NCBI RefSeq assembly: GCF_000189635.1
Contig: NW_002476022.1
Coordinates: 281,505-345,504, forward strand
Direction: 5' to 3'
DNA: 64,000 nucleotides
Source of the DNA: Tetrahymena thermophila SB210
Lineage: Eukaryota; Ciliophora; Oligohymenophorea; Hymenostomatida; Tetrahymenidae
Below are positions 1 to 64,000 of the stretch, piece by piece. Under the pieces are notes generated by a model, which did no database searches, was not told where the DNA came from, and worked only from the letters and a program-made list of their open reading frames with translations. Made by a program: the position numbers and the translations under genes. Position 1 is the first letter of the stretch. Each line of letters opens with the position of its first letter.

Positions 1-1701
1 ATCTTTAGACAATATATAAAAAATATTAACAGAAAATAGAAAATAATAAAAATTTAAAGCTTTAAAATGTTTTTTTTTAAATATTGCAAGCAAAATTCAT
101 ATTTTTTTGTTATTGTTTTGTTTTTAAATTTATAAAATAATTCTATAATTTCTTAATAATTCATAAATAAGTATTTATAAAAATTTTAAATTAGAAATTG
201 AATAGTCTTCTTGAGTATTTTTTGTTCTTAGAAATTCAAATTGTGTGATTTAAATATATAATATATTTAAGCAACTTCATTAAGATAAGAGAATTAAGTA
301 GCACTAAAGTTCTTAATATCAATTAATTATGATCAATACAGCTTCAAAAATAAATGAAATAAAATTATCTAAAACGAATCTTATCAGGAATTTGATAATA
401 TTAATATGAAATCAAAAAACAATCTTTTCTCGATAAAATATAAGCATTTAGGTAGTTGTCTGATAGTTTGAACATAAAAAATTGTTTAGAAAAAATAAAC
501 AAGAGACAGCAAAATGCTATCAGTAATTAATTATGAATGAATTTAGAAATAAGAAGCAAAAATAGTTATTTGTGATGTGATTATTTAGTATCTACTAATT
601 TTTACACATGATCAATATATATTTATTTATATTTCAATAATGTTAAAATAATCAATTATTCTTTCTTTAACACATATAAGTATCTTATTCAAAAAACTCT
701 TTTCCTATTCAAAACTGTACACAAAAAAAAAATGCTCTATCGATAACTATATTAGCAAATACGCAAATCATCTTTGAATAGCTCAGATTTTTATCGTAAG
801 AAGGTGGCTTCGCTGCATCACTTTGAAGCGAAAAAAAATGAAACTATCCAACTCTCCTCCATTAATATGCCTCTTTTTAAATTAGATGTAAGCAAAAAAT
901 GAATTTTCTTTGATTTTCTATATAAAAACTTATTTAAAGTACAAAGATTTCTTTTGTTATATATAATTAATCTGCTTTTGAATAAATGAACTAGGCTTAT
1001 CAATTTAACAGGAATATTCCAACTTTAAAAGCTATGAAAAAATTAGAAAAGGAACATGGATAGGATTTCAATATCCTTTTTTCTGCTTGGAGTACATCCC
1101 ATAAAAAGATTTAAATTTGGAAGTAAAAACTTATTGATTTTTGTTTCTTCTTTTAAGAAAGATAAAAATGAAATTTTAGATCATTCTTAACAGCAAAAAT
1201 AGTTTTAAAATCTAATTCACATATAAACAAATTAATAGATTAACATATAGCTTGAGAGAGGTAGTTAAGGAGTGTATTAGTCTATTTGGGAAGCAAGACA
1301 TATTCTATTAGATTCACTACAATTACTTTCCTGCTTTCTATTCCAATCAAGTATTATTTTCACTTAAGCTATCTAAATTATTATATTTTATTCTATTTGA
1401 ATAAGATTTCTGCCAACTCTTATTTATTAATAAATCAATCAAGCTTAACTTCAAAAACATAAATATTTTTAACTTTAATAATAGATATAAATTAATAGAT
1501 ATATCATATTCGCTCGCATCTATATATTTAATAGCTTTATATATGTGCAAAAATTGATTATTAAAAATAATTTAGGATTTTTCAGATAAGATTTAAAAAT
1601 CCATTTTTTTTGATTGCAACTTTTTTTTTCTGATTTCTTTGAACGTTTGTTAATAAATATAGGATATTTTAGTAGAATAGCTTATATAAGCTTTGTAACA
1701 C
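1..1701. other. AT-rich spacer with weak ORF scraps
   Basis: Non-genic by my reading. Two short ciliate-code ORFs look faintly protein-like: about 832-966 (+) and 987-1169 (+, beginning MNQAYQFNRN and ending at TGA). Neither has a recognisable domain or splice partner. They may be remnants related to the broken gene just downstream. The rest is AT-rich with no repeat unit or RNA-like structure that I can support. Confidence 0.4.
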
Positions 1702-2521
1702 ATGGGTTATATAGATCAGTATAATTTAGGAAAATTTGCCTTGATAGAAGAAAATAGGCTTAAATAGACTCAATAATTCTAAAATTAGAACTAAAACAAT
1801 TAAAAAACTTCTTTTCCTTTTGATGGAACTGGAAATTTATGTGATATTCTTCATAATCAAATGCCCTAAAATATTAAATACTGGTTAAATTTTTATTCAT
1901 AAAACAACCCTATGTAAAATTATTTTCATTCAGATTTCAAATAATTGTTTTTAAAACGGATTTAGGATAATAAAAGGAGGTTATGATGATAGCTACCTTA
2001 ATTTTAGAATATCATGTAGCTATATTTTATATAACAACTCTAACCGAGAAAAGATATATAAGGATTTTAAACGAATAAGAGACTTAAACTTGAAAGTATT
2101 TGACTTTTTAGAGGTATTATTTTATTTTTTTCTTTATTTTATTGTTAAAATTTAACAACTAATTAATTAATTTATGAACTTTGTTTATAACTTCATAAAT
2201 TATTAAATCAAATTTTATTAAAAGTACTTTAATCAAATAACAAATGATGAGGCCAGGAAAGAGTTCTACTGTAAAAGATTCTTTAAATAATTTGAGTATG
2301 AATGTGAAGACTCTTAAAAATTATTAAGTAAATTAATTTAATTGAGCTTATTTACGATTGATATTATTTTTAAAAAAATAGTTAAATTAACAAAATAATA
2401 TTAAGTTGAATAAATTATTCAATGGATAGATTTACTGATTTTAATGTATGAAGAGAGCTATAATGGCGCTCTTGGATAGTTAACAAAGTATCCTCAGCTC
2501 AAAAACTCTAAATTTTTCTGA
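1702..2521 (+). pseudogene. Frameshifted or decaying gene, unknown product
   Basis: From ATG at 1702 one frame runs to a TGA at 1984-1986, but protein-like sequence carries straight on in another frame (GGYDDSYLNF...). Deleting one A from the AAAA run near 1972-1975 would join the two as ...DNKGGYDDS. Downstream the second frame runs to 2113. A 111-nt GT-AG intron (2114-2224, phase 0) then leads to an exon ending at TGA 2519-2521, rich in Lys, Phe and Ile with a hydrophobic helix-like stretch (IIQWIDLLILMYEESY). I do not recognise the family. It may be a pseudogene, or one sequencing or assembly indel in a live gene. The frame change is seen directly; its cause is inference. Confidence 0.5.
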
Positions 2522-3864
2522 TTTTGATATTAAATTTAAAAATTAAAATTAATTGATTTAGTTACCTAAAATTCTATTTAATATTTTTTATACCCTAAAA
2601 AAATGCTGAAAAAAACTTTCTCTTTTAATAATATGAAGTTTTGTAAAATGAGATTGTTTCAATTAATTAAACCATATAAAATATTATCTTGCTTTTCTTT
2701 TGTAGTTATAATTAATGTTATTTATAATAAATTGTTCAAAGCTTAAATAAATAAAATTTTATGAATATAAAAATTTTTTTATTATCTCAACAAACAATTG
2801 ATTTTGTATAGATTTCTATAAATTTTAAGATATTTTTGATTGTTTAATTTTTTGATAAATTATTTAATTTTATTTTTTGAGTGAGTAAGATTGCTGTTCA
2901 TCAATTTATAAATAATGTTTTTAATTATATAAAAAAATTTGTAGTTTTAATAAGACATTTATTGTTAATTCAATAAAATAACTTCTATAAATAATATATT
3001 TCACAAACTAAAAATAAAACAGAAAAGCTAATTTATGATAATTTAAGAAATACCTCTCTATTTTTGATGTTAATATTATTTAATATAATAAATATCAGTT
3101 TAAATCTTCAAATGATTAAAAGTTAATGATTTTATCTTTAAATTTTGAATTTTCTTAGTTTAAAATTTTGTTCAGTTTATTAAACTGTTTTAAGAATAAT
3201 AAAAGCTTACTATTTTAGCAAATTAAATAAAAAAATCATTAAAAACAATTAAATTTAAGTTTGGCAACTTAGATTTCTAAAATTTTTAGTAAAAAATAAT
3301 TTTAAGAAAGTTAATTATAAATTATTCTAAGTTGAAAAATAGCTTTTTTTATTAATTGATTATAAAATTATACCAATTAATATCATATTTATTTTTTAAA
3401 ATTGTAAACTATTTTATGATTAATTATTTTTAATATTTAAGCTTACTATCTTTATTTAACATTAGTTTTTATAATTTTTTATAAAAGTATTCTATTAAAA
3501 ATAATATAATTGTAGCAATTTAATTTTATTCATGCTTTTAAAAATATAACTAAGTCATCACACTTTTAAATTAAAATAATTATTATTACAGTTTGTTTAT
3601 AAAAAAAAAAATTATTTTAATTTTATGTGTTTTTAAAAGTATTTACTACCATTTTAAATGAATGAATATTTCAACGATTAATTTAAATTACATTTAGAAT
3701 TTGGTTTTTAAGCTGCTTTATTACATCTATAAATTTACAAATACAATTCAATTCTTTTTTTAATTAATTTTGTGAATTTGAGAAAGATTAATCTTATTAA
3801 TTTTTAGTTGTTAAAACATACTGATTTTAATATTTAACTATAATCTAAAAATTAGTTTAAACTT
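2522..3864. other. AT-rich intergenic spacer
   Basis: Very AT-rich with long T and A runs. I see no coding frame with plausible composition, no RNA gene and no ordered repeat. It holds the presumed promoter of the gene beginning at 3865. Confidence 0.6.
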
Positions 3865-5640
3865 ATGCTTCCAGATCTGATTAATAGAGTTTATACTACA
3901 AAACCAAAAAAAAGAGATGAAATCACATATCCTACTACAAGGGTAGGTATAATCATATTGATTTAATAATTTATTTATATTATTTCATTTTAAATGAAAT
4001 AGATTTAGAAGGATTATTGTTAAAATATTGAAAATAATAAATTTAATTATTAGATTTAGAAGGGGAGTTAAAGGCGCAATCGTTTATAACAAGGAGATAA
4101 CCTTCTGCATAAATAAATTTCTAAAGAAATATCCAAACAAGCTAACCAGCTGCACGTTTTTAGTAAATAAAAATAATATAACATTTCAAATATAAACTGC
4201 TAAATTGAATCAAATTTAATTAATGATCTTTCATATTAATAGTGATAAGAAAGCTATATAGTCAAGGATAGAAGCAAGACTGATGAAAGGGATGGGAAAT
4301 GATCCTTTTAATAATGGAAATTAAGAAATGAATTACTAAAAAGTTAACTAGTTGATGCAAAATTAACATATAAATATGAAGTAATTAATAAATTGCTTAT
4401 TGAATATTTTGTAAATTTAACCTATTGTAATATATATATAGAGTTGTAACTGATAACATATCAAGGAATATTTTGGTGTACACTCCTAAAATTGATGGAA
4501 GAGAAAAATTCAAAACAAATTCTTATCCAGAATCCTTAAAAATTATCGATCAAAAAATTTAAAAATATAAAAAAGCTTTAGAAGAAGCTATTAAGTAGTA
4601 ATAGCAGATTGAGAAAGATGATTTTTATATTTAAGAAACCATGGAATAATAATAGTAGCCAGTCGTTGATGAAGAAAATTTTGATTTCTTGACTGGGATT
4701 GGGTTACACAAAAATTTAGATTCGCCTAAACAGGAAAAATAAGAAGAAGAGGAATAAGAGGTAATACAAGATCAAGAGGAGGAAAAGAAATAAGAATTTG
4801 TCTAAGAACCTAAATAAGAAGCATAGATTCTCAATCCTTATCAATATTAATTTGAATAAGTTAGAAATGCATTTAGTTAAATATATGAAAAATATTAAAA
4901 TAAAATAAGCAAAGCTTTCATAAAAAAAGATTAACCTAAAGCAGTAAGCATTTATTGATATCTAAAATAAATTTTTTTAATATTTATTTTTATTAGAGGA
5001 TGAAAAGAAAAAACCCAAAGATTAACATTACAGGAAAAGGAAATAAGGTGCAAAAGAATGGCGCTCCTTTCGATGAAGTTGAGCACCTCATGAGAATATA
5101 TAATAAGGAACACATACCTTGTGAACCTAAAATATTGGTTCCTTCTTTCCAGTCAAAAAAAGATAATATTGCAAACACAGTTTTGGCATATTTGGTATAT
5201 TTAATTGATTTTATTGATAAAAATAATATTAAAAAGTAATAATGTTATTTTAGAAAGACTATAAGCCTTTGCTTTCAGGGAATAAGTAAAATATTCCTAA
5301 AAGTATTCAAGGACTGCTTGATGTAGAGTTGGAAATGCTTAAAACAGTCGAAAAAGAAGGGGCAGCCTCGTTATAAAAATAAAATCCGTATGATGGGCTA
5401 GGAGGAGGTTTAACTAAATCTACAGTTTCTAATTAACTAAAATAATCATAATATGAATAAAAACTTTAAAATATTAATACTCAATAAACTATTTCAAAGA
5501 ATAGCTTAGAAATTAATTAAATAAAAAATGTATCAAGAATAAACACAAATGAGTTCAAAAAAGATTATAGTCAGCACATACCTGTTCAGTAATCTTAGTA
5601 TGTCTTTCCATCAACTTTATAAAATAATTCTAAGCAGTGA
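3865..5640 (+). CDS. Unknown protein, 471 aa, six exons
   Basis: Exons 3865-3946, 4054-4162, 4243-4380, 4442-4943, 4997-5194 and 5254-5640; splice phases agree throughout and the sum is 472 codons including TGA. The middle (fourth exon) is acidic and Gln/Glu-rich, probably disordered. The following part is more conserved-looking (PFDEVEHLMRIYNKEHI, then KDYKPLLSGNK and GLLDVELEMLKTVEKEG) and may be a small folded domain. The tail is Asn/Gln/Ser-rich. The fifth intron (5195-5253, 59 nt) was placed because the open frame after 5194 turns into intron-like text while the next frame resumes protein-like sequence exactly at an AG. No signal peptide or membrane segment. I do not recognise the family; a cytoskeletal or ciliary role would be a guess. 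Confidence 0.75.
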
Positions 5641-6667
5641 AAGATTAAAGCTAAAATTTTGTATTTATTTATTATGTTTATAGTATCAAATAAATTAATC
5701 TTTAAAATAAATGAATTAAGAAGACTCTATTATTTTTTTAAATCTTTTTTTTGTTTTTAAAAGAAATCCTCGTTACATTTATTGAAGAAATGTAACTAAT
5801 AGAAAATAGTATTTTCTTTCTTTTAAAATTATTTTTATTTAGGCTCTAAAGTAGCAGAATTAACTATAGCCTTTGTTATGTTGTTTTAAATTCTGTTGTT
5901 CTTAAAGCCAAATATTTTTAGATTTACAAATTTTTTTGAAAAATTCTGTTTTTGAATTTGAGAAAATGGACAAAAATTTAAGTTTAATAATGTTTTTATA
6001 CTAATTCATATTTAAATAAATAGTAAAGGAGCATTTTTATCCTTATTTTGCTTCTATTTTCCCTTATTTTTATGAAATTATATTTTTCCAATTTGCGGAA
6101 AAAAAAATTTTCACTTCTTCTTTTCATTGTATTTTGTAAGAAGATACTTTATATAAGTATTTATATTAAAAATTTCATTCATTAAACCTTCTACTTTATG
6201 ATAAAATAATATTATTTTATGTAAATCTGCTCTAATCTTATAATATTAAGCTAAATATTTTGTTTAATATTCGCCTATTTATTTAATTGCAAGAAAAAAG
6301 TGATAATTTATCTAAATTTAATTATAAATTTTAGTGAATAAGTATTTAATAAAAATTTATATGTTAAGCTCAAATCTTTTTGTGCATTTCAAAAAGATAT
6401 TTTTAGTTTAATTCATATCTTTTGTTGATTTAAAAAGTTGTGAGCTTCACACTCAATAATATTGATGAGAAATAAAATAAATTTATTAGATTTTAAATAA
6501 TGAAGTGATATAAAATGAAATCATGAAAAAAGAAAAATAAACAAAAAAAAATTGAAAATATTAATTTTATTAAATTCCTTATTTTTTTTAGTGTCAAAAA
6601 TACTTTTCATATAAAGATAAAACTTATTTTTTAATAAATTATATTTAAATAATAAATAATATTAAAT
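5641..6667. other. AT-rich spacer between convergent genes
   Basis: Lies between the 3' ends of two converging genes. It holds long A/T runs and AATAAA-like strings expected of 3' flanks in such DNA. I see no gene or RNA structure. Confidence 0.6.
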
Positions 6668-9600
6668 TCAAAAATTATTTTCATAGTAATGCTCTTCTAC
6701 AAAGAAGCTAAACATTTGTGTTTTTATAATACGAGAAACTAAATCGTCTTTCATTCTTCTTTAGCAAGTAATGTATTACTCTAAAAGTTCTAAATCAATT
6801 ACCTATAAAAATATTTTAAGTTTAAATTTAGTTTAAAAATTAATTTGTCTTACATCTCCTCTTGCTACTAGTTTTTTATGAGGGAGGTGGTCTAATATTT
6901 CAGATTATATAAATTGAGAGATACTCATCATTAGGCTAGTGCAAGCTTATTTTTAATTCTCATTAGGAGAAATAAGCAGTTCTTTTTTCATAGGAATTAT
7001 TTAGTTTATATTATTGCTTGTGGTTAAATCTGATGTGCTGCTAGAAAGAGTCATTTATCCATTTGATCCTGAAGTAGTGAGTCCATTATTTTTTGAAATT
7101 TTTAGATCATTAGACTATACATTAATCAAATTAACTGTAGATTTAGCTGTCTTTTTCTTATCTTAAAGATTTAAGTTTTGTTAAAAGTTATTTTAGAATA
7201 TTTAATAATTAATTTAGTTGCGTCTCAGGTTTTCTGGTAAAATGCTATTATAAAGTTTGGTGGTCTAAGAAAGTAGTTTATTGTACAAAACCGAGTTGTG
7301 AATCAGTTCTTTATTTTCACTTGTATATTAGCTAATTTCAACTAAATAATCATCTAAAAATACAAAAGTGCACTATTCATGCTTTTCGCACAAATTCTTC
7401 TCTAAAACCTCTTACTTGCTCATATTTAATCCCAAGAAAATAGGTATAGGTGAATCAAGTAAGTGAATTAAATTTTAAGGAAGTATACTAATCAATGGAT
7501 GAGGCCATTTAAAAGGTTTAATTAGTGAGTAAAACATTAAAATTACTGATGAAAGCAAAGCAGGATTAGCCGAAACGAAAACCATCGGCTATTCTATGAG
7601 TATATTGAAAAATATTTCTATAAAAGTCTCATAAGCTATACAAGAGAAGACTATGCTGCTTGATCCTTCAGCTTCAATGTACTTTGCACTTTGCTATCCT
7701 GGAACGTAATACATAAATCTCTCTTATTTGTATGATAAATAGATTGAAGAATTTATTGAAGGAGTACTCAAATTTTTAAGTTCTTCTAAGAGCCCATAAA
7801 ATTGATTTTAGATTAGCTTCATTTTAAAATATTTTTAAATTCTAGAAAAATAAAAATTGAAAGAAATACCTTCATGAAGTATTGCTGCTCTATTTTTGCT
7901 AATAAACGAGAGTCTTTTTTTATACCTTCATGATTTTGTGTATAAAAATTAATCCTCTCCATTTTTATTTGATCTATAATGAATAAATAGATTTATTTAT
8001 TTTTAGATACATAATCATTTTAAATTTTACTTAATAAAGATGATATTATGTCCAAAAAGAATTTAACGAATGGGTAATAAGTTAAAAAGCAAATAGCCCT
8101 CTTTGTGATCCAAAAGTTCTAAGAGTTTGCCAAGGTTTTGGCAGAGTTATCATTGCCCTTTATAAGAAATATTTATTTTAAGTTGATAAATTTATATATA
8201 TATATATAAATACTTTTGAATCGTCTTCTACTATGTCTTTTATCTTAAAACAAATACCGTAAAGCAACTTTGACGGATTGCAGATATCTAATAATTTATT
8301 TGAATTCTAGAAATGTGATTATTTTTTAAATGAATCATCAGTTTTTACAACAAAAGTAAAGCAATTCTCATTATATTCTACTACATAATTTGCAAACATT
8401 ATTTCGTTTATCTATGATAAAGAATCTGTCATTTTAAATCTTTGTGTTTCTACTCCCTTAGGAAATGCAAAGAAAGGCAGTGTGTTTTCTCTGCTGTTAT
8501 CAAGTATTTGCTTATCTGGATATCTGTACTGCAACTTAGGTTATAAGCTAATTTAAATAATTTATCAATATCTAATTTTAAAAAATAAAAATTACAATTA
8601 AATTCCAGGTTGCTTTAAATCAAGTTCTGTTTTATCAATACCATAAATAGCAAATTGTTCAAATATTTTTTATCCTAATTGATCTTGTTACTATACCTAC
8701 TTATTTTATACAGCAGGCACTGATTTTGTATAACTAAGTGTTGGTGTTATTTTATAAATTTAAGATGGTTAAGTATTTGAAGAACTCGTTTAGGAAATAA
8801 TTGAAGAAGGACAAGGATTAAGTTTTTAAAAGTTAGTACTTTCCAAGTTTTGTTTAATTCTACCAGGCTCTTTGCCTAAATTACCACTTGATTTACTTTT
8901 TACTTTAAGTTCTAAATTTTGTTAGTTAGGGGATTATATTTGTGGTACATTAGACTATTCAAAATTATTATTCTCTTATTTTACAATTTTATTTACTTAG
9001 TTAGGAGTTTATTATTTGATAGGACTTGAAAAAGTTGAAACTTTCTGGCTAAATCTTATTTCCTTCACTGTTTCATAGTTGATTTGGCTAAAATTTGAAT
9101 AAAAATTAGCATAATTTGACTCGTTAGTTATACTTTCCTCTTTGATATTTTTGGAGAAATAATTACAATTTATAATTGCCTATCCTTCAGCTTGAGTTAA
9201 ATAATTCTCTTCTCCGTTTACAATATTGTTTGAGTTTTAAGTTTTATAATTTTAAGTTTATGTTTGATTAAATTCTTTTTAAGGAGATTTTACAAAATAG
9301 GCATTTTTTGATATTTTTCCGTAGTTTGTTGTTAAAAATGTTATGCTAGAAGGTTAAACTATGTCATTATTATTATTATTATTTTTACTTTAAATTGTTT
9401 AATTATTGTTGTGTGGATGATTTATAGGCTCTTCCTTTTTTATTTCACTTTAAATTTTGAATTTCTAACCAAGAAAATCATTAAATTTAGAATCTCTGCC
9501 CGATAGATCTCCATTTTTTGTGTTATTTTCTTCTCTTAAAGTTCTTTCTTTTGGGATATCATTTATTGTGCTATTACTATGAATTTAAAGAGATTCGTCC

Positions 9601-12207
9601 TATTAACTGAAATAAGTAAGTAAAGTTGCTTTCTGTTTGTCAGTATTAATGTGAGTAAATCTTAATTTGTCATCTTTTTGTTCATCTGTATCATCTTAAA
9701 TGTTAAAATCTTCAATGTCTTCTATAAATTATTTATTCTATCCTTGAATGTTTAAATTCTTGTTTGTTTAAGAAATTTTTTTATCTTACTAAAAATCCTT
9801 TTATCTTTCGATTTCATTCTCATCTGTTTGAGAAAGGGATTTATCTCCTTCTTTTAAATAAATTTTTTAATCTTCATTGGTTTGCTAGCTTTCCATCCTA
9901 ACTTTTGCAAGGTCTTTCAAAGTCTGACTTGTAGCAGCAAAAGGAGAAAAAGTATTATTACTAGTATGAGTCATTAGGCGGTCAGATTTAAATGAAATTT
10001 AATTGAAGTTTATTTAAGGTGGCTCTGTATTTAAAACAATATTAATACTATTTTATTTTTATTAATTAGAAATAGGTTTCGAGTTTTACTACATAAATGA
10101 AGTATTTTAAGTTGAAATAGTTAATGAAGATGTTTTATTGTGATTTATATTCCCTCTAGGAACTGATGCAGGCGTGCCTGATCCTGAGTTTATAGAAACT
10201 TATTTAACACCTAATTGTTTTCCTTATTGCTCAGCTATTTCTTTATTGTATAAAGTAGAAAAATTGGTTTAACTTTTTCCTCTTGACTTTGAAGATAGTG
10301 CATTATTTACTGGCTCTTCTTACTGGCAGTTTTATTGCTCTAAATTAATTGTATGCGTAAAGTTACTTTTACTTTAATTAACATATTTTAGTGTCTTTTG
10401 AGCATTACTGTCATTAATTTACTGAGTTTATTATTGATTTTGATACACTTAGGGATATTATTTCTTTGATTGCTATTATTACTATTATTGTTATTGGTGC
10501 TGCTGATTTTGAATGCTTGCATTGTTAAAGTTCTCTTTATTGCAATTTATAGCAGAAGAAGTATTTTATAAACTATTTAAGTTTGTTTGTGATTAATCCT
10601 TATATTTTATTTTATATTGATTTTTGAAATGATTCCCACTTGAGATATTTTAAATCGAAGAAGATCCATTAATAGAAGTTGTTAAACTTTGAGATACTGT
10701 GCTACTTCCAGAGTAAGAAGAAGCATTTCTTTTAGCTTGTATAGTGTTTTGAGATGAAAGCTACTATGCACTATCTTAAGAGTTTGCAACAGTATTGTTT
10801 TCTCCTGCTTTTTTTGTTTGTATATTTTAAATGCTAGATTTTCTTGATTGAGATGGGTTTTAGTTAGAGTATAAAGTTTATTTTAGTAAAGTTAAATTTG
10901 AATATGCTGACTATTGTTGATTATTTCCATTTACAGCATTGCTATTAATATGGAATGAGAGTGATTAATGAGGATTATGTGTAGATCCTTGATAGAAGCT
11001 TCCACTTCTTGAATGAGCATTTTAATTTTTTAGACTAGGAGGAGGACAAACAGTAGTCTATTAATTATTTTTAATTTATGGTACGGCAGCAGATAATGTA
11101 TTTCCTTTTTTACTAACTTCTTACTGAATATTATAAAGCATAGATTTTGCAGTGTTATTTGGAGGCTGTATTTACTAATACTAAATAAGCTATTCTGAAT
11201 TATCATTTTATTCTTGAATTTTAGGTTCCTTAAGATAATTTTACTATTTTTCATATTATGATTTATTAGTGTTTAAATTAATTTTTATGTCTCCATATTC
11301 ATTTTTAATATCTTTATTTATTTGATTTTATGATAAAGATTCATTAAATTTAGGAATATTAATTTCATTTAAGTTTAAGGCAGAAGGAGGAGCTTCATTT
11401 ATTTTAAAGTTTAATTAATAATTTTGTTAAGTTGAAAGATTAAGGCTTTGGTTATTTTGCTAAGAAAATTAAAAATCTATACCTGCTAGAGACTGCTCAT
11501 TTACTCCTAAACCTTTATTCTATTGGGAATTGTTTTAAGATTTAGCATTTTCAAGTTAAAAGTTAGTAAAATCATTTTCCTTAGAATTTAAAAGCTAACC
11601 CTATCTATTTATCAAATTATTATTTAATTTAGATGATGGCCCTTCCATTTTTTAATCTAATGCGTTTGTATCAAATAATTGTATAGAAGTTGATTTAATC
11701 TATTATGAATACTTTTAAGCTTAATTAGCTTTTTAGCTATCTCCAGTAAAGTCATTTTTTTACAGAGAAATATTATTATTAATCTATGCATCATAATTTG
11801 ATATATTCGTCAACATACAAGAACACTTTTTTAGGTTTTCCCTTAACTTCTACAATTCTTCTCTTTGAATCTAATCGCGAGATTAATAATCTTTTATTTC
11901 AAACTCTTATTTATAAAGCTACTTATTTTTTAAAGAAATCTCATTTTTTAATCTTTCTATCTCTTTTTATTACTCAGATAACTGTTTTTCTTCCTACTTT
12001 ATTTTCTATAAATTGAAAATTATTTTTTTTTATTGTCTGTGCAAGTTAATTAATACAAATTAACTAAAAAATGTTATTAAATTTAATTTTGTTTCATTTT
12101 TAGCATATCATTATTAAAAATCCATAAATAAATTAGATAAATACCTCTTAGAGCAGGTTGTTTTAATCACATAAAAACTTAAAATTTTTAAGACTGAAAT
12201 CTATCAT
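6668..12207 (-). CDS. DENN-domain protein, 1711 aa
   Basis: Seven exons (high to low): 12145-12207, 8596-12005, 8214-8547, 8031-8157, 7870-7973, 6854-7816, 6668-6802; phases match and total 1712 codons. DENN proteins are mostly Rab guanine-nucleotide exchange factors in membrane traffic. The C-terminal ~570 residues show the tripartite order: uDENN around 1140-1340 (FFAFPKG, LLYGICFKIKD, RAICFLTYYPFVKFF), cDENN around 1400-1470 (MVFVSANPALLSSVI, KPFKWPHPLISILP, IPIFLGLN) and a short dDENN tail. The N-terminus starts with a coiled coil (about 15-80, crossing intron 1). It then has about 1050 Gln/Asn/Ser-rich residues in one 3.4-kb exon with no in-frame TGA. Which Rab it serves cannot be told. 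The start codon and first intron are inferred from coiled-coil continuity. Confidence 0.9.
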
Positions 12208-13170
12208 TTTTTCTTTTATAATTTGTGTTATTTAAATAGCAAAACTATGTTCAATTTAATTTGATTAAGATCTAAAAGATAGACTCTTAAATAATTATTA
12301 AATCAAAAAATTGATTGATTGATTGACTGATTGATTGATTAATTTACTAATTAATTATTTCAAAAATTATTGTTTTTGAAAATTTTTACTTTGTTTGAAC
12401 TCTCGTTTGCATTTGATAATTATTTAAAAACATCCATAATTCAACTGAAAAATAAAGTTGATTAAGATATGCAGGAAATAACTAAACTTTTTTAGAAGCA
12501 TTTTGAAACATTTCTTTTATTTGTTTAATATTTATGTTTAAATTTACATAAATTTCTATAAAGAACTAAATTGTTTTAAATTGACTTATTTATTAATATA
12601 AAATATTAAATTTATCTAAAATTCAATAAAGAATTATTTTATTAATTTTTTTAAAACACCCATAATTCAAATGAAAAATAAAGTTGATCAAGATATGACT
12701 AAACTTTTTTAGAAGCATATGAAATATTTCTTTTATTTTTTTAATTTTTATGTTTAAATTTACATAAATTTCTAAAAAGATTTTAAATTGATTTATTTAT
12801 TAAATATAAAATATTAAATTTATTAATGAATTTATTTATTCAAGAATTATTTTATTAATTTATTGATTTTTTTTAAAACCCATAATTCAACTGAAAAATA
12901 AATTTATTTGATTAAGATATGCAAGAAAACATTTTTAGGAACATTTTTAAAAATTTTTTAAATCTATTTATTTATTATGTTCAGATTAGAACAAACTTCG
13001 ACAAAAAGTTTTAAATTTATATTGAGTTATTTATTAAAATAATCTATTAAATATAAAATATTAAATTTATATAAAATTTATGAATTTATTTGTTAAAAAC
13101 CATTTTATTAATTTACTTTTTATTAAATTTATTTCTCTTTATTTATTTAAAAAAAATAATTTTCAAAATT
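12208..13170. other. Intergenic spacer with tandem repeats
   Basis: Between the start of the DENN gene and the 3' end of the next minus-strand gene. It holds a TGAT-type microsatellite at about 12310-12345 and the three-copy repeat listed separately. No gene seen. Confidence 0.6.
12431..13105. repeat. Three degenerate tandem copies of a ~220-bp unit
   Basis: The string CATAATTCAACTGAAAAATA recurs, with small changes, starting near 12434, 12661 and 12881. Each copy is followed by a shared order of motifs: GATATG, then CATTTTTA/ACTTTTTTAGAAGC-like text, TATGTTTAAATTTACATAA, AAATATTAAATTTAT, and AATTATTTTATTAATTT. The third copy is the most diverged. The spacing of about 220-228 bp indicates head-to-tail duplication of non-coding DNA. 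The unit has no coding frame and no terminal inverted repeats that I can see. Confidence 0.7.
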
Positions 13171-15789
13171 TCAAATGTTTTTAAATGCCAATTTCCCATT
13201 GATAATGTTTAATTTATCTTACACAATACGATTTTCTTGATTTTTGGCACTTGAATTTGTTAAAGGGGAAGTTAAAGACAACACATGCTAATTATTTTAT
13301 TTGGTTATTTAATTTTATTTATTTATTTTTTAAATCTGATTCTTTACCTCTGAGGCATTGATTTATTATAAGTCAGAACGGATGTTGTAAGAAATTTATT
13401 TTGAATCGTCAAAAGAGCTATCACCTATATTTCTAGATATTGATTTATTTTTTTAATCAGAAAAAGCATCATAGTTACTACTTCTATTTGTGTTTCTTTG
13501 ACTATAATTTCTTTGTTAAATATATTTATTATTTAAAGAGCCTAACCTGCTTATTTATGTAGAGGGTTTAGACATTGCAGAAGAGTACTCTTGTAAGGAG
13601 CTAGGGTTACTAAAATCATATGCACCTTTATGATCAACGGAATTTCTTTTATTTTTAGCATTTACCTAGTATAAATTCAGAATATTCTAGTTTTACTGTG
13701 ATTCTTAGAGGGAGGGAAGTTTAGTTTTAAAGTCATTAGATTTGCTATTACCATTTTGATATATAATGTTATCTTAGAAATTCTAAACACTTGGATCTTC
13801 TTCTGTTAGTAAATCAAGATAATTCTCTTGATTCTTAGCAGATGAACCAGAGAATTAATGATCGTTTATGTTAATAAATTTATTATTATTTTAGGAATTC
13901 TTTTAAGGGCGTAAATAAAGAGGAATATCCTCTTAGTTTTCTAATGCATTTTGGAGATGGACATTAAAATGTGTAGGGAAAATTTTTTAATAGAGATACA
14001 TCATTAGCTTTTCATGAGAAAGAAGAAGCTCTAAAATTTTTACTTTGTCTTCACTTCTAAATACTTTATAATCTTTTATTGATTCTACAAAATCGCCCAT
14101 ATTTTTATTTGGGCTTTAAAAGATGCTGTTCTAATTAGTTTAACTTAGTCCATTTTACTCACCCTTCTTTGCAGTTTAGTTAGCTGAGCCTCCTGCCACA
14201 TATTTTCTTTTTATAATTTATTTCCTTGCTGTTTCAACACATTCCAAAAAGAAAGTTTCTAAATCAGAACGTGCCATTCCCATTTTTAACTTTTCTTTTA
14301 GTGTCTTCTCCAACTTATCTTTGACTTATTTATACTGCTTTTATTTTCTATCTGTAATTATTTTACAATATTATGCTATTTCATGTATAAGTTAAGCAAC
14401 ACTTATTTCTCCCTCAATATTTTTCTTCACAATACTAATAATTTGAGAGCCAAATTCAGGATTTGCTTCTTCTAAAATGCTAACTTATTATTTTGTAATT
14501 ATTTATTCAAAATTTATTTGCTAAGATTGTTATATATTTTAATTTTAGAGTGAAGCTCTCTTAGAAGAAGCTATTGTAGGAGAAATTTGGGTTTACTGTT
14601 AAGGCAAATTAATCATTTAGACATTTTAAGTAATATACATTTCATCTTCTTATCTAATGTTATTTTATTACTTAGAAACAGATTCTTAATATTAAGATTA
14701 AAACAAAGTATCTTAATTTCCTTCATCCTATTGATTTTTTTACTATTTAGGTGACTGTTAAGACTATTTTGGAGACTATACTGGACTCTACATATTTATT
14801 TAATCTTGTAATCCTATGATAGATTATTAAGTATTGTTATTCAAATCAATCTATGTTTGATTTGTAATACCTTAAATAGGAATTTTCATTTAAAGCAGCT
14901 TGTTTTTTTTCATTAGCTCTTTAATTTAATTTTACAAGTGCTAATTATCCCTTTATAAATCTCTAATTGTTCTTTCTCTACAAGCTAAATCATCTTTTTT
15001 TTTACCAATAATTTTATACAAGGCTAAGCACTCATCTCTCAGCCACACAATTTACCTTTCTAAGCCAGCAACACGGTCATTGTCATTAAGTCTTTTCTCT
15101 TATTCTTCAGCTTACTTTTTCATATCTACCATCTCCTATTTAATCTTAGACATGTGATTACGATAAGCAAAGAGAAATTCTGCCTCGTGACGCTCTACAA
15201 CAGTATCTAATTTTCCCTCTAGATCGTCTATAATTGAACTAATTTAATTATGAAGCTCATTGATCTTAGGAAAGCTTTCTAATCCTCTAAAAGCATTTAT
15301 ATTTGTAATAAAAAACTAAGTTTAAGAAACGTCAAATTTGCTTCTTTGCACTTTTAAATCAGGTAATGGAGAAATGCATGGTGTGTTTCCTCCTTGCTAC
15401 ATCATTCTCCTTTTAGGAGATAAAGAGCTATTATAATCTCCTTTCTTTGGAGAAAACTAGCCTGCATTTTAAAGATTTAAATTTATGCTATTTCTTTATT
15501 AATTTTTGGCTTAAATATTTTCTTCATGCTAATTCTGATTCAAAGCTTCTCCAAAGCTTGTTTGCCCTTTGAGTTTCTCTTATTAATCATCAATAACCTA
15601 TAAAGATGGTGTTCCATCAACTGTATTTGGATTTTAAATAACATTTTTATGATTTGGATCATCTGTTTATATTTTTTTAAGATCTATTATAGATTTTCTA
15701 GCTATCTACTAGGGCAGAACTTCTTTTTTCTGGCTTTCTTACTAATCAACTGAATCTAGTTTCTTTTAAGACTGTTAAACTTCGGACAT
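13171..15789 (-). CDS. Large coiled-coil protein, 872 aa, single exon
   Basis: One uninterrupted frame from ATG 15787-15789 to TGA 13171-13173; I checked every in-frame triplet for TGA. Residues about 140-310 form a long coiled coil (FPKINELHNQISSIIDDLEG, then RQIVWLRDECLALYKIIG and LACRERTIRDLQRDNQHLQN). A Gln/Ser/Pro-rich linker follows, then a second helical block around 430-530 (VKKNIEGEISVAQLIHEIAQ, RSDLETFFLECVETARKQI) and another near 560-600. The C-terminal third is Asn/Ser/Gln-rich and likely disordered. No catalytic motif. The protein resembles structural proteins of basal bodies or cortex in style only; I cannot name it. It lacks introns, unlike most neighbours. Confidence 0.82.
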
Positions 15790-16448
15790 ACTGATAAAGA
15801 TTAAGTAAAATAAAAGTCTTAGTTTAATTTGAAATGTTTTATGAAAGACCTACCTACCTACTTACTATTTATTTTATTATTATTATTATCTAATTTTAGT
15901 TGTAAAAATATATAAAATTATTGAGTATATATAAGATGTGTGAGCGCAAAGTGTATGTGTATTCTTAGGATTTTCAATTAATCTTTTCAAAAATAATAAA
16001 TTTATTTGTGTTTGTATTTAGTTTTTAGATTATCCTTAACAAATTTAATTAAAACATTTAATGTAATCAAGCATTAAATATCATATAAATTTTATTTATA
16101 TGAATTTTTGATTGGTTCTGACAGAACCTTTTTTTATAATAAAGTTGATCTCATAACTAATGCCATTAATTATTATTTTTTTCTTATTTGCGCAGAATGT
16201 TTTAACTAATTAATTTTTTAAAAATTATTGCCATCTGATTAAAAAAAATAAATGAATTAGCTCAAAATATTAAAAATAATTTGTTGAAATTTGTAGATAT
16301 TATTTGAAAATATTTTAAATTTATAAAGACATAAAACAATAATTATTATTATAAAAAATATAAATTAAATAAATTAATCAATTAATGAACAATTCACAAT
16401 GAGTGTTCTTTAAATGTAAAATAAATAAATAATCAATCAATCTATCTA
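15790..16448. other. Intergenic spacer with short microsatellites
   Basis: Holds CTAC repeats (about 15849-15866), a TTA-rich run beside them, and AATC/TATC repeats at about 16420-16450 that touch the stop codon of the next gene. No gene seen. Confidence 0.6.
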
Positions 16449-18458
16449 TCAGGAATTTTAAATATTGTTGTTGAATGCATAAGTGTTATTTGATTAAGAT
16501 TAATCGTTATATTAAGAATCTTATAATTACTAGCCTTTCATTTAGCTCATTGTTATATATCCACCTGATTTAAGATACTCTTCATATTTTTCTTCTGTGA
16601 CTTTTTCTCCAAGGGCATAATAGACTATTTCCACTTAGTTATTTTTGTAAATGAGTTTTCCTATACCATTTCTCTTGTCTTATACATAAACACCTTCAAA
16701 CACCTTTCCATCTTGGTAAGTAAATTTTCCTTGTCCATGCTTCAAACCGTCTTCAAATAATCCTTAATTGTTTTTTAAATGTTTGAATATTTAAAAAATC
16801 TGAACTAAATAAATAAATTAATACCTTCAAACTTAGTGTTATTTGGATAGACTTCTATTCCTGTACCATGCTTTTTATCGTTATACCATTCTCCTATTAA
16901 TTATTTAAATATTATTTCTCTATATTCTAACTTCTTAATTTACCTTAATAGTATGTTCCTTTACTAAAATGCATGACACCGTTTCCTTGTCTTGCACCTC
17001 TATTTTAAATTTTAAAAATTTATTCTGTTAGAAAGCTCAATAATTAATTAATAATAATTTATACTAATCAATATCAATTGGTAAAATATCATAAATTATA
17101 TTGAATTTAGATAAATTAATTAATTACCTCTCCCATTAGCCAAAGTAAATGTTACCATCAGCATAATAGCGAGTTCCAATCATATGTCTTTGACCATTCA
17201 AGAAAAAGCCCTCATATCTAGAATTATCAGCATAGATTTCCCTTTTATAAATCAATGTATCACGATCGCCCAGCTGTTAAGTTTACTAATTCATATAATT
17301 AAGAATCTCTTAGATTTAGAGACCCCAATTTTGTTACTAGACTTTTCCATTTTCTACTGTTGATGAGAAATTACCTAATTTAACACCAATGGTTGGAGTA
17401 AATGGTAAATCTTCATGGGTCATGGTTTGTACTTAGGAAACACTTACACAAGACTTAAAGCGATTAAGCCCATCTAGTATTTGCTTTTGGATATTTTTTA
17501 AGTTTTCGCGGTCTATTCTTGCCTAAACCATTGAAGAATCAGTAATCTGAGTGTTTTACATATTTTTTGCAAAATAATTATATAATTTTTATTGCAAATT
17601 TATTTTTTCTTTGTCATTCAACATAAAATTAATTTATGTTTAAAATGTGTCATAAGTTATCTCTCTTTAAAAAAATTTTTTTATTAAGTCCTATAAGTCA
17701 CTAAAATCATAGGCATCTGAATACATTTTTTTAAGGTTGTCGAGGAACTTAACTTTTTCTTTGCCTTCACCGCGAAGATAAAAAACATTTATATCAAGAA
17801 GTAAACTTTTTTTGAGAGCTTCCAGTCTTTTTAAAAGCTATTCTTATAAGCCATCAAAAAATACGTCTAATTCTTAGTACAATCCTTGAATATATTGGTT
17901 TTCTACATTAACGTATTCTTTAACTTATTTGCCACGGTCTTCTAAAGGCCAATTCTAAATATTTTAATCATCTAGATTATCAAATATCTCTTGAACCTTT
18001 ACCATAAACTTCTAATGTATAGAGTGTTAACCGGCGTAGCATTTAGAGCAAACTAATCTTGTCTCAAACTAGCATTCCTTTGCCATACATACCCATTAAA
18101 TTGATTTTTGTTGGTGTCCTTAAAGACCACATTTTATTTGATGAAGTGCTGTTGAAAAAGAAGTCATATTTGAGGATTTTGTAGTGCTAAATCCGTTTCT
18201 AGATGGACTTCCCATTGATGACATTGAAAAATTCAATCCTCTTGTAGGAGATTATGCGCCTTTTTATGAAAATGTTCCACTTGCTCTCATCCCTATTGCT
18301 GTTTTTTCCGTCCTTCTTTCTTTGTTACTATTAAATTTGGAGATGGAAATAAATACCTTTTGTAAGTAAAAAAGTTGTTCTACTGATAATTTAATTTGTT
18401 AAATTATTTATTGATTTTTTTATTTTTTAATAGAAATCAACTTTTTATTTACCTTCAT
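16449..18458 (-). CDS. B-box zinc-finger and MORN-repeat protein
   Basis: Exons 17128-18458 (start region uncertain), 16944-16999, 16825-16893, 16449-16762, with matching phases. Near the N-terminus is a B-box-like zinc motif (LVCSKCYAGQHSIHQKF) preceded by Cys/His residues. A helical middle follows. The C-terminal ~170 residues are MORN repeats spread over all four exons (RYEGFFLNGQRHMIGTRYY, YFGQWE, GEWYNDKKHGTGIEVYP, GLFEDGLKHGQGKFTYQDG, EGVYVQDKRNGIGKL). MORN repeats bind membranes or link cytoskeletal partners. B-box plus MORN is a combination I associate with ciliate proteomes. Start choices: ATG 18456-18458, either read through or with a possible 96-nt in-frame intron 18357-18452, or ATG at 18290 giving 533 aa. 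The first ~30 codons look intron-like. Confidence 0.85.
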
Positions 18459-20335
18459 GAAGCTTAGAGCAAGAGAATATTTTAATTACTGGAATTATCC
18501 ACAAACAACAAATTTTATTTAGCTTTTTATAAATAATTCTAAATTAAAAATAAAAATGAGATCTAAAAATAAATAATTGATAAGATTATTTTAATACTAA
18601 GAAGACTGGATGGAATGGTACACTGACTATTTATTAGTTAACTGTTTTTAATAATTTAAATTCTATACAAATAGATTTTGTTCTAAAAATTTATTTCATT
18701 AAATTATATTTTTTCACATTAAAAATTTTAAAGTTAGATTTTTTAATTAATTTAATTTTTTTAAGACTAATTTTTTATTACTTATCAAATACGATTTAAA
18801 TTCATTTAAACAATAAAAATAATTAATTTTATTGAAATTTATTACATATAATACCTTATTCTTAAATATTCAATAAAGTTTAAATGAAATAATATATTTA
18901 TTAATTTCTTTTAATTAATTTAATATCATATATAATCATTTATTTTTATCTAAATAATTTTTTATTTAAATAAGGTTATTTGCTATTTTAATAATATATA
19001 ATACCTAATGGAGGTGGAAAATTATTGGGGTAATATTATATCTAAGATTATAACCTTCTAGTTTATTACACAGACAACATATGTAATGAATAGCTCTTTT
19101 ACTCTAATTTATAAACTTAATCGGATGATGGATATACAAGTAATTCTTATACTGAAATTGGATATGGAAAGGTAGTTTAGTTATTTTATGATCCTTTTGA
19201 ATAAAGATTAAAGTAAATGTTTGAAATGAAAAAATTTTATCAAATTTAAAAAAAATTACTTTAATAATTATAATCAAAGCAATAATTTAAATCTATTTAT
19301 TATTTTAAATAATTCATATGATTTTCAAAAGAATTCTTTTAATGTAGTTAGTCTATTTGTTAACTCGATTTAAATATTTAAATTCTAAATAATTAGTTTA
19401 AGAAAAAGCTAAATTGTAATAAATCTAAAAAATTATTTTAATTATTATCGATTTTAGTATTATTTTATAAATACTTATGCATAATCATTATAGAATATCA
19501 TAATATTTTACTCTAAAATTAGCTCAACTATTTTAAAATACTTAATTAGCTTCAATTTAAAGATAAAATATTTCTATTTTTTATACTAATTTATTAAAAA
19601 ATATGTTTTTAAACATTTAGCTTTTAAGAAAGACTAATTAAGTAGAAAGTACTTTGAATATTACTCCACTGTTATTCAGTACAAACTTTCATAAATAAAC
19701 AGTGTAAGCATTTTTTAAATTAAGATAAATATTAGTCTTTTTTGTGAAAGTGAATTTAAATTAGGAGTTTTGAGAAAAAAAAATCAAAGAAAATTGGAGT
19801 TTTTAGTAATTAACAAAGTCATAATTTTATAAGTATTATAAATAAAGATTGGTCATTTTTGCAATCAAAATAAGAGAATTGTATGAAGAATTTAATACAA
19901 AAGTAATCACTAGAAAAATAAAAATATGTGTTAGTATCTCAAAGAATGCCAAAAATTTTTTAAATGCTAATTAATATGGTTAGGAGAATTTACTTTGTTT
20001 TTTATATCTATGTACTAATTTGATCATATTAAAATATAAAAAAATATGAAATATTATGTAAATAATTGTAAATAATTGTAAACTATTAGCAAAATATATA
20101 AAAAATGTTATCTAAAGTGATGATGTTTAATAAATAACTATATCCTTGAATAGCTAGCTCTCTTTGTTTTACTTTCTTTAGAATCTATAGATTAACAAAT
20201 TTATAATGAAAATACATTCTAATTGTTCATTCAGTCTTCAATTTTTCTTTACTTGATTTAATTTAGGGAAAAAGTATTATTACAAAAAAGAACTAAATAT
20301 CAAAAAAAAGAAGAAATATATTACTGAAGAAACTT
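18459..20335. other. Spacer between divergent genes with doubtful exons
   Basis: About 1.9 kb between a minus-strand and a plus-strand start. Two plus-frame stretches have protein-like composition: about 19007-19319 (containing YTSNSYTEIGYGKVVQLFYD, ends TGA) and about 19795-20048 (containing LVIFAIKIRELYEEFNTKVI, ends TGA). I could not join them to each other or to the next gene with sound splice phases. They may be remnants of a lost gene or chance ORFs, which are common when only TGA stops translation. Confidence 0.35.
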
Positions 20336-22956
20336 ATGCAACATATTGCGGCATTAGAAATATTTGATTAAGCTATTTAAAAATGCCGTTCTGATATTAT
20401 TAAATACCAAATTTAAAGTGAAAAGCTAGTAACATTATTTTTTTATTTCAGCATATCTTTTTTTGAAATAATTTTATTTGTCAAATGCAAAGATTATTTG
20501 AGTTTTATATCTTTTAGATAAGCCATTAATTATCTTAGAGATAAAAATGATGATATTTTTTCAGAGATATTTAAGTCTATTTAAAATTTTAACTTAGATG
20601 ACTTAGGGAGAAATTATATTTTGAATAAATAACATTTCATTTTAAACAATTCTATTAATATTAAATAGTTCTTATTTGTATTGGTTTGGATCTTAGAGAA
20701 GAACCATCTATTTGCATACAGTTTTACATAGAATCACATTAAAAAAAGTTAAAATGAATTGTGCAAAGCTATTTTAAATCAGATAAATGTTAAAAATAAC
20801 AAATATAGTCATTAAAACCTCATCAAGCAAAATGAAAGGGAGAGCAAATATTTGAAATTTAATAAAGAATCGCAATCAAGAAATTAAGATAAAAAACATT
20901 GGCCTGATAATTGTAATATTTAATTAGATCTACAATCAGCTAATCCTCAAGATTAAATAATTTAAGTTTTAAACGATTAGAGTTACAAATAAAATGAATC
21001 AAAGTCTTCTCCATATCAAAGAAAAATAGAGAAAGGCCAAGATAATCTTAGATGCCCTTCTCCTCTAGATGAATCTTGTTTAATTTTCTCAGAAAACAAT
21101 ATAAGAAAGAGAATGGCTTTGAGTCTTTCAAGAGAAGAAGAATAAGTTTAGTTACAAAGTGGAAATACTCTAAAAGGAGAACAAAATAAATAAAATGAAA
21201 GCAAATAAGTGGTTCCTATCTAATTCAAATTTGCTATTGAGCGTGATAAAATTTATGAACAAAATCTTAACTTACTTAAACAATGCCCTGATATATTTGA
21301 TATCAGCATTCAATAAAAAAATGAACCACAATCAAATTCTAAAAATAGCCCTGCCATAAATAAGAATCAAAAAATATTAAATTCAGAAGAAAATAAAAAT
21401 GTGCCTCAAAATATTTCAAAAATCGAACATTTATTTAATTAATTTAATAATGGTGGCATGAAAGATCAGTAGAAGTAGCAAAAGCTATACGCCCAAATAA
21501 ATTCTAACTTAAATTAAGGAATAAATTCTACAACTACACCACTTTTACCATCAACAGTAATTAATACTCCCTACCAAATTGACAATTCATACTAATAATA
21601 AAATTATGGATTAAATATAAATAATCCTTGTTTGATCGGCTAATTTGGAAATGTAGAAAACACTCACGCTTATATTCATAATACCAATCGAGTACCAGTA
21701 ACTGCTTCATAGTTCTAACAAATCCCTATTAATCCTAATACAACCTCAAGCAATTATTCCTCTGCTAGTAATATTTCTTCTCAAAGAAGTATGAATAACA
21801 GCAACAGTAATTGCATTTAGAATTAGCAATATTCTTATGAATAAGAAGCTTCTTTTCATTATGATCCTTTAAAAAAGCAATTAAATGGATTATTTTAGTA
21901 ATACTCAAATAATCAGCAACAACCTTCGCCGAATCAATAAAAAATAAACTCTCCCTCCCCTTCTGAAATAATTTTAGCTAAAAATACTTTTTTGACATCT
22001 AATTATTAACTACCCTCTTCTCATCAACAAGAATAAATCCCTATGTAATAATATTGCAAGATTGTGAACTCAGCAGAAATAAATTTATCTCAAAATTTAA
22101 ATAACCAAAATTCCTCACATTAAACCAGTAATTTGCTAATAATATTTATTGTTTTTTGTTGATTAAATATTTTATATGTATAGAAATAGATTAAAAGGAT
22201 GATCATTCATGTGACACTCAGAAATCAAATATTATTGATAGCAATTTGATGAAGGCCGTTTCAGAAGAAATAGAAAGCGTGAATAACACTAGTATAATCA
22301 GTGCAACTAATAACAATAACTAAAATTCTAGCACTTCCAAAAAATAAAAAAATAAATAAAATAAAATACCAAGTGATGACACATACAATTATGTTTAATA
22401 ACTATTCCAAATAGAAGCAAATGACCATAACCACTCAAATTCTAAAATTTTACAAAATAGCAACAATGTCTAAAATGTAAATATGATTTCAGAAAAATAA
22501 AAATTAATCGACGAAAATCCTATCTCGATGAGCTCTTTTAACTCAAATTCTTCTACTTCTCTAAAACAAAAAAAATCTCTAAGTAATGCTATAGAAGACG
22601 ATGCTGCTATGGCAGAAAAGTCAAAGTAGAAGCTAAAAGAAAAGCAGCTTTTATATTTGTGCAAAGAATTGTCTTAGAACAAAAAAGTTTAGTCTTTAGA
22701 ATTAAAGGAAGAAAAGAATAAAATCACTTCAGATATTAATTATAGTTAGAGCTCTTATATTAGATAATAATGTGCTATGAATGTGTCAGAAGAAGGTGAA
22801 GCAAATCCAATTTTTAATTTTTCAAGTAAAAAAAGATTAAGTCTAATATTGTAATAAAGTCTCATTTCAAAAATAGAAGAAGCTCATCAAGATTTTTCAA
22901 CTCCAAAAAATGTAGAATATGAAACCTGCTCTTCGTTAGATATAAATGAATAGTGA
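20336..22956 (+). CDS. Gln/Asn/Ser-rich protein, about 854 aa
   Basis: Exon 20336-22127, intron 22128-22183 (56 nt, phase 1), exon 22184-22956. It opens MQHIAALEIFDQAIQ, then has a strongly hydrophobic stretch near residues 33-55 (VTLFFYFSISFFEIILFV) that could be a membrane segment or an unrecognised intron; no GT-AG pair there keeps the frame. Residues about 200-600 are low-complexity Asn/Gln/Ser/Pro. The last 120 residues include a charged helix (KSKQKLKEKQLLYLCKELSQ) suited to a coiled coil. No known domain recognised. An upstream exon is possible, since the frame stays open back to an AG at about 20268. Coding status is supported by length, splice fit and codon pattern. Confidence 0.75.
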
Positions 22957-24873
22957 AAAAATAGAGTAAGTACCAAAATAATATCTGAACATAAAGTTAT
23001 ATTTATGCTGCAAAGTTATATTTTTCTACATCCAATTAAGCCAAAAATTGTTGATGTTGATATGAAAATAAAAAATTTAAACAACCAATTAATAATTAAT
23101 TCATAAATAAATAAACAAACAAACTAACAAGAAAAAAATATTTAATTTTAATCATATGCAATCAGAAAATTAAACAACAAAAATAAAATTATTAAAAATT
23201 GCACAAACAAAAAAACTAACTAATAAACAAACAAACAAAGAGTATATTCCATCTAATATAATAAAATAAATAATTTAATATTTCAAAATAAAATTAATTT
23301 ATCTAAAATGTATTTTATTAAATTTTGTAAATAGGCTTTATTAAAATAAAAATTAATGAATTTAGTTTTTTTATATTTAAAAATACAAAAGTAAATTATA
23401 AATATAATTTACACCAATAAGCTGATCTTTATGATTTTATTAACTGAATTACCTTTATAAAAGTTAATTTACTTTGAGGTGTAAAATTTATGAGTATTTT
23501 TATAATTAAAATATTAAATATATAAACAGAAAATACTTTAAATATTTTAATCATATTTATTCTATTCTATATAAATGATGCTGATATTTATATCACATCA
23601 CTTAAAAAAACTTTTTAATGAAAAGAAAAAATATAATTAAGTCATATTCATTTATTTTATTTTTTTAAATTATAAATATTTTACTCTCTACCCATTTCAT
23701 ATATATATATATACTACTTACATAAATAAAAAGTAATAAATTAAATCAAAGAGAATACAATAATGTTAATGTTTGAGTGATAATAATTTGTTTACTTTGT
23801 CAGTAAATTAATGAATTAGTTAATTGTAAGTTAGATAAATAAATTATTTAAGAAATTTTATTTCAAGCAAATTTTGCAGAAAAATAAACAGTTAAACTAA
23901 AAGAAACAACTAACAATAAAGTAAAACTAAAAATAATTTATAATTAAATATGTTGGTACATTATAAAATTAATAAATGTAAATTGAAAGCTTATTAACTT
24001 GTATTTGTAGATTTTTTATTACTTTACTTGACATTTAAATTTATATTCTTTTATAATTTTTTTTTTTCATATGTTAATTATTTAACATGTTTATTTATTA
24101 TTACATTTTAAATTATTTAATCCTATTATTAAGTTCAATTAATGGTTTTTACAATTCAGGACTGCAAACAAATTGCTAGTATTTAATGCAGTTTTACAAT
24201 TTTAATATTAGTAATTTATTTCTATTTCATTTTTACCAAAACTATTGATTTTTCCTTTTGTTACTGGTATATATTTATTATCTTTATATTGTCATAAATA
24301 TTGAAATTATAAATATGTATATCTATCTATAAAAATTTAAAAAGAATTTTAGTTTTAGGAAATAATTTATTTAATGGTAAATAGTGACACATTTTAATTT
24401 AATTTCCTATTTAATTAATAATGCTAACAATAATTAATAAATGAAGACAATAAATAAATTAATACTCTCATTAGAAAGAAATAAACCCAAATTAATAGTT
24501 TTTTAACAATCAAAAAGAAAATTTCAGTGGTTTATAAAAAATCAATTGAAAAAAAAACAATTAAATACAACCAATGGTAACATCTTTTTTTGATGAAAGT
24601 AAAGATGAATATAAAAATGGTGCTAATTAAAGATTTATATAATTAGGTGAATAATTAAGGTTTATAACAACTTATGAAAAAAGTAAATGAAAAAAAGTGT
24701 ATAATTAAATTATAGTTTGAATAAAAAAGAAACAAAAAAAAAGATTAATTATTTAATAATAACAAAAAGTGATTAAAAAAAGGGAAAGTTGTTAAAAGGA
24801 ATAAAATAAATATTGAAAGATCTAATAATATTGGATTTAAGTTTATAATTATAAAGTATTAGTGTAGATATAG
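22957..24873. other. AT-rich spacer with AAAC/AAAT microsatellites
   Basis: Between two plus-strand genes. Contains AAAC-type repeats (about 23105-23125 and 23226-23240), an AT dinucleotide run near 23699-23712, and a purine-rich A tract region at 24700-24800 just upstream of the kinase gene. No ORF with convincing composition. Confidence 0.6.
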
Positions 24874-28881
<4,008 letters not shown>

Positions 28882-31103
28882 AAAATGAATGAAAAATCTT
28901 TATAATTAATTTTTCCCTAAAAATAACTAACTAACTAACTAATATTAATTAATTGGTAAAATAGTGAGAATAAATTGCTAAAGAATATAAACAAACATTA
29001 AGCAAGTAAATAAGTAAGTAAATAAATAAATAATAATTAAGTAATATAATAAAATTAATTAAAAAAATCCCTCTATTACTCAAATAATAAAGCATTTCAT
29101 GAAAAATAACTATGAATTTGTCTGTAAATTAAACAGACAAAAATTTAGGACTCTTTTATATTTTTACAAAGTATATTAAAATAGTTCACTTTGTTGAATT
29201 CTTTTATTGAGTAATGCTATAAATATAATTAAAATTTGATAATTTGTACATATACTATATCAAGTTATTATGTTTTTCTTCTTTAATTTCTTCTAATTTC
29301 AGTAAATATTATCTATTTCTTTTTAATTCATTTTTTTAAATTTAATTCCGTTTCTTACAAATTAATTTACATTTATTTTAGTGTTTCTTTTCCCTTCTTA
29401 TATTTTTTACTTTTTAAATAAAAATATCAAATTTTTTTATTCCAGTTTTTTGTATTTAATTTTACATTCATTAAGCCAAAAATGTTATTTTTATTTAATT
29501 TTGAATTTTAAAAATTATTTTTTAAATATAAATAAAAATAATTCTAACATTTTTTAAATAAAAAATTAGCTAAAAGTTAAATATTTATTTTAGAATAAAT
29601 TTAAAAACAAAAAAGGGTCCATCTTAAAATTGCTATTATGTCATTACAAAAGGTTAAGTTAAATTAAAAAAAAAAATTTTCAATTATTTTAATATATTTT
29701 AAATGGAAAATTTTTTAGAAATATTAAATAATTTTCAATTTTTATCTTTTTTATAAGTAATAAAAAAAATCATGTAAGTTAATTTTCATTAAACAGATTC
29801 ACAACTTTAATTTCTAACACTATGAAATAAAAAACTAGCTGGCTATCACGACTATGCAAATTTTAGATAAAATTTGAAAGATATGAAATAAACCTGGTTT
29901 AAATTTGAATTCATCAACTTTTTAACTAATTTAATTAATTAGTGTCAAAATAAAAATAACATATAATAAAAAACAAACAAAGAACTATTTAGTATAAAGT
30001 ATCAAATTAGGATATATTTATTTATCAAATGATACTATTAATATGAGGATAATTATTAATTTATTTATTTTTAAATAAAATGTAAAAAATGTTTGTTGCT
30101 TTTTTTTTGAATGAATTTTGTGCATAATTATAACAATTAAATTTTTGTTCGAATTATAAATCCAAAAGTTATAAATAACATATAACATTTACAATCAATA
30201 AAAATCATTCAAAAAGATAATATATTATAATAACAAATTCCAATTGATAAAGCATATTAAGAAATCAATTAATTGAAGTAAGTACTTCGATTAATTAATT
30301 AATGGAAAGATAGATAGATAAGTTCTTGAAGAAGGTGAAATTAATAACAAATAAAATTTTCTGATCCTGCTATTAGTAATTAAAAATATAAAAATTAATA
30401 TAATTATTGATTGAAGATAACCTTATCTATCCAAAAGATAAATAGCAAAAAAACAAAAATTGCATTCAAACTTAGTTTAATATAACAAACCTGATAAAAA
30501 ATCTGCACATTGACAGACAGACAGCAAACTAAAATTACTCGCTCTCCCTTTTCTTTTTAAAAAACTTTACACAAGAGAGTTTATATTTATCTATATAGTA
30601 AAGAATTGCGAGTAGTGAAGGTTTTTGTAAAAAAGAAAACCTCGATCTTTACCAAAATATATCAAACCATTTGAGATAGTTTTGATCTAATTAGTTGCAA
30701 TATTTCAGAGTGTAAAAACACCATTGTGAACAATTAAAAAAATTCAAGGGAATAACTACAGTATTTTAACAGAGTAACTTATCGACTGTTGAATTTTTCC
30801 AATAGCTAATTAATATTTTGAACAAAATAAAAAAATTTTATTGATACTGTCAATAAATAAATTTATTGTAGCTTGCTTTTTAAAAACTCTTAATTTAACT
30901 AGAAATATTGTGTATTGATTGGTTTTATCCTTCCAGCACTTTAAAATCTATATATCTATATATCTTAGACCTGTATCAAAATCCTTAAGTAAATAACTGC
31001 ATAATAGGAAACAAAAAACCCATCAATAGCAATATCTAATACAACTTAAAATATCTGAATCAGAAAGCCAACCTTCATCAATATTTATTTTCTAATCTAA
31101 TTA
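28882..31103. other. AT-rich intergenic spacer
   Basis: About 2.2 kb with CTAA repeats near 28927-28943, AAGT/AAAT repeats near 29005-29035 and the inverted repeat listed separately. A slightly GC-richer patch at about 30525-30660 contains TACTCGC and its complement GCGAGTA about 75 nt apart, but I cannot make an RNA gene of it. Confidence 0.55.
30266..30301. repeat. Near-perfect inverted repeat
   Basis: The arms TTAATTGAAGTA and TACTTCGATTAA surround a 2-nt centre at about 30280; 11 of 12 pairs match and flanking AATT sequence extends the palindrome. It sits alone in an intergenic region. It could form a cruciform or hairpin, or be a paired regulatory site; no function can be assigned. Confidence 0.5.
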
Positions 31104-31736
31104 ATGAGTAGAACGAAATCTGATACATTCGACAGTATATTTTAAGTGCGAACACCTGAAAGAAAAACATAAAAGCATAAGCTATCAGATTAGCATACCC
31201 ATATAAAAATATGTTCTCCTCTGCCTCAAAAAGAAGGGATGAATCTTTAAAGCTATCTTATTTTGACACCTAATAGAGAGACTCTAAAAAATAATTGCAA
31301 TGGCTGTGGGGTATCAACTCCTTAAAAAAGTGAGAATATTTCATACTCGACTTGCGCAAGTGCTTATAACAAAAGTTAAAGCATACAAAAACAAAGAATT
31401 AGCTTTGATACTGATTAATATTATGAATTTTGTCCTTTTGGTAATACTATAGAACCATTTTTTTACAGTGAAGAATTATCTACTCCTGTACCAAAACTAG
31501 AGTCTTAAAAGGAAGATATAACAAGGTTAAGAAAAGATTCTATAAATCCTCATGGTAAAGACCTAGAAATGCTTACAGACGCAATTTAATCTCAACACTT
31601 AACAGATATCATATTGTAATAAAACAGTGAAAACTTTAAAGTCTTAGATCCATAATTAGTGTTATAAGAAATTGAAATTGCCTTTATGCAGCTAGAATCT
31701 TGCTCTTCTACCTTTATTAATTAATATCATAGCTGA
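31104..31736 (+). CDS. Unknown protein, 210 aa, single exon
   Basis: Continuous frame from ATG 31104 to TGA 31734-31736 with balanced amino-acid composition unlike the AT-driven random frames around it (KICSPLPQKEG, YYEFCPFGNTIEPFFYSEEL, EIEIAFMQLESC). Ser/Thr-Pro motifs in the first half (VRTPERK, LILTPNRE, GVSTPQKS) suggest phosphorylation sites. There are scattered cysteines but no zinc-finger spacing. No signal peptide or membrane segment. Family not recognised. Confidence 0.78.
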
Positions 31737-33295
31737 GATGTTTGCTACAAATAAATCTTTGGGAATAGTTTAATACAATCAATACATCAGTCAGTCAAGC
31801 AATCAATCAATCAAAACAATCTATTTTTTTAATTTTGTAAATACTGAATAAGAAAAAAGAAAACAAGCTATAACTAAATATAAAAAAATATAAAATATTA
31901 AAGAAAATTTATAAAAAATATAAAGGAAAATAATAATATAAAGACAAAAAATATTAAAAAATTATTAAAAAGAAAATTATAATTAATTACTTCATACTTT
32001 CTTGCAATCATAAAAAAGTAAAAAAGATCAAATTAGATGGAATTTTTTATTACAAAAAAATTAAAAATCTGATATGATGTTATGTACAATTTAACTAAAA
32101 AAAAAATAATATTAGCTCAAATCTCTACCAACTATCACTATACTTAAAAAAAATTATAAATTTACCTTTATTTATTTATTACAACTCCTTATAAAAATCA
32201 AAACTTTAGAATTCCAAAAAGTTAATTGAAATTGACTGCTTCATAGGTTCTAAAAAATATAATAAAATAAAACAGCTATTATAAATACATGGAGCTATTT
32301 ATATATACTTTTTTATTGAAATTTATGAACATTAAATACTAAAAAACTATCAAATATTAAAGCAAACCTTTAATAATCAATAAAATTAAAAATAATAGAA
32401 TTTTATGCTTAAAAATAATATAATAATAAATCATCTTTAAATTGTTCCATAGAAACCAAAGCAAGAAGAAAAAAAATAATAATGAACAATTGACATTAAA
32501 TCATAGAATAATTTTATAGTGAATGATTGATATCATGTCAAATAAAGTTAGCAGTAATAAATAGCAGCTTAATTGGTTATTAATAAACATTTAGATATTC
32601 TAATAAATAAACAAATTCATTAATTTATCAAGTAATTAATTCATCAACTAATTTTAAAGTTTAAAATTATTATTTATATAATTAATATTTTATATATAAT
32701 TGTTAATACTATTTTATCATTTTAACTATTAAATTTAATATCAAGAAAAAATATCTATTTTTTTATACTTAAAAGCTATTAAAGACATGCTTTCTTCATA
32801 AATTTATTTTTTATTTCTAAAACCATATCAAAAAATACCAAAGCTTTTTTTTTTTTTTAATAAGCAATTCAAAATTATTATTTTTTTCAAATTAAAATTG
32901 ATGATTATGAATATGAAGCTGTTCTTAGGAATTCATATATTTTTTAAATATTCTACTTGTTTTTATAAAGTTAGAGCTTTTAGTTTATTTAACTGAACAT
33001 TTTCATGTTTAAATATTAAATCAAAGCAGCTGAGCCATTCATTTAAATAAATTTACTTATTTTTTTTTCATTCAAAAAATATCCAAAATGTTATGTTTAT
33101 AATTATTGCATTTCAAAATTTGTTAAGAGTTTGGTAAAATCAAAACAAATTTAATTAAGTCGATCAAGTAAAAATAATAATTATGAAAAGATTAACGTAA
33201 ATCTTTTGCTATAAAATTTTAATTAGATAATTGTTTGATTCTTTAAGAAAAAGTATAAGTAAGAGATTATCAAGATTCACTATTATTAATTTAAA
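31737..33295. other. AT-rich intergenic spacer
   Basis: Contains a CAGT/CAAT microsatellite at about 31787-31818 and long A/T runs. No coding or RNA feature that I can support. Confidence 0.6.
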
Positions 33296-36200
33296 ATGAT
33301 AAGCTTAAACAGTAATTAAAATAGCAATAGTGTCAAAGTTTTATGCTCAAATTGCAAAAATAGAGCCTCATATCCATTAACGCTTCATTGTTAGCATTAG
33401 ATCTGCTTTAAGTGTGCTGAAAAATTAAATAAAAAGGAAAGGATTGAGTAATATTAAACTTATTAGACTGAAAATTTAAATTTTAATTGACTATTTTACA
33501 AAAAAGTAATAGAAAAGAGAGCCCAAATCATATTAATTTTTTAAATTAAAATAGAGAATTAAATACAATAGTGTGTCCTTCATGCAAGGCTGTTACTTAA
33601 ACATCGAATATTTATAATTTGAACCAAGAAATTGCTAAAAATAATATTGAATTAAAAGAAAATTATTTATTAAATGCTCCTAACAATTAATAGATTAGTA
33701 GTGGTAATGTTGGTAGCGAATATAGCTCTAATTTAAGCAAGAGTAAGGAATAGGAACAAGGGTATTACATAAATAAAGACTTTTAAACTTTAGATTAAGA
33801 TTAATAGCCATAAATGCTGCAGAACGAAATTGCTGATGAAGACTTTTAATTTCAAAATATACCTGAAGAAGATGATTTGCATTTAAACACCTTTAACTAT
33901 TAAATATAACAAAATTAAGGGAATTTTTCAATTTAACCAATAGATACTAACTTATAATAAAACTAAAGAATAGATTATGATCATTTTAATTAAGTTCAGT
34001 AAACTAAAAATTAGGAATACCAACAGGATGACTAGGTAATGAGATTGAATGATTTATAATAGGATTTTGCATAATCATAGCTTGTTGAAAACTAAGGTTA
34101 GCTTGCATAAAATGAACTGCAAAGTTAACTCTTAGATAACTAGTTTGATGAAAATAGCTAATAAGAGTTTTAGTTCCAGAAGAGCGATTAGCTTCACAAA
34201 GAAATGTTTAATTAGCCAGTTACAAAGCAGTAATAGTTATTATACTACGAGGATGATAGTTTAATTCAGTTACAAGATAATTTGAAATAGGGATTTAGCA
34301 GTGGAAATGCCAAGTAGAGTATTATGTAAGGAGAGAATTACTTGAAAAAGAAATCTGTTCACAATAACCCTTCCAACGATAGTAGAACAAACCAAAATTA
34401 AACAAGCTCTATACAAATTCGTGTTTCTAGCAATAATCCACAGACTGGGATCATAATTAACCCTCATTATTATCCACAGCATGCCAGAAATAATGCAAAC
34501 AGATTTAAATAGCTACCTGATAAAAATAACTTTCTCAAGAGAGAATAAGATAATACATAATAAAGTTCATCAGACTTTTAAATCTTTTAATCAAACAACA
34601 ATAACAATGTTGTGAAGTTTCCAAATCATCAAAATAAGCAGTAACAAGAATATTTAGAAATAGAGAGCAATCTAGATTAAAATAAATATTAGCCTAATGT
34701 TATTTAAAAATTGTAATTTTCCCCTGAAAATAATTAGCAAATAGACTTTTAATATAATCAATAGATTTAGGAATACTAAAATAATTTAAATCGCCAAAAT
34801 CTCTTTTTGCCAAATGATGAGGGTTAAACAATTATGGTTGATTAAATAAACTCTAAAAACCATGAAAATATTAATAATAATTAGCTGGAAAATTCTGAAG
34901 AATAAAAGAATTAGTATTTTTCTAGAGATTAATTCGATCATAAATTTTATCAAGATGGAGCTGAGCAATATTCTATAAACAATAACGACAGCTAGGGTCA
35001 AATCAATCATATATAGATAGGTCCTTAAGTAATTGTAACTAATGGAGCTGGCAGCATTAATCCAGATAAACCTCTTGTTTGTAAAGAACATAATGACTAT
35101 GTTTAACTCTATTGCCAAGATGACAAATCTCTTCTCTGTGTAAATTGCTTGTATTAAAATGATAAGCACAAGAGACACAGAGTAGCACCACTCAAGCGCA
35201 GTATGGATTAAATAAAAAAAGAAAACTAACAATTCAAACTTGAGGCTAAAGAGAAGCTTTAGTTAATTGAAAATTCTTTAAAGATTTGTAATTCTAATAA
35301 AAACATTTTGAAAGAAGGCTATTCATACTTATGCGAAAGTGTGAGTAGAGAATTCACAGAAATCTAAAAAATTTTGGTTGAATAAGAAAAAAAAATTCAA
35401 ACGTAGATTTAAACAATATTTGAGGAAAGATTGAAAGAATACGACCAGATGCTAAATGATTTACATTATCTAAAAAGCTGCATTAGAGAATATAAAGATT
35501 GTGATAAAAATACAAATTAAAACTTAACCCTTTATGTTTTTTCGATTTACTCAATGATAAGAAATACCTTGAAAAACATTGATTTTTCATTTAAGTAAAT
35601 TAATAAAAATGATATTTACATCTGTGATTTCAAAAATAACAGAAGCACTATTATTTAAGAAATATAATCTTTTGGAAAAGTAATTAATGATCTTAATATC
35701 AGAGATCCTAATACTTCACAAAATGGTCATTCTGCATAAGTAGGATCTCACACTTCCTCTTCACAAAAACAAAACGCAGTTATTTCTCACAGTAACTCAA
35801 AAGCAAACTTTGACAGTAATAAAAAAGGAAATGTAAATAACAATTATTAGGCTATTTAGCTAGGATCTTTAGCTAACTCTGCATCAAAGTCTTAAATTTA
35901 ATTGTTAACACCAGCATAGATGAACTAAGCTAATTTTTATTAACAAAATATGAATTAACCATAGCAAACTCCAGTCTAAAAAAATTAACCTTCAAATTAG
36001 AAATCTTCAACAACATCTCTGGAAGGAAATAGTAACTAATAAATATTATAGAACAATTCTTAATTAAATTTACTATAAAACTAAGGAATCTAGCAAATTG
36101 GTAGTAATTTTATCAGCTGCAATCCTTTTCCAGAATAAAATTTAAATCAGCAAATTAAAAATCCTAAATCAAGAAATTAGACTCCCTCTCCATATAAACA

Positions 36201-36699
36201 CAATTAAAAATTAGGATAGTAACAGATGATCGTAGGGAAAGACTTAATAAATAACAATAATATCTAATATCACCGAGATTTTCTAGATGTACAATTTGAG
36301 CATTGCAAAAAGTAAACTCCAAGATAAATTTCTCACCATAACTCAAATTAAAATTAATAAAATTTATAGTAATAATAGCAACTATAATAAATATAAAGCT
36401 AGCAACAGTAAGCATAATCTGTTTTACAATAATAAGGAATTAATACACATTCTTCTTCTTATGCAAAGCTGATAGTAAGCCGTAGCACGAAATTTTCCAA
36501 TAAAAAACAATAATAGGAATGCTTCAAAGAAATATAAAAATGCCAAACACCTCCACAAGATCGTAGAATGAATGACTTAGTAAAAAATATTTAAAATGTA
36601 TCTTATTATGCTTTACTTGAAGAAAAATTTAATAAAAGATCTAAAAGCTCATAAAAAAAACCTGTATTCAATTAGAATTAATTTTTATAAAACAAATGA
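33296..36699 (+). CDS. RING plus B-box (TRIM-like) protein, 1114 aa
   Basis: Exon 33296-33447, intron 33448-33506 (59 nt, phase 2), exon 33507-36699. The RING finger is split by the intron: C17-x2-C20, C32-x-H34-x2-C37-x2-C40, then CPSC at 74-77, giving the C3HC4 order. About 480 Gln/Asn-rich residues follow. A B-box type 2 then sits at 576-608 (CKEH, YC587, LLC595VNC598, H605, H608), and a coiled coil at roughly 625-720. RING, B-box and coiled coil in that order is the TRIM plan; RING proteins of this kind are usually E3 ubiquitin ligases. The very long linker between RING and B-box is unusual. The last ~390 residues are low-complexity. Confidence 0.88.
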
Positions 36700-38326
36700 T
36701 TTCTATAGAATAAATATAAATATATAAAAATATGTACATATAATTTTTATTTTAAATAAATAATGTTATTTCTCATTTATAAATTTATAAAAAACTAACT
36801 TCTCTAAAATAATAAATAATATTTTAATTAATTCAAAAATTTAGTATTAACTTTGATTGGGTTATTAAGACAGATTATGCAGTGATATAAATATAAATAT
36901 TTTTTTATATTTTAATTTAAATACTTGATTAAAAATGATAAATTATAATTAATAAAAATGATGTTAGTATGAGAATTTATATACTTTATCCTAATAATAA
37001 AAATTGATATTTTAAATGTTTAATTATTTTATTTTTAAATAAAATTTAAGCAATTAAATTAGACAATTATTTATGACAAAAAAGAATCGTTAATTATATT
37101 TAAATAGATGTGAATAATATCGTTAGAATTTTTATGTCAAATTAATGTTAAAATTTGAAATGATAGAAGGAAAATAATGGATTAATTGCAAATAATTAAA
37201 AAATTAATTCATTTTAATGTTAAAATTTTATAATTTATTCTCTTAAATTCAATTTGATAGGGTCGGATAAAAAACCTTAATTCAAAAAACATTTAATAAA
37301 GTTTTATTTTTAGCGACTTGAGCTGTGATTAATTTAAGAAATTTTAATACTAAATTTATTTATCATTTTAACCACAAATTATTGGATTGAAATATAAGCG
37401 CATTTATCATAATAACAATTTAGTAAAACTTAATTCATATTTTTATATAATATATTTCAATATGAATTGGATTTGAGCACTACTTAATTACTAGAAATGA
37501 AATAGCATTGTAAATACTAAAATTTATAACCTTTAGAACCACTTTTTAATTTGTGTGAATAAATATTAACTATTCTGGGTTAACTTCTAAAATTAATAGC
37601 TCATAATTTAATTTACTAAGAAGATATCACTAAATTTAGAAAATAAAATTACTCACTTTCTATAAAAGATATGGCTTAACTTTTTTTGATTTTCACAAGC
37701 TAAATACTATTTTTAAATGTTAATTCATAGAAAACCATAATGATCTCCCCTAGGTAAATAAATTACCTGGATAGAATTTTTAATCTAGTTAACTTAGGGT
37801 ATATAGGATTCAATTATACTTTATTATATGATAGTGTATAGTATTATAATTATAATTACACAATATTAGAATATGAAACGAAATAATAATACTTAACTGA
37901 GACATCAACTTACTTTTTTATATTTAAAAATTGGTTAGACTTAGTATAGAATTATTTTTACTGTATTTCAAACAAAAATCCATATTATTTTAAAAACATC
38001 TTCAAGAGAGTGTAAGTGCCATTAAAATTTATTTAAAATTAAGAAAATAAAGTTTACTTTTTATAAAACTTAATACTCTTATTTTTAAAAAATTATTTAA
38101 AAATTCACCACACAGCTTCAAAATTTTACATTTTAAAGTAAGTAACAAAAATGTTATGTTTTACACTGTTGAATTTTTTAATGCATTTGTATTAAAAAAT
38201 AATAGTATACTTTTTTTTAAGTGTTTAAGTTAATTTAATCATTTTGAAATTTTTAAATCCAAAAAAAAAGTCTATGTATTTTTAAAAACTTTTAAATATA
38301 TATTATGAAATTTGCGTAAAATATTT
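36700..38326. other. AT-rich spacer upstream of tRNA-Sec
   Basis: No coding frame of convincing composition. The last 40 bases carry the TATA-like element of the tRNA gene. Confidence 0.6.
38296..38304 (+). promoter_or_regulatory. TATA-like element of tRNA-Sec
   Basis: An ATATATATT stretch centred about 27 bases upstream of the tRNA start. tRNA-Sec genes in animals use an upstream TATA box as type 3 Pol III promoters; position fits, but AT runs are common here, so this is inference. Confidence 0.4.
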
Positions 38327-38413
38327 GCTTTGGTGAGTTGGACTGGTGTCCAGGACGGGCTTCAAACCCGTGGGTGTCGAAAGGCACAGGAGTTCGATTC
38401 TCCCTCCGGAGCG
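38327..38413 (+). tRNA. tRNA-Sec(UCA): Selenocysteine tRNA, anticodon UCA
   Basis: An 87-nt tRNA with every hallmark of eukaryotic tRNA-Sec. It has a long acceptor stem of 9 positions with one U-U mismatch (GCUUUGGUG with CUCCGGAGC, then discriminator G). The D stem is an extended 6 bp (UUGGAC/GUCCAG, including one G-U pair) closed by a 4-nt loop. The anticodon stem ACGGG/CCCGU holds loop CUUCAAA with anticodon UCA. The variable arm is long and paired (GUGUC/GGCAC, GAAA loop), and the 4-bp T stem GGAG/CUCC has loop UUCGAUU. CCA is not encoded. It is charged with serine and converted to selenocysteine to read UGA at SECIS-directed sites. Confidence comes from the whole cloverleaf, not only the anticodon. 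Confidence 0.97.
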
Positions 38414-38414
38414 A

Positions 38415-38420
38415 TTTTTT
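38415..38420 (+). terminator. Pol III terminator (T6)
   Basis: A run of six T residues beginning two bases after the discriminator base, the usual RNA polymerase III stop. Confidence 0.8.
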
Positions 38421-39779
38421 AGAGAGAAATTAATTGAATATATAAGATAGAGAAAAGTTTGAATATCAACAAATAAATGCAAAATGTATTGTTGTCATAT
38501 AAAGAATTAAAATTTAAATTTCATTAATATATTAAAAAGCAATACAGAAGTTGGTTGATTATAATAGATTGAATGGGTTTTTAGCATTTTTTTTTTGAAA
38601 AATGTCAGAGATTGCTAAAATTGAATACATATTTTATTGAAAATTGCAATGAAATTCATTATATATTTGTCTACACCAATATATATATTAAGTTAATTTA
38701 AAACTTACCCGTTCGCAGTTTTTAAATTTGTAGAATTGGAATAGAGAAAGGAAGAGAATATTCGTTTTATTTAAAAAAGAAATCTATTAGTAAATAAGCA
38801 AAAAAGTCCTATTATAATTTATAGCAAGACACTATTATTTTTAAATATAATATTTAAAAGTGATAAAAAAATATTACCTTTACTAAAATTTGTATTCTTA
38901 TAACTCTTCGATTCCAAGATACTTTGAAAAAATTAATATCTTCAAGATATGTCTATTGCTGTATCAAACTTTTATCTAAATATTTATAAATTTTTTGAGA
39001 CAAATAAATTTTTCTCTTTATTATAATTATTGCTGTTTTGTAATTTGAAATTTCAATAATTGTCAAATGTAATCAAATTACAATACAAACTCCAGTGTTT
39101 ATTTGAAAATTAAAAATCTTTTCACTAAAATGTTTTAGATTTTTGAATAGATATTTGCATATTTTTAATTTTTATTTCTTCAAATATTCATTTGAATACT
39201 TATTGCTCTATAATTTTATAATAATGGATTAACATATGTAATTTATAATCAATAAAGGATTTAATTAGAGGAATAGACAGATGGCTTTGATAATATTAAT
39301 CATTTGTGAATCACATATGAAAGAATGTGTGCTAATAAAGAATATAGTATTCAAAAATACATGTTAACAACTAGTTCTAAATTATTTGATGAGATATTAC
39401 ATGTAACATTAAACACTATTAGCATACCTTTAAACTTTTTGTCTTTTTATTTTTATACCTAAGTAATCTACAGCTGAATATTCAGGTATAAGTCAAGGAT
39501 TAAAATTACTTATATTAAATTATGATAAATTTGATTACCAAATTTAGAGTAAGCAAACCATTTTATCAATTCTTCAATTTGAATAATTATTAATAATATT
39601 TTAACAAATTGGTGCTATTAAAAATCAATAATAAGCTTGCTTTATCATAAAATTGTGCATTTTATATTTTTATTGTGATTTACATTGATATATAAATAAA
39701 TAATACTATACATTCAATATGTAATGAAGTAATGAAAACTTCCCCCTCTATCTTGGAATGAACAATAAATCATAATAAA

Positions 39780-39870
39780 AAACTCCATACGAAATTCTAA
39801 CGAGTAGAGCTCGTTTTAAACATATGTTCAGTTTCCGCATGCAGACTCTATCTTTGTGGGCATTTATTTG
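39780..39870. ncRNA. Possible small structured RNA, unidentified
   Basis: A local GC-rich island in AT-rich DNA containing the hairpin AACGAG-TAGAG-CTCGTT and the palindrome GCATGC. No box C/D or H/ACA arrangement is convincing, and strand is unknown. Listed only as a place to look. Confidence 0.2.
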
Positions 39871-42286
39871 TGGAGAATTATTATAATATATCAATGATGT
39901 ATTATCTATCTATTTTCAAATGTAAATAAGTTCCTTTCATTCAAATTTTTTGTATCTATAAATTTGCATTTGCGTAATAAGCATATAAAATTATTGAATA
40001 TTTATTCCAATATCAAATTTTATTTTAATTTTTATTCTCTATCTATCTATCAATCAATCATGTTAATACTATAAATGCGTAATTAAAGAAGATCGTTGCG
40101 CAAAATTAAACCTGATTAAATACTTTTCTTTCATTACATGCTTTCAAAATGAGCTGTTTTGTGATCAGCTTTTTTAATTCAGCGAAACCCAATACTAGAA
40201 TTCTAAGCATAAAAATAGTACAAATAACAAGGAATAGATGCATAATCAGCAGCGAATCAAAATAAAAGAAGAAATATCTTTTAATTAATTAAATAAATAA
40301 ATGCATTCATTGATATTGTTAAATGGATTCTATATAGGTGGATTATTAGATTTAGTAGTAAAAAAAATATATGGATTTTTATTCAATTTTAAAATAGAAA
40401 AGAGTGATTAAAAATTAAACAAGCTTCTTAAATTAAAAATCTATAAATGGAACCAAGCAATAGAAAACATTAATGAATGAATTTTTAATCTAATCCATTA
40501 AAATGTAATTAATGTGTAAGATTGACTCAATTCTAAAACTTTACATTGCTTTTAGCATAAAAAACTTGGTTTAAACATTTTACAGGATTTCTAAATATAG
40601 GAGAATTGACTTTGTTCATAACAATTTAATATGTGAACACATTTACATCTGCTTAATATGACACATTCAATTTTATCAATTTTAAAACCAGAAATTTTGA
40701 TTTAGCTAAAAGCCCCTATATTTAGTAAAAAAATTTTCTTTGAAAAGTAATTAGTATTTATTTGCTTTTTTAAATTAGTTTTGAGTATTTTTCTTTTCAT
40801 TTATTCGCTTTCAGTCAAATTTTATTGGTTTTCTCTCAGTAAAAAAATCCTCATCAAAGTTTGAAATTTGGAGATTATTTTTCTAAACTGGTCTTTTCTT
40901 GATTTAACTTTTTTAACTGTCATAATTATTGTGTTTCTTAAAGCATTTAGTAAATTTACTAAAATCCTAACAAACGTAAGCTATTATCTCGATTACTTAA
41001 ATTAAATTTCCTAGATTTTTATTTTTAATCTAGCAAAAGTTACTGCTCTCAAATATTATTAGACAAATATTTTTGACTAAAATTAGATCTGAATCATGTT
41101 AAATCACTTTTCCCATCATTTTTTAAAATAAACAATGTGATTTTGTTATAAAAATATCATCTTTCAATTTTTTGAATTTAAAAATTGTTAAGTGAATGAT
41201 TTTTTGTATTTTAATGTAATTTTATTAATTTCTTTTGGTACAACAAGTAACTTACGTAAGGTGCCGTCTTATATCAAATAAATCGTATTAAAATTTAAAA
41301 AGCTTGTTTTGGTCTTTTTGTTAGGGTGGCTTAATTAACTAATTAGAAATTTTACTTCGTAAAGAAGAACTACTCAATATTGTAACTATTAGGAAATATC
41401 TAATTTTTCTATGAGTATTAATCTCCATTCAACGTTCGAATATATTTTTTAGAACCTGATTGCCTCTATTTATCCCATTTAAAATCATCTATCGTAAATC
41501 ATCATATATTCAAAATATCTTCTTTTGTATTTTCTTAATAAGTGAATTTTTTAAAAAATACGAGCTAAATAATGGGAGGAGAATTTATTTAATTTATCCA
41601 AAACAATAAAGGTCTGAGAAGTGAAAAATGTGAACTCTTATTTTTTAATAGATATTCAAATAGATAATGAAGTTGGAGACAAAGAAAAAAAGAAAATAGC
41701 GAGAATGGTTAAAATCATATGAAATTACGATAAAGAGAAGAATGATATACGAATTTAATATGCAAGTACTTAGTTTGAGAGATACATTACGATAGAAACT
41801 ATTAAGTGGTGCAATTGAAAAATATAAATACGTCTTTGAATTTCTTATGAAATTTATAAATTAAAATAAATAGCTAATTAGGGGGCAGGGTAAATCTAAT
41901 AGAAAAAACAAAAGTGAGAGAAAGAAAATATTAAAAACTAATTAAAAGGGAAGGTAAAATTCACCTTAAAACGCCAAACAATTAATCCTCTTCTCTTCTA
42001 TTTAGGTGACTGATTAGAAAGAAAAAAAAAGTGAGTATTCAAATTTAATTAAAAAGGGGAAAATCATAATAAAATATAATTATTAATTGATCAAATTAAA
42101 TAAATAATTTCACATTCTTTTTCATTTGGTAACTAACTAACTAACAATTGATCATACAATTGTTAAGAGCACAGTCAAAAATACTTTGAAACTGTTAAAT
42201 CTCCTTCACAAATACACAACACTGAGCATTTTCTCAGGAATCCTTAAAATCTTCTATCCTCCGTGAACACTAAAGCACACGCGAAA

Positions 42287-43790
42287 ATGATTGAAAACAT
42301 GAAAAAACTAAAACAACTTGGCACTGGTAAAACTTCTGATGTTTTTCTTTACTAAAATAATCAGGGATAAAAGCTTGCTGTCAAGTAATTTAAATCTGAA
42401 ATCGGTAAATAAATCCATGACTAAGAAGTCTCCATTCTTTGCGAATTGGACCACCCTAACATTATTTCCATGGTTTCCCACACATCTGATAACATCGCTT
42501 TTGAATTTGCCTCCAGCGGTGATATCTTCGATTATGCATTAAGCAAACCTTTCGAGCCTGAATTAGCCCGCTATTATATGATTTAATTAATTAACGTGCT
42601 TGATTATATCCACCAATAAAATATATGTCACAGAGATTTAAAACTTGAAAATCTCTTTTTGGATGAAAATTTCTAACTTAAGGTTGGTGATTTTGGTCTT
42701 TCAAGCTTCCTCAACTCTGCCTCTTCTTAAAATACCCTCTCTAAATAAGTCAGCTCTGAAGAAATGAGCCTTAATACTTCTTCAACTGAATGTTCCGATG
42801 CTAGTTCTGATGAAAGCCACTGGCTTTATGAAAGCGTAGGAACTGAAACTTACATGGCTCCTGAACTCATTAACAAGCAAAGATATCTTGGAGAACAAGT
42901 TGATATCTTTGCCTTTGGTGTAATCTTATTCAGTCTTATTCATGGATTCCCACCTTATCAAAGAATAGCCCATATCTCAGATCCTTTCTATAGGTATACA
43001 TAAATTATTCATTATTTTATTAAGCTTGGTAGGTAGGATATTAGTATATTTCTAAATGTATCTATTTATCTATCTATCTACCTCCTTCAAGCAATTTTAA
43101 AACTGCCATTATCAATGAAAATGCTTCAAAATTAAAATCTAAAATATTGAACTCATTTTAAACTTTAAAAAATGACGTTTTATTTGGAGTTATTTTAGCA
43201 TTTTTAAATACGCTCTTCTTCAAAATAATCTAAATATAGAAAGCCAGTTACTGCTATTAGAATTTTTATGTGCGCTGAATACATTTTTGTAATTTCGCAA
43301 CATGCTTGAATTAATATTAAAAAGCAAATCTAAATTTAGCTTTGTTTTTCCAGCTGATTGGAAATAAAATTTAATAATTTAAATTTGTTTCTAAAGCAAT
43401 ATTAATTAAATTTATGAAAACTCTTCCATACATTTACTGATTAACAATACAAATAAATTTTCTTTTAAAGGCTGTTTTAAAAAATTATTATTTTTTCTCC
43501 TTTATTCATAATGAATTAGCCTATATTAACCATTAGATTATTATAATAACATTAGATTACTTATTGAAAAGAAGTATGCTAAATACTGGACTATTTTGGA
43601 AAAAAAGACCCATATCAAGTGCGAAAGTAGCTTCATTGATTTAATGAACAAACTTCTTGAACCTAATCCATAAAAGAGAATAACTCTTGAAGAAATTAAA
43701 TGTCACCCTTGGATGCACGGTGAAATTTGCTCTCAAGAAGAACTTGTTTAATCCATGAAATTACGTCAAGCTGCTTTTGCTAAAAATTGA
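42287..43790 (+). CDS. Protein kinase, Ser-rich activation-loop insert, 313 aa
   Basis: Exon 42287-42993, long intron 42994-43555 (562 nt), exon 43556-43790, phase 2. It is little more than a catalytic domain: Gly loop LGTGKTSDVF (third Gly replaced by Ser17), LAVK with Lys33, HRDLKLEN with Asp117, DFG 135-137, APE 191-193, and the C-lobe Arg in PNPQKRITL. Between DFG and APE lie 53 residues, more than the usual 20-30. They are dominated by Ser/Thr/Glu (LNTSSTECSDASSDESHW), so activation may depend on many phosphosites or acidic contacts. The fold resembles CAMK-type kinases. Codons favour ATC, TTC, GCC and TCC more than neighbours do, as in highly expressed genes of this organism. Confidence 0.93.
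43040..43090. repeat. TCTA microsatellite inside kinase intron
   Basis: TCTATTTATCTATCTATCTACC-type tetranucleotide run within the 562-nt intron; no coding effect. Confidence 0.7.
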
Positions 43791-46584
43791 ACATTTTGAA
43801 AATATTGATTTACTTATTCACTCATTCACTCACTCACTTACACTCTTTTCTATTTAGAAATAAAAACTTAATTTATTGTAAATTATTGAATGGCGAACCC
43901 TGCCTGTTTAAATTAAATAAATAATAATAATAACAACAACAACTCCTTAAATTATTACTGAAAAAATAATAAAGATTTAATAAATGACTGACTATTGACT
44001 TCCTAACTAACTTCCAACATATATAAAACTAATAAAATCACTATCTACTTTCTTCTTCAAGCTATCTTTGGACGATGCTATAAAAATTACTTATAATAAA
44101 TAATACACATAATCTGATAATTCTAATATGATATAACAACGAAAACTCTTCTTCCTTACATAAATAAAACAAATTAAGTCTTTCAATTGTATATAGAGAC
44201 TCATCTAAGTTGTTAATTAAGTAGCAGTTAAAGATAGATCAATTAAACTCTAGAAAAAACTTACATAAAACAAATAAATAATTAACAATTTTCAATCAAG
44301 TGTGAATAATGGTAGTAATTCATTTTAAAGCAGTAAGTTCTCAATTAAGGTATTGAGTTTTACTATCCTATATTGAAGCTGCATAACCATTTTGCACTTC
44401 AACATTTATATGAATAATTTAGTAACAAAAAATGGTAAAGAGTAATCAGGTAATTTATTGGTAAATAATGGTAAAAGGTAAACAAATAAATAAATAAAAG
44501 GTAATCTTTACTAACATCAAGCTCTTTCATATATTTTTCTTTATGACCATTGTTTTAATAACAATCAAGCATTCACACATACATACATAATTTTTGAATG
44601 ATTAAATAAATACTAATTCAAATCAGGTCATATTTCAAAAAGAAAATTTATAATAAAGAAGCTTCTTTTAGTAAAAGGTACGTCATAATAAAGATTATTT
44701 TATTAAACCAAATGACGATCTATAATTATTACCGTTCATTTTAGTTAGCACCCCACACAACATCCACTAAGAAAGATGAGAGAATAATAAAGACTGCAAT
44801 CTAATATAAAAAACAGAAGAATAGTCTTTGATGTTCTCTAGATTCTTTCATTAATTATTCTTTAAAAATTGTATTTATAATTTTTCAATTTCAGCTTTTA
44901 TCTATCTATCTATCAGCTGCTTGTCATGGTCAATTTTGAATTTAATCTTAATTTTTATAATGAAAAAAAAATTGAGTCAAACATTTTTTTCTTTGTAAAA
45001 AAAAAAGTAAAATTGTAATAATGTAATATTGTGTAATGTGTATTATTCAAATTCATTCTTTTTATACGTAATGTCCAACACATTTTTTTATATATTTTAT
45101 TTTTCAAATGGTAAAAAAAATTTTATATGAATTTATTCATTTCTTCTTTGTTATTTTTTTAAATAAGTTTTCAAATTCTTTCAGTCTTTACAAGTAAATA
45201 CAGTCAGTACCATCATAATAATACATAACTATTTATCAAATGAATGTTAATTTATTATTTTTTAAATAAACTTTATTTAATTTTTAAATGTCAACTAAAA
45301 AACCTGATTATTTTTGTTATTTGATGATTTAAATGTTTGATTTTTCTTTAAAATATATTGAATTAAAATTATATAAGCTGCTAAATAAGTTTTAATTTAT
45401 TAAACATGATTAATTTAATTAAAAATGTTTATTTTTTTATTTTTTCTAAGAATTAATTTAAAACCAAGTAACTTTCCAAAATAAAGTATAAAAGTCTCTT
45501 TAAAATATTTTAAATCCAATATTTGTAATTTTTTATTAATTATTTAGACTGATTACCTAAACATTAAAATTATAATTTTAATTTTAATTTTTAATCAAAA
45601 TATACCTTAATTAATAATTATTTAAACTTACTATAATCTTTAACAAATTTTAAAAATGAAGTGCTTAGGCTAGTTCTGCTATTTACCAAAATTACTGATG
45701 AATTTTTTTATTGATCTTAAAAAATATTTTCTCTATTTATTTTTCCTATTTTTAGTAATTTTAGTTTATTTAAAATCAATCAGCATTAACTAAAAAAAAA
45801 TTTTTTTAGATTTTAAACTCTGATTAAAAAGAATATTTTTCAAAAATATTTTATACAAATGAGTCTTAAACTCAAAAAAATTGATAAAAAAATATTTAAG
45901 CATTATAAATTGAAATAACTATCAAACAATATTTAAAATAAAATACTTAAAATTAAATTAATTAACTTAAGATTAAATAACTTAATATAATACAATTTAG
46001 ATTAATTTATATTAACATTTAATGGGTAATATCATTTGCATAATTGCATTATCTTTAAATTATGCTATTACAAAAAATATAAATTTACTAATTCTATTAT
46101 TTATTAGACATAAGACTATTTCAAGTGTTTTTAAATCAATACAAATATTTTGTGACTAATTTAAAAGTAGCAAAAGATCTTACATTTTTGAACTCTTATT
46201 AATTAAAATAAATAGCTTAACCATTTTAAGTTCAATAGAGAGATAAAGAGATAGATAGATAGAAAAATGAGGTAAATGATAATATTAATTGATAGATTTT
46301 TTATGAAAGTTTTGATAATCAATTAAATTTTTTTGTTTTTTTTAAAACTTTTTAGGAGGATAAATTTGAAGGTATTAATATAAAATTGAAAAATGAATGA
46401 ATGAATTAAGAATGAATAGAGAGTATCAAACAAATTTGAAAGAAATACAATAATTTATTTATATAGTAAATGAAAGATAAATATAAATTATAAATAAATA
46501 TAAATGTAAATTTTTTTTTGTTTTATAAAAATGAGTGCTTAGCTAACTAACTAAGCAACTAACGCAGACATACAACAACTAGCT
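43791..46584. other. AT-rich spacer with many tetranucleotide repeats
   Basis: Between the 3' ends of convergent genes. Holds CACT repeats (about 43817-43842), AAT/AAC trinucleotide runs (about 43920-43945), CATA repeats (about 44575-44590), TATC repeats (about 44897-44913), GATA repeats (about 46246-46262) and GAAT repeats (about 46394-46410). No supported gene. Confidence 0.6.
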
Positions 46585-47850
46585 TCACTTAACTTCCTAA
46601 TTTTAACTATTGGTATTAATTATTTCTTCTTCCTTTTTTTCTTAATTATTTTGATTTTGGTTTATGCTTTCATTCTTTATTGAATTCATGCTTTAATGTT
46701 GGGAGTAAGCTTATTTATTTTCATGTTAAGAGTGCTCTTATTTTTAAGGTTATTTGGGTTAGTTTATTTGAGGTAAAGTTGTTGCTTGATTATTTTTCAT
46801 CTTATTGTTTAAAAATTCAGTTTAACTATCTTATCTTTTATTTTTCATATTCTAACTCCCAAAACCATAGTGGGTTTATGAACCAGCTTTAGATGTTTAT
46901 GAAAATACATTTGATGTTCCTTGTCTTGATGTATTTTATTTTTTTGTTGCTGTTGTTGTTGTAGGATAGTAGTTTTCCTAAGATGTATTATATGCTGTAT
47001 TTAATTAGGATAGCTTCAAATTGGATGGTTTTTTTCTATTGATTTCTTTATGTTTTATATCAGCTATTGATTGCTAAGCAGATTAAAAAACTTATGTAAA
47101 TTGTTTGCAAAGCTCATGTTCAGGCCCTAAATTTGTCTTAGCAAAATTGACTGCTTTTTCATAAGTCTATAAAGATTCTTCGTATCTTTTTAAGAATTCA
47201 AACTCTACACCCATATTATGATATGCAATAGATAACTTAGTAAATAAATCATCGCTTAATTCTTATTTGCTTTCTTAACCTTCTTAACTTTAATTATTTG
47301 CTTATACTTTTTTAAGCAGGTAACTATTATATTCGTCTTAAAGTAACACAATTGCAATTAAAATGTGTTCTAGAGCTTCATTGTGTCTATCCACATTTGA
47401 GAGTAGAGCACATAGATTTAAATGTGTATCTGCAAGTAGAACAGGATTACCTTATTTTAACTAAATTTCTTGAGCTTTTTGCAAATATATTATACCTGCC
47501 TTGATTTTATTTGTTTTTTTACAGTATTATGCCATATTATTATAAGTAATTGCTTTATAAAGGGCAGATCCTTGACATAAAATTTCTGCTTTCTTTAAAA
47601 AATCATAGCAAGAGTCGTTTTTATCTTTATTTAGACAAATCATGGCAATAATATTACAAATTTCACACAACTTTTCACTCGTTTTTTAATACTACTCGCT
47701 GTCTTCTCCGTAAACTTCCCTTTTCATGTTTAATACCTCTTCCAAAACATTAAGAGTATCTCCTAATTTCTACTACTACTGCAGCTCATCAGCCTTTTTT
47801 TCTAACTCTTTAATTCTTTCTTTTTCTTAGTTCATATTATTATTACTCAT
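46585..47850 (-). CDS. TPR-repeat protein, 421 aa
   Basis: Single exon from ATG 47848-47850 to TGA 46585-46587. After an N-terminal helix (EKERIKELEKKADELQ) come helical pairs with TPR character: ICNIIAMICLNKDKNDSCY with FLKKAEILCQ, ITYNNMAQYCKKTNKIKAG with IYLQKAQEIQ, THLNLCALLSNVDRHNEAL with HILIAIVLLQ, and AYHNMGVEFEFLKRYEESL with YEKAVNFAKTNLGPEH. This pattern resembles kinesin-light-chain-like TPRs. TPR domains bind partner peptides and act as assembly scaffolds. The last ~170 residues are Gln/Asn/Ser/Thr-rich and probably disordered. No enzyme motif. Confidence 0.9.
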
Positions 47851-50569
47851 GTATTAGCGTTATATTTAAATTGATTTATTTAATTAATATAAACTTATTA
47901 CTGCTTGCTATCTTTCTTCTTTTTAATAGTTCTAAATAGTATCTAATAAATAATTATAATAATTATTAATTATTAATTATTAATTCATTAATTTTTGTTT
48001 AGTTTTAGTGAATGCTGTCTTTTAGATTCAGTCAATACTCATAAAATTATAAAAAAGTTGTATATTTTTAAACGACTCTTAGTAAATAAAATACTGTCTG
48101 TCTTTCTTTGCTCTTTCAAATAATGAAATCTTAATTATAATATTTAAAATAAACAAGCTCAATAAATTTTGTATCTTAAATTTCTTTAATGCTACCAAAA
48201 TTATTTAAATTTAATAATCTGAAAACTTAATAATTTTCTAAAATAATAAAAAATTATATTAGAAAAACAAAAAATTTTAATTTTTATTTAAAAAAAAAAT
48301 TTTTTTAATTATATATGCAATTTGTATTTCATAAATCAGTTAATTAATTGTAGTTTGCTTTTAAAATTTTAATTTAATTGATATAAATGGCTTATGAATT
48401 AAATTAAAATAAATAAATGCATCTTCACAAGCCAGATTCATTAATTCATTTTTATTTTTTAAATAAAATGATTTTTTTACCAAAATTTTAAAAACAATAA
48501 AAGAAAAACAAATTAGAATTTTTTTATTTTATTTACATTCTGAATTTATTTATTGATATAAAGTACATTAATTATTTTTATAAAATTCAATTATTTTTCT
48601 AAATAATTTTGTCAAATAAAATTTGTTTGTTAAAATCATAAAAAAATCTGTATAATCTATCTTAAATAATAGAAATATATGAAATAATAATTTTAATAAA
48701 ATATATAATATCATTTGATAATGAATATAAGTAATAAATCATTAAAAAAATTTTTTTTGGTAGAAATTATTTATTTTTTTACATTTTTTGCTTTTATCAT
48801 TTAAATTTTAATTAATTTTTGCATATTCTGTTGATTTTTTTTATTTTTTTGTTTGGTTTACTTTGTTTTTAAGTATTTAATAAGTTTCTTTGCTTTATTT
48901 TATTTTTTTATTTTTTATTTCAAATCTATTTTTTTTATATTTGCTTTTTATTCTTTTTAATTTTTCTTCTTCTTTTTTTTCATTCTCTTGACTGACATAT
49001 CTCAACTCTTTCTTACATAAGACTTAGCTTTTTAAAATTTCTCTTTTTTCTTTTTATAATGATTTTTAATTTTATACATATAGTGAGTCTCTTCAATTCG
49101 ATTTTTCCTAAATATTTTTTTTTAAGGGAATAAGATTGAATGACTTTTAATTAAGTCGGACTGATCATTAATTGATCGCAGCAATCAAACATTGCAATCC
49201 GTGGGCGAGCACCACTATGAGATATGACGGTCTCATGTAAAAGGTTTTAAACTAGATTTTACTGCTATCCAATATGATTTTTTTGTATTGAATTTCATGT
49301 AAGTTTACAGCAGATAAGCAGCTTTTGTTAGGAATTGATGATGATTTAGGATTAAGCACAATGAACTGAGTTTCGCAGCAGTTCATTTTTGGATTAAAAA
49401 CTTTTCCCTAGGCATTCTAAGTACCGTTAGGTACCCCTTTAAGTATGCGATTTTATTTGGAAAGAATGCCTTGATAGGTAAATGCTTAATATATCTGGAT
49501 TAAAAAACTTTCATCAATACTTGTTTCTTAACAACTTAAAGAAATCTAGTCTCGCTATCTTTTTAATTAAAAATGTTTATGAAATTTTCATAAATTAAAA
49601 AAATTTAAAATCAAAAATATTCACAACAGATAGAAAACGAAATCAAAAAAATATTACAATCTATTTATTTTAATTGATATCTTAAAATATTCCTTCTTCT
49701 TAGCATCAGTAAAAAATCTGACCTAAAAAGCAAAAGCTTAGAAAACAAATAAATTCTATTCTAAAATAAAAAAAATATTTTTTTTTAAATTGATAAAAAT
49801 AAAATAGTTTACTTGATTATAATAAAAAGTTATTTTAAAATATAAATTTAATGAAAATAATAATTTTAATAAATGCTTAAATATATGTAAGTTAGAATTT
49901 AAAAAATAAAAATATTATAAAGATTAATAATCAATAAGTGTTTATTAGGTTGTTTTTCTTTATTTAAAATTAACAATGATAATTAATTTTACTATCTTTT
50001 ACTTAAATAAATTCATAAAAAATGCTTGATTTTAATTAATTTATTTATAACTTTTTTTTATTATTTCTTTCTTAACTAATTTATGTAAATAAATTTATTC
50101 ATAAATTTTAACGGATTCTAAGATTGAAAAATAAATTAATAATTTGCGCAAAACAAATAAACTCTATCTTTATAAAAAAATATACAAACAATTTTAATAA
50201 GCATAATTCACAAAGAAAACAAAAAAATAAAATGAGTAAAATTAAGATTCATTCTCTCTAAAAGTTTTTAATAAAATTAATAAATGACTGAAGAGAAATA
50301 TGGAATGTTGGCAAATATTCTTTGAATCTCTTAGGGCTATCTAATAATGCCACTTAGTTTTTATTTCAGGACAAGAATAATTTAAAGATAGCTGAAGATC
50401 TTAATATCAATTAATGATTTAGTCTCAACTATCATTGATGATATAAGATTTTTAAAGAATAAGAGAGTGTATCTTAAAAATTTAACTCATTTATAATAAA
50501 ATTAGGATTATCTAAAATTTAACTTCACAAATCAAAAAACTTTTATCTTTGAAAAAAAGCAGTTACTAA
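47851..50569. other. AT-rich spacer holding a structured RNA candidate
   Basis: T-rich from about 48760 to 49030. The only conspicuous element is the GC-richer, hairpin-dense block at 49141-49500, listed separately. From about 49520 to 50569 nothing is supported. Confidence 0.6.
49141..49500 (+). ncRNA. Structured RNA candidate, possibly SRP RNA
   Basis: A ~360-nt island, clearly richer in G/C than its flanks and without a coding frame, packed with perfect stems: GACTT/AAGTC (49142-49157), GATCA/TGATC (49163-49177), GCAAT/ATTGC (49181-49195), ATGAGA/TCTCAT (49217-49236), AATGAACTG/CAGTTCATT (9 bp, 49360-49387), AGGCATTCT/AGAATGCCT (9 bp, 49410-49471) enclosing GTACC/GGTAC. The apex of the 49360-49387 hairpin reads GAGTTTCGCAGCAG, reminiscent of SRP RNA helix 8 (a small loop followed by GNAGCAG). 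AAAAGGTTTTAA near 49239 can pair with TTAAAAACTTTT near 49394, like a long helix 5. RNase P/MRP or a snoRNA remain possible; strand and ends are uncertain. Confidence 0.45.
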
Positions 50570-53500
50570 TCATAACTCTTTATTAGATTTATTTCTATTA
50601 TTATTATTAATATTATTATTTTAATGGGATTTAATTCTTTCATCTAGGCATAATTAGTTATACTTCTTAACAAATTCGCTATAATAGCTTTTAAAATATT
50701 CTTCAAATTGTCTTTATTAATAAAATAAAAATTAGCTATAAATAAATAAATAATCAATCATACTTTTAAAATAAAAAAATTTCTACCAAAAAAAGCTTCA
50801 TATTAAAAATAAAATATATATTTAAAGAACAAAGAATAACAATATAAATTTATATAGAGAATAAAAAATATTCATAAAATATAATAAGAAAAAATATATT
50901 GAGTTAATAAATAAAAAAAATTTTTTATTTCTATAAAAATGATAACAATAATTCAATCAAATAAAATAAATAATAAATACTTGTTTGTTAAAGAATATTT
51001 GAGCTTAGGTCTGGTTGGTGCTTCAGACATATTTGCAGCAATCTGAGATACTATTGAACCAAAAGGCAAGTGGTCTTTAATAAATAACTCTTTATCCCCT
51101 TTTTGTATTTATATTTTAATGGTATAAATTAATAAAATTTATCTTACTTGTCATAGGTCTTTTCATTCTTAGTCTTTAAATTCTTTGTGTGTACTACACT
51201 TCCTCTCTCTTTTGTAATTTACTTAATTGCTCTTTATTAGTTTTAATCATTAACTCAGTTCTTTACAAATTAACGATCTTTTTATTCTACAGCACAAACT
51301 ACTCTAGATTTGCTTTATACACTTTAAGTTTATCATAGAATTCTTTCGTTTACTTTTTTATGTGTTATTCTATTAAATTTATTTTTTAAATATATATTAA
51401 AATTTTTTCTTTATTAATTGAAATATTTTATATTTAAAAATATTTGAATCAAGCTCTTAACTCTTATAAAAATATTTGAATCAAACTCTAAACACTTAAA
51501 AAAATATTTGAGTCAAACTCTAAAAAACATTTTTATCTTATTAAATTAAAAATTATTTTTAATAAATAATTTTAAAAATAAATGTTTATAAAAAATTAAA
51601 AATAAGTTAAGATTTTTTATTTAAAATAAGTTAAAATTTACTAATAAGTTTGATTTTAAGGTCTAATTCCAATTTAACTGCTTTTTAGTTAATCCTCTAA
51701 TGTATTTCTTCGCTGCCATATTTTATTTTAAAGTTAGGAGGCAATATAAAAAGATCCCCTATAGTGAAAACAAATTATTTTTAAATGATAAAGTTTTTGA
51801 ATAAATAATAATAAGTACTGTGAACTGTAAAAGGAAGAAGTATTTCGCTCTGAGATTAAACTAAACTTTAAGCAAACTGCTAAGTAAATGATGTATTCGA
51901 TCTATTTCCTTTTAGAATATGCTTTTGAGTCTAAGTATTTGTTTAATCATTTGCACTTTTTAACTAATCAGGATCTATATACATTTAATTACTGTAATCA
52001 TTAGTGATGGACATAATATTAGGTATTATTTTCCTTTTTATAATAAAAAATTAATAAACTTGAATATATTTCTAAAAATTATTTACAAATTATTTTGAGT
52101 AAATTATTTTGCTTCATTAATTCCTATATTTAAAAGCTTTTAAATAGACTTATTTTATTTAAATTATTTGAAGTCAAAAGAGCTTGCTGGCAAAATAGAA
52201 GATCGTTAAGCATTTAATTGTGTTTCCTCTGCACTAATCTTGCTTACTTTTGATTATATTTACAAAATGAATAAAAATATATGCACAAATATATTTTTAC
52301 CTTCAAATGATTACTGTCCACCAAATTTAAATTGTGACTTGATCATCCTGGTAATTTCGTTATCTTATAATTTAAAGGTAGAAGTCATATAGTGATCCCA
52401 TTTATCAGAGTAAATTCTAATTTAAGATAGTTGCTAATGTTGACACCACAAAATAAATTTTTAAATGCTATTTATAAAAATTAGTAAGTTAAAATTGGCA
52501 ATTAGTTTTAATTAAATTAAAGATTTTTTTAATTTAGATTTTTTTTTTGAATTTAAGGTTTTTGTTTTAAAATAAGTTTGAATTAACTTTTTTATTTGAT
52601 TTAACATGAAAGCGATCCTTAGTTTTGTGATTTTCTATATTTTTTATACTAGAAAATGCCTACAAATTATTGAGCAAGCTTCTCTCTTTTTTTTACTATT
52701 TCTTTTGGTGACAAATCTTAAGATGACTCTTTAAAAAAACAATTTAACTTTATAGCTCATTTTTGCAATAGTTTTTTTATTCAAGATGTAATTTCTAAAG
52801 TACCTCTGAATTTATGTTGCACATAAATTTTTTCTAAACATATTTTTTTTCCTTTCTAATGCATGATATTTTAAATCACCAAACAACTTTAAAATTTATT
52901 CTGCTGTTAATAAAGTAATTAAATTTTTCTTTTTTGTCTGTAAATACTTATTCAGTTCTTATTTTTATTAAAGAATTTCTATAAAACTTTTTCTTCTTTT
53001 ATCTAATTATTCTTAGTATTTGCTTATCTTTTGTCTCAATAAATCTTCGCTTGTTAGTATTGCTTTCAAAGTTTTTTCTTTAAGGACTAGAGAGTTTTCT
53101 TATAGTTTTTATAGCTTTTGCTCTTTTGACAATATGGGTTTCTTTTTTAAGCTCATTTCATGCAATATTTTATCTATATCTTTGTGAATTTTTATAGTTT
53201 TTTCTCCGTTTTTTTAAATTTATTTAATATTTTTCAGCTATGAGCAATAATCAGGGAATTTTATCATACACTCTTTTTTAAAATATTAATTTTGCTTATA
53301 AATTTCATATTAAAATTGATCTTGATCTACTTCTGTTTATTCTTGCTTCGTTATTGATCTTAATTTGGTTATTTATTCAAAAGAAAATTTTTTCTGAGAA
53401 TCTTTAGCGTTCCTTGTAGTTTAGGAATAAAATTTGTTGTTCTGAGTTTTATTTTAATTAGAATTAATAGGATCGCTCAATAGATATATCATGTGCTCTT

Positions 53501-56500
53501 GCTCTTAATTTTTTTCTATTATATCTAAATACTCTTTCTTTAATAAGATCTAACGCAATTTTTCTTTGTCATTAGAACATAACTCTGCTTCTTTTTATAA
53601 CTATTGAGATAGCTCAGAATCTTCAACATATTATTAGCTAATTTTCTAAAATAACTTTTTAAATTTTCTTTAAGATTCAATTGAAATCTAATTTTCCTAA
53701 AGCTTTTTAAAAGAAAGATATTCTAAAGAATTTTTATTTTGTTAACTAAGTATAGACGAAATTGTATCACATTTATTTAAAGGAAAGTAATTTGGATCTT
53801 TTTATTCTTTTTAGATTATTAAATCTGAAATCTTATCAAAGTTATACGAAGCAAGGAATCCCTAATCTTCATCTATCTCATTTATTTGAATTTCCTGACT
53901 GATGTTTGATATCAAGTTCTTTTTATATTACCTACTCTAATTTTAAAGTTCTTCTTTTAGTTTTTGTTAGTGTTAAATCTCTTTAAACTTTTTAATTAAC
54001 TTTTCTCTTTCTTAATCTGTTTTCCATTAACACCTGCTCAAATATTCTAAAACTTCTGATTATTCTTATTCTTCTTTTTTTTCAGCAAAGCTTCTCGTTG
54101 AGTAGAATGATGATATTCTATTTTTATTAATTTAATACATTTACTTAATTTAAGATTTATTTTGCTAGTTAAGATTTTGATTATTAATTTTTTCTAAAAC
54201 TTATTCATTTTATTTTTATTCACTTTAATTTTACTCATAAAACTATTTCATGGTTTATTCAAAAGACTTGTTTATTGATCTTTAGGAATTAGGCAAGTTA
54301 TTTTCTTCAGTTTTTTTTATAACGAATTACTCTAACTATCCTGTGTCATTCAAATTGAAAGAAGTTTTTCTAGCAGTTGATATGTCTTAATCTTTCGAAT
54401 CAATTGAGAATTAAAGAACATTCTTCTAGATAGTTTTATGTTTACTATAGTCTTTTAAATCTTGACTTTTCATAGTTATTGATTGTTATGTATATTTTTC
54501 ACCAATGTCATTTTAGGTTCCGATTTTAGTTTAATTTTATGATTATTTTTATGTTGTCTCAACAGTTTTAGTTTCCTCTATTTATTGCATCATCAAGCCA
54601 AATTTAGTTTTCTTATCTGTGCTGAAATAATCTTTTTAAGGTTATTATTTCATATCATGAGCTGATTTATTAATTTACAGATCAATTAATTTTTTGTGTC
54701 TTGATGTTAAGCTATGAATATTCTAACTAGAATAAATGTTGTTTTTATCAAGATTAATTTTATTTTTGCTTCCAAAATAATAATGATTTTTTTAGTTGTT
54801 TGACTTATTGCTTACAGTTTAAGTATTTTAATTGATATCTATACGATTCTATATTGATGTTGAAGATGCTACATCTTATTATGGTTATAAGGAATATAAA
54901 GAAAAATTAGCCTCTTGTTAAGAGGCTTGCTAACTTTCATAATTTTTTATTGCATTTTAAAAATTTAAGTTGCTTGTTTAGTTGATAGGTTCATTTAATT
55001 TATTAATAGAAGCTATATAATTTTATGAATCACTATTAGCTTAAAATCCTTTTGGTGATTTATTTGATATTTATATTTATTCGTCTTAAAAATTAAACTT
55101 TTATTAACTAGAATTATATTTTGCCAACTATGATTTAGGAGTTTCTGGATTTTATTAAATTTTCGGACTAAAAACACTAGATCTATTTCTTGAGCTCTAG
55201 GAGCCTTTCCTTTCTAAACTATTATATATAGTAGCTTTTCTTTTAGTGTACTACCTAATTAAATCTATTTAACCTTTTAATTCTGATTAAACAAACTTTA
55301 TGTATCTTTAATAGTATTTTGATTCAGTAAGTTTAAATTATTTTTTTGAAGCACAAACAACTGTTGTAAAGTTAAGTCCACAGTCAACATCTAGGATAAA
55401 GTAATTTAGAAATTATTCAACCAATTTAGGTTCTTAAACATCAAAAATATACTATTTTATATAAAAGAAATATTTTTAATATTTCAAGAATAATTTCATG
55501 TAAAATTTTTATTTATTTAAAAATAATAATTAATTTGTTAATTCTTCTAATTAAAATAGCACTTAATAATAAAAATACTTATTTGACATAAATAATTTTT
55601 CCAAATGCTTATAATAAAATTTAACTATGTCGTTGTTGTTTTAGTTTGTTTTTAAATTATTTGAATTAATTAAAAATTTTTACAAATTCATCTTGTTTTA
55701 AAGTTTTTCTTAGATCAGGATGACCTAAACATTCTTAAGAATTATCTCCCCAAGTAAAGAGTCGTCCAAACTTATCTATAGCTGCACAATGAGAGTATTT
55801 TCCAGAAATCTTAATGAAATTAACATCTTAATTTTAAATCTTGATATCAAATAAAATGGGCCTATATTCTTCTGAATTTTATGATTTTGGCTTTTTTCCA
55901 GTTTAGTCTACAAATTTATCAGAAGCATTTCCTATACCCCAAGTATATAAGTATCCATCTCTAGTCAAAGCAACTGTCTCTTTAAATGTGCAACAAACTT
56001 AAATAATAAATTCTTCTTTTAATTGTTCAACCTATTTAAAATTCTGTTCATAAATTATTAGATTATAATTTATTTTACTTTCTTTGGTGTTTTCTGTATT
56101 TCTTGTCTCATCAATGCCTATTAATAAGGATGACCTAATTTTCCATCTAAAAAGAGTTTAAAAACTAATGAAAATATTAAAATAAAATACATTGAGGATC
56201 TCCCCAAGTATAAACCTAGCCTTAATTATCCCAAGCAGCACAGTGATCTTTGCTACAAGATATACCTTCAACTTTTATAGTCTTTTTAATTCATAAATTA
56301 TTAGAAAAAAACAAAAATTTTTATTACATTAAAAAATGGCATTATCTAAGGTTCAATTATCTCCTTTTCCTTCTAGCCTATTCCCATTTTATTATTTTAA
56401 TTCAGACCAAAACAAACTATGTGCTTATTGTCTAAAACTCCACAAAACGAAAAATTCGTACCTGCTGAAACTAAAGATACTTTAGGGTAATCATATAATA

Positions 56501-57487
56501 AATCATTTAGCAATTATTTTTGTTGGGATGATATTAATGCTGATTAAAATGACATTTAAGAAAATATTCTTGATTATCTTTTTTTATGAGCAAGTTTAGC
56601 TTTTATTAACACTTCATCAGTTATGCTTAATGGAAATAGTTATTCTTCTTGATTTTATTTAACACTAATTCCACATTTGTATTAAGAGATATTTCCCCAA
56701 CAGTATAATTTGCCATTTTCTAATAAAAAAAATTTTTTTTAATATGATGTATTTCATTAAAATTTACCATCAACTGCAAGTACATTCTTCTATCCACAAC
56801 TCACATCTTAGAAATTAACTTTTGATTTTAGTTAATTTACAGCTTTTAACTTTAATTAAATTCTTATTTTTTCGTCTATTATTGAATATTAAAAAAACCA
56901 TTTAAACTTTTTTGTGTTAGATGAATAGAAATGGTTAATAATAAATATTTTTTACTTATTCCTAATTATCCATCAATTCCAGCTCCAAAACTCCATGCCT
57001 ATCCATTTTCTTATTCAATAAATTACAATAAATTATATAAATTTAAATATATCCTGTATTTTTATATTATTTAAAAATAGTAAATTAATTACTATCTAAA
57101 ACAACTGCAAAGTCTTATCCGCAATTAACATTTCTAAATTATTATTTTTTCCTTATGGATTTATTCTTAGCTCTTTTCTCCTCACCTTCATCTGACATAG
57201 AAGGCTAATAAGAGAAGTTCCTTTTTATTTTTTCTTTTTATTTGTCCTCATTTACTTAATTTTCATCAGGTTAAATGTGATAAAATATCCTAAAAGTTAA
57301 TACAATTATTAAGCAAGCAACAAACAAAATTTATTTAAAAAAATATATTTAAATCTTCTCTAAAATACCTGTTTTGAGATTTTATTTTCTACTCTAAGCA
57401 CTCTTGTTGTGGTAAAGTTCCTATATAAAATACTAAAAATAGAATTAAATTAATTTTTTAAAATGTCTTAATTCTACTTGTAGTCAT
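50570..57487 (-). CDS. RCC1 propeller, coiled coil and IQ protein, 1857 aa
   Basis: Fourteen exons (high to low): 57369-57487, 57093-57289, 56956-57009, 56768-56875, 56328-56719, 56191-56281, 56079-56146, 55684-56043, 52301-55451, 52087-52246, 51642-52033, 51148-51369, 50981-51098, 50570-50711; all phases match, 1858 codons. Residues about 92-495 hold seven RCC1 blades, for example NCGQDFAVVLDKNGQAWSFG, GKLYCWG, GQVYTWGDPQYGKLGHP, GYLYTWG, GRLFTWGDNSQECLGHP and finally ILDVDCGLNFTTVV. Exon 9 then gives a long Gln-rich region and coiled coil, an IQ motif near 1344 (IQRYFRNYILNKK) suited to calmodulin binding, and a basic helical tail. RCC1 propellers bind proteins or chromatin; here a scaffold role is likely. 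The first exon has a hydrophobic run (INLILFLVFYIGT); that start is the least certain part. Confidence 0.85.
51436..51530. repeat. Three tandem copies of a ~31-bp unit in an intron
   Basis: AAATATTTGAATCAAGCTC, AAATATTTGAATCAAACTC and AAATATTTGAGTCAAACTC follow one another inside the 272-nt intron 51370-51641. This probably explains why that intron is longer than its neighbours. Confidence 0.75.
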
Positions 57488-58743
57488 ATTTGTATCCTCT
57501 TAATTAAAATTAATAAATTTGAATAAATAATCAAGTAAATATTTCTTTCAAATTAAAATTTACAGTTTTTTAATTCTAAAAATTTTAGAGAAGGAATCAA
57601 AATTCAAGATTTAACATTCTTAACAACTCTATACTAGATTTTAAACTTTTTATCTAATATCTCTTACTTAATTTAAATTAAAAACAACAAAATTTTTAAT
57701 TAACTTTTAACAAAAAATAAAAATCGAAACAAAATCCAATAAGGTTACCTTTAAAAAGGGTACGTTTTTATGTAAAAATAGAATTTATTTAAAGGTGTAT
57801 GATTTAAATTAATTACTGCCTAGCAAATAACCTTTTTTTTTGGACTGACATATAAATTATTACTTATTTACTGTTCTGCATAAACAAAAACTTATTCTAT
57901 AGAATCATAAATAAAAGTATTATTCTTGTTAAATAGTAATTCAAATTGCATTTACTTAAAAATATTTTCTAACTGTTATTATTCATTTTTTATTCTTTTT
58001 AATTTTTAAAATTTAATTAAAAATATTTTTTGATTTAATATTTAGGCATGCAATGTAAATTAAGAAAGAGAAAGGAATATTTTCAGTAATTAAAATAAAA
58101 ATGAGCTTGTTTCAACCTCTGATTTAAATATAAAAAAATAAAAGTTTAATCAAATATTTTTTTTTTTATAATCAAGATTGAAAAATCTGACTCAGTTATT
58201 TTTTTCAAGTTTCATTAGAAATTTAATTAGGCATCAATTATTTATAATATAAAAATAAGCAAATTGAAGAAATTTGAAGAAAAAAAAAAGTAAATTTCAA
58301 AAAATGTTTTTTTTAACTTTTGAAAAATTTATTGTTCATTTAACAAGAGAAGCACAGATTATTTAATATGATAAATTACCAACAAAATTATAAAAAAGAA
58401 ATCTAAAAATATTTAAAATGTTATTTTTTCAAATACAAATAAAAATTTCTAGGTATAAATGGATAGGTTTTTATTATCCAAATAAAAATTTATTTATTTA
58501 GCCATATAAATTGTAAGGTAAAAATTCTAACTTGTTTGGTTACTTTAGGATAAATATTATTATAGGTTTTAATTGTAAATAAATTTTTTATGAAAAATGT
58601 ATTGATTACCAATTAGATATCCCTATATATAATCGCTTTAATAAATACTCACTATTAATAAATAAAAACTAAGGAGGAATAGTTATTATAATAATAATAA
58701 TTAATAATTTAAGAAGAAAAAATAAATTTATTAATTAAGTTTC
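57488..58743. other. AT-rich spacer between divergent genes
   Basis: Holds the presumed promoters of a minus-strand and a plus-strand gene. No RNA structure or repeat of note. Confidence 0.6.
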
Positions 58744-59100
58744 ATGAAAAATACTTATTTATTGGAAAAGCCATCTCAGAAATAATTTGATTTCTAATAA
58801 TTACCCATCTAAATTCAAGAAAAATTATATTAGAATGAATTAAAACTGAAATCTTAGAATTATGATGAGATAAAAATAGCTTTTTTACACCAAGAAAGTT
58901 TTGATTCAGTGAGTTATTGTCACAATTAAAGTTATTTCTAAAGTAGAGAAAATTTTGCTGAACTAGAAAAAGAGGTTCTAAGAATTAGCCCAATTGAATT
59001 ATGCTAAGGTTTATTTAAAATTTATTTGAAAGAAGAAATATTAAATTGCTAAAAAGAAGATGAAGATAAACTAAATTAAAATAAAATAATGAATGAATGA
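58744..59100 (+). CDS. Small unknown protein, 118 aa
   Basis: Single frame from ATG 58744 to TGA 59098-59100. Composition looks real: a Gln-rich N-terminal third, then helix-prone charged sequence (ENFAELEKEVLRISPIELCQ, KIYLKEEILNCQKEDEDKLN). No domain recognised. The last codons and stop fall inside a GAAT microsatellite, so the C-terminus depends on repeat number. The convergent gene's stop is only 116 bases downstream. Confidence 0.55.
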
Positions 59101-59112
59101 ATGAATGAATAA
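59085..59112. repeat. GAAT microsatellite spanning a stop codon
   Basis: Five to six ATGA units; in one frame they read Met-Asn-Glu-stop, which ends the 118-aa ORF. Confidence 0.8.
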
Positions 59113-59216
59113 TATATAGCTAAATCTCTCTTTAAAATAAATTAATAAAATTGAAAATACATTTTATTAAATATTAATTATTGCTTGAATTTTTAATTCA
59201 ATAATAGTTTTTTTAA

Positions 59217-61139
59217 TCAATTATAAAGATATTTCATAACATCTCTAGCATAATTAGTATGAGCTAGACCTGCATCCGCAAGTGCAGAACTAAGTCTATA
59301 TCTCATATCTTTCATTAGCTGATTAACACTATAACCATGGACTTTAGTGAGCTCAACTTTATCAGCTTTATCTAATTAGGTTTACTGTTTAATAACCAGT
59401 GCTTTGGTTGGTTTCTTAAGTCTGTTAAAATCTGCCTCAACTTTTGGACGAAATTAATAATTTTCAATAGCCTACTCTATTCTCTCTTCATTTAACTATT
59501 TTTATTTCTCTATAAGCTCCTTTTAGTATGCTTTCATTTATATTTTTTCAAGTTCATAATCCTATCTAACTTGTACTTTATCTTTATTTTTAAGAACTAT
59601 CTCTTTTTACTCTTAAAGTTACTATTTACGTTTTTCTTCTTCAATATATCTTTATTTCTCTTCCTTTATTTTCTTCTAATTTTCATATTCCAACTTTTTT
59701 TATCATCACAAAAATAAATAAATAAAAACCATCGAAAATAATTTACAGCTTTTTGTTTAGATTCCTTGCATCTCTAATCATAAATTTCTTTCTTCTTCTT
59801 TTCTTCTAACTACCTTTCTTCTTCTAGCTATTTTTATATTTCTAACTTTTACTGCTTTTTATGATTAAAAAGCATTCTCTTTTACTCTAACTCTTCTTAA
59901 ATTCTTGCTTATTCAATTTGAGTTTACAGTTTTTCTGCATTTCTTCTATTTTCTTCAATTTTTTGTGCTAGCATGTCTTAAATTTGTTATTCTGCCTTTC
60001 TCTTAAGTTCTCTCCTTTCTGAGAGGTAATTTCTGTATAAGGAATCTAGCTTCTATTGCTTATACTCACTATTTTATAAAATACTATCCATAACTTCTAA
60101 CACCAATTTTTTAACTTTTGGAAAGTGCAACGATAGTCTTTCCATGTAAAAATCTCTTTCCTTGCCTTTCATATTATAACACTTATATATATGCTTAAAC
60201 TCTTCTAAATTTTCATTCAACCTAAAAAACTCTGGTGGTTCTGTTCTCCCTTTATTTTCATACTCTTCTTCAAGTTTTTAAATTTCTAAATCATATCTTT
60301 CATTCATTAACCTAAGAGCTATTTATTAAAAATTAAACATATATATTTATATATTAAAAATAGTATTCCAAGCTTATTTTACCTTTTTTATATTAAACAA
60401 GCAATTTTTTTTCTTCAATAACTACTTCACCATCTCCTTAAAAAACTTTCAAATAATTGATAATTTCGTCTTCATCCTACTCACTATTATCATTTTCTAA
60501 GAGCAATTACAATTTCGGTTTAGACGTGCTTGTAACAGATAATGCATCATCATTTTATAATAAAAATTCTTATTGTTTATCTCCAACAATATCATCTAAA
60601 ATTGCTTCTTAATCTAATCTATAATTTTCCATTTGCATTTATTTATTTGTTTTTAATATTTCATAATCCTAATTAACAATTTCTTTACTTTAAAGTAAAA
60701 ACTTCTTTATATCTTAGTAAAGTTCATGTAGAGTTTTGAAATCTATTTATTTATTTGATTTTATTTTTTACACAATATCTCTAAAATTTCTCACTTAATA
60801 CCAAATATTTAGCTACAAATTATCACGCTGAGAGATTAACTTTTCATTTAAGCTAAAAAAGTTTTTATTATGATCCTCTTTCTCTTCTTCAAACTATTCC
60901 ATTAGCTTCAAAGGCCCTATTAATTTATCTATTTATATGCAAGTGTAACCAATGTCATTTGTTAGCGATTTTTCTAATTTATTCATCTTAAGCATATCTT
61001 TTTACCATTCTAGCTTATGAGCAGCAAGTTAATTTTTTTTTTTTATTTCCTAAGATGCTTTCTTAAATTTTGTAAGTTTTTCTAAGAATTGCAAAGAATC
61101 TTGCTCTTATTCTTTGAAAGAAGCTTTTATGCTTTTCAT
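59217..61139 (-). CDS. CCDC148-like coiled-coil protein, 601 aa
   Basis: Exons 60383-61139, 59747-60318 and 59217-59693 with matching phases; 602 codons. The protein is helical from end to end, with long Glu/Lys/Gln coiled coils (DMLAQKIEENRRNAEKLQ, KEIYDQRCKESKQKALEYEN). It ends in a compact conserved-looking block: FRPKVEADFNRLKKPTKAL, then VHGYSVNQLMKDMRYRLSSA and LADAGLAHTNYARDVMKYL. From memory of the family, vertebrate CCDC148 is about 590 residues and ends in a similar pattern (arginine-rich, AL..AGL..T.YA..V), so length and C-terminus both fit. CCDC148 is poorly characterised; a ciliary link would be a guess. Without a search the assignment stays tentative; the gene model itself is firm. 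Confidence 0.85.
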
Positions 61140-61686
61140 ATGAAACAAATACAATTATTAATTAATATTAATAATAAGTATTGAATTTGTGTTTTAGCAT
61201 AATTTGCAAAAACCAGATCTCTAAAACAATCAATTATATTTTAAAAATTTGATATTTAAAAATTTTTTTAATTAATCAGTAAATACTAATTGAAACAAAC
61301 ACAAACTGAAAATTATTTTTTTATTTTTAAAAAAATTAAATTATCTTTAATTTAACACTAATAAAATAAATAAATAAATAAATAAGTACAATAATTTAAT
61401 TTATGCCTTATTCTAAAATCTTATTGGTTTTGAATTTTTTGAAATTTGTCAACAAAATAAGCATATTTATTTTCAGTATAAAAAAAAATTTAATATTATA
61501 TAATTATTTTAATTTATTTTAGATAATATGTATTATTTGATTGCATATTTTGTTATAAGTTAATAATTTACATTTTTTTTTTTTAATTTTTTTTAATTTA
61601 TTTTTTTTTTTTCAGTTGAAATATTAATAAAACCAATAAAACAAGATGATTTTTTTCTTATTTTTTTGGTATGAATTGGATTTGTT
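61140..61686. other. AT-rich spacer
   Basis: Contains an AAAT microsatellite at about 61369-61386 and T runs near 61574-61612. Presumed promoter of the CCDC148-like gene and 3' flank of the ligase gene. Confidence 0.6.
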
Positions 61687-63432
61687 TCATTCGTTACATT
61701 ATAAAATAACATCTATATACTAATTAGGCTTTTTTTGGTCTGTTAAAAATTATGGAGGAATAACTTAAGCTCTTAGATAATCAATAGATTAACTATAGTT
61801 ACCACTCTAAAGAAATTAAAAATGAGTTTTAGCTTTAGTATTATTTTCATCTTACTAATAACTTAGCTAACTTCTATTATTTATATCTCTGTAATTAATA
61901 TTATTATTTATTTTGTTAATAGAAATAACATGAGTTGATTTACACTTTTTTTAAAAAATACTTTAGTCATGAAAATCCAAACAATTTTAATTTTATTAAG
62001 TTTTATTAAAATCAAAATATTGTTATTTTTGTAAAGAAAGTATATCTATAGATTTCTTTTAAGGTAAAAAGTTACTCTCTTAAAATTATTTCTCTTAGAT
62101 TATTTCATTTTAGTTTTATATTTGTTATAATTTACTATTTAAAGATATTTGTCGTGGTTTAGATTCTTCATCATTTACTTTATCATCACGAATAAAAATA
62201 TTATCATTCTATTGTTATTTATTAGCCTATTAATAGCCAAATAATTCTAACATTTTTAACCTCTCTGCACTATTTAAATCACCAGCTATATCATTCTGAG
62301 AGTTTTCTCTGAAAGCAGCTGGTGTTATTTACTTTGATCTTAGATAATTAATCCATTAAGAAACCTAATCACTGTCAATGTTTTATGGTTGTTGTTATTA
62401 TTGATAAAAATTATCATTTTATTAATAAGAGGTATTTTAATTTGCTACAGGACCATTATGCTGGTTATGTAAATTAGAGTATGTTTCTTATCTGTGATAA
62501 ACTGAATTATCAAAATTATTTTATTATGAAACCTATATCTGCTAAGGCAGATTTTCCCCAATGAGGTTTAACTAATTTTATATATTATTTTCAGTTTAAT
62601 TTTTATCATCTTAATTTTAATTTTCTTCGTTCAACTAATTTTTATCATAATTAAATATCTACCACTTGACCACATGCTCAAATAAGCAATTTTCTTTGAA
62701 GGACTGAATCATACCAATAAAGAAACCTGAAGCAAAAACAAATATAATAAATAAAGCAACAAATTTTAGAGTTTCATCATAGTTGATAATAGCTTGATTT
62801 GAAGAAGCTATTGTCAAAGCTATGTCTATAATAAATAAAATTAACATCCCAAATGAAATAACAAAAAATGTAGTGAATATAATAGTAATTATTGCCCCAG
62901 TTTGATTTTATTTCAATGAATATCTCAAGTTTAACTTCTTTTTCTATTCGCATTTTATCTGATATTTATAATTGCATATTTCACACTTAGCTAAAAAAAT
63001 ATTTTAACCCCTAGAAACAATCCAAGTTTTTAAGCATTGCTCATGAATATATTAGCATGATCCTGAACAAAGACATGGATAAATAAGTTCTCCTTTTTCT
63101 TACACAACAGATTCTCCTTCAAAGCACACTTTACAGATTCTTTCGATAATTTTATTTTAAGAAGCATCATTTTAATGTTAGCTATTTAATTGTTATTCTT
63201 GGGCTTATTTCCTCTATTCAAGAATATTTATCACCTCAGAGGGATCATTATAATATATCTTAAATCCATTAAATGAAATTTCATTTTAATTGTTTTACTA
63301 AATCTAAGATATTTAATTTGTTTCATCTAAATTTCCTAATTGCTAAGCATAGTGTATCATACTATTAGGATTTTACTAAATTTCAATTTGTTCCTTAGTT
63401 TCTTCATTTTCATCGATTTCAATGTTATTCAT
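61687..63432 (-). CDS. RING-CH (MARCH-type) membrane E3 ligase, 581 aa
   Basis: Single exon from ATG 63430-63432 to TGA 61687-61689, every in-frame triplet checked. The zinc domain follows the C4HC3 RING-CH order: C100-x2-C103, C120-x-C122, H130-x2-C133, C150-x2-C153, with the typical Trp after the last His-Cys pair (HEQCLKTW). Two hydrophobic helices follow at about 173-205 (GAIITIIFTTFFVISFGMLI) and 220-243 (FVALFIIFVFASGFFIGMIQ), the MARCH layout that anchors the ligase in endosomal, ER or plasma membranes with both ends cytosolic. Such ligases ubiquitinate membrane proteins. The last 320 residues are Gln/Asn-rich. Its start lies only 326 bp from the telomere, making it the terminal gene of the chromosome. 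Confidence 0.93.
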
Positions 63433-63757
63433 TACCTGATTCTCAATTTACACTTGATAAAATTAATTATTAAAAAATAATCAATATTACATATTTAAAT
63501 TATTGATCTAAATAATTAATTAATAATAATCAATCAAATATTTTTAATAAGTAAATTTTGCTTAAATTAATATTTATCCATTACAGAATAATATTTCCGT
63601 TAATATTTAAAAGCAGCTATTACTAGCTTATCAAACATATTTTTATACCACTGCTGCTAAAACTTTAAATAAAAGTTTAAGAAGAAAAGAAATTCATTAA
63701 AAATTAAACTTATTAAAACTTTTCATCAATTAATCAAATTAAAATAATATTTTTTCT
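63433..63757. other. Subtelomeric spacer
   Basis: Only about 325 bp separate the last start codon from the telomere. AT-rich, with no subtelomeric repeat family and no copy of the 15-bp chromosome-breakage sequence, as expected because that sequence is removed when macronuclear ends form. It must contain the ligase promoter. Confidence 0.65.
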
Positions 63758-64000
63758 GGGGTTGGGGTTGGGGTTGGGGTTGGGGTTGGGGTTGGGGTTG
63801 GGGTTGGGGTTGGGGTTGGGGTTGGGGTTGGGGTTGGGGTTGGGGTTGGGGTTGGGGTTGGGGTTGGGGTTGGGGTTGGGGTTGGGGTTGGGGTTGGGGT
63901 TGGGGTTGGGGTTGGGGTTGGGGTTGGGGTTGGGGTTGGGGTTGGGGTTGGGGTTGGGGTTGGGGTTGGGGTTGGGGTTGGGGTTGGGGTTGGGGTTGGG
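63758..64000 (+). repeat. Telomere, about 40 GGGGTT repeats
   Basis: Perfect GGGGTT repeats for 243 bases running to the end of the sequence, joined directly to unique DNA after ...TTTTTCT. The G-rich strand runs 5' to 3' toward the end, the correct polarity for a right-hand telomere. The array reaches the window edge, so total length is a minimum. Confidence 0.99.

Follow-up and report, generated by a model that had tools for sequence, protein, structure and literature searches.

The tRNA-Sec gene of Tetrahymena thermophila, a possible U6-like promoter in its 5' flank, and the SECIS of two GPx genes

The window analysed here, a stretch of 64 kb of the Tetrahymena thermophila genome, makes up the right-hand end of contig C396. 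It closes on GGGGTT telomere repeats (63758-64000) and therefore represents a macronuclear chromosome end, with a tRNA-Sec gene (Table 1) about 25 kb from the telomere. Around the gene, positions 36700-42100 are AT-rich (21% GC) and form a gap between two neighbours, a B-box zinc-finger ORF of 1,075 aa with its end at 36699 and a protein-kinase ORF (stop to stop) that starts at 42152. Codon scores gave no coding stretch between 36699 and 42152, and the gene is likely to be isolated, this being short of proof because the kinase ORF escaped the same score.

Both strands of the window were searched with 4,227 Rfam families (cmscan, Infernal), and the single match at the gathering threshold was the tRNA-Sec model RF01852 (38327-38412, plus strand; 68.6 bits for a cut-off of 47; E 6.5e-12; model positions 1-91 of 91), a family that covers all domains of life and not eukaryotes alone. 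Unconstrained folding yields an MFE cloverleaf with an acceptor of nine positions carrying one U.U mismatch at pair 8, a 6-bp D stem with a UGGU loop, a 5-bp anticodon stem with the loop CUUCAAA, a 5-bp variable arm closing on GAAA, and a 4-bp T stem. Eukaryotic tRNA-Sec have a 9-bp acceptor, a 4-bp T stem, a 6-bp D stem, and a long variable arm, all of which are found here with the one mismatch. The initial annotation had described a full UCA-anticodon tRNA with 9/4-type arms at this place, and both the cloverleaf and the covariance score, which is far from pseudogene-like, bear this out. The folding energy alone is unremarkable (z -1.82, with 11 of 200 shuffles equally good), so the call rests on the covariance score; ARAGORN, set to its bacterial mode, detected no tRNA in the window.

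Table 1. Features of the tRNA-Sec locus (window coordinates).
Feature	Position	Strand	Basis
Degenerate PSE-like element ATCCAAAAAA	38257..38266	+	candidate; starts at -70; 8/10 to ACCCATAAAA of the U6 and telomerase RNA genes
TATA-like element TTTAAATATATATTATG	38291..38307	+	candidate; 34 nt past the start of the PSE-like element, spacing as in U6 genes
tRNA-Sec gene, 87 nt	38327..38413	+	RF01852 match and MFE cloverleaf; G at 38413 as discriminator, no encoded CCA
Anticodon TCA (reads UGA) in loop CTTCAAA	38362..38364	+	sequence, cmscan alignment
B-box-like internal promoter AGTTCGATTCT	38391..38401	+	2 mismatches to GGTTCGANTCC
T6 run, a probable terminator for Pol III; one base past the discriminator	38415..38420	+	sequence; terminator role predicted

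Four U6 genes (-63 to -65) and the telomerase RNA gene (-61) have ACCCATAA in common. Counted from its start, TTATAA lies at +34 in all four U6 genes, TTTAAG at +33 in the telomerase RNA gene, and TTATAA at +34 or +35 in five loci that had been chosen by that same pattern. The upstream TATA-like element pointed out initially in the tRNA-Sec flank proves to be TTTAAA, at +34 from the start of the PSE-like element, a weak test in so AT-rich a flank. Scored as a PSE, the tRNA-Sec site obtains 7.5, against 16.8-22.3 for ten ACCCATAA sites and at most 5.1 in 37 tRNA flanks. A composite PSE and TATA model, trained on seven loci with the tRNA-Sec locus left out, gives it 12.6, against 18.4-24.4 for ten type-3-like loci (own group left out), five of which (L018-L020, L035, L036) had been chosen by the pattern itself; the U6 and telomerase RNA genes, which were found independently of it, reach 18.4-22.0. 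This independently trained model replaced a promoter count in which TTTAAA was accepted as TATA, a choice made after sight of this locus and thus post hoc. The pattern alone is not specific, because its U6-type form occurs at 73 places in the genome vs 99 for the reversed pattern. Scans for bacterial promoters and terminators, which are not applicable to a ciliate, were at chance level or empty in the flank.

A PSE-like site matching at just eight of ten positions, with a PSE score that 1.4% of 9,840 background stretches in the window reach and a composite score below those of all ten type-3-like loci, leaves room in a flank of 21% GC for another explanation, namely that the internal A and B boxes alone drive transcription and the upstream likeness arose by chance in AT-rich DNA; we give this somewhat less than an even chance. 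The controls argue against such a coincidence, since 12.6 is reached by none of 37 control tRNA flanks (highest 9.8), many of which belong to tandem arrays and cannot count as independent, and by 12 of 9,832 overlapping stretches of the window (2 of 816 in the gap), sets that both include the locus itself. So does the weakness of the B box: its consensus is GGTTCGANTCC, from which the tRNA-Sec gene departs at 2 positions vs 0 or 1 in all eight other tRNA genes tested. The best A-box match has 2 mismatches in the tRNA-Sec gene, as in tRNA-Ser, and 0 or 1 in the remaining six. The weak copy of PSE and TATA in the 5' flank suggests that the gene may have, like vertebrate tRNA-Sec genes, an external promoter of U6-like kind, and judging from sequence features the chances are about even that the flank is a degraded type-3 promoter.

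Vertebrate tRNA-Sec genes have a type-3 Pol III promoter, according to the accessible part of PMC4671959. They share the 9/4 fold and the UCA anticodon with the Tetrahymena gene, which has its candidate PSE and TATA upstream. A point of difference is the degenerate PSE-like element, which begins at -70 (its counterparts in the T. thermophila U6 genes begin at -63 to -65); the use of this element as a promoter is predicted. If the flank does hold a type-3 promoter, then the switch of tRNA-Sec to this promoter type is not confined to animals. No paper on the promoter of the Tetrahymena tRNA-Sec gene was found among the literature matches listed, judged by title and start of abstract.

Clusters of U6-type PSE and TATA pairs do stand out in the genome scan, at G000:C13:1103749-1105639 (L018-L020), C390:84399-86140, C283:177484, and C114:1625805 and 1626733 (L035, L036). 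At L018-L020, L035, and L036, RNAs of roughly 100-130 nt with a T run at the end could arise from the DNA after the promoters, and four of them were folded (z -3.83, -3.43, -1.22, and -2.55). Rfam gave no match up to E 5 for L018, L020, and L035, and none up to 0.01 for L036; these five loci are possibly unnamed Pol III RNAs.

We are highly confident that 38327-38413 is the functional nuclear tRNA[Ser]Sec gene of T. thermophila, decoding UGA as Sec in SECIS-bearing mRNAs. Another tRNA-Sec locus would have weighed against the initial annotation, and the genome (101 Mb; 53 of 1,208 candidates scored) has one locus above the cut-off among the ten matches listed. Eight of the other nine have 44.5 bits each and are all tRNA-Ser genes (anticodon tga; ARAGORN tables, L002-L006); the tenth, on C60, has 36.1 bits. 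The locus is very likely the sole tRNA-Sec gene of the species. That it is a pseudogene or relic, the active gene lying elsewhere, is very improbable: the acceptor mismatch, the shuffles that fold equally well, and the fraction of genome candidates scored could speak for it, but the match is full-length and far above the 47-bit cut-off, the anticodon loop, T loop, and T run are all intact, no second locus exceeds the cut-off among the matches listed, and selenoprotein genes still carry UGA at their Sec sites. Just as improbable is an opal suppressor (e.g., a UCA-anticodon Ser tRNA) inserting Ser or another residue at UGA in general; the 44.5 bits of the tRNA-Ser genes with the tRNA-Sec model do show that the two tRNAs are related, but against a suppressor stand the 9/4 fold, the 6-bp D stem, the complete model match, the presence of SepSecS and SECIS-bearing genes in the genome, and the extension that every protein would presumably undergo with UGA as the sole stop. 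Shrimali et al. (pmid 15721286, as cited in PMC2612030, PMC7409322, and PMC7600574) reportedly described in 2005 a T. thermophila tRNA-Sec of the same organism, anticodon, and role, and because one locus exceeds the Rfam cut-off, the functional tRNA-Sec gene identified here is probably theirs. PMC7409322 gives 94-98% identity for the tRNAs of T. malaccensis, T. elliotti, T. borealis, and Ichthyophthirius. Both the gene and the double meaning of UGA have been in print since 2005-2008 and are no discovery, and the accessible part of PMC2612030 states that the tRNA-Sec of T. thermophila is expressed.

The reading of TAA and TAG as Gln, with UGA as the only stop, had also been proposed from the window and agrees with two lines of evidence. 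First, in the eight longest non-overlapping window ORFs, one of which (59323-60831) is without further support as a gene, there are 513 in-frame TAA and 170 TAG vs 194 CAA and 57 CAG. Second, the conserved domain of SepSecS, found at one locus in the genome (PF05889, 426.7 bits, profile positions 1-387 of 389), reads through eight TAA and one TAG in frame, which is stronger evidence on the code than the codon counts. The Sec synthesis genes in the genome comprise this SepSecS and an SPS2 locus with its own Sec UGA.

The mechanism would be the standard eukaryotic Sec pathway operating within a single-stop-codon genome. Pol III would transcribe the tRNA-Sec gene, ending at the T6 observed here; the tRNA would be charged with serine, and the Ser-tRNA would become Sec-tRNA via the SepSecS route, with a predicted contribution of PSTK. 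An eEFSec and an SBP2-like factor, genes for both of which are reported for T. thermophila in the accessible parts of published papers, would deliver the Sec-tRNA to UGA in the few mRNAs with a SECIS in the 3' UTR. All remaining UGAs, including the terminal UGA of selenoprotein mRNAs, would terminate translation. The SECIS would thus set the meaning of UGA for each mRNA and, within one mRNA, position would decide, the Sec UGA coming first and the terminal UGA and SECIS after it. One codon serving as sole stop and as Sec, which is known, shows the reach of 3' UTR signals in separating both meanings.

Five of the six published selenoprotein loci were examined, the SECIS of the sixth being too short for the search. 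The T. thermophila SECIS of PMC2612030 are identical to the genome over 93/93, 86/86, 95/95, and 102/102 positions, and that of SPS2 at 98%, in agreement with the initial assignment of the gene to Tetrahymena. It had also been argued that UGA must be both stop and Sec codon at SECIS-marked sites, and this layout is seen in all five loci (L013, L076, L077, L079, L080), where a UGA at the Sec site is followed by a terminal UGA and then by a SECIS whose core starts 61, 63, 64, 118, or 194 nt past the terminal UGA. Exons were joined for the two GPx only, the frame ends of TrxR and SPS2 being read by eye, and the identity of the SECIS rests on published SECISearch calls and our own hairpin rule, the latter not specific. 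The Sec contexts are VNVACK-U-GLT in both GPx and LKG-U-GCK in SPS2. TrxR TTHERM_00047660 reads GGC TGC TGA GGT TGA (SGC-U-G-stop), and in two TrxR genes a single codon separates the Sec UGA from the stop UGA, which is known. The second, TTHERM_00486500 (L080, about 1450-1470), ends DSC-U-A-stop, the other TrxR examined ending SGC-U-G-stop. GPx TTHERM_00279820 ends in two successive UGA (TGATGA). In the five loci, G is the next base after the Sec UGA in 5/5 cases and after their terminal UGA in 0/5, compared with two of 11 window ORF ends; the G after the Sec UGA may be protein-driven, because Sec precedes conserved Gly or Ala codons. A second match to a GPx SECIS (L078, 77%) was rejected, with no ATGA core in the stretch shown and no GPx frame by eye.

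The hint that the window itself might encode selenoproteins found no support. The SECIS scan that had been suggested gave 19 SECIS-like hairpins on both strands, within the background of six Markov controls (9, 18, 8, 14, 17, and 23), and no selenoprotein family was found among the 20 ORFs given to Pfam, out of 179 window ORFs of at least 150 aa. The hairpin rule recovers 6/6 published SECIS and gives three hits in L013, one of which is the known element; a stricter version (5/6 recovered) gives three hits in the window, of which none, judged by eye, falls in a plausible 3' flank. One of the 19 hairpins, on the minus strand at 50801, is located some 0.7 kb beyond the stop of the ORF 51513-55964. 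Rfam reported no SECIS in the window, a null that is worthless because the same library missed the known SECIS of L013 and its SECIS_1 model gave no match genome-wide (132 of 1,998 candidates scored). An open frame past the terminal TGA is likewise useless as a selenoprotein test, because 11 window ORFs have their next in-frame TGA 11-230 codons further along.

Two papers, both of 2020, describe a puzzle in the GPx of T. thermophila. The accessible part of PMC7409322 states that TtGPx12 (TTHERM_000279829) contains Sec yet no SECIS and that TtGPx10 (TTHERM_000141169) carries a SECIS without Sec and without significant GPx similarity; that of PMC7600574 likewise gives Sec without SECIS for TtGPx12, the statement on TtGPx10 being in only one of the two, as far as their accessible parts go. 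We infer that these are the re-numbered TTHERM_00279820 and TTHERM_00141160 of PMC2612030, because L076 and L077 fit them in the number of introns (one and two) and in the UGAA/UGAA core that TtGPx10 has; Sec and SECIS are already listed for both genes in the accessible part of PMC2612030. At L076 (around G000:C167:244857-244942) the DNA encodes a Sec-GPx (VNVACK-U-GLT ... PCNQF ... IPWNFSKF), and the published SECIS (100% match) has its core 64 nt past the stop. L077 (around G000:C65:150678-150772) is a second one, with the motif VNVACK-U-GLT and a SECIS core 118 nt past the stop. Read through the UGA, both match PF00255 (120.3 and 137.9 bits), L077 with a full GSHPx domain at 120.3 bits, and the UGA of the latter aligns with a Cys of the GPX4-like designed chain 9jl9_A, which we take to be the catalytic position. 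Since the DNA holds two Sec-GPx genes and both come with a SECIS, the puzzle seems to be an artefact of annotation and SECIS detection, the gene models used here being drawn from our own exon joins. Gene models and SECIS detection would explain TtGPx12 (and TtGPx10) better than a SECIS-free mechanism and, if this is true, the published Sec insertion without SECIS does not exist in T. thermophila. A literature search on the name TtGPx10 returned PMC7409322 only; a correction under another name would escape it. The full reading, in which the tRNA-Sec gene has a promoter of U6 and telomerase RNA type with weakened internal boxes and, separately, both GPx are genuine Sec-GPx with SECIS, seems to us evenly poised between true and false.

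Bacterial tRNA-Sec have an 8/5 fold, and the SECIS lies beside the UGA. Role and anticodon are as in Tetrahymena, which differs in its 9/4 fold, the presence of SepSecS, and a SECIS that lies in the gene's 3' flank. An exact pattern scan for related tRNA-Sec gave one locus among genome contigs (L081), rejected with neither an Rfam nor an ARAGORN hit, and one among viral contigs (L082). No DNA similar to L082 was found in 50,697 phage records. This viral locus, at 748-837 of L082 (IMGVR_UViG_3300032038_006501, an 86-kb viral contig), is a tRNA-Sec-like gene with a UCA anticodon (RF01852, 50.0 bits for the cut-off of 47) that sits among 12 tRNAs in a row (ARAGORN) and has 19 exact bases in common with the tRNA of the window.
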